Position numbers and translations under genes: made by a program
The notes under the pieces: generated by a model
What the model saw: only the letters and a program-made list of their open reading frames with translations
What the model was told of the DNA's origin: nothing
Databases searched by the model: none
Source of the DNA: Streptomyces rimosus
GTDB lineage: Bacteria > Actinomycetota > Actinomycetes > Streptomycetales > Streptomycetaceae
Assembly: GCF_008704655.1 (NCBI RefSeq)
Contig: NZ_CP023688.1
Span: 6,191,501 to 6,255,500, forward strand
Direction of reading: 5' to 3'
Length of the DNA stretch: 64,000 nt
Shown: positions 1-64,000 of the stretch, piece by piece
How the letters are laid out: the number at the start of each line of letters is the position of its first letter
Numbering within the stretch: the stretch's first letter is position 1

Positions 1-180
1 CGGCTCGGGCGTGGTGCCGGCGGATATTCGGGTGTCCGCGTCGGTGCCGGCGGCGTGGGCGGTGCCCGCCGCGGTGAGGGCGGGCCCGGCCGCGGTCGCC
101 ACGGCGACGGCCGCGACGGCCGCGAGCCGGGCCGTGCGTCTGGCCCGGCCGGCGGCCGGACGGGGGGTGTCGGGGGTCAT
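1..180 (-). CDS. Secreted protein, N-terminal part only
   Basis: This reading frame runs off the left edge of the window, so only the first 60 residues are visible. It starts at an ATG (178-180) preceded by GAGGTG about 5 nt away. The residues look like a Sec signal peptide: a basic N-region (RPAAGRARRTARLAA), an alanine/valine-rich hydrophobic core and a likely cleavage after AHA (AGTAHA-AGTDAD). The mature part then begins with a Thr/Ala/Pro-rich stretch typical of Streptomyces extracellular proteins. Nothing identifies the function. It is divergent from the metallophosphoesterase gene across a 412-bp gap. Confidence 0.6.
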   Translation of the reverse strand, partial: MTPDTPRPAAGRARRTARLAAVAAVAVATAAGPALTAAGTAHAAGTDADTRISAGTTPEP

Positions 181-592
181 CGCACACCTCTTCGGGGTGA
201 AGGGTCCGGAAATCGGACCTGTATGACCGCTCAATATGACGTAAGGGGACGGTGTTTGGGGAGGGATGCGATCACAAGATTGTGAACATTCGTGCGGACT
301 GTACGGAGTGCGCGGGCGGTGCCTTCCCTGCCCGGCACCCGGCGCCCGCCCGGTCCGGACCGCCGCCCGCCTACCCCGTGACATGAACCTCCGGTGACCT
401 CGGCCCGCCCCTGGTCCGAGGGCCCGGTAACCATCGTCGGCCGCTGTGATCCCTGTCCGGCGATCGGCGGCCGGCGTTGCCGCACGGTTCACCCGGGGTC
501 CATTCCGGTTGCCAACGCTCCCTGGTGAGGGGGCAGTTGCGGGCTTTCCGCGCTGCCCCCGCCGCTGCCCGTCCGTACCAGGGAGCTCGCGC
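181..592. other. Divergent intergenic region
   Basis: This 412-bp stretch lies between the leftward secreted-protein gene and the rightward metallophosphoesterase. No convincing gene is seen. The part around 215-300 is less GC-rich than the rest and holds the palindrome at 272-285, so it probably contains the promoter of the leftward gene. The right half (300-590) is GC-rich with no recognisable promoter. Confidence 0.5.
272..285. promoter_or_regulatory. Palindrome TCACAAGATTGTGA, possible operator
   Basis: A perfect inverted repeat, TCACAA and TTGTGA, is separated by 2 bp and sits in the less GC-rich part of the divergent gap, about 90 bp upstream of the secreted-protein start. It resembles a dimeric regulator site. 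Which regulator would bind cannot be told from sequence alone. Confidence 0.35.
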
Positions 593-2335
593 ATGCCCCG
601 TACACGGTCCGCCGCCCCCTCCGTAACCGGCCTGGATCGCCGGGCCTTTCTCACCGCCGCCGGCGCCGTCGGCGCCACCACCGCCCTCGCGCTCGCGTAC
701 GGGACCGGCGCCGCCCCGACCGCCGCGCCGGACCGGTTCGCCCCGCCCCTCGTCGCCCCGGAACCGGTCGTCGCGCCACCCGTTCCCCGGGTGCCGTACG
801 CCGAGGGCACCACCCTCGCCACGGTGGCCACTCCGCGCGGCGCCGCCGGATACCGCAGACTCGCCGAGGGCCCCGGCTGGGACCGCGTCGTACGCGCCGA
901 ACTCGCCGCCGCGCGCCCCGGCCGGGACGACCGGCGTACCGTACTGGCCTCCTTCGTGCAGTTCACCGACCTCCACCTGGTCGACGTGCAGAATCCGCTG
1001 CGCCACGAATACCTGCGGGTGCGGGCGGCCGGTGCCTGGCGTCCGCAGGAGGCACTGTCCGTCGCGGGCGCGGTCTCCCTCGTCGAACGCGTCAACAGCC
1101 TGCCCGGCGGGCCCGCCACCGGCGCGCCGCTGTCCTTCGCGATGACCACCGGCGACAACACCGACAACAACTCCAGCATCGAACTGGACTGGTTCCTCAC
1201 CGCGATGAGCGGCGGCCGGATCACCCCCAACTCCGGCGACCCCCGGCACTACGAAGGGGTCCAGAACAGCAACCACCCCCTCTACTGGCAGCCGGACAGC
1301 GACCTGCGCGACGCCGACAAGATCCGCGGCTTTCCCGGCGTGCCCGGTTTCCTGGAGGCGGCGACCCGCACGGTCACCAGCCCGGGGCTGCGCCTGCCCT
1401 GGTACTCGACCGTCGGCAACCACGACTCGCTGCCCGGCGGCTGCTGCACCCCCGACGACCCGTTCCTGGCCGAGATCGCCACCGGCGGGCGCAAGCTGGA
1501 ACTGCTGCCCGCCGACGAGGCGATCCGCGCCTACCTCGCGGTACTCGGCGGCCCGGGCCCCGGGCGGCGGGAATTCGCCGACCTGCTGAAGGCGCACGGG
1601 AGGCGGGCGCGCTCGGTCACCCCGGACGAGCGCCGCGTCCCCTTCACCCGCGCCGGCTATCTGCGCGCGCACCTGGCCCCCCGCTACACCGGCCCGGGGC
1701 CGCACGGCCACGGCTATACGGCGGCCGACCTCGACGCGGACCGGCTGTACTACAGCTTCCGCATCGCGGAGGACGTGGTGGGCGTCAGCCTCGACACCAC
1801 CGACCCCGGCGGCCACCACACCGGCTCGCTCGGCTCCGGACAGCTGCGCTGGCTCGACCGCACGCTGCGGGCCCACCCGTACGAGCACGTCCTCGTCTTC
1901 AGCCACCACACCAGTACGTCGATGGACAACACCGTGCCCGACCCGGCCCACCCGGCCGAGCGGCGGCACAGCGGGGCCGAGCTGGTCGCGCTGCTCTCCC
2001 GGCACCGCAACGTACGGGCGTGGATCAACGGCCACAGCCACCGCAACCAGATCACCCCGCACGGCACGTTCTGGGAGGTCACCACCGCCTCGCACGTCGA
2101 CTTCCCGCAGCTGGCCCGGGTCGTGGAGGTGACGGACAACCGCGACGGCACGCTGTCCCTGTTCACCACGCTCGTCGAGTCGGGCGCGCCGTCCCGTACG
2201 GACTTCGGCGACCTTTCGCAGCGGGGTCTGGCCGCGCTCTACCGCGAACTGTCCTGCAACGCGCCGGGAGCCCGGAGCGATCTGTCCGGCGGCCCCGGTG
2301 ACCGCAACACCGAGCTGCTGCTGAAGCGGCACTGA
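593..2335 (+). CDS. Tat-exported metallophosphoesterase (TIGR03767-like)
   Basis: A 580-residue calcineurin-like metallophosphoesterase predicted to act outside the cell. The ATG at 593 has GGGAG 7 nt upstream. The N-terminus has a twin-arginine signal (DRRAFLTAAGAVGATTA, about residues 16-32), so folding and metal loading probably precede export. The metal-binding motifs appear in the expected order: FTDLHLVD (D-x-H), TTGDNTDNN (GDxx[DN]), TVGNHD (GNH[DE]), VFSHHTSTSM and the final INGHSHRN (GHxH). Length and motif spacing fit the actinobacterial family often annotated TIGR03767. The natural substrate is unknown; phosphodiesters or phosphomonoesters in phosphate scavenging are possible. It stands alone and faces the next gene tail to tail. 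Confidence 0.85.
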   Translation: MPRTRSAAPSVTGLDRRAFLTAAGAVGATTALALAYGTGAAPTAAPDRFAPPLVAPEPVVAPPVPRVPYAEGTTLATVATPRGAAGYRRLAEGPGWDRVVRAELAAARPGRDDRRTVLASFVQFTDLHLVDVQNPLRHEYLRVRAAGAWRPQEALSVAGAVSLVERVNSLPGGPATGAPLSFAMTTGDNTDNNSSIELDWFLTAMSGGRITPNSGDPRHYEGVQNSNHPLYWQPDSDLRDADKIRGFPGVPGFLEAATRTVTSPGLRLPWYSTVGNHDSLPGGCCTPDDPFLAEIATGGRKLELLPADEAIRAYLAVLGGPGPGRREFADLLKAHGRRARSVTPDERRVPFTRAGYLRAHLAPRYTGPGPHGHGYTAADLDADRLYYSFRIAEDVVGVSLDTTDPGGHHTGSLGSGQLRWLDRTLRAHPYEHVLVFSHHTSTSMDNTVPDPAHPAERRHSGAELVALLSRHRNVRAWINGHSHRNQITPHGTFWEVTTASHVDFPQLARVVEVTDNRDGTLSLFTTLVESGAPSRTDFGDLSQRGLAALYRELSCNAPGARSDLSGGPGDRNTELLLKRH

Positions 2336-2353
2336 CGGGCGCAGCCGCCGGGG

Positions 2354-3400
2354 TCAGCGCGGCAGCACCACCACGTACGTGCCCGGGTCCTCGTCGTCCG
2401 CCGCCATCAGGGCCGTACGGACCACCGCCGCCTGCTGCTCCGGGGCGTCGCGCAGGGTGCGCGGGGTGACGTGGACGACCGTGATGCCCAGCCGCTCCAG
2501 GTGCTCGCGCTTGCGGGCGTACTCGGACCAGAGCGCGTCCTCGTCCTGGCGCGGCGCCCGCGCGTCGATCTCCACGGCCACCGCCTGCTCGGGCCAGTAC
2601 GCGTCCACCCCGCCCAGGTGGGGGCCGCCGGGCAGCCGCAGCTCCACGTTCCACAGCGGGTCCGGCAGGCCGTACTCCCGCACCAGCTCGTAGAGCCGGC
2701 CCTCGGCCAGCGCGCGGCCCTCGGCCAGCAGCGCGTCCACCGCGTCCACCACGTGCGGCTGGTTCAGCAGCCGGGCCTGGGAGAATTCGCGCACCACCGC
2801 GGTGGCTTCGCAGTGGCCGCCGCGCACCGCCTCGGTCAGCAGCCGCCGTACCGTACAGGCGTCGGTGAGCGCGCCGACGGCGTCCGCCAGCGCGCGGGGC
2901 ACGGGGGCGACCGGCACGCCGGTGATCTGCTGCGGGCGCGGCATGACCTGCGCCCGGACGACGCGCGCGAAGCCGATGGTGCGCAGCCGCCGGGTGCGCG
3001 GCACCAGGACCTCGATCCGGTCCAGGGACAGCAGCGGGGGAGCGGACGAGAAGCGGTGCAGGGCCAGCGCCGCCAGCCCGGTGATCATCGGCCCGCCTTC
3101 GGTCGCGGTGCCGCCCTGCGCGGGGACGGCGGGCTGCCGGTTCGCCGCGTACAGCAGCACCGCGTGCAGCCGCTCCTCGCTGGTGGGCGGCCCGGGGTGG
3201 AGCAGGTGCACGCCCGGCAGCACCTGCTGCCAGGGGCCACCGGGGCGACACCGCTCGGCCGTCTCCGACGTGTCGACGCCGTGCTCGCGCAGCTGGCGGG
3301 TGGTCAGGACGCGTGGCCCGGCGCCGGGACGGCTGTGCAGCGGAAGGGGGGAGAGCGGGGTGGGTGACTCCCCGCCGGAGCCAGGGGAAGTGTGGTTCAT
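2354..3400 (-). CDS. AbiEi-antitoxin-like / DUF559 endonuclease-fold protein
   Basis: A 348-residue cytoplasmic protein of a type common in actinobacteria. The N-terminal part (about residues 30-100: VLTTRQLREHGVD followed by GGPWQQVLPGVHLLHPG) resembles the winged-helix domain of AbiEi-type antitoxins. The C-terminal part (about 265-330: GGVDAYWPEQAVAVEIDARA then YARKREHLERLGITVVHVT) has the D...E-x-D pattern of DUF559/Vsr-like PD-(D/E)xK nucleases. No AbiEii-like toxin gene is adjacent, so this is not a complete toxin-antitoxin pair. The role is unknown. The ATG at 3398-3400 has only a weak GGGCC upstream, so the exact start is uncertain. Confidence 0.6.
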   Translation of the reverse strand: MNHTSPGSGGESPTPLSPLPLHSRPGAGPRVLTTRQLREHGVDTSETAERCRPGGPWQQVLPGVHLLHPGPPTSEERLHAVLLYAANRQPAVPAQGGTATEGGPMITGLAALALHRFSSAPPLLSLDRIEVLVPRTRRLRTIGFARVVRAQVMPRPQQITGVPVAPVPRALADAVGALTDACTVRRLLTEAVRGGHCEATAVVREFSQARLLNQPHVVDAVDALLAEGRALAEGRLYELVREYGLPDPLWNVELRLPGGPHLGGVDAYWPEQAVAVEIDARAPRQDEDALWSEYARKREHLERLGITVVHVTPRTLRDAPEQQAAVVRTALMAADDEDPGTYVVVLPR

Positions 3401-3615
3401 GCCCGGCCCATTCCCGCCCCCGTCCCGCCTCCTAACGCCTGTTACACGCCCGTCGACAAACCCGGACGACGCCGTCCTAAAGTACGGGCGTTCGATCGCC
3501 GAAAATGGCAGGTTCGGCCCGAGTCGGCGAGCGCCGGGGTGCGCACCCGGTCAGTCGTACGAGGGTACGGGTGCGCACACCGGCCGGCCGCCGGGCGGGA
3601 TTTCGGCGGCAGGAC

Positions 3616-6198
3616 CTACCGCGCGGCCTGCGCGTCGCAGGTCTGCGCCCGCAGCGCCCGCGCCAGGTCGTCCCGCGCCTCCGACACCAGCCGCCGCAGC
3701 GCGGGCGGCGCCGACGGGTGGCCCGTCAGCCACGCGTCCGCCGCCTCCAGCGTCTCCCGGTCGCCCTGGAGCATGGGGAACAGCCCCCGCACCACGGCCA
3801 TGCCGATCTCGATCGACCGCTCCCGCCACACGCGCTCGATGGCGGCGAAGTACTTGGGCGCGTACGGGGCCAGCAGCTCCCGCTGGTTCGCCTGTACGCA
3901 GCCGGAGATCGTCGCCTCGACCAGGGCGTTGGACAGCGCGTCGGACTCCACCACGTCCGCCCAGGCCCGTGCCTTGACCTCGGGCGAGGGGCGGGCGGCC
4001 AGGCAGCGGACGTGGTGGCGGCGGCCGGAGGCGGTGTCGTCGCGCCGCAGTTCGGCGTCGAGCGCCGCCTCGCCGACGGCGTCGTGCGCGGCCAGCGGCT
4101 CCAGGAACGTCCAGCGCAGCTCCTGGTCCACGTCCAGGCCGTCGATCCGCGCCGTACCGTCCAGCAGGCCCTGGAGCAGCTGGAGGTCGGCCGCCGTGGT
4201 GGCAACCGAGGCGAAGAACCGCGCCCAGGAGAGCTGGTGGCCGCTGCCCGGCTCGGCCAGCCGCAGTTCGTGCAGCGCGCCCTGCGCCAGCTCCTGCGCG
4301 GCCAGGTCGCGGTGGTCGGCCGCCGCGTAGTGGGTGAGGGCGTAGCGGGCCTGCGCGTGCAGCGTCTGGAGCACGCCGATGTCCGACTCGCGGCCCGCGA
4401 AGGCGAGCACCAGCGCGAGGTAGTCGCGGGCGGGCATCAGGCCGTCGCGGGTCAGGCCCCACACCGCGGACCAGCACAGCGCGCGCGACAGCGGATCGGT
4501 GATCTCGCCGAGGTGGCCGCGCAGCGTGGCCAGCGACCGCTCGTCGAAACGGACCTTGCAGTACGTCAGGTCGTCGTCGTTGACCAGGATCAGTTCCGGG
4601 CGGTCGGCGCCGGTCAGCTCGGTGACGACGGTGCGCGGGCCCGAGATGTCCAGTTCGGCGCGGGCGTAGCGCACCAGCGCGCCGTCCGCGTCCTCCCGCC
4701 GGTACAGGCCCACGGCCACCCGGTGCGGACGCAGTTCGGGGTGCCCGGCCGCCGCCTCCTGCTGGATGCTCAGTTCGGTGATGCGGCCCTCGGCGTCGTA
4801 GGTGACCTGCGGGGTCAGCGCGTTGACGCCGGCCGTCTCCAGCCAGGCGCGCGACCAGGTGGCCAGGTCGCGGCCCGAGGTCTCCTCCAGGACGGACAGC
4901 AGGTCGGCCAGGCGCGTGTTGCCGTACGCGTGGCGCTTGAAGTAGCGCCGCGCGCCCTCCAGGAACGCGTCCCGCCCCACGTACGCCACCAGCTGCTTGA
5001 GGACGGCCGCGCCCTTGGCGTACGTGATGCCGTCGAAGTTGAGCTTGGCGTCCTCCAGGTCGCGGATGTCGGCCGTGACCGGGTGGGTGGACGGCAGCTG
5101 GTCGGCGCGGTACGCCCAGGCCTTGCGGCCGTTGGCGAAGGTGATCCAGCCGTTGGTGAAGCGGGTCGCCTCCACCAGCGACAGCGCGCCCATGAAGTCG
5201 GCGAACGACTCCTTGAGCCACAGGTCGTCCCACCACTGCATGGTGACCAGGTCGCCGAACCACATGTGCGCCATCTCGTGGAGGATGACGTTGGCGCGGC
5301 GCTCGTAGGACGCCTCGGTCACCTTGCCGCGGAAGACGAACTCCTCGCGGAAGGTGACACAGCCCGGGTTCTCCATCGCGCCGATGTTGTACTCGGGCAC
5401 GAACGCCTGGTCGTACTTCCCGAACGGGTACGGATAGTCGAAGTGGTCGTGGAAGAAGTCCAGGCCCTGCTTGGTGACGGTGAAGATGTCCTCGGGGTCG
5501 AAGTGCCGCGCCAGCCCCTTGCGGCACAGCGCGCCGAGCGGGATCTCCAGCTTGGTGCCGTCGTCGAGGGTGCGCCGGTAGGTGTCCGAGACGTAGTGGT
5601 ACGGGCCCGCGACGACGGCCGTGATGTACGTGGAGATCGGCCGCGTCCCGGCGAAGCGGTACGTACCCGCCTCCGGCTCGCCCACCTGCGCGCCGTTGCT
5701 GAGCACCACCCAGCCGTCGGGCGCGGTCACCTCGAAGCGGAACGGCGCCTTCAGGTCGGGCTGCTCGAAGTTCGCGAACACCCGGCGGGCGTCGGCGGGC
5801 TCGTACTGCGTGTAGAGGTAGACCTCGCCGTCCTCGGGGTCGACGAAGCGGTGCAGGCCCTCACCGGTGCGGCTGTACGCGCACCGGGCGTCCACCACCA
5901 GCGTGTTCTCCGCCGCCAGGTCCGCCAGGGCGATCCGGGTGCCGTCGAAGACGTCGGCCGGGTCCAGTGCGCGGCCGTTGAGGGTGACGGCGGTGACCGA
6001 CGGCGCCACGAGGTCGGCGAAGCTCGCGGCGCCGGGCTCGGCGCAGGTGAAGCGGACGGTGGTACGCGAGCGGAAGGTCCGCGCGGCCTCGCCCTCCCCG
6101 ACGGCCGACCGCAGGTCCAGCGCCACGTCGTACCCTTCGACGCGCAGCAGTGCGGCCCGTTCCCGGGCCTCGTCTCGGGTCAGATTCTCACCGGGCAC
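3616..6198 (-). CDS. pepN: Aminopeptidase N, M1 family
   Basis: A zinc metallopeptidase that removes N-terminal residues from peptides in the cytoplasm. The 860-residue length is typical of actinobacterial PepN. The M1 signatures are present: GAMEN (about residue 270), which binds the substrate N-terminus, and HEMAHMWFGDL (His307, Glu308, His311), with the third zinc ligand in KESFADF about 20 residues later. The C-terminal half is the helical ERAP1-like domain. The reading frame extends 26 codons further upstream, but GTG at 6196-6198 is preferred: it has GGGAG 7 nt upstream and gives the family N-terminus PGENLTRDEARERAALL. It is divergent from the nitroreductase-like gene, with 122 bp between. 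Confidence 0.95.
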   Translation of the reverse strand: MPGENLTRDEARERAALLRVEGYDVALDLRSAVGEGEAARTFRSRTTVRFTCAEPGAASFADLVAPSVTAVTLNGRALDPADVFDGTRIALADLAAENTLVVDARCAYSRTGEGLHRFVDPEDGEVYLYTQYEPADARRVFANFEQPDLKAPFRFEVTAPDGWVVLSNGAQVGEPEAGTYRFAGTRPISTYITAVVAGPYHYVSDTYRRTLDDGTKLEIPLGALCRKGLARHFDPEDIFTVTKQGLDFFHDHFDYPYPFGKYDQAFVPEYNIGAMENPGCVTFREEFVFRGKVTEASYERRANVILHEMAHMWFGDLVTMQWWDDLWLKESFADFMGALSLVEATRFTNGWITFANGRKAWAYRADQLPSTHPVTADIRDLEDAKLNFDGITYAKGAAVLKQLVAYVGRDAFLEGARRYFKRHAYGNTRLADLLSVLEETSGRDLATWSRAWLETAGVNALTPQVTYDAEGRITELSIQQEAAAGHPELRPHRVAVGLYRREDADGALVRYARAELDISGPRTVVTELTGADRPELILVNDDDLTYCKVRFDERSLATLRGHLGEITDPLSRALCWSAVWGLTRDGLMPARDYLALVLAFAGRESDIGVLQTLHAQARYALTHYAAADHRDLAAQELAQGALHELRLAEPGSGHQLSWARFFASVATTAADLQLLQGLLDGTARIDGLDVDQELRWTFLEPLAAHDAVGEAALDAELRRDDTASGRRHHVRCLAARPSPEVKARAWADVVESDALSNALVEATISGCVQANQRELLAPYAPKYFAAIERVWRERSIEIGMAVVRGLFPMLQGDRETLEAADAWLTGHPSAPPALRRLVSEARDDLARALRAQTCDAQAAR

Positions 6199-6320
6199 GA
6201 CGTGACTCCCTCGTCCTCGTCTCGTATATCGAACACGGGGAATCATGGCACGCCGGGCACCGGTTGAAGCGGTCACCGATCCGCCGATCGGCCACCGAAG
6301 CGAACGCCCGAGGAGTCACC

Positions 6321-6989
6321 GTGACCGAGACCGCCGCAGCCGCCGGGACCGCCAGGGTCCCGGCCGACTTCTGGTTCGACCCGTCCTGCCCGTGGGCCTG
6401 GCTGACCTCCCGCTGGATGCTGGAGGTGGAGAAGGTGCGCCCCGTGGAGGTGCGCTGGCACGTGATGAGCCTGGGCGTGTTGAACGAGGACAAGCTCGAC
6501 GAACTGCCCGAGGAGTACCGCGAGAAGAACCGCCCCGGCGGGGTGGTGTGGGGCCCGGTACGGGTGTGCATCGCGGCCGAGCAGCAGTACGGGCCCGAGG
6601 TCCTCGCCCGCCTCTACACCGCGCTCGGCACCCGCTTCCACAACCAGGGCCTGCCGCGCACCAAGGAGACGATCGCCGCCGCCCTGGAGGAGGCCGGCCT
6701 GCCCGCGTCCCTGGCCGACGCGGCCGACACCGACACGTACGACACGGAGCTGCGCGCCTCCCACAAGGCGGGCATCGAGCTGGTGGGCCAGGAGGTGGGC
6801 ACCCCGGTCATCGCGGTCCCCGGTCCCGACGGCGAGCAGATCGCCTTCTTCGGCCCGGTCGTCACCCCCGCCCCCAAGGGCGAGCAGGCCGCCCAGCTGT
6901 GGGACGGCACCCTGATGGTCGCCTCCATCCCCGGCTTCTACGAGATCAAGCGGACGCGGACGCGGACGCGGGGGCCGGAGTTCGGCTGA
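6321..6989 (+). CDS. Mycothiol-dependent nitroreductase-like DsbA-family protein (Rv2466c family)
   Basis: A 222-residue thioredoxin-fold protein matching the actinobacterial Rv2466c family, which uses mycothiol to reduce nitro compounds and disulfides. The N-terminal FWFDPSCPWAWLTSRW carries the active site. Here it is CPWA, with one cysteine, where I recall CPWC in the mycobacterial enzyme, so a monothiol mechanism through a mixed disulfide with mycothiol is inferred. VRWHVMSLGVLNE and GTRFHNQGLPRTKE are other family landmarks. The GTG at 6321 has AGGAG 5 nt upstream. It converges on sodF, and the two share the hairpin at 7060-7094. The mycothiol requirement fits an actinobacterium. Confidence 0.8.
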   Translation: MTETAAAAGTARVPADFWFDPSCPWAWLTSRWMLEVEKVRPVEVRWHVMSLGVLNEDKLDELPEEYREKNRPGGVVWGPVRVCIAAEQQYGPEVLARLYTALGTRFHNQGLPRTKETIAAALEEAGLPASLADAADTDTYDTELRASHKAGIELVGQEVGTPVIAVPGPDGEQIAFFGPVVTPAPKGEQAAQLWDGTLMVASIPGFYEIKRTRTRTRGPEFG

Positions 6990-7059
6990 GGCACGGCGCG
7001 CGCGTCGGCCGTCACGCCGCCGTGGACCGAGTCGGCCCGGCACGCCGCCGACGCACAGA

Positions 7060-7097
7060 AAGGCCCCCGCGAGTCACGTCCTCACGGGGGCCTTCCC
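7060..7097. terminator. Bidirectional terminator between the nitroreductase gene and sodF
   Basis: AAGGCCCCCG (7060-7069) pairs perfectly with CGGGGGCCTT (7085-7094) around a 15-nt loop. The convergent genes on both sides and the A/T ends of the stem suggest it stops transcription in both directions. Confidence 0.8.
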
Positions 7098-7175
7098 TTC
7101 ATCCGCCTGCCGGGTGAAGGTTGAGAAGACGATCACGAGGCAGGACGTCTGGCGGCGCCGGGCGGCGCGTGCCGC

Positions 7176-7817
7176 TTACGGGGCGAGCAGCAGGTTGTTG
7201 GCGCGCTCCTTGGCGGCGGTGTAGCGCTTGGCCACGTCCTGCCAGTTGACGACGTTCCACATCGCCTCGATGAAGTCCACCTTCTGGTTCTTGTACTGGA
7301 GGTAGAAGGCGTGCTCCCAGGCGTCGAAGACCAGGATCGGGACCGAGCCCTGGCCGACGTTGCCCTGGTGGTCGTAGATCTGCTCGACGATGAGGCGGCC
7401 GGTGACCGGCTCGTAGGCGAGCACGCCCCAGCCGGAGCCCTGCGTGGTGGCGGCCGCCTTGGACAGCTGGGCCTTGAACTTGGCGAACGAGCCGAAGTTC
7501 TCCGCGATGGCGTCCGCCAGCTCGCCGACGCCGTCCTTCTCCAGCGGCTCGCCGCCGCCGTCGCCGGTCATGTTGTGCCAGTAGATGCTGTGCAGGATGT
7601 GGCCGGAGAGGTGGAACGCGAGGTTCTTCTCCAGGCCGTTGATCGAGCCCCACTGATCCTTGTCGCGCGCCTCGGCGAGCTGCTCCAGGGTGTCGTTGGC
7701 GCCCTTGACGTACGCCGCGTGGTGCTTGTCGTGGTGCAGCTCGATGATCTCGGGGCTGATGACGGGCGCGAGCGCCGAGTAGTCGTACGGAAGTTCCGGA
7801 AGTGTGTACGTGGCCAT
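7176..7817 (-). CDS. sodF: Superoxide dismutase, Fe/Mn type
   Basis: A 213-residue cytoplasmic enzyme that converts superoxide to hydrogen peroxide and oxygen. It begins [18 protein letters not shown], the usual Fe/Mn-SOD start. The metal ligands are visible: His in IELHHDKHH (about residue 27), His in [12 protein letters not shown], and Asp and His in [13 protein letters not shown]. The ATG at 7817 has GGAGGG upstream. In Streptomyces the Fe enzyme SodF is repressed by the nickel sensor Nur when nickel is available for the Ni enzyme SodN. The match to the Nur box at 7849-7865 supports this gene being sodF under Nur control. No sodN lies in the window. Confidence 0.93.
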
Positions 7818-7848
7818 GTCGAGCCCTCCAGCTGCTTACGACCTTTAA

Positions 7849-7865
7849 TTGCAACCGACTTGCAT
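7849..7865 (-). promoter_or_regulatory. Nur-box-like operator of sodF
   Basis: TTGCAA-CCGAC-TTGCAT lies 32 bp upstream of the sodF start codon. It matches the published Streptomyces Nur consensus (TTGCAA-N5-TTGCAA type) at 11 of 12 defined positions. A likely -10 (GATAAC on the minus strand, about 7878-7883) lies just upstream, so bound Nur-Ni would cover the transcription start. The Nur assignment is by motif match only. Confidence 0.7.
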
Positions 7866-7927
7866 CTGCACGTTATCAGCATGAGTGATCACGAACCGGC
7901 CGTGGGGAGGGGTCTGGGCCAAAAGAA

Positions 7928-7970
7928 GGAGGCGGCGCCCGACCTCGGTCCGAGGTCCGGCGCCGCCTCC
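7928..7970 (-). terminator. Strong terminator after the first amino-acid permease
   Basis: GGAGGCGGCGCC (7928-7939) pairs with GGCGCCGCCTCC (7959-7970), and an inner stem GACCTCGG/CCGAGGTC extends it almost to the loop. On the minus strand it is followed by TTCTTTT. It lies 50 bp beyond the stop codon of the leftward permease and upstream of the sodF promoter, which it insulates. Confidence 0.8.
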
Positions 7971-8020
7971 GAAAAGGGCCGCGCTATTGAGTGAGGTAAG
8001 CCTTACCGAACTAGTGGGAA

Positions 8021-9526
8021 CTAGCGGGAATTCTGCGAGGTGACGGCCGACAGATCCTGTTCGGCCGTCTTTTGACCCGCCATTCGCTGCCGGATCAGAC
8101 CGATGACGACGAGCACCACACCGAACCCGCCGGTGAAGTACAGCTGCATGCGCTGGTTCTCGTCCCGCAGCATCAGCACCAGCACCGCCACCACACCGGC
8201 CAGCGCCACCCACGTCAGCGCGGGGAAGAGCCACATCCGCACCACCAGCTTCTCCGGCGTCTCGCGCTCCAGCCGGCGGCGCATCCGCAGCTGCGCCACG
8301 GCGATGAAGCCCCACACGACGAGGATCGCCGCGCCCACCATGTTCAGCAGCCACTGGAAGACGGTCTCCGGCCACCAGTAGCTGAACAGCACCGCGAGGA
8401 AGCCGAAGGCCGAGCAGAGGACCACCGCGCGGCGCGGCACGCCGCCGCTGACCGTGCGCAGGAAGCGCGGGCCCTGGCCGCGGGCGGACAGGGAGTGCGC
8501 CATCCGGGAGGAGCCGTAGATGTTGGCGTTCATCGCGGACAGCAGCGCGATCAGGATGACCACGTTCATGATCTGTCCGGCCGCCGGGATGTGCAGGTAG
8601 TCCAGGACCGCGACGTACGGGCCGTTCTTGGCGATGTCCGCGTTGTTCCAGGGGATGACGGTCACGATGACCGCCATCGAGCCGACGTAGAACAGCGCGA
8701 TGCGCCACATCGCGGTGCGCACGGCCCGCGCCACGCCGCGCACCGGGTCCTTGGACTCGGCCGCCGCGATCGTCACGGTCTCCAGCCCGCCGTACGCGAA
8801 GACGGAGGCCAGCAGGCCGATCACCAGGCCGTCCGAACCGTTGGGCAGGAACCCGCCGTCGCCGGTCAGATGGGCCGCGCCGGGCGCCGACGTACCGGGC
8901 AGCACGCCGAAGATGGCGAGCAGGCCGAGGACGAGGAAGATGCCGATCGCGGTGATCTTCAGCGCCGCGAACCAGAACTCGAACTCGCCGAAGTTGCTGA
9001 CCGCCGCCAGGTTGGCCCCGCAGAAGACCACCATGAACAGCAGCACCCACATCCAGGGCTGCGTGTCCGGGAACCAGCCGGTCATGATCCCGGCGGCGCC
9101 GATCGCCTCGGCGGCCACCGCCACGCACAGCTGCGCGGTGAACATCCAGCCCGTCGTGAACCCCGCCCACGGGCCGATCGAGCGCCCGGCGTGCACGGAG
9201 AACGAGCCGGAGGCCGGGCTCGCCGCCGCCATCTCGCCGAGCATCCGCATCACCAGCATGACCAGGCAGCCGGAGACGGCGTAGGCGAGGACGATGGAGG
9301 GGCCGGCCGCCGCGATGCCCTCCTTGGAGCCGACGAACAGCCCGGCGCCGATCACGCCGCCGAGGGCGATCATCGACAGATGCCGCTGCTTGAGCCCGTT
9401 GGACAGCGGCGGGGCGGCGTCCGGGCCCGCCGGTGCCGGTCCGGTGCCGTCCGGGGACCGCTCGGCGCCCGGGACCCGGCCGGTCCGCTCGCGCTCGGGC
9501 GTGGTGGACGAAGGTGTCCGATTCAT
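8021..9526 (-). CDS. Amino-acid permease, AAT/APC family (copy 1)
   Basis: A 501-residue inner-membrane secondary transporter with about 12 hydrophobic segments. After a 55-residue hydrophilic, Pro/Gly-rich N-terminus it has the APC signature GLKQRHLSMIALGGVIGAGLFVGS, then helices typical of the AnsP/GabP/LysP subgroup (MRMLGEMAAASPASGSFSVHA in helix 2). The substrate is not predictable; asparagine, GABA or basic or aromatic amino acids are possible. The ATG at 9524-9526 has GGACAGG upstream. The frame stays open far upstream, but only because of GC bias. It is very similar to the permease at 9760-11172 and to that at 14746-16248. Confidence 0.85.
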   Translation of the reverse strand: MNRTPSSTTPERERTGRVPGAERSPDGTGPAPAGPDAAPPLSNGLKQRHLSMIALGGVIGAGLFVGSKEGIAAAGPSIVLAYAVSGCLVMLVMRMLGEMAAASPASGSFSVHAGRSIGPWAGFTTGWMFTAQLCVAVAAEAIGAAGIMTGWFPDTQPWMWVLLFMVVFCGANLAAVSNFGEFEFWFAALKITAIGIFLVLGLLAIFGVLPGTSAPGAAHLTGDGGFLPNGSDGLVIGLLASVFAYGGLETVTIAAAESKDPVRGVARAVRTAMWRIALFYVGSMAVIVTVIPWNNADIAKNGPYVAVLDYLHIPAAGQIMNVVILIALLSAMNANIYGSSRMAHSLSARGQGPRFLRTVSGGVPRRAVVLCSAFGFLAVLFSYWWPETVFQWLLNMVGAAILVVWGFIAVAQLRMRRRLERETPEKLVVRMWLFPALTWVALAGVVAVLVLMLRDENQRMQLYFTGGFGVVLVVIGLIRQRMAGQKTAEQDLSAVTSQNSR

Positions 9527-9759
9527 GGTCGTACCTGTCCCATTAAGTGAGAGCGGAGCGAGACGATCGACGGAAAACGCGCTCAGTTTGAGTGTCCGTG
9601 TCCGCTGAGGGCAACAGTCGTGCAGCAGTTGTTCGGTATTCAGACGAGATCGTGACCGGCCGCATTCACACCGTTGTGACACGTGACCCTGGGTGAGTCG
9701 GAGCGGAAGTGGGGCGACCGGTTCCGGCCGTCCGCCCGCTCCCGGCGCGCGCGGCGCGG

Positions 9760-11172
9760 TCAGCCGCCGGACCGCCGCGCCCGCAGCTCCCGTACGCCCG
9801 CGACCACCAGCACCGCACCGGTCGCGGCGGCCGACCACAGCAGCTGCGGCCGCGCCCCGTCGTCGGTCAGCATCAGCACCAGCACCGCCGCCATGGCCGC
9901 CAGCGCCGTCCAGGTCAGATACGGGAACGCCCACATGCGCAGCGTCAGCTTCTCCGGCGCCGTGCGCTCCAGCTGCCGCCGCAGCCGCAGCTGCGACACC
10001 GCGATCAGGCCCCAGACGAACAGCAGCACCGCGCCGACCGAATTGAGCATGTAGAGGAAGACGGTGTCCGGCCACAGCAGATTCAGCAGTACGGAGACGA
10101 AACCGAACGCCACCGACGACAGCACCGCCCGGCGCGGCACCCCGCCCGCCGTCACCTTCAGCAGCGAACGCGGCGCCTCGCCCCGCTCGGCCAGCGAGAA
10201 GACCATCCGCGACGAGCCGTAGAGGTTGGCGTTGAGCGCCGACAGCAGCGCCACGAAGACGACGACGTTCATGATCTGGCCCGCGCCCGGCACGCCGATG
10301 CTGTCCAGCACCGCCACGTACGGGCTCTTGCCCGGCTGCATCGACGACCAGGGCAGCAGGGTCACCACGACCAGCATCGAGCCCACGTAGAAGAAGAGGA
10401 TGCGCCACACCGCGCTGCGCACCGCGCGCGCCACGTTGCGCGCCGGGTCGTCGGACTCGGCCGCGGCGATGGTGACGACCTCCAGGCCGCCGAAGGCGAA
10501 GGCCACGGCGAGGACGCCGGAGACCACGCCCTGCCAGCCGTTGGGCAGGAAGCCGCCCTGCCCGGTGAGGTTGCTCAGCCCGACCGGGTCGGTGTCCGGC
10601 AGCACGCCGAAGATCGCGAGCAGGCTGAGCACCAGGAACAGCACGATCGCGGCGACCTTCAGCGTCGCGAACCAGAACTCGAACTCGCCGAAGCTCTTGA
10701 CCGCGGTGAGGTTGGCCGCCGTGAACACCAGCATGAAGATCAGCACCCAGCCCCACTGGGGGACCGCCGGCACCCACCCGTTGGCGATCTGCGCCGCGCC
10801 GGTGGCCTCCACCGCCAGCACCACCACCAGCAGGAACCAGTACAGCCACCCCACGCTGAAGCCCGCCCAGCGGCCGAGCGCGCGCTCCGCGTGCACCGAG
10901 AAGGCGCCCGAAGCGGGCATCGCCGAGGACATCTCGCCCAGCATCCGCATGATCAGCATGGCCAGCGCGCCCGCGATCAGATACGACAGCACGATGCCGG
11001 GCCCGGCCACCGCGATCCCGGCGCCGGAGCCCACGAACAGGCCCGCGCCGATCACCCCGCCCAGCCCGAGCATGGTCAGATGGCGCTGTTTGAGCCCGGC
11101 GGACAGCGGCTCGCGCCCCCCGCCGCCATCGCTGAGCGGCGGCGTTCCTGCGGCGGTGGGTGCGTCGTGCAT
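9760..11172 (-). CDS. Amino-acid permease, AAT/APC family (copy 2)
   Basis: A 470-residue membrane transporter of the same subgroup as its downstream neighbour, in the same orientation with a 233-bp gap. The signature LKQRHLTMLGLGGVIGAGLFVGSGAG opens helix 1 and LGEMSSAMPASGAFSVHAERALG follows helix 2. The hydrophilic N-terminus is shorter (about 30 residues). The ATG at 11170-11172 has a modest GAGAG upstream. The two genes look like an old duplication, although their N-terminal tails and loops have diverged. The substrate is unknown. The gap to copy 1 is long enough for a separate promoter. Confidence 0.85.
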   Translation of the reverse strand: MHDAPTAAGTPPLSDGGGGREPLSAGLKQRHLTMLGLGGVIGAGLFVGSGAGIAVAGPGIVLSYLIAGALAMLIMRMLGEMSSAMPASGAFSVHAERALGRWAGFSVGWLYWFLLVVVLAVEATGAAQIANGWVPAVPQWGWVLIFMLVFTAANLTAVKSFGEFEFWFATLKVAAIVLFLVLSLLAIFGVLPDTDPVGLSNLTGQGGFLPNGWQGVVSGVLAVAFAFGGLEVVTIAAAESDDPARNVARAVRSAVWRILFFYVGSMLVVVTLLPWSSMQPGKSPYVAVLDSIGVPGAGQIMNVVVFVALLSALNANLYGSSRMVFSLAERGEAPRSLLKVTAGGVPRRAVLSSVAFGFVSVLLNLLWPDTVFLYMLNSVGAVLLFVWGLIAVSQLRLRRQLERTAPEKLTLRMWAFPYLTWTALAAMAAVLVLMLTDDGARPQLLWSAAATGAVLVVAGVRELRARRSGG

Positions 11173-11484
11173 GGGCTCGTACTCTCGCAAAAGGTCTTTG
11201 GGGGAACTCCACAGGGCCCCGCGTCGTTCCCCCAGTTTCCCCGCCCGTCGCGCGCTACCACAAAATGCGCGCCCGTCCGTGGCGCCTTCCGTGATGAGCA
11301 TCACGTGACCTGCGAAGACCGCCGACGGGCCGGTACGCCCCAAGGGTCCGGGCGATGTTCGGAACTCTCCAAGGAGACCATTGCGCCTTTGTCGCCGCCA
11401 CACGATGATCGGCCGAGGGGCGCTGGACTAACGTCAACGCGTCCCCGGACTGTCCCCGCCCGACTCACACCCGCGGAGTTCCCG
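11173..11484. other. Divergent region between permease copy 2 and bioY
   Basis: This 312-bp stretch contains no gene. TAACGT (11429-11434), about 50 bp before bioY, could be a -10 box, but no clear -35 accompanies it. I see no biotin-repressor palindrome that I can support. Confidence 0.4.
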
Positions 11485-12084
11485 ATGAGCACTGCCGACG
11501 CAACCACCAGGCCCGGTGCGGTCCTGGCCGATCTGCTGCCCGCCGCCGGCGCCACCCGCGCCCGTGCCCGCGACGCCGCGCTGATCGCCGGCGGCGCCGC
11601 GCTCACCGGCATCGCCGCGCAGATCGCCCTCCCGGTCCCCGGCTCCCCGGTCCCGGTCACCGGCCAGACCTTCGCCGCGCTGCTCGTCGGCGCCTCGCTC
11701 GGCGCGGGCCGCGGCTTCCTGTCGCTCGGCCTGTACGCGCTGCTCGGCATGGCGGGCCTGCCCTGGTTCGCGAACGGTGCCTCCGGCGCGGGCGGCGCGA
11801 CCTTCGGTTACGTCCTCGGCATGCTCCTCGCCGCCACCGCGGTCGGCGCGCTGGCCCGCCGCGGCGGCGATCGCGGCCCGCTGCGCACCGTCGGCACGAT
11901 GGCCGTCGGCACGGCCCTGATCTACGCGGTCGGCGTCCCCTTCCTCGCGCTGAGCACCGGCATGCCGTTCGGCCAGGCCGTCGCGGCCGGTCTCGTCCCG
12001 TTCCTGATCGGCGACGCCCTCAAGGCCGCGCTGGCGATGGGCGCGCTGCCCACCGCGTGGAAGCTGCTCGGCCGCCGCGGCTGA
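11485..12084 (+). CDS. bioY: Biotin transporter BioY
   Basis: A 199-residue hydrophobic protein with about six membrane segments, the substrate-binding S component of the biotin ECF transporter. BioY can also take up biotin on its own. Recognisable parts are AAQIALPVPGSPVPVTGQTFAALLVGA (the conserved VPVTxQTF stretch) and the loop LLGMAGLPWFANGASG. No bioM or bioN ATPase/T-component genes are adjacent, so it acts alone or with a shared ECF module encoded elsewhere. The ATG at 11485 has GCGGAG upstream. Single copy, followed directly by a terminator. Confidence 0.9.
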   Translation: MSTADATTRPGAVLADLLPAAGATRARARDAALIAGGAALTGIAAQIALPVPGSPVPVTGQTFAALLVGASLGAGRGFLSLGLYALLGMAGLPWFANGASGAGGATFGYVLGMLLAATAVGALARRGGDRGPLRTVGTMAVGTALIYAVGVPFLALSTGMPFGQAVAAGLVPFLIGDALKAALAMGALPTAWKLLGRRG

Positions 12085-12110
12085 CCCCGCGCGCCCCGCG
12101 CCGTACGGAC

Positions 12111-12151
12111 CGGGCCCCGCACCACCACCTCGCGTGGCGGCGCGGGGCCCG
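12111..12151 (+). terminator. Terminator after bioY
   Basis: CGGGCCCCGC (12111-12120) pairs with GCGGGGCCCG (12142-12151). It lies 26 bp past the bioY stop and just before the end of the convergent LPQTG gene. There is no U tract, as is common in Streptomyces. Confidence 0.65.
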
Positions 12152-12183
12152 TCCGCGTTCCGTGCCCGTCCGGTTCCAACCCC

Positions 12184-12939
12184 TCACCTGCGGCTCTGCC
12201 GACGGGTGGTGATCCATACCCCGGTCCCCCCGAGGACCAGCAGCGCCGCGGCGGCGCCCGCCAGCGGCAGCACCGAGGGAGCGCCCGTCTGCGGCAGCCG
12301 CTCACCGGGCGCCGCGGAACCGGACTCCGACGGCGCCGGGGTGCTGGTCGCCGAACCGGCCGGTACGTTCGCCGTGTTCAGCATCAGCGGGGTGTCCGGC
12401 GCGTCCGACACCGGATGACGCGTGCCGAAATTCACCGGTCCCTGCTGCCACAGCACCGTGTCCGAGTTTCCCAGTGTCACCGGCAGACAGATCTGCCCCT
12501 GCTTTTTCAGATCGAAATGCGCGGTGACGTCGAACGTACGGCTCTTACCGCTCGCCAGGGAACTGATGGCACACGAATACGCGCTGTTCGCGCTCGCTGG
12601 CAACTGCCCCTCGGGCACCTTCGTGCACCCGGCCACATTCTTCACCGTCAGCCCCTGGAATCCGGCCACCGTCAGCCGGATCGCGCCGGTGTCCTTGCCG
12701 CCCTTGTTGGTGACCTTGGCGGTCAGCGTGGTCGCGCCGGTCGCGGTCTGCACCGAAATCCGCTCCGGCAGCTCGGTGGTCACCCGATAGCCGGCCGGCG
12801 CTGCGGAACCGGCCTTTCCGCCCGCGCTGCTGCCGGGCGCCGGATCGGCCGCCAGGGCCGCCGGACCGGCCGCCAGCGTCAGCGCGGCGGCCGCCGCCGA
12901 AATCATGAACGCACCTTTTCCCGCTCGGATCGTGTCCAT
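12184..12939 (-). CDS. LPQTG-anchored cell-surface protein
   Basis: A 251-residue exported protein of unknown function. It starts at the ATG at 12937-12939, with GGGGGG upstream. Residues 1-35 form a Sec signal peptide (MDTIRAGKGAFMISAAAAALTLA...ALAA). A beta-sandwich-like middle domain (VTTELPERISVQTATGATTLTAKVTNKGG) resembles DUF11/CARDB-type repeats, and its two cysteine pairs (VAGCTK, YSCAI, QICLP) may form disulfides. A Ser/Thr/Pro/Ala linker leads to the sortase signal LPQTG, a hydrophobic segment and the basic tail TTRRQSRR. A sortase would attach it to peptidoglycan, but no sortase gene is nearby. It is divergent from the kinase gene with an 82-bp gap, so the two may be co-regulated. 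Confidence 0.8.
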   Translation of the reverse strand: MDTIRAGKGAFMISAAAAALTLAAGPAALAADPAPGSSAGGKAGSAAPAGYRVTTELPERISVQTATGATTLTAKVTNKGGKDTGAIRLTVAGFQGLTVKNVAGCTKVPEGQLPASANSAYSCAISSLASGKSRTFDVTAHFDLKKQGQICLPVTLGNSDTVLWQQGPVNFGTRHPVSDAPDTPLMLNTANVPAGSATSTPAPSESGSAAPGERLPQTGAPSVLPLAGAAAALLVLGGTGVWITTRRQSRR

Positions 12940-13021
12940 TCTCGAACCCCCCTTTTCCGCATCCTCGGCCGAGGTATTTGATGGGTACCACAAGATTCCG
13001 CGGGTGCTGTGGGGGCTGGGC

Positions 13022-14785
13022 ATGGTGGGGAATACGAGCGAGGCGGGACCCGGCCGGCTGGCGGCCGGCCGTTACCGTCTGCTGGAACTGATCGGCCGCG
13101 GCGGAATGGGACGGGTGTGGCGCGCCCGCGACGAAATCCTCGACCGGTGGGTCGCGGTCAAGGAAATACGCATCGACGAACGCGTCGGCGAGGAGAGCGT
13201 GGTGCAGCGCGAGCGCAGCCTGCGCGAGGCCCGCGCCACCGCCCGTATCGACCATCCCAACGTGGTGCGGGTGCACGACGTGGCCGAGGAGGGCGACCGG
13301 CTGTGGATCGTGATGCAGCTGGTCCAGGCCCGCTCCCTGGAACAGATCCTCGCCCAGGACGGCCCGCTGACCCCGGAGGCGGCGGCCCGGGTCGGCACCG
13401 GACTGGCCCGCGCGCTGCGCGAGGTGCACGCGGTGGGCGTACTCCACCGGGACGTCAAGCCCGGCAACGTCCTGATCGACGACCGCGGCGCGGTGGTGCT
13501 CACCGACTTCGGCATCGCGGCCATGCAGGACGCCACCGCCCTCACCATGGCGGGCATGCTCATCGGCTCGCCGGACTACATGGCGCCCGAGCGGGTGGCG
13601 GGCGAGGAACAGGGCCCGCCCTCCGACCTGTGGTCGCTGGGCGCCACCCTGTGCGCGGCGGTGGCGGGCCAGTCACCGTTCACCCGCGCCACGACCCTCG
13701 CCACGCTGCACGCGGTGCTGCACGAGGAGCCCGCGATCCCGCCCGCCGCGGGCCCGCTGCGCGAGGTGCTGGTCGCCCTGTTCAACAAGGCGCCCGAGGC
13801 GCGCCCCACTCTGGCGGAGGTCGAGGCACGGCTGGAGCCGCTGGTACGGCAGGCCGCGGCGGCGGCCCCGACGGCGGCGATGAGCGCGGCGGCGGCCGTG
13901 GACGTCCGTACGCCCACGGTGGCCGACCCGGCACCGGACCGCTCCGAGGCGGGGGAGCGGGTGAGGGGGGAACCAGCGGGAGCGGTGCGGCCCGAAGCGG
14001 AAGCGGTGCGGCCCGAGGCCAAGGTGCCGCTTGAAGCCGAGGTGTCACCCAACGCCGAGGAGCCACCCGAAGCCGAGGTGCCGCCCGCCGAGATGCCGTC
14101 CGAATCCGGGACACCCCCGGAGACCGTCCCCGTAAAGACCCCCTCCGCACCCCCACCACCCCCGCCGTCCCGCCCCCGTCGCAAGGGCCACGCCCTGCTC
14201 GCCGCCGGGGGCGTCGCCGTATCGGCCGCCGCGGTCGTGGTGGTCGTCGTGCTGGCGCAGGGTGCGGATTCCGGTGGTACGGGCGGTGCCGGTGCGGGGT
14301 CCGGGCGTCCCACCACGGCCGGTGCGAGTACCGCCCCTACGACCGGCGGCCCGGCGGCCACGGCCGGGTCCCGCCGTACGGAGAACGGGTTCAGCTGGAT
14401 TCCGCCCGCGGGCTGGAACCGTACCGAGGAGTCGTCCAGCCACGTCACGTACAGCACGAAGGACGGCTCCACGCTCGTCTCGGCGCGCCAGGACCCGTCA
14501 TCGGGCGGCGATCTGCTGACCGTCTGGCGGCAGTACGAGGCGCAGCAGCACGATGTGCCGGGCTACCGCAGGACGCGGCTGGAGCGCACGACCTTCCAGG
14601 GGCACCCGGCCGTCGTGTGGGAATTCGCCTACCTCAGGGACGGCCGGCCGGCCCATGGGCGGCAGCTCGGCTTCCGTACCGGGTACCGGACCTATCAGGT
14701 CAACCTCTGGTACCTGGATTCCGCCGGGGCCGCCGCCCTGCGCGCCTACGACCGGGTCAAGGAGTCCTTCCGCGCGTCCCCCTGA
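13022..14785 (+). CDS. Membrane-anchored Ser/Thr protein kinase (PASTA-less Pkn type)
   Basis: A 587-residue Hanks-type kinase. The cytoplasmic kinase domain (about residues 17-275) has the glycine loop LIGRGGMGRVW, the lysine of VAVKEIR, the catalytic loop LHRDVKPGNVLI, LTDFGIA, and APERVAG in the activation segment. A Pro/Glu/Ala-rich repeat linker follows (about 320-385, with tandem PEAE/PEAK/LEAE/PNAE units). Then come one transmembrane helix (about 390-413, AVVVVVVLAQG) and an extracellular domain with the pattern FSWIPPAGWNRTEE...STLVSARQDP seen in many Streptomyces kinases. No PASTA repeats are present. The start is the ATG at 13022 or the adjacent GTG at 13025. Its last 40 bp overlap the tail of the convergent permease. 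Confidence 0.88.
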   Translation: MVGNTSEAGPGRLAAGRYRLLELIGRGGMGRVWRARDEILDRWVAVKEIRIDERVGEESVVQRERSLREARATARIDHPNVVRVHDVAEEGDRLWIVMQLVQARSLEQILAQDGPLTPEAAARVGTGLARALREVHAVGVLHRDVKPGNVLIDDRGAVVLTDFGIAAMQDATALTMAGMLIGSPDYMAPERVAGEEQGPPSDLWSLGATLCAAVAGQSPFTRATTLATLHAVLHEEPAIPPAAGPLREVLVALFNKAPEARPTLAEVEARLEPLVRQAAAAAPTAAMSAAAAVDVRTPTVADPAPDRSEAGERVRGEPAGAVRPEAEAVRPEAKVPLEAEVSPNAEEPPEAEVPPAEMPSESGTPPETVPVKTPSAPPPPPPSRPRRKGHALLAAGGVAVSAAAVVVVVVLAQGADSGGTGGAGAGSGRPTTAGASTAPTTGGPAATAGSRRTENGFSWIPPAGWNRTEESSSHVTYSTKDGSTLVSARQDPSSGGDLLTVWRQYEAQQHDVPGYRRTRLERTTFQGHPAVVWEFAYLRDGRPAHGRQLGFRTGYRTYQVNLWYLDSAGAAALRAYDRVKESFRASP

Positions 14786-16248
14786 TCCGCCGGGCCGCCG
14801 TCCGCCGCGGTCACCGCACCGCCCGCGGCCTTGCGGCGGCGGTCCAGCACCAGGCCCACGGCCAGCACGACCACGGCCGCGACCACCGACAGCACCATCT
14901 GCTTGCGCCCGTCGGGGTTGTAGAACATGTAGCCGATGACGAACAGGATCAGCGCGATCGTGGCGTACGTCAGGTACGGGTACAGCCACATCCGTACCGT
15001 CAGCCGCTCCGGCATCTCCCGCTCGATGACCTTGCGCATCCGCAGCTGCGAGAAGCAGATGACCAGCCAGACGAAGAGCGCCACCGCGCCGGAGGAGTTC
15101 AGCAGGAACTCGAAGACGGTGTCCTTCGAGGTGTAGCTGAAGATCGTCGCGACGAAGCCGAAGGCGACCGAGGCCCAGATGGCGGTCGCCGGGACGCCGC
15201 CCTTGTTCACCCGCGCGAAGGACTTCGGCGCGTCGCCCCGCTCACCGAGCGAGAACGCCATCCGGGAGGCGGTGTACAGGCCGGAGTTCAGGCAGGACAG
15301 CACGGCGGTGAGCACCACGATGTCCATGACGGTGCCGGCCGCCGGGATGTCCAGCGACTTCAGCACGGCCACGTACGGGCTCTTGTCGAGCGCCGGGTCG
15401 TCCCACGGCAGCAGCGTCACGATCACCGTGATCGAGCCGATGTAGAAGAGCGCGATCCGCCAGATGACGCTGTTGACGGCCTTGCGGACGGCCTGCACCG
15501 GGTTGGGCGACTCGCTCGCCGCCAGGGTGACGATCTCGCTGCCCATGAAGGAGAAGACCACCAGCAGCATGCCGGAGAGGATCGCGCCGGGCCCGTTCGG
15601 CAGGAACCCGCCGTGGCCGGTCAGGTTCGCCATGCCCACCGCGTGGTCGCCGGGCGGCAGACCGAAGATCGCCAGCGCGCCGATCACGATGAACACCACG
15701 ATCGCCACGACCTTGATGCCGGCGAACCAGAACTCGAACTCGCCGAAGGACCCGACGGAGATCAGGTTGGTGCCGGTCAGCACGATCATCACCAGCAGCG
15801 CCCACGCCCACTGCGGGACGGCGGGGACCCAGCCGGTCAGGATCGAGGCGGCGGCGGTCGCCTCGACGGCCAGCACGACCGACCAGAAGAACCAGTACAG
15901 CCAGCCGATGGTGAAGCCCGCCCAGCGGCCCAGCGCCCGGTCCGCGTAGGCGGAGAACGAGCCGGAGGTGGGGGAGGCGGCGGCCATCTCGCCCAGCATC
16001 CGCATCACCAGGACGACCAGCAGGCCGGTCAGCGCGTACGAGATCAGGATGCCGGGGCCGGCGGCCGCGATGCCGGCGCCGGAGCCCACGAACAGGCCCG
16101 CGCCGATCACGCCGCCGATGGCGATCATCGACAGATGGCGGTTCTTCAGACCTGCCTGAAGGCCGTCGGGAGACTGGCCTCCGCCGGGGCCGCCGCCGGG
16201 GTTCCCGGCTGCCTTGCCCGCGTTCATGGTCGGCGGATGCGCGCCCAT
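14746..16248 (-). CDS. Amino-acid permease, AAT/APC family (copy 3)
   Basis: A 500-residue transporter of the same subgroup as the two permeases 4-5 kb to the left. Its hydrophilic glycine-rich N-terminus precedes GLKNRHLSMIAIGGVIGAGLFVGSGAG, and helix 2 ends LGEMAAASPTSGSFSAYADRALG. The start at 16248 has AGAAGGA 9 nt upstream; a second in-frame ATG lies at 16225-16227. The 3' end overlaps the kinase gene by 40 bp tail to tail, so read-through from either gene would give antisense RNA to the other. The substrate is unknown. Confidence 0.87.
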   Translation of the reverse strand: MGAHPPTMNAGKAAGNPGGGPGGGQSPDGLQAGLKNRHLSMIAIGGVIGAGLFVGSGAGIAAAGPGILISYALTGLLVVLVMRMLGEMAAASPTSGSFSAYADRALGRWAGFTIGWLYWFFWSVVLAVEATAAASILTGWVPAVPQWAWALLVMIVLTGTNLISVGSFGEFEFWFAGIKVVAIVVFIVIGALAIFGLPPGDHAVGMANLTGHGGFLPNGPGAILSGMLLVVFSFMGSEIVTLAASESPNPVQAVRKAVNSVIWRIALFYIGSITVIVTLLPWDDPALDKSPYVAVLKSLDIPAAGTVMDIVVLTAVLSCLNSGLYTASRMAFSLGERGDAPKSFARVNKGGVPATAIWASVAFGFVATIFSYTSKDTVFEFLLNSSGAVALFVWLVICFSQLRMRKVIEREMPERLTVRMWLYPYLTYATIALILFVIGYMFYNPDGRKQMVLSVVAAVVVLAVGLVLDRRRKAAGGAVTAADGGPADQGDARKDSLTRS

Positions 16249-16452
16249 GTGCACCGTCCTTCTGTGGTTCTCGGTGTCGAGTCCCCGCATTAGAACTGCG
16301 TTAACGGCCGTTTTGGAAGATCTGAATCCGGATCGTTGTGTGGATCTCATTTCCGCATGTCATCGCGTGTACACCGCACGTATGACCGGAGGGAACCCCG
16401 GCGGCACCTACCCCGGGCCCGATCGCCCACACACTCGTGCAACACTCGGCAC

Positions 16453-16941
16453 ATGCGCGTGTATCTCGGCTCCGACCATGCCGGTTTCGAACTGAAGAAT
16501 CACCTCGTCGAGTGGCTCAAGGCCCACGGCCACGAGCCCGTGGACTGCGGCCCGCACATCTACGACGCCGTGGACGACTACCCGCCGTTCTGCCTGCGCG
16601 CCGCCGAGCGGACCGCGGCCGACCCGGAGAGCCTGGGCATCGTCATCGGCGGTTCGGGCAACGGCGAGCAGATCGCCGCCAACAAGGTCAAGGGCGTACG
16701 GGCGGTACTGGCCTGGAGCGAGGAGACCGCCAAGCTGGGCCGCGAGCACAACAACGCCAACGTGATCTCGGTCGGCGGCCGGATGCACACCCAGGACGAG
16801 GCGACGAAGTTCATCGAGGTGTTCCTGGCCACGCCGTACTCGAACGAGGAGCGGCACACCCGCCGCATCGAGATGCTCTCCCGCTACGAGACCACCGGCG
16901 AGCTCCCGGAGATCCCGGCCCACCACCCGCAGCAGGGCTGA
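16453..16941 (+). CDS. rpiB: Ribose-5-phosphate isomerase B
   Basis: A 162-residue RpiB/LacA-fold enzyme interconverting ribose-5-phosphate and ribulose-5-phosphate in the pentose-phosphate pathway. The start MRVYLGSDHAGFELK carries the conserved GSDHAG. The phosphate-binding loop GIVIGGSGNGEQIAANK follows; the serine in GGSG replaces the cysteine of E. coli RpiB (GTGIG with Cys66), as in mycobacterial RpiB, so catalysis would use the mycobacterial-type glutamate (GEQ). HNNANVISVGGR is also typical. There is no Shine-Dalgarno sequence before the ATG at 16453, so the mRNA may be leaderless. The next gene starts 85 bp downstream in the same direction. Confidence 0.92.
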   Translation: MRVYLGSDHAGFELKNHLVEWLKAHGHEPVDCGPHIYDAVDDYPPFCLRAAERTAADPESLGIVIGGSGNGEQIAANKVKGVRAVLAWSEETAKLGREHNNANVISVGGRMHTQDEATKFIEVFLATPYSNEERHTRRIEMLSRYETTGELPEIPAHHPQQG

Positions 16942-17026
16942 GCCCGTCTTCCGTACCGCCCGCGCCACCGAAGGCGCGGGCGGGCGCGGTCCGTTCCCGT
17001 ACCACCCGCCGAGGAGGCACCGGCCC

Positions 17027-17836
17027 ATGCCCGAGGGGCACACGATCCACCGCCTCGCGCTGGACCACCGTGCGCGCTTCGAGGGCGCGCCGGTCCGGGC
17101 GAGCAGCCCCCAGGGCAAGTTCTCCGACAGCGCGGCGCTGATCGACGGCCAGGTCATGACCACCGCCGAGGCGCACGGCAAGCACCTCTTCCTCGGCTTC
17201 GGGCCCACCGGCTGGGTCCACGTCCACCTCGGCCTCTTCGGCAAGCTGGCCTTCGGCGACGCCCCCGCGCCGCCGCCCACCGACACCGTACGGCTGCGGC
17301 TGGCCAACGACACGGCCTACGCGGACCTGCGCGGGCCCACCACCTGCGCGCTGCTCACCGGCGCCGAGAAGCAGGCGATACACGACCGGCTGGGCCCCGA
17401 TCCGCTGCGTCCCGGGGACGACGGCGAGCGGGCCTGGGCGCGGATCTCGCGCAGCCGTACGTCGGTCGCCGCCCTGCTGATGGACCAGAAGGTGATCGCG
17501 GGCGTCGGCAACGTCTACCGCGCCGAAGTGCTCTTCCGGCACCACATCGACCCGTACCGCGCCGGACGTGATCTGCTGCGGTCCGAATGGGACGCGATCT
17601 GGGCGGACCTGGTCGACCTGATGCGCGAAGGCGTCCGGCGCAATCGCATCGACACGGTGCGCGACGAGCACCTCCCCGAGGCCATGGGCCGCCCGCCGCG
17701 CGTCGACGACCACGGCGGCGAGGTCTACGTCTACCGCCGCGCCCGCCAGGAGTGCCACATCTGCCGCTCCGAGATCCGCACCGCGCCCCTGGCCAACCGC
17801 AACCTCTTCTGGTGCCCCACCTGCCAGCCGAAGTGA
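17027..17836 (+). CDS. Fpg/Nei-family DNA glycosylase/AP lyase
   Basis: A 269-residue base-excision-repair enzyme. It begins MPEGHTIHRLA: after processing, Pro2 is the nucleophile and Glu3 the catalytic acid, and PEGHT marks the actinobacterial Nei-type branch rather than Fpg (PELPE). A helix-two-turn-helix region (VAALLMDQKVIAGVGNVYRAE) binds DNA. The C-terminus has a complete zinc finger, CHIC-x16-CPTC. It would remove oxidised bases such as oxidised pyrimidines and nick the abasic site. The ATG has GAGGAGG upstream. Together with rpiB it forms a probable two-gene unit. Confidence 0.88.
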   Translation: MPEGHTIHRLALDHRARFEGAPVRASSPQGKFSDSAALIDGQVMTTAEAHGKHLFLGFGPTGWVHVHLGLFGKLAFGDAPAPPPTDTVRLRLANDTAYADLRGPTTCALLTGAEKQAIHDRLGPDPLRPGDDGERAWARISRSRTSVAALLMDQKVIAGVGNVYRAEVLFRHHIDPYRAGRDLLRSEWDAIWADLVDLMREGVRRNRIDTVRDEHLPEAMGRPPRVDDHGGEVYVYRRARQECHICRSEIRTAPLANRNLFWCPTCQPK

Positions 17837-17863
17837 GACCGGGGCCGGGGCGCCCGCGCGTCC

Positions 17864-19093
17864 TCAGAAGCCGTGCGGCAGCCACGGCTTGATGTGCCAG
17901 CCGAAGGCCACCGACGCCTCGCGCAGCGCGCCGGGCCGCAGTTCCCGCACCCGGCCCGCCGCCGCCAGCGCGCTCAGCGAGAAGCCGCCCAGATACGCGG
18001 AGCCCAGTTCCCGTACGGACAGGGCCAGATCGGCCGGGTCGTCGGTCCGCTCACAGGAAGCGCCCCGCCCGTCGCCGGTCAGCCGCCACCGGCCCTCGTT
18101 CCAGGGGCAGCCGGCATCGGCCACTTCCAGGACCACGTCCAGCGGCGCCGCGTACGCCCGCGCGGCGAGCGCCCCGCCGACGTCCACCAGCCGGACGAAC
18201 AGCGACTCGCGCACCGTGACCCGGCAGCGCCGGATGTCGTCCACCAGGTGCAGCAGCGGATCGTCGGCCGGCCGGTTGCGCACCGTCACACGGGACGTCA
18301 GGTCGATGCCGAACAGATAGCGCCACAGCGCCGCGTGAACGGCCGGGTCCAGCGCCTCGATGTCGCGCAGGACCACCGTGCCGTCCGGGCCGCCCCCGTC
18401 CCAGCCCGCCTTGACCGCGTAGCGCGCGTACCCGCGCACCTCGCCGGCCACCTCGGCCAGCACGCACAGCAGCGGACCGGCGCCGTCCCGGTCGGCCTCC
18501 GGGTCGAGCAGCGGCAGCCGCTCCCAGCCCGGCTGCCGGGCGAGCATCCCCGGACGGCCGGCGACCAGCTGGTCGTAGACCTTCTCGCAGTCCGGCAGCG
18601 CGGTCTCCGGATCGATCAGCCGCAGCCGTACGGCGTCGGTGCCGGGCAGGGCCGGGACGGACAGCCGGAGCGTGTCGAGCGTCATGCTCACCGCCTCGGT
18701 CGCCGCGCCGTAGCCGAAGCGCCCGTAGATGGCCGGTTCGGAGGCGGTCAGCACGGCCAGCGGCTCGCGCCGGGCCCGGATGTCCGCGAGCTGGTGGCGC
18801 ATCATCTCGCGCAGCAGGCCGCGCCGCCGGTGCGTCGGCTGCACGCTGACCATCGTCACGCCGGCCGCCGGGACGACCGCGCCGCCGGGCAGCGACAGCC
18901 GGAAGGTGAACGCCCCCGCCGTGCCGACGACATCGCTCCCGTCCCGGACGGTCAGGCTGCGCTCGGGCTCCCCGAGACCGCGCCACAGGGCGCGCTCCTC
19001 CGGGGCCTCCGGCGTACCGCCGAACACCCGCTCCACCGATGCGTACCAGTCGTCCCACTCGTCCGGGCGCAGCTGCCGTAACTCTGTCGTCAT
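17864..19093 (-). CDS. Eis-like GNAT N-acetyltransferase
   Basis: A 409-residue protein of the Eis (enhanced intracellular survival) family. The N-terminal GNAT domain binds acetyl-CoA (VSVQPTHRRRGLLREMMRHQ matches motif A, V-x-P-x-x-R-R-x-G-x). A second GNAT-like domain follows, and the C-terminal SCP2-like domain ends in a phenylalanine (WLPHGF). In Eis the terminal carboxylate takes part in catalysis, and that feature is kept here. Known Eis enzymes acetylate aminoglycosides and other amines at several positions; the physiological substrate here is unknown. Start chosen at the ATG at 19091-19093 (MTTELRQLRPDEWDDW). The upstream Shine-Dalgarno is weak. Confidence 0.82.
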   Translation of the reverse strand: MTTELRQLRPDEWDDWYASVERVFGGTPEAPEERALWRGLGEPERSLTVRDGSDVVGTAGAFTFRLSLPGGAVVPAAGVTMVSVQPTHRRRGLLREMMRHQLADIRARREPLAVLTASEPAIYGRFGYGAATEAVSMTLDTLRLSVPALPGTDAVRLRLIDPETALPDCEKVYDQLVAGRPGMLARQPGWERLPLLDPEADRDGAGPLLCVLAEVAGEVRGYARYAVKAGWDGGGPDGTVVLRDIEALDPAVHAALWRYLFGIDLTSRVTVRNRPADDPLLHLVDDIRRCRVTVRESLFVRLVDVGGALAARAYAAPLDVVLEVADAGCPWNEGRWRLTGDGRGASCERTDDPADLALSVRELGSAYLGGFSLSALAAAGRVRELRPGALREASVAFGWHIKPWLPHGF

Positions 19094-19220
19094 GGGCCAT
19101 GGGTAGCAGGACGCCTTACGGGCGCGCGACCGTTTTTCGAACGCCGTTTCCGGGCGATTGCGCCAGGCGGCGCGCCGTGAATCGACGCGCCGCCGAACGG
19201 GTGGATAAGGTCCCAGAACA

Positions 19221-20363
19221 ATGGCGAGCAGCTCGGGAGCGGAGTCCCTGACGGCCCGGTGGCGCAAGGCGGTCCACCGGGCCCGCATCACCGTGCGCAA
19301 GGCCGGGGTCGACTACTTCCGCGGCGACGGCTCGGACTGGATCGCCCTGGTCGCCCTCCTGATCGCCATCCCCGCCATCGCCTGCGGCACCATCTGGCGC
19401 CCCGACTGGATCGCACCGACCGCGCTGGTCCTGCCGGTCATCGCCGGCGGGCTGCTGCTGCGCCCGGCCAACCTGCTCGCCCTGTACGGCACGTCCGCCG
19501 CCGCCCTGATCGTCGAGGCGTCGCTGCTCGGCCCGTACGACCAGGGCCGCGACCGGATCACCCCGGGCACCGTCCTGGTGGTCGCCGCCGTCGGGCTGTC
19601 CGGGCTGCTGATCGCGCAGTTCCGCAGCCGGGTCGGCGTGCCGTGGCGGCGCGGCGGGACGATGCTCTTCGACCTGCGCGAACGCATCCGCGTCCAGAGC
19701 AAGCTGCCCAAACTGCCGGCCGGCTGGCACCACGAGATGGCGCTGCGGCCGGCCGGCGGGCAGTCCTTCTCCGGCGACTTCGTCGTCGCCTCCCGCACCC
19801 ACGGCGGCAACATCCTCGAAGTCGTGCTGACCGACGTGTCCGGCAAGGGCATGGACGCGGCCTCCCGCGCCCTGCTGCTGTCCGGCGCCTTCGGCGGCCT
19901 GCTCGGCTCGCTGCCGCCGCACGGCTTCCTGCCCGCCGCCAACGGCTACCTGCTGCGCCAGGACTGGGACGAGGGCTTCGCCACCTCCATCCACCTGGTC
20001 CTGGACCTGGAGTCCGGCGACTACGAGCTGCTGTCCGCCGGGCACCTGCCCGCCCTCCAGCTCAGCGCGGGCACCGGCCGCTGGGAGGAGAAGGCGGCGG
20101 AGGGGCCGCTGCTCGGGGTGTACGACGGGGCGCAGTTCGACCCCGTCAAAGGGACGCTGCGCCCCGGCGACGTGCTGATGCTCTTCACGGACGGCCTGGT
20201 CGAGGCCGCCGACCGGGACATCGCCGAGGGCATCGACCGGCTGACCGGCGAGGCCGACCGCTATGTGGCCTGCGGCTTCACGGGCGCGGCCTGGCATCTG
20301 ATCGAGGCGGTGGCCAAGGACGTGAACGACGACCGGGCGCTGCTGCTGATCTGCCGCGACTGA
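19221..20363 (+). CDS. Membrane PP2C/SpoIIE-type protein phosphatase
   Basis: A 380-residue protein with four N-terminal transmembrane helices (about residues 40-135, for example WIALVALLIAIPAIACG and LVVAAVGLSGLLIA) and a cytoplasmic SpoIIE/RsbU-type phosphatase domain. The metal-binding motifs are present: GGQSFSGDFV, LTDVSGKGMDA, LLSAGHLP, FTDGLVEA and the final NDDRALLLI. Such enzymes usually dephosphorylate anti-anti-sigma factors and tie stress or development to sigma-factor release. No anti-sigma gene is adjacent, so the target is unknown. The ATG at 19221 lies 127 bp from the divergent Eis-like gene. Confidence 0.85.
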   Translation: MASSSGAESLTARWRKAVHRARITVRKAGVDYFRGDGSDWIALVALLIAIPAIACGTIWRPDWIAPTALVLPVIAGGLLLRPANLLALYGTSAAALIVEASLLGPYDQGRDRITPGTVLVVAAVGLSGLLIAQFRSRVGVPWRRGGTMLFDLRERIRVQSKLPKLPAGWHHEMALRPAGGQSFSGDFVVASRTHGGNILEVVLTDVSGKGMDAASRALLLSGAFGGLLGSLPPHGFLPAANGYLLRQDWDEGFATSIHLVLDLESGDYELLSAGHLPALQLSAGTGRWEEKAAEGPLLGVYDGAQFDPVKGTLRPGDVLMLFTDGLVEAADRDIAEGIDRLTGEADRYVACGFTGAAWHLIEAVAKDVNDDRALLLICRD

Positions 20364-20502
20364 GCCGTACGGCGCTTTCCGGCCGTATCCGGACGCCGCC
20401 AACCCGGTGAACACGCTGCGCCGCGGGAGGCGGAAGCCCCGCCGCCCCGGCCCCGCCGCGCTTCATGGGAGCCCGAGACTTCGCACGATCCACGGAGGAC
20501 CC

Positions 20503-20964
20503 ATGGCCGGCACGCTCACCTTCCGCTACGTCACTTACCTCGCGACCACGCCGGAAAAGGTCTGGCACGCCCTCACCGACCCGGAGCTGAGCGGCGCGTA
20601 CTGGGGGCACGGCAATGTCTCCGACTGGCGGCCCGGCTCGCGCTGGGAGCACCGGCGCACCGACGGCTCCGGCATCGCCGACGTCGAAGGGGTGGTCCTG
20701 GAGAGCGCTCCGCCCACGCGGCTGGTGACCACGTGGGCGGAGCCCGGTGCGCCGACGGGCCGGGGCGAGCCGGGCGTCTCCACCGTGACGTTCGGCATCG
20801 AGCCGTACGAGGAGATCGTCCGGCTGACCCTGACGCACGAGGATCTGGCCGACGAGGCCGAGCGGGAGGCGGCGGCCGGGGGCTGGTTCGCGGTGCTCGC
20901 CAACCTCAAGACGCTTCTGGAGACCGGGCGCCCGCTGCCGAAGGAGCCGTGGACGATGCCGTGA
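20503..20964 (+). CDS. SRPBCC (AHSA1-like) domain protein
   Basis: A 153-residue START/Bet-v-1-fold protein. MAGTLTFRYVTYLATTPEKVWHALTDPE is a standard AHSA1/SRPBCC opening, and WRPGSRWEHRR and GGWFAVLANLKTLLETG are the usual middle and C-terminal helix. These proteins bind hydrophobic ligands or act with an ArsR regulator, but no regulator gene is adjacent here. The ATG at 20503 has CGGAGGA upstream. The last 59 bp overlap the 3' end of the convergent antiporter gene. Confidence 0.8.
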   Translation: MAGTLTFRYVTYLATTPEKVWHALTDPELSGAYWGHGNVSDWRPGSRWEHRRTDGSGIADVEGVVLESAPPTRLVTTWAEPGAPTGRGEPGVSTVTFGIEPYEEIVRLTLTHEDLADEAEREAAAGGWFAVLANLKTLLETGRPLPKEPWTMP

Positions 20965-22138
20965 GCGTACGGTCCTCGCCACCTGGCAGGAGCCGCGCCA
21001 GCCAGGCCGACCGGCCGGCCGCCAGCGGTCCCAGTACGGCCAGGATCAGCACGTACCCGGCGATGAACGGCGCCAGCCGCTCGTCCAGCCCGGCGCCCGC
21101 CGCCATCGTCGCCAGGATCAGCGCGAACTCGCCGCGGGCGAGCAGCGCGGTGGCGATGTTGGCGGCCGGGCCCGGCCCGAAGCCGTAGATCCGGGCCGCG
21201 ACCAGCCCCGCGACCACGTTCATCACCAGTGTCAGCGCCACCGCGATCAGCACCGGCCACACCACTGACGGCAGGTCGCCGGGGTCGATGGACAGGCCGA
21301 AGGCGAAGAAGAAGATTGCGCCGAAGGCGTCCCGCAGCGGGTGCACCAGCTCCATGATCCGCTTGCCGGAGCCGGTGCTGCCGAGCATCAGGCCGACCAT
21401 GAACGCGCCGATCGCGTCCGCGACGCCGAACCACTCCGAGACGCCCGCCACGAAGACGGCGGCCCCGAGGAAGGAGATGACCAGCAGCTCGTTGTCCTTG
21501 GTGGCGATCAGCTTGCCGATCACCGTCGTCCCCCAGCGCGCGACCACGGCCAGGAGCAGCAGGAAGCCGAACGCCTTGCCCGCGTCGACGGCGGCCGAGG
21601 CCAGCGAGTCGGCGCCGGAGATCACCGGCTGGAGGGCGGCCAGGTACAGGGCGAGGAAGATGTCCTCGACCACGATGATGCCGAGGATCGGCTTGGTCTC
21701 GGGGTTGCCGAGACGGCCGGTGTCCATCAGGACCTTGGTGACGATCGCCGACGAGGAGATGCCGAGCACTCCGGCCAGCACCAGCGCCTCGGAGGTGCCC
21801 CAGCCGACCAGGAAGCCGAAGACGAGACCGGCGCCGACGTTCAGCGCCAGGTAGGCGGCCCCGGCGACGGCCATCTTCCGGCCGCCCTCTTTGAGGTCGT
21901 CCAGGTGGAATTCGAGGCCGAGGTAGAAGAGCAGCAGCACCAGGCCCAGCAGGGAGAGCATCTCCAGCTCGTGCGGGTCGTCGACCAGGGCGATGCCGGG
22001 GGTGTGCGGGCCGAGCAGTATCCCGGCCAGGATGAACAGGGGGATCGTGGGGAGCCCGATGCGGCTGCCCAGGCGGGCGAGGACGGCGGCGGCCAGAAAG
22101 GCCCCGCCCATCGCGAGGAGGGTGTCTGCGTGTCCGAT
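20906..22138 (-). CDS. CPA2-type cation/proton antiporter (Kef-like)
   Basis: A membrane antiporter with about 12 helices, beginning in mid-helix (GGAFLAAAVLARLGSRIGLP). Family landmarks are FILAGILLGPHTPG, LLLFYLGLEFHLDDL, VLGISSSAIVTKVL, VVEDIFLALYLA, and ANIATALLARGEFALI. No RCK/TrkA-N domain is fused, so a separate regulatory subunit or none is implied. The nearest ATG (22109-22111) gives 401 residues and has no Shine-Dalgarno. Nine codons upstream an ATC (22136-22138) follows GGAGGAG (22141-22147) directly and would give IGHADTLLAMGGAF, which I recall as the usual family N-terminus. I annotate the ATC as the likely start with low certainty. K+ or Na+ exchange is assumed from the family. 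Confidence 0.75.
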   Translation of the reverse strand: MGHADTLLAMGGAFLAAAVLARLGSRIGLPTIPLFILAGILLGPHTPGIALVDDPHELEMLSLLGLVLLLFYLGLEFHLDDLKEGGRKMAVAGAAYLALNVGAGLVFGFLVGWGTSEALVLAGVLGISSSAIVTKVLMDTGRLGNPETKPILGIIVVEDIFLALYLAALQPVISGADSLASAAVDAGKAFGFLLLLAVVARWGTTVIGKLIATKDNELLVISFLGAAVFVAGVSEWFGVADAIGAFMVGLMLGSTGSGKRIMELVHPLRDAFGAIFFFAFGLSIDPGDLPSVVWPVLIAVALTLVMNVVAGLVAARIYGFGPGPAANIATALLARGEFALILATMAAGAGLDERLAPFIAGYVLILAVLGPLAAGRSAWLARLLPGGEDRTLTASSTAPSAAGARSPEAS

Positions 22139-22204
22139 GGCTCCTCCAGAGGTTCGGCCGGACGGTGTTCGGTCAAGGGGGAGTCAAGAAAGCGTTAGTA
22201 GTTA

Positions 22205-22215
22205 GTTTACCAAAC
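22205..22215. promoter_or_regulatory. Small palindrome GTTTACCAAAC, possible operator
   Basis: GTTT-ACC-AAAC sits in an unusually AT-rich patch (GTTAGTAGTTAGTTTACC) about 67 bp upstream of the probable antiporter start. Low GC and symmetry suggest the promoter/operator of the antiporter gene. The regulator is unknown. Confidence 0.35.
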
Positions 22216-22434
22216 GACTTTTCCGGCCGGTACGCCCGCTTCCGCCGCATGCTTCGCCGGACTGCCGCCCATCTCTCCACCGATCCGCCTCCGGGATCTT
22301 CCCGGGCCTCCTGTCGAGAGCCCTGCCTGGGGTTTTCCCCACCCCGAAGCCACCGGCAGCCGTCATGGCCCAGGTTCACCCCGGCTCCGTACGGTCGAGG
22401 GGTGCAACGGACGCGGGAGACGGGGGACGACGCG

Positions 22435-23256
<822 letters not shown>

Positions 23257-23272
23257 GCCGCGCGACCGGCGC

Positions 23273-24388
23273 TCAGCGCCCGGCCGGTTCCTTCCGGAAC
23301 GCCCACGCCATCCGGGGCTCCACCACGCAGCGCAGGGCCCGGCGGACCGGCGGGGTGCACAGCGCGGTCACCACGGCCGCCGCCGTCAGGCTGACCACGA
23401 TCTCGCCGGGCGGCGAGTGCAGCCACGGATGGTCCTCGAACCAGCCCGCGAAGCGCGCGCCCTTGGTCAGGAAGCCGTGCAGCAGATAGCCGTAGAGGGT
23501 GCCGGCGCCCAGCACCGTGAACCACGTACGGCGGGCCGGCACCCAGGCGAGGAAGCAGGCGACCAGCACCAGTGAGCAGCCGAACAGCGCGAGCGTCATC
23601 ACCACCCCCGCCCACCAGGGCGCACCCAACTCCTGTGCGCTCTCCCGGTGGTAGAACCACGTCGCCGTCATCCGCGGCACCGCCCAGTAGGCGACCGCCA
23701 GGGCACACGCGAAGACCGGCGCCGCCGCGATCCGTACGCCCCGCCGCCGCAGCAGCGCGAAGTGCTCCGGCCGCAGGTTCAGCCCCAGCACGAAGAACGG
23801 CAGGAACTGGAGCAGCCGTTGCATGTCCAGGTCGTGGCCGATCTCCGGGGACACCGAGGCGAGTACGGCGACGGCCAGTGCCGGCGGAACCGGCCACCGT
23901 ACGATCCGCCACAGCGGAGTGGTCAGCCGCCACACGAACAGCGCCGCCAGGAACCAGGTGAGGTACCAGGGGTCCAGGAGGCTGACCGGCATATCGGGGT
24001 CGGGGACCGCCCGGCGGGCGAAGAGGGTGTAGGCCGTCTCGAAGACGACATACGGCACCACGATGCCGGTGACCAGCCGCCGCAGCCGGTCCGGCCGCAG
24101 GTCGAAACCGCGCGAGAAATAGCCGGAGATGACGATGAACGCCGGCATATGGAAGGCGTACACCGTCATGTAGAGCGCGCCTGCGGTACGGCTCTGCCCG
24201 GTCAGCGGCTCCCAGGAATGGCCCATGGCGACCAGCACGATCGCCAGGTACTTCGCATTGTCGAAGAAGGCGTCCCGGCCGCTTCCGCCGCCGGTCCGTA
24301 TGGCCTCCGGCGCGGGCGCCGGGCCCCGGTCCGGAGACCGCGCGGTCGGCGGAAGCACACGTCGTGAGGTCGGTGCGGCGGAAAGCAT
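23273..24388 (-). CDS. Acyltransferase family 3-like membrane protein
   Basis: A 371-residue integral membrane protein with about 10 helices. After a 35-residue Pro/Ala-rich tail it has RDAFFDNAKYLAIVLVAMGHSWEPL, which carries the helix-1 histidine typical of acyltransferase 3/OpgC/fucose-4-O-acetylase-like enzymes. AFHMPAFIVISGYFSRG is the second conserved block. Such enzymes move acetyl or succinyl groups onto extracellular sugars. The acceptor is unknown, and no polysaccharide cluster is adjacent. The ATG at 24386-24388 has AGGG 8 nt upstream; a GTG 9 bp earlier is also possible. Confidence 0.8.
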   Translation of the reverse strand: MLSAAPTSRRVLPPTARSPDRGPAPAPEAIRTGGGSGRDAFFDNAKYLAIVLVAMGHSWEPLTGQSRTAGALYMTVYAFHMPAFIVISGYFSRGFDLRPDRLRRLVTGIVVPYVVFETAYTLFARRAVPDPDMPVSLLDPWYLTWFLAALFVWRLTTPLWRIVRWPVPPALAVAVLASVSPEIGHDLDMQRLLQFLPFFVLGLNLRPEHFALLRRRGVRIAAAPVFACALAVAYWAVPRMTATWFYHRESAQELGAPWWAGVVMTLALFGCSLVLVACFLAWVPARRTWFTVLGAGTLYGYLLHGFLTKGARFAGWFEDHPWLHSPPGEIVVSLTAAAVVTALCTPPVRRALRCVVEPRMAWAFRKEPAGR

Positions 24389-24962
24389 CTGCCGCACCCT
24401 AGTGGCGGCCAGCGAATGCGTAAAACCCTCGCCGGTAAATTCGCATTACGTGCGGTGTGGTGGGGAATTCCTTTTCGGGCGGCGTTCGGGATTGTGTCGC
24501 GGTGGCACTTCCGGGTTTTTGCGGAGGGCCGGTGAATAACTGGTTCCGTACCGCTCTTCCGGTCATGGAAGGGCATATGCGCCACGGTGGACGCGGGGGT
24601 GATGTCCGCTTCGCTGACGGTATGTCGGTGGCGGAAGGGGGTCGTCGATCGTGTCCGCGTCAAGTGAATTCACGTACGCACAAAGGGGGTCCGGGCCGCC
24701 TGCCGACCTTCGGCCGGATGCCGCGAAAGGATCCGGCCGTTGGCCGGAACGCGCCCGGTGGCGTCAATTCCCGTGCGGCCGACGGCGGTACGGCCGGGAG
24801 GTGCCGCCGGGCCGCGCCGCCTCCTGGCAAAGCCTTGGCCGATGATTCGCCACCCGCCTCCACTGGGCAAGGACTTGGTGGCACGATGGTGCCGAGCGGG
24901 GGTGTGCGCGGCTGCATGCTTCCGGGGCCGGCCAGGCGTTCCGACCGAGGGTGTGATCAGTT
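24389..24962. other. Long gap without a recognisable gene
   Basis: This 574-bp stretch lies between the acyltransferase start and the small membrane-peptide gene. The first 220 bp are noticeably less GC-rich than the surroundings and contain the palindrome GTGAATTCAC (24664-24673) a little further on. Open frames exist, but their codon use does not look like Streptomyces coding DNA. It probably holds promoters and perhaps the remains of a decayed insertion. No attachment-site repeat was identified. Confidence 0.4.
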
Positions 24963-25157
24963 GTGGCTCTTTCGCTGTCCGTCGTGCTGTTGTTGGGCAT
25001 CATCATGGTCGTGTTGATACGCGGTAAATCGCTCAAGGCCGGTCCGGCGCTCGTCGCCATCCTCTTCGGCTTCTTCCTCGCGTCCACCGGCATCGCGCCG
25101 TCCATCAACCGGTTCCTGAACTCGGTGGCCGAGACCATCAACAACATCAGCTTCTAG
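24963..25157 (+). CDS. Small two-helix membrane protein
   Basis: A 64-residue hydrophobic protein, GTG start at 24963, with GAGGG 11 nt upstream. It has two predicted helices (LSVVLLLGIIMVVLIRG and ALVAILFGFFLASTGIAPSI) and the C-terminus VAETINNISF. Short proteins with this FGFFLASTGIAPxI pattern recur in Streptomyces, to my recollection including near conjugative-element genes, but no other transfer gene is present here. The function is unknown. It is followed by a terminator shared with the convergent reductase gene. Confidence 0.65.
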   Translation: MALSLSVVLLLGIIMVVLIRGKSLKAGPALVAILFGFFLASTGIAPSINRFLNSVAETINNISF

Positions 25158-25162
25158 CGCAT

Positions 25163-25193
25163 CCGGGCCCCTACCGCGCCCGCAGGGGCCCGG
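25163..25193. terminator. Bidirectional terminator
   Basis: CCGGGCCCCT (25163-25172) pairs with AGGGGCCCGG (25184-25193) around an 11-nt loop, between two convergent gene ends. Confidence 0.7.
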
Positions 25194-25201
25194 CCGGCAC
25201 G

Positions 25202-25579
25202 TCAGCGGTCGTCGCGTCCGCTCCGCGCGACCGCCTCCCGTACGGCCTCCTCACTGCGTCCCACCAGCGCCGTGCCGTCGTCCGCCGTGATGATCGGCCG
25301 CTGGATCAGCCGGGGATGGCCGGCCAGCGCCTCGATCCACCGCTCCCGCTCGGCCTCCGTACGCCCCCAGTCGCCGATCCCCAGCTCCTTCGCCTCGGCC
25401 TCCTGCGTACGCGTGATGTCCCACGGCTCCAGCCCCAGCCGGTCCAGAACCTCCCGCAACTCGGCGGCGCTCGGCGGCTGTTCGAGATAGCGCCGCACCG
25501 TGTACCGCACCCCTTCCCCGTCGAGCAGATCGACGGCGGAACGGCACTTGGAACACGCGGGATTGAGCCAGATCTCCAT
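25202..25579 (-). CDS. ArsC/Spx-family glutaredoxin-fold reductase
   Basis: A 125-residue thioredoxin-fold protein. The N-terminal MEIWLNPACSKCRSAVDLL has a CxxC pair (CSKC), like Spx and unlike the single-cysteine CxxS of plasmid ArsC. LIQRPIITADDGTALVGR contains the conserved cis-proline region RPI. It may reduce arsenate or another disulfide substrate, but no ars operon is present, so a general thiol-reductase role is as likely. ATG start at 25577-25579. tRNA-Gly lies 204 bp away on the same strand. Confidence 0.75.
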   Translation of the reverse strand: MEIWLNPACSKCRSAVDLLDGEGVRYTVRRYLEQPPSAAELREVLDRLGLEPWDITRTQEAEAKELGIGDWGRTEAERERWIEALAGHPRLIQRPIITADDGTALVGRSEEAVREAVARSGRDDR

Positions 25580-25737
25580 GGGGGCAGCCTAGTCAGGCGC
25601 CCGGGGGGAGTGGTCGGTCCTGCTCGGCGCATGACAAGAAACGGTGGCCGTGGCCTCGTATGGAGCCACGGAGGGCCGCGGGCCCGGTACCGCTTGCCCG
25701 GTGCCGAGCGGCTTCGGGCGGGAGCCGGAAAACGATT

Positions 25738-25776
25738 CAGGGCCAGGCCGAGAAAACATCCTCTGACCTGGCCCTG
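25738..25776 (-). terminator. Terminator of tRNA-Gly
   Basis: CAGGGCCAGG (25738-25747) pairs with CCTGGCCCTG (25767-25776). On the minus strand the hairpin lies just after the tRNA 3' end and is followed by CGTTTTCC. Confidence 0.7.
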
Positions 25777-25783
25777 GACCCCA

Positions 25784-25857
25784 TGGAGCGGGCGACGGGA
25801 ATCGAACCCGCGTAGCCAGTTTGGAAGACTGGGGCTCTACCATTGAGCTACGCCCGC
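25784..25857 (-). tRNA. tRNA-Gly(TCC)
   Basis: A full cloverleaf is read on the minus strand: acceptor GCGGGCG pairs with CGCCCGC, the D arm is GTAGCTCAATGGTAGAGC, and the anticodon stem CCAGT/ACTGG encloses the loop CTTCCAA (anticodon TCC, reading GGA/GGG). The T arm is CGGGTTCGATTCCCG. The discriminator is T and CCA is encoded (25784-25786). Confidence 0.97.
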
Positions 25858-26039
25858 ATGCGCCGCCGGTCGGGTGACCGTGGCACGCGATGCATCGTAG
25901 CGGGTCAACCGGGTCCGCCGCACACTCCGCCCCGTTCCGCCCGGCGCGCGGCGGGGCGCCGCCCCGTGTCCAGGGCGTGTGCCCGTGGATATCCGGCAGC
26001 CGTGCCGTCCGCGGCCATGTACCCTACGTGTCGCACCGA

Positions 26040-26116
26040 CGGGGTGTGGCGCAGCTTGGTAGCGCGTCCGCTTTGGGAGCGGAAGGTCGTCGGTTCGAAT
26101 CCGGCCACCCCGACCA
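26040..26116 (+). tRNA. tRNA-Pro(TGG)
   Basis: A full cloverleaf: acceptor CGGGGTG pairs with CACCCCG, the D arm is GCGCAGCTTGGTAGCGC, and the anticodon stem TCCGC/GCGGA surrounds TTTGGGA, anticodon TGG (reads CCA). The T arm is GTCGGTTCGAATCCGGC. Discriminator A (26113) is followed by encoded CCA (26114-26116). tRNA-Pro genes are known phage and ICE attachment sites in actinobacteria, but no integrase is nearby. Confidence 0.97.
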
Positions 26117-26134
26117 GCAGGTTCTTCTCGTTCA

Positions 26135-26178
26135 GCCGTACGGCGTCCCGGCCCGTGGTTTCCGGCCGGCCGTACGGC
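26135..26178 (+). terminator. Possible terminator of tRNA-Pro
   Basis: GCCGTACGGC occurs twice (26135-26144 and 26169-26178). Each copy is self-complementary and the two can pair with each other. It lies 19 bp past the tRNA. There is no U tract, so this is tentative. Confidence 0.35.
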
Positions 26179-26260
26179 GCGGCGGCGCCGTGCGCGCCCC
26201 GTTCCCCCGGTCGTCACGGCCGCGGACCGGCGGGCCCGTAAGCGGCCCATCAAGATCACA

Positions 26261-26291
26261 TTGCGGCTGCCAACCCGCTTGCGGTTACTAT
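26261..26291 (+). promoter_or_regulatory. Probable promoter of tig
   Basis: TTGCGG (26261-26266) and TACTAT (26286-26291), 19 bp apart, resemble -35 and -10 boxes of the main sigma factor HrdB. They lie in a locally AT-richer stretch about 115 bp upstream of the tig start, giving an mRNA leader of about 110 nt. Confidence 0.5.
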
Positions 26292-26406
26292 GCAAGCTGC
26301 GTGCCCGTGTGTCTTTCTCCCGGGCGCGATCCGCAGGGCGCCTGGACCCCGGGCGCCGGCAGATCTCAAGCAGAACCCCAGAAGTCAGCCCCAAGGAGAC
26401 CGAACC

Positions 26407-27795
26407 GTGAAGAGCGCCGTGGAGACCCTGAACCCGACCCGGGTTCGGCTCACTGTCGAGGTGCCCTTCGAGGAGCTCAAGCCCAGCCTCGACGCGGCGT
26501 ACAAGAAGATCAACCAGCAGGTCACGGTGAAGGGCTTCCGCCAGGGCAAGGTCCCGGCCCGCGTCATCGACCAGCGGTTCGGTCGCGGCGCCGTGCTGGA
26601 GGAGGCCGTCAACGACGCGCTCCCGAAGTTCTACACCGAAGCGGTCAACGAGGGTGAGCTGAACGTCCTCGGCCAGCCCGAGGTCGACATCACCGAGCTG
26701 AAGGACGGCGAGCTGCTGGCCTTCACCGCCGAGGTCGACATCCGCCCGGCCCTGGAGATCCCGGACTACTCCGGCATCGAGGTCGAGGTCGACGCCGTCG
26801 AGGTGTCGGACGAGGACATCGACAAGTCCGTCGAGCAGCTGCGCGAGCGCTTCGCCTCCACCACCCCGGTCGAGCGCGCCGCCGAGGACGGCGACGTGCT
26901 CACCGTCGACCTGGAGGCCAAGGTCGACGGCGAGGTCCTGGAGGACGGCGTCGCCCAGGGCGTCAGCTACACCATCGGCTCCGGCGAGCTGCTCGACGGC
27001 ATCGACGACGCCGTCAAGGGCCTGAAGGCCGGCGAGTCCGGCACCTTCACCTCCGAGCTGAAGGGCGGCTCCGCCGCCGGCAAGGAGGCCGAGGTCAAGG
27101 TCGACGTCACCGCCGTGGCCGCCCGTGAGCTGCCCGCGCTGGACGACGACTTCGCCCAGCTGGCGAGCGAGTTCGACACGCTGGAGGAGCTGCGCGCCGA
27201 CAGCGCCAAGCGCCTCGCCCAGATGAAGAAGTACGACCAGGCCACCCAGGCGCAGGAGAAGGTCCTCGACGAGCTGCTGAAGCTGGTCGAGGTCCCGATG
27301 CCGGAGAAGCTGCTCGCGGACGAGATCGAGACCCGCAAGCACAACCTGGTCAACCACCAGCTCGCCCAGATGGGCCTGGACCTCGCGAAGTACCTGGAGA
27401 TCCAGGGCAAGACCGAGGAAGAGTTCGACGCCGAGACCAAGGAGCAGGCGGAGAAGGGCATCAAGACCCAGTTCATCCTCGATGAGCTGGTCAACAAGGA
27501 GAAGCTGAACGTCAGCCAGGAGGAGCTCACCGAGCACCTCATGCGCCGCGCGCAGTCCTCCGGCATGTCCCCCGACCAGTTCGCCCAGGCCGTCGTCGAG
27601 GGCGGCCAGGTGCCGATGCTCGTCGGCGAGGTCGCCCGCGGCAAGGCCCTCGCGGTCGTCGTCGAGGCCGCCACCGTCAAGGACACCAACGGCGAGGTCG
27701 TGGACCTGGACGACGAGGACGAGACGGCCGAGACCGTCGAGGCCTCCGAGGCCGAGGGCACCGACGCCGAGAAGGCGGAGAAGACCGAGGGCTGA
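26407..27795 (+). CDS. tig: Trigger factor, ribosome-associated chaperone
   Basis: A 462-residue chaperone that binds the ribosome exit site and shields nascent chains. The N-terminal ribosome-binding domain contains the signature [12 protein letters not shown] (about residues 45-57). An FKBP-type prolyl isomerase domain follows (about 155-245, [16 protein letters not shown]...[18 protein letters not shown]). The long helical arms of the C-terminal domain extend to about 430. The last 30 residues are an acidic tail ([19 protein letters not shown]). The GTG at 26407 has AAGGAG 8 nt upstream. It precedes the clp genes, the usual actinobacterial order, but ends in its own strong terminator. Confidence 0.97.
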
Positions 27796-27825
27796 GCCCC
27801 GGCCGCCCGGTAGCGCCAGTCGTAT

Positions 27826-27868
27826 GTACGGGCCCGAACACGCCACGCCCGCGTGTTCGGGCCCGTAC
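27826..27868 (+). terminator. Strong terminator after tig
   Basis: GTACGGGCCCGAACACG (27826-27842) pairs perfectly over 17 bp with CGTGTTCGGGCCCGTAC (27852-27868), with a 9-nt loop. It separates tig from the clpP operon. Confidence 0.85.
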
Positions 27869-27912
27869 GTCATCGGGCCCCTCGGAAGGGCCCCCGGACG
27901 CCGGTGAGCCTG

Positions 27913-27926
27913 CGCTCACAGCGAAC
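27913..27926 (-). promoter_or_regulatory. ClgR-type box upstream of clpP1
   Basis: Read on the minus strand this is GTTCGC-TGTGA-GCG, an exact match to the ClgR consensus GTTCGC-N5-GCG reported upstream of clp genes in Streptomyces and other actinobacteria. It lies 169 bp upstream of clpP1. A perfect TTGACA follows at 27929-27934 and a possible -10, TAGGGT, at 27966-27971. ClgR normally activates clpP1P2 and is itself degraded by Clp. The regulator assignment is by motif only. Confidence 0.75.
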
Positions 27927-28094
27927 AGTTGACAATGCGGGATGGCGCCCGCCGACCAGCGCGTTAGGGTCCGTAGATACGAGGGCAGGGGAGTACCCGA
28001 AACCGCGCCGGCGGAGCACGCCGCGCCCTCCCCACGCCCCCAGAAGACGACGCTGAGACGGCCCCGGGCCGTCCGACAACGAGCAGGTGGACAC

Positions 28095-28709
28095 GTGACG
28101 ATCCCGATGCCTTCCGCCGCCGCTGAGCCGACCTTCGGTGGCCTCGGCGACCAGGTCTACAACCGGCTGCTCGGCGAGCGGATCATCTTCCTCGGCCAGC
28201 CGGTCGACGACGACATCGCCAACAAGATCACCGCGCAGCTGCTGCTCCTCGCCGCTGACCCGGACAAGGACATCTTCCTTTACATCAACAGCCCGGGCGG
28301 CTCGATCTCGGCCGGCATGGCGATCTACGACACCATGCAGTACATCAAGAACGACGTGGTCACCATCGCCATGGGCCTCGCCGCCTCGATGGGCCAGTTC
28401 CTGCTGAGCGCCGGCACCCCCGGCAAGCGCTTCGCGCTGCCCAACGCCGAGATCCTCATCCACCAGCCCTCCGCGGGCCTGGCGGGCTCCGCGTCGGACA
28501 TCAAGATCCACGCCGAGCGGCTGCTGCACACCAAGAAGCGCATGGCCGAGCTCACCGCCCGGCACACGGGCCAGACCGTCGAGCAGATCACCCGCGACTC
28601 CGACCGGGACCGCTGGTTCGACCCGCAGGAGGCCAAGGAGTACGGCCTCATCGACGACGTCATGACCACCGCGGCGGGCGTTCCGGGCGGGGGCGGCACC
28701 GGGGCCTGA
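28095..28709 (+). CDS. clpP1: ATP-dependent Clp protease proteolytic subunit 1
   Basis: A 204-residue serine protease subunit forming a heptameric ring with the second ClpP. The catalytic triad is complete: Ser98 in GLAASMGQ, His123 in LIHQP and Asp172 in SDRDRWF. GTG at 28095 is chosen because AGGTGG lies 5 nt upstream; the ATG at 28107 is an alternative giving the same mature protein. The N-terminal [12 protein letters not shown] would be removed by self-processing. It forms an operon with the second clpP 71 bp downstream. Confidence 0.95.
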
Positions 28710-28780
28710 GCGCCCCGCACGACGCACCCAGCAGCCGACCCCAGCCTCTTCTGACCGCCACCAGGACGGTGAACCTCCAG

Positions 28781-29464
28781 ATGAACAACTTCCCCGGCCG
28801 TAGCCTCTACGAGCGCCACGACGCCCCGCAGGCCGAGTTCCAGGGCATGCCCGCCGAGTCCCGCTACATCGTCCCGCGCTTCGTCGAGCGCACCTCGCAG
28901 GGCGTGCGCGAGTACGACCCGTACGCGAAGCTCTTCGAGGAGCGCGTGATCTTCCTCGGCGTGCAGATCGACGACGCGTCGGCGAACGACGTCATGGCGC
29001 AGCTGCTGTGCCTGGAGTCGATGGACCCGGACCGGGACATCTCGATCTACATCAACTCGCCCGGCGGCTCCTTCACGGCGCTGACCGCGATCTACGACAC
29101 GATGCAGTTCGTCAAGCCGGACATCCAGACCGTCTGCATGGGCCAGGCGGCGTCCGCCGCGGCCGTGCTGCTCGCCGCCGGCACCCCCGGCAAGCGGATG
29201 GCGCTGCCCAACGCCCGTGTGCTGATCCACCAGCCGTACAGCGAGACCGGCCGCGGCCAGGTCTCCGACCTGGAGATCGCCGCCAACGAGATCCTGCGGA
29301 TGCGTACGCAGCTGGAGGAGATGCTCGCCAAGCACTCCACCACGCCGATCGAGAAGATCCGCGACGACATCGAGCGCGACAAGATCCTGACCGCCGAGGA
29401 GTCCCTGGCGTACGGTCTGGTCGACCAGATCGTCTCGACCCGTAAGACGGCCGCCTCGGTCTGA
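28781..29464 (+). CDS. clpP2: ATP-dependent Clp protease proteolytic subunit 2
   Basis: A 227-residue ClpP paralogue with a longer N-terminal propeptide (about 45 residues, with [28 protein letters not shown]) that is expected to be trimmed. The catalytic residues are present: Ser in [10 protein letters not shown], His in LIHQPYS, and Asp in IERDKILTA. In actinobacteria ClpP1 and ClpP2 form a mixed tetradecamer. The ATG at 28781 follows GGTG at 9 nt; a GTG at 28769 is possible but its AGGA is too close. The motif around the serine (ASAAA, not ASMG) distinguishes the two subunits. Confidence 0.95.
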
Positions 29465-29497
29465 TCGCGTCCCATCGCGAAGTGAGCCGGAGACACG

Positions 29498-29535
29498 CCC
29501 CCTTGGACCGGGTTGACCGAGTCGGTCCAAGGGGG
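29498..29535 (+). terminator. Hairpin between clpP2 and clpX
   Basis: CCCCCTTGGACC (29498-29509) pairs with GGTCCAAGGGGG (29524-29535) over 12 bp. It probably ends or attenuates the clpP1P2 transcript so that clpX is expressed separately; clpX has 91 bp of its own upstream sequence after the hairpin. Confidence 0.6.
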
Positions 29536-29626
29536 GCCCGTACGGGGGGCCCGGCAAGGTACCGTCGATAGGCAAGCACCCGGGTCCGCGGAGCAATGCG
29601 GATCCCAGGCGAAGGGGAAGCACCTC

Positions 29627-30916
<1,290 letters not shown>

Positions 30917-30954
30917 GCGCGAAGCCGCCGTCCGTTCCCCCCGCACGGACGGCG

Positions 30955-30991
30955 AGGGCCGCCCCGCGACCACCGGTCGCGGGGCGGCCCT
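30955..30991 (+). terminator. Terminator after clpX
   Basis: AGGGCCGCCCCGCGACC (30955-30971) pairs with GGTCGCGGGGCGGCCCT (30975-30991), a 17-bp perfect stem with a 3-nt loop followed by TTCC. It also faces the convergent proline-rich gene. Confidence 0.85.
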
Positions 30992-31003
30992 TCCGCTTGC
31001 CGC

Positions 31004-31942
31004 CTACTCCGGCTTACGGGTCTCGCCGCGCACCACGGCGGTGGTGTCCGCGTACTGCGACAGATTGATGTCCGAGGACGAGCGCAGCTCGCCGTTCATG
31101 TAGAGCAGCACCGCGGCGGTCGAGCCGTCGGCCCAGCCGCACACCGGCGCGTAGCCGAACGACGCGTTCCGGACGACCTCACAGTCGATCTTGACGTTGC
31201 CGCCGGCCGCGTCGGGCCGGAACGTCTCGCGCTGCTTGACGACCGTGGTGCCCGCGCCGGACACACCGCTGAACATGCCGTCCACCACGCTGTCCGGGTG
31301 GGCGATGGTGCCGTAGCCGCCGGAGATCATCAGACCGGTGGTGCTGCTGTCGCGGGTGCCGCGGTAGCGGGCGATCTCCTGCGTCATACCGGGCGGCGGC
31401 GAGCCCAGCTTCAGCCCGTCGCGCTGGAGGGCCGCCTTGTCCTTCTCCAGGGTGTACGCGCCGCCGTCGACCGTACGGGGCGTCGTCAGCCGCATCGGCC
31501 GGCCGGTGTCCTCCGCGGCCGGCGACTCCTGGGACGAGTTGTTCGCGTCCGAACCGGCCGTGGGGGCGGGGGAGCTTCCGCCGCCGGCCCGGGCGCGGCC
31601 GCCCTTGTCCTCGCCCGCGGTGAGCATGACGGCCCCGCCGATGATCGCGCCGACGAGCACGACGCCCGCGGCCACCCCCGCGATGATCTTTCCGGTGTTG
31701 CTGCCGCCGGGGCCCTGGGGCGGGCCGGGCGGTCCCGGCGGGGGGAACTGCGGGGGCTGCATCGGCTGCGGGGCCGGCCCGTAGCCGTACGGGCCGGGCT
31801 GCTGCGGAGGCGGGCCCGGCGGCGGGCCCTGGGGCGGACCCGGCGGCGGGCCCTGGGGCGGACCCGGCGGCGGGCCGAAGCCCCCGCTCTGCGGCTGCCC
31901 GCTGCTTCCGTACGGGCCCGGCGGCGGCTGGTTGAAGCTCAT
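31004..31942 (-). CDS. Proline-rich single-pass membrane protein (copy 1)
   Basis: A 312-residue protein of unknown function. The N-terminal 80 residues are a cytoplasmic Pro/Gly/Gln/Tyr tail with tandem PPPGPPQG units. One transmembrane helix follows (about 85-108, IIAGVAAGVVLVGAIIGGAVML). The outer domain has two cysteines (IDCEVV, APVCGWADG) that may pair. It starts MSFNQPPPGPYG, the same as its neighbour, and the fold of the outer domain (KIDCEVV...CGWADGSTAAVLLY) matches the neighbour's MKCKAI...YCIWGDSSAVAVVM. The pair is therefore a tandem duplication with heavy divergence. The ATG at 31942 has GGGGAGGA upstream. Confidence 0.75.
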   Translation of the reverse strand: MSFNQPPPGPYGSSGQPQSGGFGPPPGPPQGPPPGPPQGPPPGPPPQQPGPYGYGPAPQPMQPPQFPPPGPPGPPQGPGGSNTGKIIAGVAAGVVLVGAIIGGAVMLTAGEDKGGRARAGGGSSPAPTAGSDANNSSQESPAAEDTGRPMRLTTPRTVDGGAYTLEKDKAALQRDGLKLGSPPPGMTQEIARYRGTRDSSTTGLMISGGYGTIAHPDSVVDGMFSGVSGAGTTVVKQRETFRPDAAGGNVKIDCEVVRNASFGYAPVCGWADGSTAAVLLYMNGELRSSSDINLSQYADTTAVVRGETRKPE

Positions 31943-31987
31943 GGCGTGTCCTCCCCTGGGGGCCGGCGGCCCGGCGCGGCGCGGTGG

Positions 31988-32890
31988 TTACTTCTCGTGG
32001 CGGACGGCGTCGCGGATTTCGCGGGTCTTCTCGGAGAATTCCTGTGCGGAGAAGGCGTCGCCGGTGGAACGGGTGGGTGTGTTCAGACCCTGGTTCATGA
32101 CCACGGCGACCGCGCTGGAGTCGCCCCAGATGCAGTACGTCGTCGTGGACGACGCGCTGATGCTGCCCACCGACTTGGAGGATTTGATCGCCTTGCACTT
32201 CATGACGGAGCCGTCGAAGCCGTCGGGGGAGTACTCCGTCACCGGCGTGACGATCTCCGTCTTCACGCCCTTGGCATCGGTCCCGTTGACGGCCTTCTTG
32301 TCGATCTCGGCCGTCATCTTGTTCACCGCGCTCTTGGGGTCGGCCACCTTCCCGTAAACGCCGATGATCATGAGCTGCCGGCCCTTGGCGTCGCTGTAGG
32401 CACTCTCGACGCTGGTGGCCCCGGTGATGCCCATGGCCTTGGTCTCCGCGTCGTTGGACTCGTCCTTCGTCTTGTCCTTGCCCTCCGCCTTCTTGTACGT
32501 CCCGCCGAGCAGGTCGGCCGGGAAGGCGATCGTGTACGGCTTCACATCCCCACCCGGCCCGAACGCGTAATACGCCCCCACGCCGATGCCCGCCACGGCC
32601 GCCACCGCCAGAACGCTCAGGCCGATCTTCAGGCCCTTGCCCTTGCCGCCGTTCTGGGGAGCCTGCCCATAGGGCGGCTGCTGGCCGTACGGTGCCGGGG
32701 GCTGCTGCGGGTAGCCGGGCTGGGGAGCCTGCTGCGGGTAGCCGTACGGCTGCTGCGGGGGAACCTGGCCGCCCTGCTGCGGATAGCCGTAGCCGGGCTG
32801 CCCGACCGGCTGCGGGACGGGCCGGCCGTACGGGCCGGGCTGCTGGGGCGGCTGGCCGTACGGGCCGGGAGGCGGCTGGTTGAAGCTCAT
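31988..32890 (-). CDS. Proline-rich single-pass membrane protein (copy 2)
   Basis: A 300-residue paralogue of the next gene on the same strand, 45 bp away, so the two are probably one operon. The N-terminal 85 residues are rich in PYG, QQP and GYPQQ repeats. A transmembrane helix follows (about 88-110, LKIGLSVLAVAAVAGIGVGAYYA). The extracellular domain has cysteines in SVMKCKAIK and TTTYCIWGDSS, and the pattern of an acidic/lysine-rich middle (AEGKDKTKDESNDAETKAM) is unlike copy 1. Function unknown; similar proteins are widespread in Streptomyces. The ATG at 32888-32890 is preceded by GAGGGGAAC. Confidence 0.75.
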   Translation of the reverse strand: MSFNQPPPGPYGQPPQQPGPYGRPVPQPVGQPGYGYPQQGGQVPPQQPYGYPQQAPQPGYPQQPPAPYGQQPPYGQAPQNGGKGKGLKIGLSVLAVAAVAGIGVGAYYAFGPGGDVKPYTIAFPADLLGGTYKKAEGKDKTKDESNDAETKAMGITGATSVESAYSDAKGRQLMIIGVYGKVADPKSAVNKMTAEIDKKAVNGTDAKGVKTEIVTPVTEYSPDGFDGSVMKCKAIKSSKSVGSISASSTTTYCIWGDSSAVAVVMNQGLNTPTRSTGDAFSAQEFSEKTREIRDAVRHEK

Positions 32891-33036
32891 GGAGCGGGTT
32901 CCCCTCGTGGCAACTGATGGCGTCCGATGACGCCCGTCACAGTTGATGTCTCTGCGTTTCCCACATCCTGTACGACGCCACTGTCAGCCGGTGCTCCGGG
33001 GGCCAAACCGATTCGAGACCGCGACATCCACGCCCG

Positions 33037-33052
33037 TACACTGAGCGTCGTG
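33037..33052 (+). promoter_or_regulatory. -10 box and probable leaderless start of valS
   Basis: TACACT (33037-33042) ends 7 nt before the GTG start codon (33050), and no Shine-Dalgarno is present. Transcription would begin at or next to the start codon. Confidence 0.55.
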
Positions 33053-35695
33053 ACCGAGAACACTCAGCAGAGCCCCCGAGACGGCGGGCCGAACAGCAGC
33101 CCCACTGAACTGCCGACCCAGTACGCGCCGGCCGAGGTAGAGGGGCCGCTGTACGAGCGCTGGGTAGAGCGGGGTTACTTCGAGGCGGACGAGAAGAGCG
33201 AGAAGCCGCCGTACACGATCGTCATCCCGCCGCCGAACGTCACGGGCAGCCTGCACCTCGGGCACGCCTTCCAGCACACGCTGATGGACGCCCTGACCCG
33301 CCGCAAGCGGATGCAGGGCTATGAGTCGCTGTGGCTGCCGGGCATGGACCACGCGGGCATCGCCACCCAGAACAAGGTCGAGCAGCAGCTCGCCGAGGAG
33401 GGCAAGTCCCGCCACGACCTGGGCCGCGAGGAGTTCGTCGAGCGCGTCTGGAAGTGGAAGCACGAGTACGGCGGCAAGATCCTCGGCCAGATGCGCCGCC
33501 TCGGTGACGGCGTCGCCTGGTCGCGCGAGCGCTTCACGATGGACGAGGGCCTGTCCAAGGCCGTCCAGACGATCTTCAAGCGGCTCTACGACGACGAGCT
33601 GATCTACCGCGCCGAGCGCATCATCAACTGGTGCCCGCGCTGCCTGACCGCGATCTCCGACATCGAGGTCGAGTACCAGGACGACGACGGCGAGCTCGTC
33701 TCGATCAAGTACGGCGAGGGCGAGGACACCCTCGTCGTCGCGACCACCCGCGCCGAGACGATGCTGGGCGACACCGCGGTGGCCGTCCACCCGGACGACG
33801 AGCGGTACCGGCACCTCATCGGCAAGCGGATCAAGCTGCCGCTGACCGACCGCACGATCCCCGTGGTCGCCGACACCCATGTGGATCCGGAGTTCGGCAC
33901 CGGTGCGGTCAAGGTCACCCCGGCCCACGACCCCAACGACTTCGCCATCGGCCAGCGGCACGACCTGGAGTCGCTGACCGTCATGGACGAGCGCGGTGTC
34001 ATCACCGTGCACGGTCCCTTCGAGGGCCTGGACCGCTTCGAGGCGCGTTCGACGATCGTGGCGGCGCTGCGTGAGCAGGGCCGGATCGTCGCGGAGAAGC
34101 GCCCGTACGTCCACTCCGTGGGCCACTGCTCGCGCTGCAAGACCACCGTCGAGCCGCGGCTTTCCATGCAGTGGTGGGTCAAGGTCGGCCCGCTCGCCCA
34201 GGCCGCCGGTGACGCGGTCCGCGACGGCCGGGTCAAGATCCACCCCGAGGACATGTCGAAGCGGTACTTCGACTGGGTCGACAACATGCACGACTGGTGC
34301 ATCTCGCGCCAGCTGTGGTGGGGTCACCGCATCCCGGTCTGGTACGGCCCCGACGGCGAGGTCGTCTGCGTCGGACCCGACGAGGAGCCGCCGGGCACCG
34401 AGGCCGAGGGCTGGACCCAGGAGTCCGACGTCCTGGACACCTGGTTCTCCTCCGGGCTGTGGCCCTTCTCCACGCTGGGCTGGCCGGAGCAGACCCCGGA
34501 CCTGGCGAAGTTCTACCCGACCGACGTCCTGCTCACCGGGCACGACATCATCTTCTTCTGGGTCGCCCGGATGATGATGTTCGGCCTGTACGCGATGGAC
34601 GGGCAGGCGCCGTTCCACACCATCGCGCTGACCGGCCTGGTCCGTGACGAGCACGGCAAGAAGATGTCCAAGTCCAACCCGAACTCGGTGGACCCGCTGG
34701 ACTGGATGGACGCCTACGGAGCGGACGCCGTCCGCTTCACGCTCGCCCGCGGCGCCAACCCGGGCGCGGACGTGCCGATCGGCGAGGACTGGGTCCAGGC
34801 GTCCCGCAACTTCGCCAACAAGATCTGGAACGCCACCCGCTTCGCGCTGATGAACGGCGCCACGCTGGAGGGCGAGCTGCCGCCGGCGGAGGAGCTCTCG
34901 GCGACCGACCGCTGGATCCTGTCCCGGCTGAACACGGTCGTCGCGCAGGTCGACGCGTACTACGACGACTACCAGTTCGCGAAGCTGTCGGACGCGCTCT
35001 ACCACTTCGCCTGGGACGAGGTCTTCGACTGGTACGTCGAGCTGTCCAAGACGACCTTCATGGCGGGCGGCCCGGCCGCCGACGTGTCGCGCCGCGTCCT
35101 CGGCGAGGTCCTGGACGTCACGCTGCGCCTGCTGCACCCGGTCGTCCCGTTCGTCACGGAGACGCTGTGGACGACGCTGACCGGCCGCGAGTCCCTGGTG
35201 ATCGCCGAGTGGCCCGCCGACAGCGGCTTCCGCGACCCCGCCGCCGAGCGGGAGATCGAGACCGTCCAGCAGGTCGTCACCGAGGTCCGCCGCTTCCGGT
35301 CCGACCAGGGCCTGCAGCCCGGCCAGAAGGTCCCGGCCCGCCTGGACCTGGCCGGTACGCAGCTCGCCGCGCACGAGGCCGCGATGCGGTCGCTGCTGCG
35401 CCTCCAGCCGGCGGGGGAGGACTTCACCGCCACCGCGTCGCTGCCGGTCGCGGGCGCGACCGTGGCGCTGGACCTGTCGGGCGCCATCGACGTGGCGGCC
35501 GAGCGCAAGCGGCTGTCGAAGGATCTGGCCGCCGCCGAGAAGGAGAAGGCGCAGGCCAACGCGAAGCTGGGCAACGAGGCGTTCCTGGGCAAGGCCCCGG
35601 AGCACGTCGTCGCCAAGATCCGTACGCGGCTGGAGACGGCCGAGGCCGACATCGTGCGCATCAGTGCGCAGCTGGAGGCCCTGCCCAAGGCGTAG
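33050..35695 (+). CDS. valS: Valyl-tRNA synthetase
   Basis: An 881-residue class I aminoacyl-tRNA synthetase that charges tRNA-Val. It has HIGH-type HLGH ([15 protein letters not shown], about residue 68), the CP1 editing domain ([19 protein letters not shown]), and KMSKS ([11 protein letters not shown], about 538). An anticodon-binding domain and a C-terminal coiled coil ([25 protein letters not shown]) complete the usual ValS plan. GTG at 33050 is preferred over upstream codons because it gives the family start TENTQQSP and sits 7 nt from a -10 box. The 3' end overlaps the convergent GT87-like gene by 35 bp. Confidence 0.97.
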
Positions 35696-36890
35696 CGCCC
35701 GGCGCCGGGAACGGCCCCGGCGCGCGCATCTCCGCAGGCCCCTCGTCCGTACGGGCGGGGGGCCTGCGCCGTCCCTTGCCGCGCCGGTCGCCGCGTTCGC
35801 GTACCGGCCAGAGCAGGACGTACGCCGTCGACACGGCCACGAACGCCAGCCGGATGAAGCCGCGGGCCGAGTCGTCCGGCACCGCGAAGACACTGCCGTA
35901 CAGGATCAGCAGCGCCAGCCAGCTCCACCAGGGCACCAGCCTCCGCTGCCCGATGACGTCCCACAGCAGCGTGCCGAGCAGGACGGACGCGGTGTAGTAC
36001 GTGTAGACGCTGGGGTCCAGGACGATCCGGGCGTTGGCGCCCAGCAGGACGACCGCCGCCCAGCGTCCCCGCCACACCGCCAGGCAGCCCAGCAGCAGGC
36101 CCAGCGCGAACTGCGCGGGCCGGTCCCAGCCCGGCGTCTCGGGGTCGGCGACGCCCAGCCAGCGCAGCGCGGACGCCGGATGGTTGGGGATGGCGAACTT
36201 GGCCGCCGAGAACGAATTCATGTCGCCGATGAAGAACGGCAGCCAGGCCACCGCGACCAGCCCCGCCATCCACAGCCCCGCGCGCAGCCACTTCTCCTTC
36301 GGCAGGGCGAGCAGCAGCGGTACGAAGGCCAGCGCCGTCGGTTTGGAGTCCATCGCCAGGGCCAGGCAGGCGCCGGTCAGCGCGGCGTTGCCGCGGGTCA
36401 CCGACCGTACGGCCAGCGCGGTGAAGAACAGCGCGAGCACATCGTCCAGGTGCCCGAAGCGGACCGAGACCTCGATCCACATCGGGATGAACGCGAGGCC
36501 CGCTATCAGGACGCGCTGCCGCAGCCGCTGGTGATTGGTGCCCGTACCCAGGAAGTGCCAGGCGGCGCTGCGCCCGGCCAGCACCACGATCACCAGGCCG
36601 AGCAGCGACATCAGGGCCGCCGCCAGAAACTGGCCGGTGTGTTCGGGGAACGGGTTGAACAGGCCCGCCACCAGGAAGCTGACGGGGCCCATCTGGAGTT
36701 CGGGGTGGTGGGCGTAGAGGTTGAGGCCGCCGGTGCCGTCGCCGGAGGAGCCCTGGTAGATCAGCTCGCCGCCGGTGCGCAGGTAGTGCCAGGAGAAACC
36801 CCCGTTCGGCTCGACCACGACGAACCACAGCACGGTCCACGCGGTGAGCAGCACCAGGTGCATCCGCTGACTGATTGCCGGCATGCGCAC
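35661..36890 (-). CDS. GT87-like polyprenol-phosphate-dependent glycosyltransferase
   Basis: A 409-residue membrane protein with about 9-10 helices. The aspartate in the loop [17 protein letters not shown], following MWIEVSVR, is the type of acidic motif found in GT-C enzymes such as mannosyltransferases that use polyprenyl-phosphate-mannose. [14 protein letters not shown] is another family feature. The basic C-terminal tail ([17 protein letters not shown]) is cytoplasmic. Product and acceptor are unknown. The GTG at 36890 and ATG at 36884 are both possible starts. It is divergent from the PBP gene, with 298 bp between. Confidence 0.7.
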
Positions 36891-37188
36891 GCTTCTTCAG
36901 CTCCCACCCTGCCCGGGAGAACCCTGCGGCCGACCGCCGCCGTCCCCCGGAACCTCTGATCTTCTTGTCGTAAAGGCTCACAGAGCCCGCCGGTGAAGAT
37001 GACGGCAGGGGGGTGGTGCGTTGCCCGGGACCGGCGATCAGAGGCGTGTGTCACGGTGGGGCGGCGGGCGTCCGCGTTCTCATCGGTCTCTCATGGAGAC
37101 GGTGGAGCATGGCCCGCGAACGGGGAATCCGGCAAAAACGCACGATCCGGCCGCACACGCCGGCCAGCGACGAGGAGCCGCGCCACCC

Positions 37189-38637
37189 ATGAACAAACCG
37201 CTGCGCCGCGTCTCGGTCTTCTGCATCCTGCTGATACTCGCGCTGCTGGCGTGGGTCACCTGGCTGCAGGGGGCCAAGGCGGCCACGTTCTCGGACGATC
37301 CGCACAATCCGCGCGTGTCCATAGCGAAGTACGCGAACCCGCTGGGCAACATCCTCGTCGGCGGACAGCCGGTGACCGGCTCCACCGCCACCGACGGCAC
37401 CCTGAAGTACCAGCGCACGTACAAGAACGGCCCGCTCTACGCGCCCGTGACCGGCTTCAGCTCGCAGATCTTCGGCAGCAACCAGCTGGAGAGCCTGTAC
37501 GGGGACCTCCTCGACGGCTCGGACAGCCGCCTGCAGAACCCGGGCGACGCGCTGACCCGCCAGCGCCCCAAGGGCGGCGATGTGGCCACCACCATCGACG
37601 CCAAGGTGCAGCAGGCCGGTTACAAGGCGCTCGGCGGCAAGAGCGGCGCCGCGGTCGCCCTCGACCCGGCCACCGGCAAGATCCTCGGCATGGTCAGCAC
37701 CCCGTCGTACGACCCGGGCAAGTTCGCCGGGTCCGGCAGCGGCGACCAGAAGGCGTGGAAGGACCTCTCCGGCAACAAGGCCCACCCCGAGATCAACCGC
37801 GCGCTGCGCCAGCCGCTGCCGCCCGGCTCCACGTTCAAGCTGGTCGTCGCGGCGGCCGCGCTGGAGAACGGCCTCTACTCCTCCGTGGACGAGGCCACCG
37901 ACAGCCCCGACCCGTACACGCTGCCCAACACCCGCACGGTGCTGAAGAACGAGAGCGCCTCCGCCCCCTGCAAGAACGCCACCATCCGCACCGCGCTCCA
38001 GTACTCCTGCAACACCGTCTTCGCGAAGATGGCCGCCGACCTGGGCCAGGACAAGGTCCGCGCGCAGGCGGAGAAGTTCGGCTTCAACAACGGCAAGCTG
38101 GACACCCCCGTACGGGCGGGCAAGAGCCTCTACCCGCAGGGCATGGACAAGCCGCAGACCGCGCTGTCCGGGATCGGCCAGTTCGACGACACGGCGACGC
38201 CGCTCCAGATGGCCATGGTCTCCTCGGCCATCGCCAACGGCGGCGACCTCCAGACGCCGCAGATGGTGGACAAGCTCACCGACGGCGGCGGCAACACGCT
38301 CCAGGAGTACGAGCCGAAGAAGTACGGCAAGGCGGTCTCGCGGCGCACCGCCGAGCAGCTCCAGTCGTCGATGGAGACCGTCGTCAACGAGGGCACCGGC
38401 TCCAACGCCAAGATCGACGGCCTGACGGTCGGCGGCAAGACGGGCACCGCCCAGCACGGCGTGAACAACGAGGGCACCCCGTACGCCTGGTTCGTCTCCT
38501 ACGCCAAGGACGGCAAGGGCCATCAGGTCGCCGTCGCGGTCATGGTCGAGGACAGCGACGCGGCCCGCAGTGAGATCTCCGGCGGCGGGCTGGCGGCGCC
38601 GGTGGCGAAGGCGATGATGAAGGCGGCGTTGTCGTAG
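37189..38637 (+). CDS. Class B penicillin-binding protein (PbpA-like), isolated
   Basis: A 482-residue transpeptidase anchored by an N-terminal helix (MNKPLRRVSVFCILLILALLAWVTWL). The transpeptidase motifs are complete: SxxK in PGSTFK (about 213), SxN as SCN (QYSCNTVF, about 273) and KTG in VGGKTGTAQ (about 416). It matches the PbpA group normally found next to a RodA partner, but no rodA is beside it; the window's rodA is 8 kb away with its own PBP2. It may be a specialised or beta-lactam-tolerant extra PBP. The ATG at 37189 has GAGGAG 11 nt upstream. It lies between valS-linked and folC-linked genes and is likely an accessory insertion. Confidence 0.88.
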   Translation: MNKPLRRVSVFCILLILALLAWVTWLQGAKAATFSDDPHNPRVSIAKYANPLGNILVGGQPVTGSTATDGTLKYQRTYKNGPLYAPVTGFSSQIFGSNQLESLYGDLLDGSDSRLQNPGDALTRQRPKGGDVATTIDAKVQQAGYKALGGKSGAAVALDPATGKILGMVSTPSYDPGKFAGSGSGDQKAWKDLSGNKAHPEINRALRQPLPPGSTFKLVVAAAALENGLYSSVDEATDSPDPYTLPNTRTVLKNESASAPCKNATIRTALQYSCNTVFAKMAADLGQDKVRAQAEKFGFNNGKLDTPVRAGKSLYPQGMDKPQTALSGIGQFDDTATPLQMAMVSSAIANGGDLQTPQMVDKLTDGGGNTLQEYEPKKYGKAVSRRTAEQLQSSMETVVNEGTGSNAKIDGLTVGGKTGTAQHGVNNEGTPYAWFVSYAKDGKGHQVAVAVMVEDSDAARSEISGGGLAAPVAKAMMKAALS

Positions 38638-38693
38638 CGGCTCGGGCGGCGGGCGGGCGCCGCCCGCCGCCCGCCCGTGTCGGTGGTGGCTCG

Positions 38694-38709
38694 TAGACTG
38701 GAGTGTGTG
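38694..38709 (+). promoter_or_regulatory. -10 box and probable leaderless start of folC
   Basis: TAGACT (38694-38699) ends 7 nt before the GTG at 38707, with no Shine-Dalgarno between them. The arrangement is the same as at valS. Confidence 0.55.
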
Positions 38710-40245
38710 AGCGACGACCGCCCCCAGAACGACGACCCCGACCCGATTCCCGGCCCGGACGGCCCGGCCGACCCCTTCGAGGAGATGGTGGAGGCCGAGA
38801 CCGACAGGGACCCCGACCTCGCGGTGATCGAGGCCGGCAGCCGGACCCTGCGCGCGCAGGCCGGACCGCCCCAGGGGGACGGCATTCCCGCACGTCCCGA
38901 AGACCCCGAGGTGGACCGCGCGCTGCGCGAGGTGGAGGCCGAGCTGGCCGGCCGCTGGGGCGAGACCAAGCTCGACCCCTCGGTGCGGCGCATCGAGGCG
39001 CTGATGGACGTCCTGGGCTCGCCGCAGCGCGCGTACCCCTCCATCCACATCACCGGCACCAACGGCAAGACCAGCACCGCCCGCATGATCGAGGCCCTGC
39101 TGACCGCCTTCGACCTGCGCACCGGCCGGTACACCAGCCCGCATGTGCAGTCCGTGACCGAGCGGATCAGCCTGGACGGAGCCCCGATCTCCGCCGAGCG
39201 CTTCATCGAGACGTACCGCGACATCGCGCCGTACGTACAGATGGTCGACGAGCGCGAGCAGTACCGCCTGTCCTTCTTCGAGGTGCTCACCGCCATGGCG
39301 TACGCGGCCTTCGCGGACGCCCCGGTGGATGTCGCGGTCGTCGAGGTCGGCATGGGCGGCACCTGGGACGCGACGAACGTGATCGACGGGGACGTCGCCG
39401 TCGTCACGCCCATCTCGCTGGACCACACCGACCGCCTCGGCGATACGCCCGAGCAGATCGCCGGCGAGAAGTCCGGGATCATCAAGAAGGACGCGACGGT
39501 CGTGCTGGCGCAGCAGCCGGTGGACGCGGCGGCCGTGATGCTCAAGCGCGCGGTCGAGGTGGACGCCACGGTCGCCCGCGAGGGCATGGAGTTCGGCGTG
39601 CTCGCCCGGGAGGTGGCGGTCGGCGGCCAGCTGCTGACACTGCGCGGCCTCGGCGGCGAGTACCCGGAGATCTTCCTGCCGCTGCACGGCGCCCACCAGG
39701 CGCACAACGCCGCGGTGGCGCTCGCCGCCGTGGAGGCGTTCTTCGGCATCGGCTCCGAGCACGCCCGCACCCTGGACATCGACACCATCCGCTCCGCGTT
39801 CGCCGCGGTCGCCTCGCCCGGCCGCCTGGAGGTCGTGCGCAGCAGCCCGACCGTCATCCTGGACGCGGCGCACAACCCGGCGGGCGCGCGCGCCGCGGCC
39901 GAGGCGGTCAGCGAGGCGTTCGGTTTCAGCCGACTCGTCGGGGTGGTCGCCCCCAGCGCCGACAAGGACGTGCGCGGCGTCCTCGAAGCCTTCGAGCCGA
40001 TCTTCGCCGAGGTCGTGGTGACCCGTAATTCCAGCCACCGCGCCATGGACCCGGACGAGCTGGCCGCCGTCGCGGTGGAGATCTTCGGCTCCGAGCGGGT
40101 GCAGGTCGAGCCGCGGCTCGACGACGCGCTGGAGGCGGCGATCACCCTCGCGGAGGAGGAGGGCGAGTACGCCGGCGCCGGCGTGCTGGTCACCGGCTCC
40201 GTGATCACGGTCGGCGAGGCCCGGCTGCTCCTGGGGAGGAACTGA
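38707..40245 (+). CDS. folC: Folylpolyglutamate/dihydrofolate synthase
   Basis: A 512-residue Mur-ligase-fold enzyme adding glutamate to dihydropteroate and folates. The ATP loop is HITGTNGKTSTARM (about residues 114-127). TSPHVQSVTERIS, VVEVGMGGTWDATN and LDHTDRLGDT are the family's Mg/ATP and substrate blocks, and DAAHNPAGARAA is in the C-terminal domain. An acidic, Pro/Asp-rich tail of about 80 residues precedes the catalytic core, longer than in E. coli. The next gene begins 2 bp after the stop, so the two are coupled. Confidence 0.95.
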   Translation: MSDDRPQNDDPDPIPGPDGPADPFEEMVEAETDRDPDLAVIEAGSRTLRAQAGPPQGDGIPARPEDPEVDRALREVEAELAGRWGETKLDPSVRRIEALMDVLGSPQRAYPSIHITGTNGKTSTARMIEALLTAFDLRTGRYTSPHVQSVTERISLDGAPISAERFIETYRDIAPYVQMVDEREQYRLSFFEVLTAMAYAAFADAPVDVAVVEVGMGGTWDATNVIDGDVAVVTPISLDHTDRLGDTPEQIAGEKSGIIKKDATVVLAQQPVDAAAVMLKRAVEVDATVAREGMEFGVLAREVAVGGQLLTLRGLGGEYPEIFLPLHGAHQAHNAAVALAAVEAFFGIGSEHARTLDIDTIRSAFAAVASPGRLEVVRSSPTVILDAAHNPAGARAAAEAVSEAFGFSRLVGVVAPSADKDVRGVLEAFEPIFAEVVVTRNSSHRAMDPDELAAVAVEIFGSERVQVEPRLDDALEAAITLAEEEGEYAGAGVLVTGSVITVGEARLLLGRN

Positions 40246-40247
40246 CC

Positions 40248-40607
40248 ATGCGCACGCTGTGTGCGAGCACGCTGATCGGCGAGTTCTTCGTGATCGGCTT
40301 CGCCGGTCTGGTCGCGATGCAGACCTCCGGCCATTCCACGGCCACGGTCTGGACGGTCAGCGGCGTCGCCATGCTGCTGTGCGTCCTGCTGTGCGGTGTG
40401 CTCAACCGCCCCGGCGGCGTGCAGCTGGGCTGGGTGCTCCAGGCCGCGCTGATCGCCAGCGGTTTCGTGGTCGGCACGATGTTCTTCCTCGGGGCGGTCT
40501 TCGCCGCGCTGTGGTGGGCGTCGGTGCACTTCGGCCGCAAGATCGACGAGGCGAAGGCCCGCTGGGCTGCGCAGGCCGAGGAGGGGCCGCAGCCGGGCGC
40601 TGCGTGA
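40248..40607 (+). CDS. DUF4233 membrane protein
   Basis: A 119-residue protein with about four helices (STLIGEFFVIGFAGLVAM, TVWTVSGVAMLLCVLLCGVL, LQAALIASGFVVGTMFFLG). It is found directly after folC in most actinobacteria and is annotated DUF4233; its function is unknown. The ATG at 40248 follows the folC stop by 2 bp and lacks an independent Shine-Dalgarno, indicating translational coupling. Confidence 0.85.
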   Translation: MRTLCASTLIGEFFVIGFAGLVAMQTSGHSTATVWTVSGVAMLLCVLLCGVLNRPGGVQLGWVLQAALIASGFVVGTMFFLGAVFAALWWASVHFGRKIDEAKARWAAQAEEGPQPGAA

Positions 40608-40836
40608 GGACGGCCGCGTACGGCCGCGTCCGCAAGCGGGTTCAGCGGTCCGGGCAAGTGGGACGTACGTGCCCGGACCGGACATCTGTCCGCGTCCGCT
40701 CCGGACGTCTGTGCGAAACCCGGCCCGCGTCACCCGTACGGCCCCGTACCGGCTCCGATACCGCGTACGGACCAGCGCCGTCACCCATGTAGCCTCAGTT
40801 CACCTGCCGACTTCCGTCACCCAAGGAGTCCTTCCC

Positions 40837-41250
40837 GTGAGCCAGCGCACGCTCGTCCTCCTCAAGCCCGACGCGGTCCGCCGCGGCCTGGTCGGTGAGA
40901 TTCTCGGCCGTATCGAGCGCAAGGCGGGCTGGACGATCAGCGCGCTGGAACTGCGCACCCTCGACCGCGCGATCCTGGAGCAGCACTACGCCGAGCACGT
41001 CGGCCGCGACTTCTACGAGCCGTTGGTGCAGTTCATGTCCTCGGGCCCGGTGGTCAGCCTGGTCGTCGAGGGCGAGCGGGTGATCGAGGGCGTGCGGACG
41101 CTGGCCGGCCCCACCGACCCGATCAAGGCGCCGGGCGGTTCCATCCGCGGCGACTTCGGGACCATCACCCGGGAGAACCTGATCCACGCCTCGGACTCCG
41201 AGGAGTCCGCCGAGCGCGAGATCAAGATTTTCTTCCCCGGTCTTTCCTGA
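40837..41250 (+). CDS. ndk: Nucleoside diphosphate kinase
   Basis: A 137-residue enzyme that transfers the gamma phosphate between nucleotides through a phosphohistidine. The catalytic His117 lies in ENLIHASDS, and SQRTLVLLKPDAVRRGLVGEI is the usual start. GGSIRGDFG and the C-terminal SAEREIKIFFP are conserved. The GTG at 40837 has AAGGAG 9 nt upstream. TAGCCT near 40790 could be its -10 box, so the gene may have its own promoter apart from folC. Confidence 0.97.
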   Translation: MSQRTLVLLKPDAVRRGLVGEILGRIERKAGWTISALELRTLDRAILEQHYAEHVGRDFYEPLVQFMSSGPVVSLVVEGERVIEGVRTLAGPTDPIKAPGGSIRGDFGTITRENLIHASDSEESAEREIKIFFPGLS

Positions 41251-41525
41251 CCTTCCGTCCGTTCGCACCCCGGTGACCTGGGGCGACCGCGCCGCCGCGG
41301 CCGCCCCACGGCAAGCCGGCGGCGAACGGGGGAACGCTTCGGTGCGACACGGCGTCCCATTGAAGGGGGCGGGTCCGTGTTCCGCCGACAATGGCGAAGG
41401 AACCCCGCACTGCGTTCGAGCGGTGGGGACTTCGTGACTACGATGGAGTTTCCGCGCCCCGGCGCACCACACCTGCCGACCTCAAGTAAGCATTCGCTCC
41501 AGTTGGGAAGGCCAGACGTATCCTC

Positions 41526-42557
41526 ATGGGGAACAACATGTCGTTCATCGGCCGTGACATGGCTGTCGACCTCGGGACCGCCAACACGCTGGTGTACGTC
41601 AGGGGTCGCGGGATCGTCCTCAACGAGCCGTCGGTCGTGGCCATCAACACCAACACCGGCGGCATCCTGGCCGTCGGGGCCGAGGCGAAGAAGATGATCG
41701 GCCGCACCCCCGGCAACATCGTCGCGGTGCGTCCGCTGAAGGACGGCGTGATCGCCGACTTCGAGATCACCGAGCGGATGCTCCGCTACTTCATCCTCAA
41801 GATCCACAAGCGCCGTTACCTGGCCCGCCCGCGCGTGGTCGTCTGTGTCCCCTCCGGTATCACCGGAGTCGAGCGCCGCGCGGTCATCGAGGCGTCCACC
41901 CAGGCCGGCGCCCGCCAGGTGCACATCATCGAGGAGCCGATGGCCGCCGCGATCGGCTCCGGCCTCCCGGTCCACGAGGCCACCGGCAACATGGTCGTGG
42001 ACATCGGCGGCGGCACCACCGAGGTCGCGGTGATCTCGCTCGGCGGCATCGTCACGGCGCAGTCGATCCGGGTGGCCGGCGATGAGCTGGACAACGCGAT
42101 CATCCAGCACATCAAGAAGGAGTACAGCCTCCTGCTGGGCGAGCGCACCGCCGAGAGCATCAAGATCACCATCGGCTCGGCGTACGACCTGGAGCAGGAC
42201 GAGCACACCGAGATCCGCGGCCGCGATCTGGTCTCCGGACTTCCCAAGACCGTCGTGATCTCCGCGGCCGAGGTGCGCAAGGCCATCGAGGAACCGGTCA
42301 ACTCCATCGTCGACGCGGTCAAGACGACGCTCGACAAGTGCCCGCCGGAGCTCTCCGGCGACGTGATGGACCGCGGCATCGTGCTCACCGGCGGCGGCGC
42401 CCTGCTGCGCGGCCTCGACGAGCGCCTGCGCCGCGAGACCGGCATGCCGATCCACATCGCCGAGGACCCGCTCGACTCCGTCGCACTCGGCAGCGGCAAG
42501 TGCGTCGAGGAGTTCGAGGCGCTCCAGCAGGTCCTGGACTCCCAGCCGCGCCGCTGA
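41526..42557 (+). CDS. mreB: Rod-shape/spore-wall actin MreB
   Basis: A 343-residue actin homologue that organises wall synthesis; in Streptomyces it is needed for spore-wall integrity rather than tip growth. The phosphate-1 loop is [13 protein letters not shown], phosphate-2 [13 protein letters not shown], and the adenosine motif [14 protein letters not shown]. Two in-frame starts exist: ATG 41526 ([11 protein letters not shown]), which I recall as the usual annotation, and ATG 41538 with GGGG upstream. It opens the mreB-mreC-mreD-pbp2-rodA cluster. mreC is 175 bp downstream, beyond a hairpin and a pair of direct repeats. Confidence 0.97.
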
Positions 42558-42570
42558 GGAACCCGACATT

Positions 42571-42604
42571 CCGCCGTACGGGCGGCTGATCGTCCGTACG
42601 GCGG
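42571..42604 (+). terminator. Hairpin between mreB and mreC
   Basis: CCGCCGTACGG (42571-42581) pairs with CCGTACGGCGG (42594-42604), 11 bp with a 12-nt loop, 14 bp past the mreB stop. It may end part of the mreB transcript; mreB is known to be made in excess of mreC. Confidence 0.6.
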
Positions 42605-42612
42605 ATCGTTGA

Positions 42613-42664
42613 TATACAGGCACCACGCCCCAACAGGCGAGCACTGCGTATAAAGGCACAACGC
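42613..42664 (+). repeat. Two direct repeats upstream of mreC
   Basis: TATACAGGCACCACGC (42613-42628) and TATAAAGGCACAACGC (42649-42664) match at 14 of 16 positions, 36 bp apart, in the AT-richer part of the mreB-mreC gap. Either copy could contain a -10 element, and the pair could be binding sites for one regulator. Confidence 0.5.
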
Positions 42665-42732
42665 ACTCCCCAGCGCGACCGGCGCGGGCCCGCAGCCGGC
42701 CGGTCCTACGAGGAAGGACACGGCCGCCGCAC

Positions 42733-43665
42733 GTGAGGGACACACGAGAGAGCCGGCTGCTACTGGTGCTGCTGGTCGCGATCGCGTTCGCGCTGATCAC
42801 GGTGGACATCCGCGGCGGCGAACGGTCCCCGCTCGCCGGTGCCCGGCAGGCCGCCGCCGCGGTGTTCGGGCCGGTCGAGAGCGGCATCGCCACGGTCGTC
42901 GACCCGGTGGGCAACGCCGTCGGCGCCGTACGCGACTCCGGCGAGCGGCACACGCGTATCAGCGCCCTGGAGCGGGAGAACGCCGCCCTCAAGGCGAAGC
43001 TGGGCTCCTCCGACCGCAACCGCAACCGCGCCGCCGAGCTGGACAAGATGCTCAAGACCGCCGGCACCGGCCAGTACGGCATCAAGGGCGCCCAGGTCAT
43101 CGCCATCGGCGCGGCGCAGGGCTTCTCCTGGACCGTCACCATCGACGCCGGCTCCCAGGACGGCATCGCCCGCGACATGACGGTCCTCAACGGTGACGGC
43201 CTGGTCGGCCGCGTCACCACCGTCGGCCGCACCACCGCCACCGTGCTGCTCGCCAACGACCCCGACTTCACCGTCGGCACCCGCATGGAGAAGACCAACG
43301 AGATCGGGTTCGCCACCGGCCAGGGCGGCAACTCGCTGGGCGTGCAGCTGCTGAACGGCAAGGCCGAGGTCAACAAGGGCGACCGGCTGGTCACCTTCGG
43401 CTCCAGTGCCGACAAGCCCTTCGTGCCCGGCGTCCCGGTCGGACAGGTCGTCAGGGTCGATCCGTCCAACGGCGATCTGACCCGCTCCCTCCAGGTCCGC
43501 CCGTTCGTCGGCTTCTCCAAGCTGGACGTCGTCGGCGTGGTCGTCCAGCCGCCCCGCGAGGACCCGCGCGACACCGTCCTGCCGCCCAAGCCCGCCAAGC
43601 CCAAGCCGACGCCGACGGTCACCGTCACGGCCACCCCCACCGCGAGCGCCTCTCCCAGGAGCTGA
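42733..43665 (+). CDS. mreC: Cell-shape protein MreC
   Basis: A 310-residue membrane-anchored scaffold linking MreB, MreD and PBP2. It has one N-terminal helix (RLLLVLLVAIAFALITVDI), then a coiled coil (HTRISALERENAALKAKLGSS), then the beta-barrel domain (NGDGLVGRVTTVGRTTATVLLANDPDFTVG). The C-terminal tail is Pro/Thr/Lys-rich (PKPAKPKPTPTVTVTATPTA) and extracellular. The GTG at 42733 has no close Shine-Dalgarno; AGGAAGG lies 17 nt away. It ends 3 bp before mreD. Confidence 0.93.
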   Translation: MRDTRESRLLLVLLVAIAFALITVDIRGGERSPLAGARQAAAAVFGPVESGIATVVDPVGNAVGAVRDSGERHTRISALERENAALKAKLGSSDRNRNRAAELDKMLKTAGTGQYGIKGAQVIAIGAAQGFSWTVTIDAGSQDGIARDMTVLNGDGLVGRVTTVGRTTATVLLANDPDFTVGTRMEKTNEIGFATGQGGNSLGVQLLNGKAEVNKGDRLVTFGSSADKPFVPGVPVGQVVRVDPSNGDLTRSLQVRPFVGFSKLDVVGVVVQPPREDPRDTVLPPKPAKPKPTPTVTVTATPTASASPRS

Positions 43666-43668
43666 CCG

Positions 43669-44391
43669 ATGCGCATCAAGAGGATCCTGCTCTCGGCCGC
43701 GCTGGTCGTCGTGGCGCTGCTGGTCCAGGTCGCCGTGCTGGCACGGCTCCAGCTGCCCGGCGCCGTACCGGACCTGCTGCTCCTGGTCGTCCTCGGCCTC
43801 GCGCTGGTCTACGGGCACGTCTCCGGCGCCCTGATCGGCTTCGGCGCCGGCCTGCTCGCCGACCTCGCACCGCCCTCCGACCACGCCATCGGCCGCTACG
43901 CCCTGGTGCTGTGCGTCATCGGGTACGTCGCCGGGCTGACCAAACCGGACAGCGGACAGCACCGTTCGGCGACCATGCCACTGGTGGTCGTGATCGGCGC
44001 GGCCCTCGGCTCGACCCTGCTGTACGCGGGCGTCGGCTCGCTCGTCGGCGACTCCGCCGCCGCCCGGGTGGGCCTGGGCTGGCTGCTGTTCACCGCCACG
44101 CTCTACGACCTGCTGCTCGCCCCGTTCGCCGTACCCGTGGTGATGGCACTGGCCCGCCGTACCGAACACGACCCGCTGGCCACCGACGGGGCCGGCGGGC
44201 CGGGCGGCTCCGGCAAGGGCCGCAAGAGCGCCTACGGCTGGCTCGGCTCCGGCACCGGCCTCAAGGCGAGCCGCTCGATGCGCACCAGCCTCCCGTCCAA
44301 GCCGGCCCGCATCGGCGGCCAGCGCGGCGGACTGCTCGGCAGATCGGCCCGTGGCAAGACAGGACGCATGAAGGGGGTCAAACGACTGTGA
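43669..44391 (+). CDS. mreD: Cell-shape membrane protein MreD
   Basis: A 240-residue membrane protein with about five helices in the first 170 residues (ILLSAALVVVALLVQVAVL, PDLLLLVVLGLALVYG). A basic C-terminal tail of about 70 residues (GKGRKSAYGWLGSG...RSARGKTGRMKGVKRL) is unusual compared with the compact 160-residue MreD of rods, but common in Streptomyces. It overlaps the next gene by 4 bp (GTGA), so it is translationally coupled to pbp2. Confidence 0.9.
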   Translation: MRIKRILLSAALVVVALLVQVAVLARLQLPGAVPDLLLLVVLGLALVYGHVSGALIGFGAGLLADLAPPSDHAIGRYALVLCVIGYVAGLTKPDSGQHRSATMPLVVVIGAALGSTLLYAGVGSLVGDSAAARVGLGWLLFTATLYDLLLAPFAVPVVMALARRTEHDPLATDGAGGPGGSGKGRKSAYGWLGSGTGLKASRSMRTSLPSKPARIGGQRGGLLGRSARGKTGRMKGVKRL

Positions 44392-46529
44392 CCAACCTCC
44401 CGGAGACCGGCCGCAGCTCACGCGTCACGATCCGGCTGGTCGCCATCCAGATCCTCGTCTTCTCGCTGCTGCTGACCCTCGGCGGCCGGCTGTGGTACCT
44501 CCAGATCCGCAACGGCCGGGAGTACGCCGACGAGGCCCGCAACAACCACGTCCAGCAGGTCGTCGAGCCGGCCACCCGCGGCTCCATCCTCGACGCCCGC
44601 GGCATCCCGCTCGCCGACAACCAGACCCGTCTGGTCGTCTCCGCCAGCCGCACCGACCTGCTGAAGATGAAGGACGACGGCAAGGCCGTGCTCGGCCGCC
44701 TCGCCAAGGTCCTGGGCATGTCGGAGCAGGAGATCCGCAACAAGGTCCGGCTGTGCGACGCCAAGACGCCGCAGCCCTGCTGGAACGGCTCGCCCTTCCA
44801 GCCCATCCCGATCACCGACGAGGCCACCACCCAGCAGGCACTCCAGATCCGCGAGCGCTCCGAGGACTTCCCCGGCATCTCCGCCGAGCCCACCGCCGTA
44901 CGCCGCTACGCCGCGCCCGGCAAGGCCCAGACCGCCCAGGTCCTCGGCTACCTCTCGCCGGTCACCGACGAGGAGATCCAAAAGGCCAAGAACACCCGCT
45001 CGCCGCTGCTGCGCTCGGACCAGATCGGCCGCTCCGGGCTGGAGCGCACCTACGACAGCCAGCTGCGCGGCAAGGCCGGGGTGACGCGGTACGAGGTCGA
45101 CAACCTCGGCCGGGTCATCGGCAAGGCCAAGAGCGACAAGGCGATCCCCGGCTCCAACGTCGTCACGAGCATAGACGCCCGCGTCCAGGCCATAGCGGAA
45201 CAGGAACTGGAGCAGGCGATGAAGGACGCCCGTAAGGAGCACGACAAGAACACCGGCACCAACTACAAGGCCGACGCGGGTGCCGTGGTCGTGATGGAGA
45301 ACAAGACCGGCCGGATCGTCTCCATGGCCTCCAACCCCTCCTACGACCCCAACGCCTGGGTCGGCGGCATCTCCGGCAAGGACTACGCCAAGCTGACCGG
45401 CAAGGACTCCAACTACCCGCTGCTCAACCGGGCCATCCAGGGCCAGTCGGCGCCCGGCTCGATCTTCAAGGTCATCTCCACCTCGGCCGCGGTCGCCGCC
45501 GGGTACGACTTCGACGGCACCTACCCCTGCACCGCCTCGTTCAGCATCGGCGGCCAGGTCTTCAAGAACTTCGAGTCCAAGGGCTACGGGCCGATCAACC
45601 TCGGCCGCGCGCTGGAGGTCTCCTGCGACACCGTCTTCTACGGCCTGGCCTACCAGCAGTGGCAGAAGGACGGCGGCAACAAGCCGAAGAACCCGAAGGA
45701 CTGGTTCTACAAGACGGCCCACCAGTTCGGCCTCGGCAAGGAGACCGGCATCGACCTGCCCAACGAGGTCACCGGCCGGGTCCCGGACCGCGAGTGGAAG
45801 AAGCGGTACTGGGAGGCCAACAAGGACAGCTGGTGCAAGCAGGGCAAGTCCGGCGACGACTATGTCTCGAAGATCGCCCGGGAGAACTGCGAGTCCGGCA
45901 TGAAGATGCGCGCCGGTGACTCGGTGAACTACTCCATCGGGCAGGGCGACACCCAGGTCACCCCGATACAGATGGCGACGATCTACGCCGCCATCGCCAA
46001 CGGCGGCACGCTGTACAACCCGACCGTGGGCAAGGCGATCGTCAGCCCCGACGGCAAGCGCATCGAGAACATCGCGCCCAAGTCGCACGGGAAGCTGCCG
46101 GTCACCGAGAAGACCCTGTCGCAGATCGACGGCGCGCTGGCCGGCGTCGCCACCCGCGGCACCGCCGCCTGGCGCTTCCAGGGCTGGCCGCAGGACAAGA
46201 TCCCGATGCACGCCAAGACGGGTACGGCCGAGGTCTACGGCAAGCAGACGACGGGCTGGTTCGCCACGTACACCAAGGACTACACGATCGTCATGACCAT
46301 CTCCCAGGGCGGCACCGGCTCGGGCTCCGCCGGCCCCGCCGTGCGCAAGATCTACAACGCGCTGTACGGGGTGGACGACAAGGGCAAGATCGACGAGTCG
46401 AAGGCGCTGCTGCCCAGGCCGCAGACCGGACTGCCCAAGATCCTCGGCGACGGCACGATCCAGGCCCAGCCCATCAAGCCCGTCACCGCCCCCCAGCAGC
46501 CCGCCGCGGCCGGAAGGCGGGGCCAGTGA
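44388..46529 (+). CDS. mrdA: Penicillin-binding protein 2 (elongation transpeptidase)
   Basis: A 713-residue class B PBP. The N-terminal helix (VTIRLVAIQILVFSLLLTLGGRLWYLQI) anchors it. The PBP-dimer domain (RGSILDARGIPLADNQTRLVVS) leads to the transpeptidase domain with SxxK in SAPGSIFK (about 353-360), SxD as SCD (EVSCDTVFY; PBP2-type enzymes have D where others have N) and KTG in HAKTGTAEVYG (about 611). GTG at 44388 overlaps the mreD stop and has AAGGGGG upstream. It works with the RodA encoded next to it. The rodA start overlaps its stop (GTGA). Confidence 0.95.
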   Translation: MTNLPETGRSSRVTIRLVAIQILVFSLLLTLGGRLWYLQIRNGREYADEARNNHVQQVVEPATRGSILDARGIPLADNQTRLVVSASRTDLLKMKDDGKAVLGRLAKVLGMSEQEIRNKVRLCDAKTPQPCWNGSPFQPIPITDEATTQQALQIRERSEDFPGISAEPTAVRRYAAPGKAQTAQVLGYLSPVTDEEIQKAKNTRSPLLRSDQIGRSGLERTYDSQLRGKAGVTRYEVDNLGRVIGKAKSDKAIPGSNVVTSIDARVQAIAEQELEQAMKDARKEHDKNTGTNYKADAGAVVVMENKTGRIVSMASNPSYDPNAWVGGISGKDYAKLTGKDSNYPLLNRAIQGQSAPGSIFKVISTSAAVAAGYDFDGTYPCTASFSIGGQVFKNFESKGYGPINLGRALEVSCDTVFYGLAYQQWQKDGGNKPKNPKDWFYKTAHQFGLGKETGIDLPNEVTGRVPDREWKKRYWEANKDSWCKQGKSGDDYVSKIARENCESGMKMRAGDSVNYSIGQGDTQVTPIQMATIYAAIANGGTLYNPTVGKAIVSPDGKRIENIAPKSHGKLPVTEKTLSQIDGALAGVATRGTAAWRFQGWPQDKIPMHAKTGTAEVYGKQTTGWFATYTKDYTIVMTISQGGTGSGSAGPAVRKIYNALYGVDDKGKIDESKALLPRPQTGLPKILGDGTIQAQPIKPVTAPQQPAAAGRRGQ

Positions 46530-47734
46530 CCAGCTCGCACACGGCGAACGGCTTCACCGTCCGCCGCTACAGCCCCGACCGCGGCGCCTGGGGCAAACTG
46601 ACGGCGCGCGACTCGGTCGTGCGCCGGCTGGACTGGGTCATGCTGCTGTGCAGCCTGGCCCTGTCCCTGATCGGCGCGGTGCTGGTGTTCTCCGCGACCC
46701 GCAACCGCACCGAACTCACCCACGGCGACGAGTACGGCTACCTCCTGCGCCACCTGCTGAACACCGGCATCGGACTGGCCCTGGCGGCCGGCGCGATCTG
46801 GCTCGGGCACCGCACGCTGCGCGGCGCGGTGCCGATCCTCTACGGCCTCTCGCTGGTGCTGTCGCTGCTCGTCCTCACCCCCTTGGGCGCCACGATCAAC
46901 GGCTCCCGCTCCTGGCTGGCCATCCCCGGCGGCCTCTCCCTCCAGCCCGCCGAGTTCGCCAAGATCACGATCACGCTGGGGATGGCGGTGATCCTCGCGG
47001 GCCGGGTCGACGCGGGCGACCGCCCGCACCCCGACCACCGCACCGTCGTCCAGGCCCTGGGCCTGGCCGCCGTCCCGGTCGCCATCATCATGCTGATGCC
47101 GGACCTCGGGTCGGTCATGGTCCTCGGCGCGATCATCCTGGGCGTCCTGCTCGCCTCCGGCGCCTCCAACCGGTGGATCCTGGGGCTGCTGGGCGCCGGT
47201 GTCATCGGGTGTGTGGCCATCTGGCAGCTGGGCCTGCTGGACGACTACCAGATCGCCCGGTTCGCCGCCTTCGCCAACCCGAGCCTGGACCCGGCGGGCG
47301 TCGGCTACAACACCAACCAGGCGCGCATCGCCATCGGCGGCGGCGGGCTGACCGGCTCCGGCCTCTTCCACGGCAGCCAGACCACCGGTCAGTTCGTGCC
47401 CGAGCAGCAGACCGACTTCATCTTCACCGTCGCCGGCGAGGAACTGGGCTTCCTCGGCGCGGGCCTGATCATCGTGCTGCTGGGCGTCGTCCTGTGGCGT
47501 GCCTGCCGCATCGCCCGCGAGGCCAGTGAGCTGTACAGCACGATCGTGGCGGCGGGCTTCATCGCCTGGTTCGCGTTCCAGTCGTTCGAGAACATCGGCA
47601 TGACGCTGGGCATCATGCCCGTCACCGGCCTGCCGCTGCCGTTCGTCTCGTACGGCGGCACGTCCATGTTCGCGGTCTGGATCGCCATAGGGCTGCTGCA
47701 GTCGATTCACGTACAGCGGCCGGTGACCGCCTGA
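46526..47734 (+). CDS. rodA: RodA, SEDS-family peptidoglycan polymerase
   Basis: A 402-residue SEDS protein with about 10 helices that polymerises lipid II glycan strands with PBP2. The SEDS landmarks are NGSRSWLAIPG, LSLQPAEFAKI, IMLMPDLGSVMV, YNTNQARIAIGGGGLTGSG, PEQQTDFIFTVAGEELGF and FVSYGGTSM. The catalytic aspartate lies in the loop EQQTDF. GTG at 46526 overlaps the pbp2 stop by 4 bp. In Streptomyces this gene is called sfr. It is the last gene of the cluster. Confidence 0.95.
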   Translation: MTSSHTANGFTVRRYSPDRGAWGKLTARDSVVRRLDWVMLLCSLALSLIGAVLVFSATRNRTELTHGDEYGYLLRHLLNTGIGLALAAGAIWLGHRTLRGAVPILYGLSLVLSLLVLTPLGATINGSRSWLAIPGGLSLQPAEFAKITITLGMAVILAGRVDAGDRPHPDHRTVVQALGLAAVPVAIIMLMPDLGSVMVLGAIILGVLLASGASNRWILGLLGAGVIGCVAIWQLGLLDDYQIARFAAFANPSLDPAGVGYNTNQARIAIGGGGLTGSGLFHGSQTTGQFVPEQQTDFIFTVAGEELGFLGAGLIIVLLGVVLWRACRIAREASELYSTIVAAGFIAWFAFQSFENIGMTLGIMPVTGLPLPFVSYGGTSMFAVWIAIGLLQSIHVQRPVTA

Positions 47735-47768
47735 CGGGGGGTACGCCCCCGGGCCGTTGGGGCGTACG

Positions 47769-48233
47769 TCAGCGGCCGGACGCGGCGCTGTAGGAGCTGT
47801 ACGCGACGAGGACGGCGAGCACGGAGGCGCTGGTCACGGTGGCGAGCAGTACCCACAGGGCGATACGGGCCTTCCGTGGCCGATTGCGGGCCTGGCGCGG
47901 GGAGCGCGCGTACTCCGGCATGCGGAGCGCCGGCGGCTCGGAGCTCATCGCGATGTCGGCCAGCAAGCGGCGGCAGGCGGCGGCCAGTTCGCCCGTGCCG
48001 CTGTCCAGCCGCATGACGGTCTCCGCCCGCGCGGGCGCGCTCGTACCGCCGTCCAGGATGCGGCCCGCCCGTATGAGCACCTCCCCACGGGTGCCGGTGA
48101 CGGACAGGCTGATCCACCGCTCGACGTGCTCGCCGCGTATGACCACACCGCCCGTGCGGTCGCGGTAGACCGTGTGCCGCTGCCACAGAACGGCCGCCAA
48201 CTGCCGTGCGGTGTCCGCCAGATGCGCGAGCAT
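47769..48233 (-). CDS. Hypothetical protein with C-terminal membrane helix
   Basis: A 154-residue protein of unknown function. Residues 1-110 are soluble (YRDRTGGVVIRGEHVERWISLSVTG), a basic stretch follows (RSPRQARNRPRKAR) and one helix near the C-terminus (IALWVLLATVTSASVLAVLVAY) anchors it tail-first. The ATG at 48233 has AGGGGGG 4 nt upstream. It is convergent with rodA (34 bp) and lies downstream of the encapsulin operon on the same strand but behind that operon's terminator. Confidence 0.55.
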   Translation of the reverse strand: MLAHLADTARQLAAVLWQRHTVYRDRTGGVVIRGEHVERWISLSVTGTRGEVLIRAGRILDGGTSAPARAETVMRLDSGTGELAAACRRLLADIAMSSEPPALRMPEYARSPRQARNRPRKARIALWVLLATVTSASVLAVLVAYSSYSAASGR

Positions 48234-48335
48234 CGTCCCCCCCTGCCGGATGTGCGCCAACCGAGGAAGGAACTGTACCGGGAGGCAGTGACAACGAAGG
48301 ACCGGGGCTGATGATCACCGCACCGAGCGGGCCGG

Positions 48336-48371
48336 GGAGCGCCCGCCCCGGTGGCTCGGGACGGGCGCTCC
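48336..48371 (-). terminator. Terminator of the encapsulin operon
   Basis: GGAGCGCCCG (48336-48345) pairs with CGGGCGCTCC (48362-48371). It lies 8 bp after the cysteine-desulfurase stop on the minus strand, so the operon probably ends here. Confidence 0.65.
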
Positions 48372-48378
48372 GGTCGGG

Positions 48379-50154
48379 TCACGGTGACTGCTGCAGCCGC
48401 AGCAGCGAAGCCACCAGCTGGTCAACCTCCTCGGGGGTGTTGTAGAGGGCCAGGGAGGCGCGTACGGCGCTGTCCAGGCCGTAGTGGGCCAGGGCGGGCT
48501 GGGCGCAGTGGTGGCCGGAGCGGACCGCGATGCCCTCCAGGTCCAGGGACTGCGCCACGGCCGTCGGGTCGTGGCCCGCGAGCGTGAACGCCAGCACCGC
48601 GATACGGTCCGGGGCGTCCCCCAGGACTTCGAGGCCGGGCACCATGGCCAGCGCCTGCCGCGCGTACGCCAGCAGGTCGGCCTCGTACTTGGCGATGGCC
48701 TCATGGTCGAAGGACGACAGCCAGTCGAGGGCGGCGAGCAGCCCGACCACGCCGGAGATATGGCCCGTACCGGCCTCGAAGCGGTGCGGCGCGGGCGCGA
48801 ACGTCGTCCGGTCGAAGGACACGGACTCGATCATGTTCCCGCCGCCCTGCCACGGCACCATGGACGCGAGCAGCTCGGGCTTGGCATACAGCGCGCCGAT
48901 GCCCGTGGGCGCGAACAGCTTGTGGCCGGAGAAGGCGTAGAAGTCGGCGTCCATGGCCTGTACGTCGACCGGGAAATGGGCCACCGCCTGCGCGCCGTCC
49001 ACCAGCACCTTGGCGCCGTACCGGTGGGCCAGCGCCGTCATCTCCGCCACCGGGGGAACGGTCCCCAGCACATTGGAGGCGTGGCTGACGGCCACCAGCC
49101 GGGTACGTGAGGACAGCAGGTCGGCGTAGGCGAACTGGTCGATCTGCCCGTCCGGCAGCAGCGGCACCGGCACCACCCGGGCATGCGTCTCGGCGGCCAG
49201 CTGCTGCCACGGAACGATGTCGGAGTGGTGCTCCAGCACGGGGACGAGGATGTCGTCACCCGGGCCGATGTTGGCCCGGCCCCAGGTCTCGGCGACCAGG
49301 TTGATCGCCTCGGTGGTGCCGCGGACGAAGACGATCTCCTCGGGGGACGGGGCGCCCAGGAAGTCCGCGACGGCGGCCCGGCCCGCCTCGTACAGGGCGG
49401 TGGCGTCGCGGGCCATGGTGTGGGCACCGCGGTGGATGTTGGAGTTGGCCGAACCGTAGAAGGCCGCCACCGCCTCGATCACCTGGCGCGGCTTCTGGGT
49501 GGTGGCCCCGTTGTCGAGCCACACGAGCGGCCGGCCGTTGACCAGCCGGTGCAGGATCGGGAAGTCCCGCCGCGCCATCTCAGGGGAGAAGGCGCCGCGT
49601 TGGGCTCCGGGGAGGTGTTGGGTGGTTGTGGGGTTGGCGGTGGGGACGGCCGCGGCGGGGGTCTGGAGTGGGCTGGACGGGGTGCCCGGGACCGTCTCCA
49701 TACCCGGGACCGTCTCCACGCCTGGGCCCGTCCCCATGCTCGGGGCTGCCTCCAAGCCCGGGACCGCCTGCATGCCCGGGACCGTTCCCACGCCCGGTAC
49801 GGCGCTCGTATCCGTCAGCGCGCTCGTGCCCGGGACGGGGCTCATGCCCGGCACCGCGCCCGCGTCCGGCACCGCACTCGTACCCGGCACCGCACTCGTA
49901 CCCGTCGCCGCGCTCGGGGCCGGCTGCATGCCCGGCAGGCCCGCCATGGCGGCGGCCGGGACGACGGTCGCCCCCGCGCCCGGAGCCGCGCCTGTGCCGG
50001 GGGCCGGTGCCGTGCTCGTGGCCGTGTCCGTACGGACGGCCGTGTTCGTGCCGGTGGCAGGGGCCGCTGCCGCATCCGCCGCGCCGGTCTTCGCCTCCTT
50101 GCCCAGGAGCGCGCTCAGCGGTGCCGCGAGCCCCGTGAACTCAGGAGTAGTCAT
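48379..50154 (-). CDS. SufS-type cysteine desulfurase with VPG-repeat loading tail (encapsulin cargo)
   Basis: A 591-residue PLP enzyme that would take sulfur from L-cysteine, leaving alanine. The catalytic domain (about 187-591) has the PLP lysine in SGHK (Lys412), HRGAH and DGAQAVAH, and the persulfide cysteine in RSGHHC (Cys550), as in SufS. Before it lies a low-complexity tail rich in Ala, Pro, Gly, Thr and Val, with elastin-like VPG units between residues 89 and 158 (VPGTS, VPGMS, VPGVGTVPGMQAVPGLE, VPGMETVPG). Such disordered N-terminal tails direct cysteine desulfurases into Family 2 encapsulins. The ATG at 50152-50154 lies inside the end of the shell gene (14-bp overlap, shifted frame), with only a weak ribosome site, indicating coupled translation. 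Confidence 0.9.
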   Translation of the reverse strand: MTTPEFTGLAAPLSALLGKEAKTGAADAAAAPATGTNTAVRTDTATSTAPAPGTGAAPGAGATVVPAAAMAGLPGMQPAPSAATGTSAVPGTSAVPDAGAVPGMSPVPGTSALTDTSAVPGVGTVPGMQAVPGLEAAPSMGTGPGVETVPGMETVPGTPSSPLQTPAAAVPTANPTTTQHLPGAQRGAFSPEMARRDFPILHRLVNGRPLVWLDNGATTQKPRQVIEAVAAFYGSANSNIHRGAHTMARDATALYEAGRAAVADFLGAPSPEEIVFVRGTTEAINLVAETWGRANIGPGDDILVPVLEHHSDIVPWQQLAAETHARVVPVPLLPDGQIDQFAYADLLSSRTRLVAVSHASNVLGTVPPVAEMTALAHRYGAKVLVDGAQAVAHFPVDVQAMDADFYAFSGHKLFAPTGIGALYAKPELLASMVPWQGGGNMIESVSFDRTTFAPAPHRFEAGTGHISGVVGLLAALDWLSSFDHEAIAKYEADLLAYARQALAMVPGLEVLGDAPDRIAVLAFTLAGHDPTAVAQSLDLEGIAVRSGHHCAQPALAHYGLDSAVRASLALYNTPEEVDQLVASLLRLQQSP

Positions 50155-51520
50155 GGTACTTGGACACCTCGACGTTCTGGAGGACGGCGAGGGCGTCCTC
50201 CACCAGGACGGCCGTGTTGAAGTACGCCGTGACCAGGTACGAGGTGATCGCCTTCTGGTCGACGCCCATGTTCCGTACGGACAGGCCCGGTTCCACCTCG
50301 TCCGGTACGGAGGCCGGGCGCAGGCCCACCACGCCCTGCTCCGCCTCGCCCACCCGCATCAGCAGGATCTCGGTCGTGCCCGCGCCGTTGATGTTCACCT
50401 TGTCGGACGGCAGCAGCGGCACGCCGCGCCAGGTCAGCAGCGGACTGCCGAACCGCGTGTCGGTCACCGGGGGCACACCCCGGCGGGTACATTCCCGGCC
50501 GAACGCGGCGATCGCCCGCGGGTGCGCGACGAAGTACCCGGGCTGCTTCCACACCTTGGCCAGCATCTCGTCCAGGTCGTCCGGCGTCGGGGCGCCGGTG
50601 CGCGGCTGCACCCGCATGCCCGGCGCGACCTGGTTGAACAGCCCGAAGTCCGGGTGGTTGAGCATCATCGACTCCTGGCGCTCGCGCAGCGCGTGCACGG
50701 TCAGGTTGCTCTGCGCCCGGGTCTGGTCGATCGGCTGGTTGTACAGGTCGGCGACGCGGGTGTGCACGCGCAGCACGGTCTGCGCGAGGCTCATGTGGTA
50801 CTCGCGCGGCGTGTCCTCGTACTCCACGTACGTGCCCGGCAGGTCCGGTTCGCCGACGTGCCCGGCGGCCAGGTCGACCGGCGCCTCGGCGCCCGGCGTC
50901 GGCATCTCGCCGGCGCAGTAGGACTCCAGCGTGGTGCGCAGCGACTCGTCGCGGTCGGCCAGTTCCGCCAGCTTGGCGCGGCTGATGCACAGCGCGACAC
51001 CGGGGGTCAGCGCGCGCACCTGGTACGGCTGCGACTCGCCCTTGGCCCAGGCCTCCAGGTCGAAGAACTGGCCGTCACCGACGACCTCCAGTAACGCGTC
51101 CTCGCCGTACCGCCCGGTCACCCGCTTCTCGGCGCGGCCGCGCACGAGCACCCACAGGCGGTCGGCGTTCTCGCCCTCGGAGCACAGCGTCTGCCCGGCG
51201 TCGAAGGTGATCTCGTCGCACGTCTCGGCCAGTTCGCGCAGCTGCCCCTCGTCGGCCTGCCGCAGGAACGGCAGCTCCCGCAGGTCCTCGGGGACGATGC
51301 GGTGGCGGTCGCCCTCGGAGAAGGTGCTGATCCGGTCGTCGCCCAGGATGAAGGTACGGCGGCGGTTGACGCGGTAGACGCCGGACTCGACGTCCACCCA
51401 CGGCAGGGCGCGCAGCAGGTAGCGCGGGGTGATGCCGCGCATCTGCGGCGTGGTCTTGGTGGTGGTGGCGAGCTGCCGTGCCGCATCGGGACCGAGGCTC
51501 AAACGGCCATTTGTGGTCAT
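50141..51520 (-). CDS. Family 2 encapsulin shell protein with cNMP-binding-like insert (2B type)
   Basis: A 459-residue HK97-fold protein expected to self-assemble into an icosahedral nanocompartment. Residues 1-80 (LSLGPDAARQLATTTKTTPQM, RYLLRALPWVDVESGVYRVNR) and 235-459 (REYHMSLAQTVLRVHTRVADLYN, GVPLLPSDKVNING, EPGLSVRNMGVDQKAITSYLVTAYFNTAVLVEDALAVL) are the shell parts. Between them, about 85-195, is a cyclic-nucleotide-binding-like domain (FDAGQTLCSEGENADRLWVLVRG...GQFFDLEAWAKGE), the mark of Family 2B. Its phosphate-binding cassette lacks the usual R-[ST]-A, so cAMP binding is doubtful. ATG at 51520 has GAGGAGG. The upstream 297 bp include its promoter. Confidence 0.92.
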   Translation of the reverse strand: MTTNGRLSLGPDAARQLATTTKTTPQMRGITPRYLLRALPWVDVESGVYRVNRRRTFILGDDRISTFSEGDRHRIVPEDLRELPFLRQADEGQLRELAETCDEITFDAGQTLCSEGENADRLWVLVRGRAEKRVTGRYGEDALLEVVGDGQFFDLEAWAKGESQPYQVRALTPGVALCISRAKLAELADRDESLRTTLESYCAGEMPTPGAEAPVDLAAGHVGEPDLPGTYVEYEDTPREYHMSLAQTVLRVHTRVADLYNQPIDQTRAQSNLTVHALRERQESMMLNHPDFGLFNQVAPGMRVQPRTGAPTPDDLDEMLAKVWKQPGYFVAHPRAIAAFGRECTRRGVPPVTDTRFGSPLLTWRGVPLLPSDKVNINGAGTTEILLMRVGEAEQGVVGLRPASVPDEVEPGLSVRNMGVDQKAITSYLVTAYFNTAVLVEDALAVLQNVEVSKYHDYS

Positions 51521-51805
51521 CACGACCTCCTCGTGAAAGGGCGCGCGGGCAGGCGGCGGCTCTCGTGGCCGCCGCGGTCCGCACGGTATGGAGGGGACCG
51601 ATCGTCCGAGCGGCAACTGCCGACGGCAAGACGGCGTATTTCCGCAACCGGCCGGAAAGGAGCTATCCGGCATTCGCAGGTGTTCGTGCAGAGATGAACT
51701 GTTTTTGCCGCGTGTGCCGTGTGGCCAGCCCGGAATCCGTCCGCCGGGCCGGACGGCGCCGCACGAACGTCCGATCGGGGACTGCCTCGGCGCCCCACAC
51801 GCGGC

Positions 51806-51820
51806 TAGATTCGATCCATG
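51806..51820 (+). promoter_or_regulatory. -10 box and probable leaderless start of the CYTH-CHAD gene
   Basis: TAGATT (51806-51811) ends 6 nt before the ATG at 51818; no Shine-Dalgarno is present. Same layout as valS and folC. Confidence 0.55.
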
Positions 51821-53599
51821 GCGGACACCGTGCGGGAAATCGAGCGGAAGTACGAAGCCGACGGCAGCACCGAACTGCCCGACCTGACCGGCGTCGCCGG
51901 GGTCGCGGCCCTCGCGGACCAGGGCACCGTCGTCCTGTCCGCCACCTACTACGACACCCCTGACCAGCGGCTCGCGGCCGACGGCATCACACTGCGGCGG
52001 CGCACCGGCGGCGGCGACGCGGGCTGGCACCTCAAGCTCCCGGTGGCCCCCGGCGTACGGGACGAGGTGCGGATGCCGCTGGCCGAGCGGCTGCCGCGCA
52101 AGCTCGCCGCCCTCGTACGCTCACGGGTGCGCGGCGCGCCCCTGACACCGGTCGCGCACCTGCGGACCCGGCGCACGCTGTGGGTGCTGGAGACCGCGGG
52201 CGGCGAACCGCTCGCGGAGGTCGCGGTGGACGACGTGGTGGCGCACCGCCTGGGCGACGGGGCGGTTCCGTACGGGACGGGCGAGGCGACGTGCGCAGCG
52301 GATGTGGCGTACGAGATCCACGGCGATGCGGGTGATGTGGCCCATGCGAACGGGGCGGCGGAGGCGGAGCGGCGGCCGGCGCAGCCGGACCGGGTGACCA
52401 CCGGGGTCCGCTGGCGCGAGATCGAGGTGGAGCTGGTGGGCGACGGCGACGCCGGGCTCCTGGACGCGGTGGACGAGATCTTCGCGGCCGCGGGAATCCG
52501 CCCGGCCGGTTCGGCGTCCAAGCTGGCCCGCGCGCTGGCCGAGACGGCGGACGCCGGTCGGGCGACGGACACCAAGACGATCAAGAAGACCGGCGGGACC
52601 GCCAAGAAGCCCACCAAGACCAAGGCCACGACCACCGAACAACAACCCAAGAAGCCCAAGGCACCCGAGCAATCCAAGAACGCCAAGAAATCCAAGTCCG
52701 CACCCCCGACCCCCCGCACCGCCGGCGACGCCGTCCTCGCGTACGTCCGCGAGCAGGTACGCACCCTCGTCGAACTGGACCCCGCCGTCCGCCGCGACCT
52801 GCCCGACTCGGTGCACCAGATGCGCGTCGCCACCCGCCGCCTGCGCAGCGCCTTCCGCTCGTACGGCACGGTGCTGGACCGCTCCGTGACCGACCCGATC
52901 GGTGACGAACTCAAGTGGCTGGCAGGGGAGTTGGGTGTTGACCGGGACCGCGAGGTGCTGGCGGCGCGGCTGCGCGCCGGGCTGGCGGACCTGCCGCGCG
53001 AGCTGCGGCTCGGACCGGTGGCCGCACGGCTGCGCCTGTGGTCGCAGCGCCGCCGCCTCGGCTCGCGGCAGACACTGCTCGCGGTCCTGGACGGCGCGCG
53101 GCACCTGGCGCTGCTGGAGAGCCTGCACGCGCTCCTCGCGGACCCGCCGCTGCGCCCGGCCGCGGCCCGTCCGCCGGCGCGCCCCATGGGCAAGGCCGTG
53201 CTCAAGGACTACCGGCGGCTCGCCGGGCGCGTGGAGGCCGCGCTGGCGGCGCCGGCCGGGCCGGAGCGCGACGAGGCGCTGCACAGCGCCCGCAAGGCGG
53301 CCAAGCGCGTGCGGTACGCGGCGGAGGCGGCCGGGCCGGCGCTGGGCGGCCCGGCGAAGAAGTTCGCCAAGCGCATGAAGCGGGTGCAGCAGTTGCTCGG
53401 CGACCACCAGGACAGCGTGCTGGCCCGTGAGGCGCTGCGCGATCTCGCCGTACAGGCGCACGGCGCGGGCGAGGGCGGCTTCAGCTTCGGGCTGCTGTAC
53501 GGACGGGAGGAAGCGGCGGCGGCCGCCCGGGAGCGCGAGCTGCCCGAGGTGTGGCGCAAGGCATCGAGGCCGGGGCTGCGCAGGAAGCTGGGCGGGTGA
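51818..53599 (+). CDS. CYTH and CHAD domain protein
   Basis: A 593-residue protein. The N-terminal CYTH domain (about 5-215) has the EIERKYE signature and the tunnel residues of triphosphate-tunnel enzymes (LRRRTGG, WHLKLP, EIEVELVG). A linker of about 60 residues is nearly all Lys, Thr, Pro and Ala (TKTIKKTGGTAKKPTKTKATT). The C-terminal CHAD domain (about 300-590) has its conserved histidines and basic helices (SVHQMRVATRRLRSAF, LHSARKAAKRVRYAAE). CHAD domains bind polyphosphate, so the protein probably handles or senses polyphosphate. It is divergent from the encapsulin operon across 297 bp. Confidence 0.85.
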   Translation: MADTVREIERKYEADGSTELPDLTGVAGVAALADQGTVVLSATYYDTPDQRLAADGITLRRRTGGGDAGWHLKLPVAPGVRDEVRMPLAERLPRKLAALVRSRVRGAPLTPVAHLRTRRTLWVLETAGGEPLAEVAVDDVVAHRLGDGAVPYGTGEATCAADVAYEIHGDAGDVAHANGAAEAERRPAQPDRVTTGVRWREIEVELVGDGDAGLLDAVDEIFAAAGIRPAGSASKLARALAETADAGRATDTKTIKKTGGTAKKPTKTKATTTEQQPKKPKAPEQSKNAKKSKSAPPTPRTAGDAVLAYVREQVRTLVELDPAVRRDLPDSVHQMRVATRRLRSAFRSYGTVLDRSVTDPIGDELKWLAGELGVDRDREVLAARLRAGLADLPRELRLGPVAARLRLWSQRRRLGSRQTLLAVLDGARHLALLESLHALLADPPLRPAAARPPARPMGKAVLKDYRRLAGRVEAALAAPAGPERDEALHSARKAAKRVRYAAEAAGPALGGPAKKFAKRMKRVQQLLGDHQDSVLAREALRDLAVQAHGAGEGGFSFGLLYGREEAAAAARERELPEVWRKASRPGLRRKLGG

Positions 53600-53785
53600 C
53601 GGGGCGGACGGGGTGACCGGTTGCGGCGCGGGCGACGCGGCCCCGGCCGCCCGCCCGTGACCCACCGCAGCCATGCGATAACCGCCCGCCCATCATCGAT
53701 GCCTCCCGGATGCGGCCCGTCAACGGCACCCCGTTCCCGGGGTACGCTGGATGGTCACCCCTGCCAGCTCATGAAAGACGCCGCG

Positions 53786-55711
53786 ATGCCTGTCGAGACG
53801 GTCTTCCCGCGCCTGGAAGCGCTTCTCCCGCATGTCCAGAAGCCCATCCAGTACGTCGGTGGCGAGCTCAACTCCACCGTCAAAGACTGGGATGCCTGCG
53901 ATGTGCGCTGGGCGCTGATGTACCCGGACGCCTACGAGGTCGGGCTGCCCAACCAGGGCGTCATGATCCTTTACGAGGTCCTCAACGAGCGCGAGGGCAT
54001 CCTGGCCGAGCGCACCTACAGCGTGTGGCCGGACCTCGAAGCGCTGATGCGCGAGCACGACGTGCCGCAGTTCACCGTCGACGCGCACCGCCCGGTGAGC
54101 GCCTTCGACGTGCTCGGCGTCTCCTTCTCCACCGAGCTGGGCTACACCAACCTGCTCACCGCCCTGGACCTCTCGGGCATCCCGATCGAGGCCAAGGACC
54201 GTACGGAGGAGCACCCGCTGATCCTCGCGGGCGGCCACGCGGCGTTCAACCCGGAGCCGATCGCCGACTTCCTGGACTGCGCGGTCGTCGGCGACGGCGA
54301 GCAGGCCGTCCTGGAGATCAGCGACATCATCCGCGCCTGGAAGGCCGAGGGTCGTCCGGGCGGGCGCGACGAGCTGCTGTTCCGCCTCGCGAAGACCGGC
54401 AGCGTGTACGTCCCCAAGTTCTACGACGTGGAGTACCTGCCCGACGGGCGCATCTCGCGCGTCGTGCCCAACCGCTCCGGCGTCCCGTGGCGGGTGTCCA
54501 AGCACACCGTCATGGACCTGGACGAGTGGCCCTACCCCAAGCAGCCCCTCGTCCCCCTGGCCGAGACCGTCCACGAACGGATGTCGGTCGAGATCTTCCG
54601 TGGCTGCACCCGCGGCTGCCGTTTCTGCCAGGCCGGCATGATCACGCGCCCCGTGCGGGAGCGAAGCATCACCGGCATCGGCGAGATGGTGGACAAGGGC
54701 CTCAAGGCCACGGGATTCGAGGAGGTCGGCCTGCTGTCGCTGTCCTCCGCGGACCACACCGAGATCGGCGACATCGCCAAGGGCCTCGCCGACCGGTACG
54801 AGGAAGACAAGATCGGTCTGTCGCTGCCGTCGACCCGCGTCGACGCCTTCAACGTCGATCTTGCCAATGAGCTGACGCGCAACGGCCGACGCTCGGGACT
54901 GACCTTCGCGCCCGAGGGCGGCAGTGAGCGGATGCGCAAGGTCATCAACAAGATGGTCTCCGAAGAGGACCTGATCCGCACCGTCGCCACCGCCTACGGC
55001 AACGGCTGGCGGCAGGTGAAGCTGTACTTCATGTGCGGCCTGCCCACCGAGACCGACGAGGACGTCCTCCAGATCGGCGACATGGCGGTCAACGTCATCG
55101 CCAAGGGCCGCGAGGTCGCCAAGTCCAACGACATCCGCTGCACCGTCTCCATCGGCGGCTTCGTGCCCAAGCCGCACACGCCGTTCCAGTGGGCGCCGCA
55201 GCTGTCCGCCGAGGAGACCGACGCCCGCCTGGAGAAGCTGCGCGACAAGATCCGCGGCGACAAGAAGTACGGCCGCTCCATCGGCTTCCGCTACCACGAC
55301 GGCAAGCCCGGCATCGTCGAGGGCCTGCTCTCCCGCGGCGACCGCCGCGTCGGCGCCGTCATCCGCGCCGTCTACGAGGACGGTGGCCGCTTCGACGGCT
55401 GGCGCGAACACTTCTCGTACGACCGCTGGATGAAGGCCGCCGAGGAGACGCTGCCCGAGTACGGCGTCGACGTCGCCTGGTACACCACCCGCGAACGCAC
55501 CTACGAGGAGGTCCTCCCCTGGGACCACCTCGACTCCGGCCTGGACAAGGACTGGCTCTGGGAAGACTGGCAGGACGCCCTCGACGAGACCGAGGTCGAG
55601 GACTGCCGGTGGACGCCTTGCTTCGATTGCGGGGTGTGTCCGCAGATGGACACCGAGATCCAGATCGGCCCGACCGGCAAGAAACTGCTGCCGCTGACCG
55701 TCGTCAAGTAA
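53786..55711 (+). CDS. TIGR03960-family radical SAM protein
   Basis: A 641-residue radical SAM enzyme with a B12-binding-like N-terminal domain (LMYPDAYEVGLPNQGVMILYE). The iron-sulfur motif is RGCTRGCRFCQAG (CxxxCxxC, about 273-282). The C-terminus has an extra cysteine set (CFDCGVCPQM) that may bind a second cluster. The reaction is unknown; in many actinobacteria and other bacteria it is paired with a DUF2344 protein, present here 1.4 kb downstream. ATG 53786 gives the family start PVETVFPRLEALLPHVQKP; an upstream ATG at 53771 is less likely. TACGCT (53743-53748) may be its -10 box. Confidence 0.88.
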   Translation: MPVETVFPRLEALLPHVQKPIQYVGGELNSTVKDWDACDVRWALMYPDAYEVGLPNQGVMILYEVLNEREGILAERTYSVWPDLEALMREHDVPQFTVDAHRPVSAFDVLGVSFSTELGYTNLLTALDLSGIPIEAKDRTEEHPLILAGGHAAFNPEPIADFLDCAVVGDGEQAVLEISDIIRAWKAEGRPGGRDELLFRLAKTGSVYVPKFYDVEYLPDGRISRVVPNRSGVPWRVSKHTVMDLDEWPYPKQPLVPLAETVHERMSVEIFRGCTRGCRFCQAGMITRPVRERSITGIGEMVDKGLKATGFEEVGLLSLSSADHTEIGDIAKGLADRYEEDKIGLSLPSTRVDAFNVDLANELTRNGRRSGLTFAPEGGSERMRKVINKMVSEEDLIRTVATAYGNGWRQVKLYFMCGLPTETDEDVLQIGDMAVNVIAKGREVAKSNDIRCTVSIGGFVPKPHTPFQWAPQLSAEETDARLEKLRDKIRGDKKYGRSIGFRYHDGKPGIVEGLLSRGDRRVGAVIRAVYEDGGRFDGWREHFSYDRWMKAAEETLPEYGVDVAWYTTRERTYEEVLPWDHLDSGLDKDWLWEDWQDALDETEVEDCRWTPCFDCGVCPQMDTEIQIGPTGKKLLPLTVVK

Positions 55712-55730
55712 GCGTTCCAGGTACGTGCCC

Positions 55731-55764
55731 CGGCCCGGCCCCGCGTGATGCGGGAGCCGGGCCG
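55731..55764 (+). terminator. Hairpin after the radical SAM gene
   Basis: CGGCCCGGC (55731-55739) pairs with GCCGGGCCG (55756-55764), with an inner CCCGC/GCGGG stem. It lies 19 bp past the stop codon. There is no U tract. Confidence 0.5.
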
Positions 55765-55814
55765 CGGCATGTACGCGACAGTGCCCATATCGGGTGCGAG
55801 GGGGAGAAAGTCAT

Positions 55815-57029
55815 ATGGAGCCCACGAGTGGGCCGTCGCTGTCCAAGGAGCATGAAGAGGGCCGGGTGCCCGTACGGGAGCGGGTGCCCGCGCCCTACCA
55901 GCCGGGGGAGGGGTGTCTGATCCGGCTGGTTCGGGTGCCGGTTCGGGTTGTGGTGCTGGTGTTTGTGGTGCCGGTGCGGTTGGTGTGGGATCTGGTGGTT
56001 GCTGGTGCGCGGGGGATTGAGCGGGGGGTGCTTCGGCCTGTTGGGCGTGGGCTTGCCTGGGTGGGGCGGGTTCTGGTCGTTGCGCCGCTGATCTGGGTGT
56101 ATCGGTGGATTCTTACTCCGGTGGGGCATGGCATTGCCTGGACTTTGCGGGCCTTCGGGGTGGTGCTGGGCTGGGTGGGGAAAGCGTTCTTCTACTGGCC
56201 GTGGGTCGGGTTGTGGCGGTATGTGCTGGTGCCGGTCGGCACGGCCGTCGGTGTGGCCGTGGCCTGGCTGGCGCATCACCTGATCGTGGTGCCGGCGCTC
56301 TGGATCCACCGCCGGGTGCTGACGCCGGTCGGTCACGCCGTCCTGTGGGTGTTCCGGGGGCTGGGCGCGGGCTTCGCCTGGCTCGGTCTTCATCTGGTCG
56401 TGCTTCCCGCCCGGTGGTGCTACCGGCGCGTACTGACGCCGGTCGGGCACGGCATCGCCTGGGTGGTCCGCGGCATCGGTGCCGCCGTCGCCGCACTCGT
56501 ACGGTGGACGGTCGTCGTGCCGGCCGTCGCGGTGTGGCGGTACGTCCTGGCCCCGGCCGGCCGGGCGATCGGGACGGCCGTCACCGGGGTGGCGCGCGAG
56601 ACCGGCGCCGCCTTCGGGCATGCCTGGCGGGTGGCCGGGTACGTCTCCCGGGCTGTCGGCCGGTTCGTCGGCACACTCCTGCGGTGGGTCTTCGTCGAGC
56701 CGTTCCGGTGGGTCTACCGCGCCGTCCTCACCCCGGTCGGCCACGCCGTACGGGACGTGCTGTGGCGCCCGGTGCGCAACGCCGTACGCGAGGCGGGCCG
56801 GTCCGTACGCCGTGCGCTGGGCGCCGCGCGGGAGTCCGTACGCCGGACCCGCGCCGAGATCCGGCGGGCCGTGTTCGGGGGTTCCGGGGCGCCGGAGCGG
56901 CCGGAGCCGGGCGTGGTGCCCGAGCCCCGGCGGGAACAGTCGGTACCGACGGCACGTACTCTAGGTAAGACGTCCGGGCGCGACGTGTCCCCGCCCACGC
57001 GGGGGCCCGGACTGGGCGACGCTGGGTAG
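55815..57029 (+). CDS. Repeat-rich membrane-associated protein of unknown function
   Basis: A 404-residue protein made of hydrophobic segments separated by a recurring [RY]-x-[VI]-L-[TV]-P-[VA]-G-[HRT] motif. Copies lie near residues 71, 98, 136, 167, 205, 243 and 303 (for example RVLTPVGHGIAW), several 38 residues apart. Each is flanked by Trp/Val-rich helices and single arginines, so the protein may span or line the membrane many times. The C-terminal third is Arg-rich (RNAVREAGRSVRRALGAARESVRR) and probably cytoplasmic. ATG at 55815 has GGGGAG 8 nt upstream. The first 300 bp use many T- and G-ending codons, unlike neighbours. Not recognised beyond Streptomyces-type hypothetical proteins. 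Confidence 0.65.
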   Translation: MEPTSGPSLSKEHEEGRVPVRERVPAPYQPGEGCLIRLVRVPVRVVVLVFVVPVRLVWDLVVAGARGIERGVLRPVGRGLAWVGRVLVVAPLIWVYRWILTPVGHGIAWTLRAFGVVLGWVGKAFFYWPWVGLWRYVLVPVGTAVGVAVAWLAHHLIVVPALWIHRRVLTPVGHAVLWVFRGLGAGFAWLGLHLVVLPARWCYRRVLTPVGHGIAWVVRGIGAAVAALVRWTVVVPAVAVWRYVLAPAGRAIGTAVTGVARETGAAFGHAWRVAGYVSRAVGRFVGTLLRWVFVEPFRWVYRAVLTPVGHAVRDVLWRPVRNAVREAGRSVRRALGAARESVRRTRAEIRRAVFGGSGAPERPEPGVVPEPRREQSVPTARTLGKTSGRDVSPPTRGPGLGDAG

Positions 57030-57064
57030 GCGTCATCCGGGACCGTCCCCGCCCCACGCGGGGG
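56987..57064. repeat. Two GTCCCCGCC(C)ACGCGGGGG palindromic repeats
   Basis: GTCCCCGCCCACGCGGGGG (56987-57005) and GTCCCCGCCCCACGCGGGGG (57045-57064) are near-identical hairpins 58 bp apart. The first lies in the end of the membrane-protein gene and the second in the gap before the DUF2344 gene. They resemble actinobacterial type I-E CRISPR repeats in their CCCCGC...GCGGGG core, but only two copies exist and no cas gene is nearby. They may act as RNA hairpins controlling the next gene. Confidence 0.6.
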
Positions 57065-57103
57065 TGACGTCCAGTAGCGCCCTCACACCAAGGAGAAGTA
57101 ACA

Positions 57104-57889
57104 CTGGGCAAGCGACAGCCCGAAGGCCCGCCGCCCGCACCGGCGGTGCAGCGCATCCGACTGCGCTACACCAAGCGCGGCCGCCTCCGGTTCACCAGCC
57201 ACCGCGACTTCCAGCGCGCTTTCGAGCGGGCGCTGCGCCGCGCCGAGGTCCCCATGGCGTATTCGGCGGGCTTCACCCCGCACCCCAAGGTGTCGTACGC
57301 CAACGCCGCGCCGACCGGTACCGGCAGCGAGGCCGAGTACCTGGAGATCCAGCTCGCCGAGCGCCGCGACCCGGACATGCTCCGCACCCTGCTGGACGAG
57401 TCGCTGCCGGCGGGCCTGGACATCACCGACGCGGTCGAGGCCCGTACGTCCGGGCTTGCCGACCGGCTCCAGGCGTCGGTGTGGGAGCTGCGCCTGGACG
57501 GCGTCGCTCCCGCCGACGCGGCACACGCCGTCGAAACCTTCCTCGCCGCCGAGGAAGTGCAGGTCGAACGCCGTACGAAGAACGGCATCCGGACCTTCGA
57601 CGCGCGGGCCGCGGTGGCCCGCCTCGAAGCCGCGGCGCCCGAGGGCGATAGGCCGGGTGGCGATGCCTGTGCGATACTGCGGCTGGTTGTTCGGCATGCG
57701 ACACCTGCCGTACGACCCGACGACGTCCTGTCCGGCCTCCGAGCTACGGCCGACCTGGCGCCGCCGGTCCCCGCTGCGGTGACCAGGCTGGCGCAGGGGC
57801 TGCTCGATGAGGAGACCGGCGCGGTGACCGACCCGCTCGCGCCCGACCGCGACGCTGCCGAGGCCGACACAACGACGGCCGCCGGCTGA
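57104..57889 (+). CDS. DUF2344 (TIGR03936) radical SAM-associated protein
   Basis: A 261-residue cytoplasmic protein. VQRIRLRYTKRGRLRFTSHRDFQRAFERAL is the DUF2344 start, and AGFTPHPKVSYANAAPTGTGSEAEYLEI the second block. It is the usual partner of the TIGR03960 radical SAM protein and may be a substrate-binding or RNA-binding subunit. The standard start codon available inside the frame (GTG at 57146) would cut the N-terminus. AAGGAG at 57090-57095 lies 8 nt before CTG 57104, which gives GKRQPEGPPPAPAVQRIRL, which I recall as the usual N-terminus in Streptomyces. CTG is therefore the likely start. RNase E follows after 250 bp. Confidence 0.8.
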   Translation: MGKRQPEGPPPAPAVQRIRLRYTKRGRLRFTSHRDFQRAFERALRRAEVPMAYSAGFTPHPKVSYANAAPTGTGSEAEYLEIQLAERRDPDMLRTLLDESLPAGLDITDAVEARTSGLADRLQASVWELRLDGVAPADAAHAVETFLAAEEVQVERRTKNGIRTFDARAAVARLEAAAPEGDRPGGDACAILRLVVRHATPAVRPDDVLSGLRATADLAPPVPAAVTRLAQGLLDEETGAVTDPLAPDRDAAEADTTTAAG

Positions 57890-58139
57890 GTGCCGCGAGG
57901 CGCCGGACGGTCCGGTAGCAGGACCGCCGTCGTCGCGTCGCCGATCAACCAGGGAGCCACCCCGGTCCGGCAGACGCACTGACCAGCAGACTTTCGCCGG
58001 TCCCGCCAGACGGGCCCGGCGAGCGAGACGACAGCTCCCGTGCGGCGCCCGCGCCCCGGAGGGCGGCACCGCGCACATCACGCGGGCCGCGTCCGGAACC
58101 AGGCGCGGCGCCCGGGAGCGTGACGGGAGAACCGCCCGC

Positions 58140-61100
58140 ATGCTCGAACCCATTGAGCCCAACGAATCCAGCGGCCCTGCGGAACAGCTTTCCGAGGGCA
58201 GCACCCCCAGCGACACGCTGCCGCCGCGCCGCCGGCGCCGCGCCGCCTCCCGGCCGGCCGGTCCGCCCACGGCGGCGAGCACGCCGGCCGAGGCCCCGGT
58301 GACCGCCGACAGCGGCGCCGCCGCCACGCCCGCGAGCGCCGCGCAGGACGATACGGGCGCCGCCACCGCGGTGGTCTCCGGCGACGACGCCAAGCCCGCC
58401 CGTACGCGCCGCCGTGCGACCCGTAAGGCCACCGCCCCCGCGGGCTCCCCGCAGGCCGGCGAGGTCGCGGAGAGCGCGCCCGAGGCCCCGGCCGCGCAGC
58501 CGGAGCAGCCCGCCGCCGAGGACGAGGCGCCGCGCGCCCGGCCCCGCCGCCGTGCCACCCGCCGCGCCTCCGCGCCGGCCGGTCCGCCCGCGGCCGAGGC
58601 CGCTAAGACCGCCGCCGCGCCGCAGGCCGCCGAGGACACCGCGCCCGCCGCCGAGGACACCGTCCCCGCCGACGAGGCTCCGGCCGCCGCGCCCGCCGAG
58701 GAGACCAAGCCCGCCCGTACGCGTCGCCGCGCGACCCGTAAGGCCACCGCCCCGGCCGGTCCGCCGCAGGGCGCCACGGAGCCGCAGAGCGCCGAGCCCG
58801 CGAGCACGGACGCCGCGGCGCAGGCCGAGGACGAGGAAGAGGCCGAGGAGACCGCCGAGGCCGCTGAGACCGCCGCCGCGCCCGCCGAGGACACCAAGCC
58901 CGCCCGTACGCGCCGCCGCGCGACCCGTAAGGCCACCGCCCCCTCGGGCTCCCCGCAGGCCGCCGACGCCGTGGAAAGCGCCCCGGCCGCCGAGTCTGCC
59001 GAGGCGGAGACCCCGGCAGCCGAGCAGGCCACCGAGGCGCCCCGCCGCCGTTCGCGCCGCCGCGCGGAGCGCGCTTCCGAGGCTCCGGCCGCGAAGCAGG
59101 AGCAGCCCGCCGCGGAGTCGCGCGCCGAGGCCGAGGCCGCGCCCGAGGAGCCCGTACGCGGCAGCCGCCGCCGCGAGCGGCGCGCGCCGACGGTCGTGTT
59201 CCAGGCGCCGGTCTTCACCGAGCCGATGTTCCAGACCCCGGAGACCGCCGCGGCCGCCGCCGCAGCCGCCGCCGAGCAGGCCGAGCCCGCCGCCGAGGAG
59301 GAGGAGCAGCCCGCGACCGGCAACCGCCGCCGTCGCCGCCGGGGCGCTGCCGCCGAGGCCGAGCAGCAGGTCGTCCAGCAGGCGCCCGCCCGGGACGCCC
59401 AGTACGTCGACGAGGCCGAGGACGAGGCCGACGACGACTCCGACGACGAGCAGGCCGAGGCCGCGCAGGGCGACGACGAGTCGGGCGACCGCCCCTCCCG
59501 CCGTCGTCGTCGCGGTGGCCGCCGCCGTCGCCGTGGCGAGGCCGCCGACGGCACCGACGAGCAGACCGGCGAGGGCCGCCAGGCCGACGCCGGGCAGCAG
59601 GCCGCGGAGGAGGAGCCGGCCGAGCAGGCCGAGCCCGCCGCCGAGGAGGACGAGCAGCCGGGCGCCGGTTCCGCCAGCAGCCGTCGGCGCCGTCGCCGCC
59701 GCCGTCGCAGCGGTGACCTCGGCGACGGGGACGCCGCCCACCAGGGCGACGACCCGGAGCGTACGGTCGTCAAGGTCCGCGAGCCGCGCAAGAAGGACGA
59801 GCCGTCCGACGAGGTCCAGTCCATCAAGGGCTCGACGCGTCTGGAGGCCAAGAAGCAGCGCCGCCGCGAGGGCCGCGAGCAGGGCCGCCGCCGGGTGCCG
59901 ATCATCACCGAGGCGGAGTTCCTGGCGCGCCGCGAGGCCGTCGAGCGCGTCATGGTCGTCCGCCAGAGCGGCGAGCGCACCCAGATCGGCGTCCTTGAGG
60001 ACAACGTGCTCGTCGAGCACTACGTCAACAAGGAGCAGGCGACCTCGTACGTAGGCAACGTCTACCTCGGCAAGGTGCAGAACGTCCTCCCGTCGATGGA
60101 GGCCGCCTTCGTCGACATCGGCAAGGGCCGCAACGCCGTGCTGTACGCGGGCGAGGTCAACTTCGAGGCGCTCGGCATGGCCAACGGGCCGCGCCGCATC
60201 GAGACCGCGCTGAAGTCCGGCCAGTCCGTGCTGGTGCAGGTCACCAAGGACCCGATCGGCCACAAGGGCGCCCGGCTGACCAGCCAGGTCTCGCTGCCCG
60301 GCCGCTACCTGGTCTACGTGCCCGAGGGCTCGATGACCGGTATCAGCCGCAAGCTGCCGGACACCGAGCGGGCGCGTCTGAAGCAGATCCTGAAGAAGAT
60401 CGTTCCCGAGGACGCGGGCGTCATCGTCCGTACCGCCGCGGAGGGCGCCAGCGAGGACGAGCTGCGCCGCGACGTGGAGCGCCTCCAGGCGCAGTGGGAG
60501 GACATCCAGAAGAAGGCCAAGGCGGGCTCCACCAGCTCGCCGAGCCTGCTGTACGGCGAGCCCGACATGACCGTCCGGGTCGTCCGCGACATCTTCAACG
60601 AGGACTTCTCCAAGGTCATCGTCAGCGGTGACGAGGCGTGGCAGACCATCCACGGCTATGTCTCGCACGTCGCCCCCGACCTGGTCGACCGCCTCCAGAA
60701 GTGGACCTCGGACGTCGACGTCTTCGCGACGTACCGCATCGACGAGCAGCTGATGAAGGCGCTGGACCGCAAGGTCTGGCTGCCCTCCGGCGGCTCGCTG
60801 GTGATCGACAAGACCGAGGCCATGGTCGTCATCGACGTGAACACCGGAAAGTTCACCGGCCAGGGCGGCAACCTCGAAGAGACCGTGACCAGGAACAACC
60901 TGGAGGCGGCCGAGGAGATCGTGCGCCAGCTGCGGCTGCGCGACCTGGGCGGCATCGTCGTCATCGACTTCATCGACATGGTCCTGGAGTCCAACCGGGA
61001 CCTGGTGCTGCGGCGGATGCTGGAGTGCCTGGGCCGCGACCGTACGAAGCACCAGGTCGCCGAGGTCACCTCGCTGGGCCTGGTCCAGATGACCCGCAAG

Positions 61101-62093
61101 CGGGTCGGCCAGGGCCTGCTGGAGTCCTTCTCCGAGCCGTGCGTGCACTGCAACGGCCGCGGCGTCATCGTCCACATGGACCAGCCGTCCTCGGCCGGTG
61201 GCGGCGGTGGCGGCAAGCGCAAGAAGAAGGGCAAGTCGGGCGGGTCCGGCCAGGACCACCAGCACCACGACCACCAGCACCAGGACGAGCAGCCCGAGGC
61301 GGAGGCCGCACGGGCCGACGAGCACCCGGAGCTGGAGCCGGTCGCGGTGACCGAGGCGGAGCTGCGGCCCGCGGTGGACGGCACCGACGAGTGGTTCGGC
61401 AGCCCGGCCGAGGCCGAGGCGGCAGCCGGTGTACGCGGCCGGGGCCGCCGTCGCGCGAGCCGCAAGGCGACCGCTCCGGCGGGCGCGCCCAAGGCGTCCG
61501 AGGCCGCCGCGATCGTGCTGGAGACCGCGCCGGCCCCGGCCCCCGAGCCGGAGCCCGTCGCGGAGGCGCCCGCCGCGGAGCCCGCGCCGGCCAGGCCGCG
61601 CCGCCGGGCCACCCGTAAGGCGTCCGCTCCGGCGGGCTCGCCGAAGGTCTCCGAGACCGTCGAGGACACCGCGCAGGCCGCCGAGGTGAGCACCCCGGTG
61701 GCGGAGCCCGCGTCCGAGCCGGTCGCGGAGCCGGAGGCCGAGCCGGCCGCCGACGGTGCCGTACGTACGGACGAGGCCGTGAGCCCGGACGCGGCGGCGC
61801 CCGCCGAGGAGGCCCCTGAGGAGGCCGCCGAGGAGGCGCCCGCCAAGAAGACCGCGGCGAAGAAGACGGCCGCCAAGAAGGCCACCGCCAAGAAGACGGC
61901 GGCCAAGAAGGCGACCACGGCCAAGAAGACGGCGGCGAAGAAGACCACCACCGCCAAGAAGGCCACGGCCAAGAAGGCGGCCACCAAGAAGACCGCCGCG
62001 AAGAAGACCACGACGAAGAAGGCGGCGGCCAAGAAGACCGCTGCCGCCGAGCAGGCCCCGGCCGCGTCGGTGTCGGCTTCGACGGAGGACTGA
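58140..62093 (+). CDS. rne: Ribonuclease E/G
   Basis: A 1317-residue endoribonuclease that processes rRNA and decays mRNA. The catalytic core (about 593-1020) has the S1 domain ([32 protein letters not shown]), the metal aspartates in [11 protein letters not shown] (about 900) and IDFIDM (about 943), and the Zn-link CVHCNGRG (about 1000). On both sides are long disordered arms, as in actinobacterial RNase E/G where the core is central. The N-arm repeats [13 protein letters not shown] at about 90, 137, 195 and 258, alternating with Glu/Ala-rich blocks. The C-arm has two more copies (about 1100 and 1160), then about 70 residues of histone-H1-like AKKTAAKK repeats. ATG at 58140 has GGGAGA upstream. 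Confidence 0.95.
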
Positions 62094-62103
62094 TCAGGAC
62101 CGT

Positions 62104-62132
62104 GCCCCGGGCCGTACGCGGCCCGGGGCCGG
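62104..62132 (+). terminator. Terminator after rne
   Basis: GCCCCGGGCCG (62104-62114) pairs with CGGCCCGGGGC (62119-62129), 11 bp with a TACG loop. The TACG tetraloop in a C/G-closed stem is of the UNCG class and very stable. CGGTTTG follows. Confidence 0.8.
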
Positions 62133-62318
62133 TTTGACCCCCCGGTCCAGGTTCCGTAACCTTGACCGTCGGCGTCTGTAGTACGCCAAACCTCTGAGCA
62201 CACACCTCCCGGCTCGCCGGGGGAGGCCGCTCGTCCGATCCGGATTCCACGGGATCGTCACGAACCCGTGTGAGCGGCTGGCATCAGTGGGCCCGTATCG
62301 AGTGAGAGAGAGTTCCGC

Positions 62319-62639
62319 GTGTACGCCATCGTGCGCACCGGCGCCCGTCAGCAGAAGGTTGCTGTTGGCGACGTCATCGAAGTTGACCGCATGTCCGACA
62401 GCAAGGCGGGCGACACCGTCGAGCTCTCGACGCTGCTCGTCGTGGACGGCGAGTCGGTCACCAGCGACCCGTGGGTGCTGGCTGGCGTGAAGGTCCAGGC
62501 CGAGGTCGTGGACCACCACAAGGGCGACAAGATCCGCATCCAGAAGTACAAGAACAAGACCGGTTACAAGAAGCGGATCGGCCACCGCCAGCTGCACACC
62601 GCGCTGAAGATCACCGGCATCGACGCTCCGGCGAAGTAA
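62319..62639 (+). CDS. rplU: Ribosomal protein L21
   Basis: A 106-residue 50S subunit protein binding 23S rRNA. The start [24 protein letters not shown] and the basic block [21 protein letters not shown] are typical L21. GTG at 62319 follows GAGAG. It sits in the conserved rplU-rpmA-obgE order. The 225 bp upstream have the rne terminator first and then a TTGACC element (62163-62168) in the likely promoter. Confidence 0.97.
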
Positions 62640-62653
62640 GGGACTGAGGAGAC

Positions 62654-62911
62654 ATGGCACACAAGAAGGGCGCATCGTCCACTCGGAACGGTCGCGATTC
62701 CAATGCTCAGCGGCTCGGCGTGAAGCGCTTCGGCGGTCAGGCCGTCCTCGCCGGTGAGATCCTGGTCCGCCAGCGCGGCACCCACTTCCACCCGGGCACC
62801 GGCGTCGGCCGCGGCGGCGACGACACCCTGTTCGCCCTGGCCTCCGGTGCGGTGCAGTTCGGCACCCACCGTGGCCGCAAGGTCGTGAACATCGTCCCGA
62901 TCGCCGAGTGA
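62654..62911 (+). CDS. rpmA: Ribosomal protein L27
   Basis: An 85-residue 50S protein near the peptidyl-transferase centre. [28 protein letters not shown] is a standard L27 start without the cleaved N-terminal extension seen in Firmicutes. The ATG at 62654 has GAGGAG upstream, and the gene lies 14 bp after rplU. Confidence 0.97.
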
Positions 62912-62955
62912 CCCACCACTTCGGCATCGGGCGATAGCTCAGCAGCACCACTCCG

Positions 62956-63004
62956 AGGGCGGACCGCCTTACCCCGCAGCAGTGCGGGAAGGCCGGTCCG
63001 CCCT
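62956..63004 (+). terminator. Hairpin between rpmA and obgE
   Basis: AGGGCGGACCG (62956-62966) pairs with CGGTCCGCCCT (62994-63004), with an inner CCTT...AAGG and CCCGCA...TGCGGG stem. It lies 44 bp after the rpmA stop. It may terminate most of the ribosomal-protein transcript and let obgE be read from its own promoter (TTGGCG followed by TTAGTACAG). Confidence 0.65.
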
Positions 63005-63051
63005 TGGCGTGTTAGTACAGAGACATTCCGTCGTACCTGGAGGCACGCACC

Positions 63052-64000
63052 ATGACCACCTTCGTGGACCGCGTCGAGCTGCACGTCGCCGCGGGTAACG
63101 GAGGCCACGGCGTGGCCTCCGTGATGCGCGAGAAGTTCAAGCCGCTCGGCGGCCCCGACGGCGGCAACGGCGGCCGCGGCGGCGACGTGATCCTGGTCGT
63201 CGACCAGGACGTCACCACGCTCCTCGACTACCACCACCACCCGCACCGCAAGGCCACCAACGGCCAGCCGGGCGCCGGCGACCACCGCGCCGGCAAGAAC
63301 GGCCAGGACCTGGTCCTGCCGGTCCCGGACGGCACCGTCGTCCTCGACCGCAAGGGCAATGTGCTCGCCGACATGGTCGGCCAGGGCACCACCTTCATCG
63401 CGGCCCAGGGCGGGCGCGGCGGCCTCGGCAACGCGGCCCTGGCCTCCGCCCGGCGCAAGGCCCCCGGCTTCGCGCTGCTCGGCGAGCCCGGCGACGCCCG
63501 CGACATCGTGCTGGAGCTCAAGACCGTCGCGGACGTCGCGCTGGTCGGCTACCCGAGCGCCGGCAAGTCCTCGCTGATCTCAGTGCTCTCGGCCGCCAAG
63601 CCGAAGATCGCCGACTACCCGTTCACCACCCTGGTGCCCAACCTCGGCGTGGTCACGGCCGGCTCCACCGTCTACACCATCGCGGACGTGCCCGGCCTGA
63701 TCCCCGGCGCCAGCCAGGGCAAGGGCCTGGGCCTGGAGTTCCTGCGGCACGTCGAGCGCTGCGAGGTGCTGGTGCACGTGCTGGACACCGCCACCCTGGA
63801 GTCCGACCGCGACCCGGTCTCCGACCTGGACGTCATCGAGGCGGAGCTGGCGCAGTACGGCGGCCTGGACAACCGGCCGCGGGTGGTCGTCCTCAACAAG
63901 ATCGACATCCCGGACGGGCAGGACCTCGCCGACATAATCCGCCCCGACCTGGAGGAGCGCGGCTACCGCGTCTTCGAGGTCTCGGCCGTCGCGCGCACCG
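63052..64000 (+). CDS. obgE: GTPase Obg/CgtA, N-terminal and G domains (truncated by the window end)
   Basis: The first 316 codons are visible. The glycine-rich Obg fold is complete ([28 protein letters not shown]). The GTPase domain has G1 [10 protein letters not shown]3 DVPG in [11 protein letters not shown] and G4 NKID. Obg ties ribosome assembly and, in Streptomyces, the onset of aerial growth to GTP level. ATG at 63052 has CTGGAGG 9 nt upstream. The C-terminal OCT domain is beyond the window. Confidence 0.97.

Follow-up and report, generated by a model that had tools for sequence, protein, structure and literature searches.

A Family 2B encapsulin shell paired with a SufS-type cysteine desulfurase in Streptomyces rimosus and its relation to the desulfurase shells of Family 2A

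A stretch of 64,000 nucleotides from Streptomyces rimosus (hereafter the window) contains, on its minus strand, a Family 2 encapsulin shell gene followed by a gene for a cysteine desulfurase (CD). The first-pass annotation pointed out that CDs are the cargo best known from Family 2A, and the shell appeared to be of the 2B type, with an insert resembling cyclic-nucleotide-binding (cNMP) domains. The locus raises the question of whether the two genes belong together by descent or represent a 2B shell that has taken over a 2A cargo, and whether the enzyme is enclosed at all.

The shell gene (50141..51520, minus strand, 459 aa) lies in an open frame (50141-52030) that extends back beyond the chosen start. 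This was set at the ATG at 51520 because it is located 5 nt behind AGGAGG, a likely ribosome-binding site (51526..51531, minus strand), and because the resulting 459 aa match the length of the relatives. Searches returned 654 bits against NCBIfam encap_f2b (cut-off 400) and 371 bits against PF19307 (residues 211-453), and the HK97-type Family 2 shell domain is present; ahead of it, PF00027 was matched with 57 bits at residues 104-191, which reveals the inserted cNMP-binding-like domain that defines Family 2B and that shells of Family 2A lack. Judged from its sequence, the product is a 2B shell, in line with the initial assignment. The initial structure model (22 rows) was poor, with a mean pLDDT of 57.6, and the model of the shell is weak (pLDDT <50) in residues 1-10, 16-29, 43-59 and 209-243; compared with known shells, it has the 2B fold with the inserted domain and can be structurally aligned with 9BHU up to residue 459.

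The inserted domain (residues about 79-200; 50921..51286, minus strand), delimited by PF00027, pLDDT and Foldseek, was modelled with confidence (ten-residue mean pLDDT 92-98), and its Foldseek matches are CRP, PKG and CNG-type domains. As reference positions we used the phosphate-binding residues of CRP, Gly-Glu and Arg-Ser/Thr; by eye, the corresponding places are occupied by D154, L155, P165 (46/49) and Y166 (35/49), and the usual phosphate-binding residues look replaced. PMC12407261 places the insertion domain of 2B shells in the E-loop of the shell protein and states that it has been demonstrated to bind no cyclic nucleotides. Because of this result and the apparent replacements, only part of the earlier suggestion of ligand control through the cNMP domain stands: the domain is present, and a cyclic nucleotide as its controller is doubtful. 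The domain probably senses some other ligand, or gates a pore, or is purely structural.

The putative cargo gene (48379..50154, minus strand, 591 aa) encodes a SufS-type CD, as annotated, with 456 bits against PF00266, 520 bits against TIGR01979 sufS (cut-off 475) and the catalytic motifs SGHK (K412) and GHHC (C550). Among 47 relatives, GHHC is found in all and SGHK in 45, the other two having SAHK. The catalytic core (residues 189-591; 48382..49590, minus strand) is preceded by an extended low-complexity N-terminal arm of 188 aa (49591..50154, minus strand), 80% of which is P/A/G/T/V/S, with VPGM-like repeats. Both genes run in the same direction and overlap by 14 bp (50141..50154, minus strand; ATGACTACTCCTGA), as first noted, and the overlap is kept in 47/47 undamaged Streptomyces-type pairs, a count that leaves out L063, L066, L067 and L069. 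The terminator annotated at the end of the operon can be upheld only as a GC-rich, terminator-like hairpin (48336..48371, minus strand; 15 pairs, z -3.7) without a T run, the terminator scan having found no T-run terminator; a strong hairpin is situated behind the CD gene in five of the six relatives folded.

Of 247 Streptomyces genomes, 26 contain a shell of this type, and exactly these 26 also contain a CD of this type; neither type was found in the other 221, so the pairing is not due to chance; the two genes are adjacent on one contig in 25 of the 26 and lie on two contigs in the remaining one (G205). Among 57 fetched related loci, 51 contain the CD, two end at a contig edge directly behind the shell gene and the remaining four are 2B loci in which no CD was matched, and the pair is kept together while its flanks vary. 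Matches to rodA and CYTH-CHAD are at most 0.9 kb apart in 35 of 41 Streptomyces versus 4.1 kb in this genome (distances worked out by hand). The adjacent CYTH-CHAD gene invited the idea of a functional connection, given the cNMP-like domain, but this was rejected, as this neighbour is common to only three of the 57 loci (L018, L019 and L026) and, in the 35 genomes just mentioned, accompanies rodA.

BLAST clustering of the flanking ORFs revealed no cluster besides shell and CD in more than 10 of the 57 loci; the ORFs came from a crude, home-made GC-frame rule, several representatives look wrong-frame, and a partner gene of small size may have gone unnoticed. This pattern bears on the view that the architecture is as described and the chemistry is that of a selenocysteine lyase, or a supply of persulfide to a natural-product pathway, and not bulk sulfur storage. 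Some matched SufS-type PDB entries are indeed named selenocysteine lyase; as annotated, a scan of four neighbouring products detected no SufE, SufU, CysE or rhodanese, and the whole genome has no SufE match and a single SufU-type match, which adjoins the housekeeping SufS (7.196 Mb). However, no fixed pathway partner was seen, the minor flank clusters (unannotated) being confined to at most 10 loci each; a gene for selenium or thio-product metabolism may still be present in some loci, and we regard such chemistry as quite unlikely. We infer that mobilisation or storage of sulfur, as first proposed, may be the job of this locus.

The combination of a 2B shell and a CD is not new, and NCBI already gives names to such shells; it has been published by Andreas and Giessen. 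Section 8 of their paper (PMC8346489, 2021) reports 199 Family 2B CD operons in nine phyla. The pairing that had been noted is present and was already on record.

Phylogenetic analysis placed the encapsulin-linked CDs of 2A and 2B in one clade (100/98), which together with a Calothrix CD was recovered at 100/99. This Calothrix protein is a shell-less plasmid CD within the CD clade. The first CD tree, which included the long-branch rows L007 and L008, had misplaced one of them among Bacteroidales and was rebuilt without both. CDs of 2A form a subclade (98/94) that does not contain the CD of the window; non-CD 2B shells form a single nested clade (100/99) with the CD shells outside, and the deepest 2B branches in the shell trees are CD shells. 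The one nested clade of non-CD 2B shells and the one clade of encapsulin-linked CDs suggest that the CD is the older cargo of Family 2. In AU tests, neither a single clade of 2B-CD shells (p 0.458 and 0.235) nor a clade of encapsulin-linked CDs that leaves out the Calothrix CD (p 0.504) was rejected, so that 'CD first' is a reading of the best trees and not of a significant test; 2B CDs as one clade gave p 0.098 and 0.074.

These trees also bear on a hybrid origin, in which a terpenoid-type 2B shell recruited its CD from a 2A system. CDs are better known from 2A (PMC8049743), and the CD of the window scores higher on the 2A-cargo model NF041166 (646 bits) than on sufS; yet the housekeeping SufS of this genome reaches 552 bits on the same model, four CDs beside 2A shells reach 829-853 bits, and the CD of the window falls short of the curated threshold of 800 bits and leaves positions 1-208 of the model unmatched. 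With this CD outside the 2A subclade and the CD shells outside the nested non-CD clade, a 2A/2B hybrid origin of the locus is very improbable: the first-pass annotation was correct in pairing a 2B shell with a CD, and the trees speak against the shell having taken a 2A cargo.

What the CD shells of both subfamilies have in common, and what we report here as new, is a pore proline combined with a YHxY-type tail. The five-fold pore loop of the window shell, CTRRGVPP (residues 344-351; 50468..50491, minus strand), aligns P350 with P196 of SrpI, and 16 residues of the pore alignment (AIAAFGRECTRRGVPP) are identical in both proteins; G194 and P196 of SrpI are described in section 10 of PMC8049743 as conserved pore lining. 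The C-terminal tail YHDY (residues 455-458; 50147..50158, minus strand) is common in kind to 2A and 2B CD shells and, by analogy with the SrpI paper, would lie near the five-fold axis. Proline and tail were found together in 72/72 CD shells (2A and 2B) and 0/33 non-CD 2B shells, a separation that corresponds to one tree transition and not to many independent ones; in database proteins, P350 was present in 240/240 CD shells versus 0/120 non-CD 2B shells. The excerpted text of PMC8346489 does not include this pattern of pore, tail and docking site. A third position, N417 (50270..50272, minus strand), aligns with F262 of SrpI, which has been published as near cargo density and proposed as a cargo contact: Phe occupies it in 14/14 2A and 33/33 non-CD 2B shells, and in 1/58 2B-CD shells. 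It should be noted that the residue counts leave out L063 and L066 (damaged pairs), L073 (contig end) and L147 (the same gene as L126), and that the 58 include L038, the contig of which ends before the CD, so that the CD was seen in 57/58.

The arms differ from those of 2A as well. The published logos of the 2A loading motifs in CyDs are LARLANEFFS and AASPYYFLDG; with our own patterns built after these logos, both motifs were absent from 48/48 Streptomyces-type arms (the window arm and 47 relatives), and the 2A control arms yielded motif 1 in 13/14 (shuffling of these arms gives an expectation of 0.03 in 14) and motif 2 in 4/14. A looser motif-1 pattern hit one of the 48 (L046). Nor did a targeting peptide common to the arms emerge, as no 5-mer past the first five residues is shared by more than seven of the 48. 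The CDs start with MTTPD/E (40/47), MTIPD (6) or MIIPE (1), residues that the overlapping shell stop dictates in part. A strict pairing of Phe417 loss with motif-1 loss was considered and dropped as only partial: L129 (Y417) and L123 (L417) retain motif 1, L125 retains F417 without it, and the 2A row L134 has F417 and no motif 1. Arm length among the 47 relatives ranges from 15 to 252 aa, with 15-16 residues in five of them; for 2A, section 8 of PMC8049743 describes that a CD lacking the N-terminal domain failed to be encapsulated, and given such short arms, packing may fail or take another route.

One such outcome would be that the CD is produced alongside the shell and works outside it, unenclosed or loosely held, the shell having other content or a storage role. 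The loss of motif 1, arms as short as 15 aa and the loss of Phe417 in 57/58 2B-CD shells all fit this, against which stand the shared presence in 26 genomes and shared absence from 221, the invariably kept overlap and pore residues as in 2A shells; on balance we consider it unlikely. Based on the 2B shell, the catalytic Lys and Cys motifs of the CD, the strict co-inheritance, the overlap and the SrpI-like pore loop and tail, all of which are observed, we favour, with a probability of roughly 0.6, a complete single-shell Family 2B CD encapsulin, a two-gene set that has changed its location within Streptomyces genomes, in which the CD is enclosed and cysteine arrives via the five-fold pore. In this encapsulin, translation of the shell would lead into that of the CD, which would be loaded into a T=1 shell. 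Entry of cysteine would be through the SrpI-like pore, and the CD would release alanine and leave sulfur as a protein-bound persulfide, which, with no dedicated acceptor gene, may collect inside or pass to small thiols. The mode of docking is expected to differ from that in 2A, because the published loading motifs and the contact Phe are both gone, and the tag may be the short N-terminal tip (MTTPD/E) or lie on the enzyme core.

As a tentative history, the CD would be the first Family 2 cargo, and a cysteine gate at the five-fold vertex (Pro350 and YHxY-type tail) would have been kept in the CD shells of 2A and 2B and lost once, when 2B shells turned to terpenoid and sugar-kinase cargo. In the Streptomyces 2B line, the CD would have been retained and its docking rebuilt, with the three-fold-contact Phe changed to Asn and the cargo loading domain dropped, and with a tip of as few as 15 residues, or the core, directing packing.

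Among known systems, the Family 2B CD operons of PMC8346489 have the same cNMP-domain shell and SufS-type CD with a disordered N-terminus, and no difference in kind is apparent. The SrpI/CyD 2A system of Synechococcus elongatus pANL (PDB 6X8M) shares the CD cargo clade, the five-fold pore loop and the C-terminal tail, but SrpI has no inserted domain, CyDs carry the published loading motifs, and cysK, epsC and a rhodanese gene adjoin. Two questions become directly testable through the comparison, namely the identity of the earliest cargo in Family 2 and the way in which a near-armless CD is packed, and the pore proline and YHxY-type tail provide a simple means of recognising, from sequence, those Family 2 shells that accompany a CD. 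The Streptomyces 2B shells 9BHU (S. griseus, with a terpene synthase as cargo) and 9BJE/9BIX (S. lydicus) have the same fold and inserted domain, but their sequence match to the window shell ends at residue 452-454, before the YHDY tail, and in the alignments of 9BHU and 9BJE the place of P350 is taken by Tyr. The S. lydicus shells derive from a xylulose-kinase-type locus, according to PMC12407261. Two further loci of the same S. rimosus genome fall beside these, one (L013) with two 2B shells that have an FGGY kinase and a ROK regulator in their vicinity, the other (L014) with one 2B shell accompanied by a terpene synthase, a methyltransferase and a P450; with three 2B systems, of the CD, terpene and kinase types, this genome lends itself to testing the specificity of cargo sorting between shells.

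The pair on the reverse strand, a Family 2B encapsulin shell gene (50141-51520) and a SufS-type cysteine desulfurase (CD) gene (48379-50154), was confirmed as described in the first-pass annotation, and belongs to an already published kind of system. In 2021, 1281 Family 2A and 199 Family 2B CD operons were reported, the latter from nine phyla (PMC8346489). The combination of a 2B shell with a CD is already known, not new; another 2021 paper linked CDs chiefly to 2A shells (PMC8049743). A literature search, with most subscription papers outside its reach, listed no paper whose title or abstract opening points to bench work on a 2B CD system.

A shell search of 247 Streptomyces genomes gave 26 matches at 607-1044 bits, the next one lying only at 496 bits, and the CD core gave 26 matches at 596-892 bits, followed by one only at 497. 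Both searches point to the same 26 of the 247 genomes, with shell and CD side by side in 25 and on two contigs in G205. Some of these genomes are close kin (the shells of G034 and G046 are 98% identical), so not all 26 are independent cases. More distant CDs adjoin shells in four further genomes, as 2A pairs in G009, G065, G176 and G215. G065 holds a divergent 2B pair besides (contig C1, at about 11.32 Mb, with the 2A CD pair at about 0.65 Mb; loci L113 and L114). Among 57 related loci from named genomes, a CD was found in 51, two ended at a contig edge and four were 2B loci with no CD match. Two pairs, L063 from Streptomyces endophytica and L066 from Streptomyces sp. MZ04, show damage (frame breaks; a shell fragment and a CD with an internal gap), which may reflect assembly errors or decay. 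Pairs of 2B shell and CD at 42-49% identity occur in Prevotella and another Bacteroidales (L067, L069), and their CD arms, i.e. the N-terminal parts, have the stretch NGFGIGIPET in common. Two records filed as 'Acinetobacter phage', CAKLQH020000001.1 (329 kb) and CAKLQF020000001.1 (379 kb), contain a shell-matching gene annotated mmpI and a sufS gene; both are possibly bacterial DNA rather than phage genomes.

In the 2A shell SrpI, conserved G194 and P196 line the pore at the five-fold axis (PMC8049743). The window shell shares 16 identical residues with SrpI (AIAAFGRECTRRGVPP), and its P350 stands at P196. This proline is kept in 14/14 2A and 58/58 2B-CD shells and in none of 33 non-CD 2B shells (Y in 17, V in 13, L, H or A in the others), 'non-CD' meaning other cargo-type neighbours (L013, L014), no CD match in the locus or, for the 19 loci L148-L166, a genome without a CD at E 1e-120. 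A YHxY-type C-terminal tail is present in all 72 CD shells (2A and 2B) versus 0/33 non-CD 2B shells. In database sets, each the best 120 of 8000 matches and grouped by similarity, not by known cargo, the proline recurs in 120/120 close relatives of the window shell and 120/120 2A proteins, and is replaced by Tyr in 120/120 kinase-type relatives; position 458 is aromatic in all 240 close relatives and 2A proteins and is absent from 120/120 kinase-type shells. A strict tail pattern fits only 78 of the 120 2A database proteins, and the eight misses listed deviate at its third residue. As the extended C-terminus of SrpI is placed close to the A-domain of the raised vertex (PMC8049743), pore and tail may make up a single gate. 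Their joint shift is one change on the tree and therefore counts as one event, whatever the number of sequences.

The putative docking site differs as well. F262 and Y273 of SrpI lie near the cargo density (PMC8049743). All 14 2A and all 33 non-CD 2B shells keep Phe where SrpI has F262 (N417 in the window shell), against a single one of the 58 2B-CD shells, which have N (47), L (3), D (2), A (2), P (2), Y (1) or F (1) there and, in place of Y273, Y (53) or H (5). In the database sets, again the best 120 of 8000 matches each, the F262 position holds N or D in all 120 close relatives, and F in 120/120 kinase-type and 119/120 2A proteins. In 2A systems the CD N-terminal domain is required for loading, and the motifs LARLANEFFS and AASPYYFLDG recur in it (PMC8049743). 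The first was found in 13/14 2A arms versus 0/48 Streptomyces-type arms, the second in 4/14 versus 0/48 (window counted in). Streptomyces-type arms are 15-252 residues long, with a median of 51, and the CD cores behind them are 75-99% identical to that of the window CD. Loss of Phe and loss of the first motif are not matched row by row: L129 (Tyr) and L123 (Leu) have the motif, and L125 has Phe without it. Docking of the window-type CD looks different from that in 2A systems.

The pair might be read as a hybrid, in which a 2B shell acquired its CD from a 2A system. When more free SufS-type enzymes were included in the CD tree, all 24 encapsulin-linked CDs formed one clade (100/99; 25 at 100/98 in an earlier set), within which the 2A CDs are one clade (98/94) and the 2B CDs lie around it. 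The clade includes a CD from Calothrix sp. NIES-4101 plasmid2 (L145), where no shell gene occurs within the 7 kb read; a constraint uniting the 24 without it was not rejected (p 0.504). In the shell tree, with the C-tail removed and the root on 2A, non-CD 2B shells form a single clade (100/99) and group with the Streptomyces-type CD shells (95/93), five more 2B-CD shells falling outside. The single CD clade, the position of 2A CDs as a subclade and the nesting of non-CD 2B shells argue against a hybrid, which we rejected. The best trees would make CD the first cargo, but a single 2B-CD shell clade was not rejected (AU p 0.235, and 0.458 with the earlier set), nor was a single 2B CD clade (p 0.074 and 0.098, two sets); an old association of CDs with Family 2 shells is likely.

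Median pairwise identity among 49 shells is 64% for the inserted domain versus 83% for the shell domain. In a comparison by eye with CRP residues, the usual phosphate-binding places of the inserted domain are occupied by D154, L155, P165 and Y166. The 2B insertion domain has been located above the two-fold pores and, in earlier work, shown not to bind cyclic nucleotides (as stated in PMC12407261). Cyclic-nucleotide control through this domain is unlikely; control by some ligand is possible.

All 47 of 47 undamaged Streptomyces-type pairs have an ATG in the CD frame that places the CD start 14 bp within the shell gene. The 14-bp overlap is also annotated in Kitasatospora 2B and Azospirillum 2A pairs, and a start at this position is possible, in some cases as one among several, in the S. 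clavuligerus and Methylobacterium 2B pairs and in the 2A loci L119-L122; the junction differs in other 2A and 2B pairs. The neighbours of the pair in the window (rSAM gene, CYTH-CHAD, RodA, PBP2, MreD) recur in three of 57 loci (L018, L019, L026). Only these have a counterpart of the 163-aa ORF 3' of the CD on the same strand (47769-48260, reverse), which has a hydrophobic C-terminal stretch and no Pfam or NCBIfam match. The CYTH-CHAD gene (51818-53599, forward), divergent from the shell gene, often adjoins rodA also in Streptomyces that lack the encapsulin pair. The distance between the rodA and CYTH-CHAD matches is ≤0.9 kb in 35 of 41 Streptomyces and 4.1 kb in the window's genome and G034; three of the 41 have no CYTH-CHAD match. 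The junction may be a preferred insertion place, since in G029 it holds different DNA of about 5.6 kb (L167, G029:C1:6185000-6194500). Since the flanks change while the pair holds together, shell and CD are a movable two-gene set, and their neighbours here say little on function.

The housekeeping SufS of the window's genome is accompanied by a SufU-type gene, and the genome gave no SufE match. It holds three 2B cargo types: the CD of the window, a terpene synthase together with a methyltransferase and a P450 (L014, G000:C1:656000-675000), and a locus with two shells close to an FGGY kinase and a ROK regulator (L013, G000:C1:1150000-1168000). The earlier observation that no sulfur acceptor gene adjoins the window CD was borne out, whereas 2A loci of Synechococcus, Azospirillum, Variovorax and Aliarcobacter come with serine acetyltransferase, cysK or rhodanese genes; none of the three was found in the 4 kb span of the Methylosinus 2A locus. 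An Acinetobacter 2A system reportedly serves elemental sulfur storage, according to a 2024 report. The title of PDB entry 8t6r reads 'family 2A cargo-loaded encapsulin shell'. Set beside such systems, the window pair is of value for comparison: its pore and tail track cargo, its docking site is altered and the tie between CDs and Family 2 shells is likely old.
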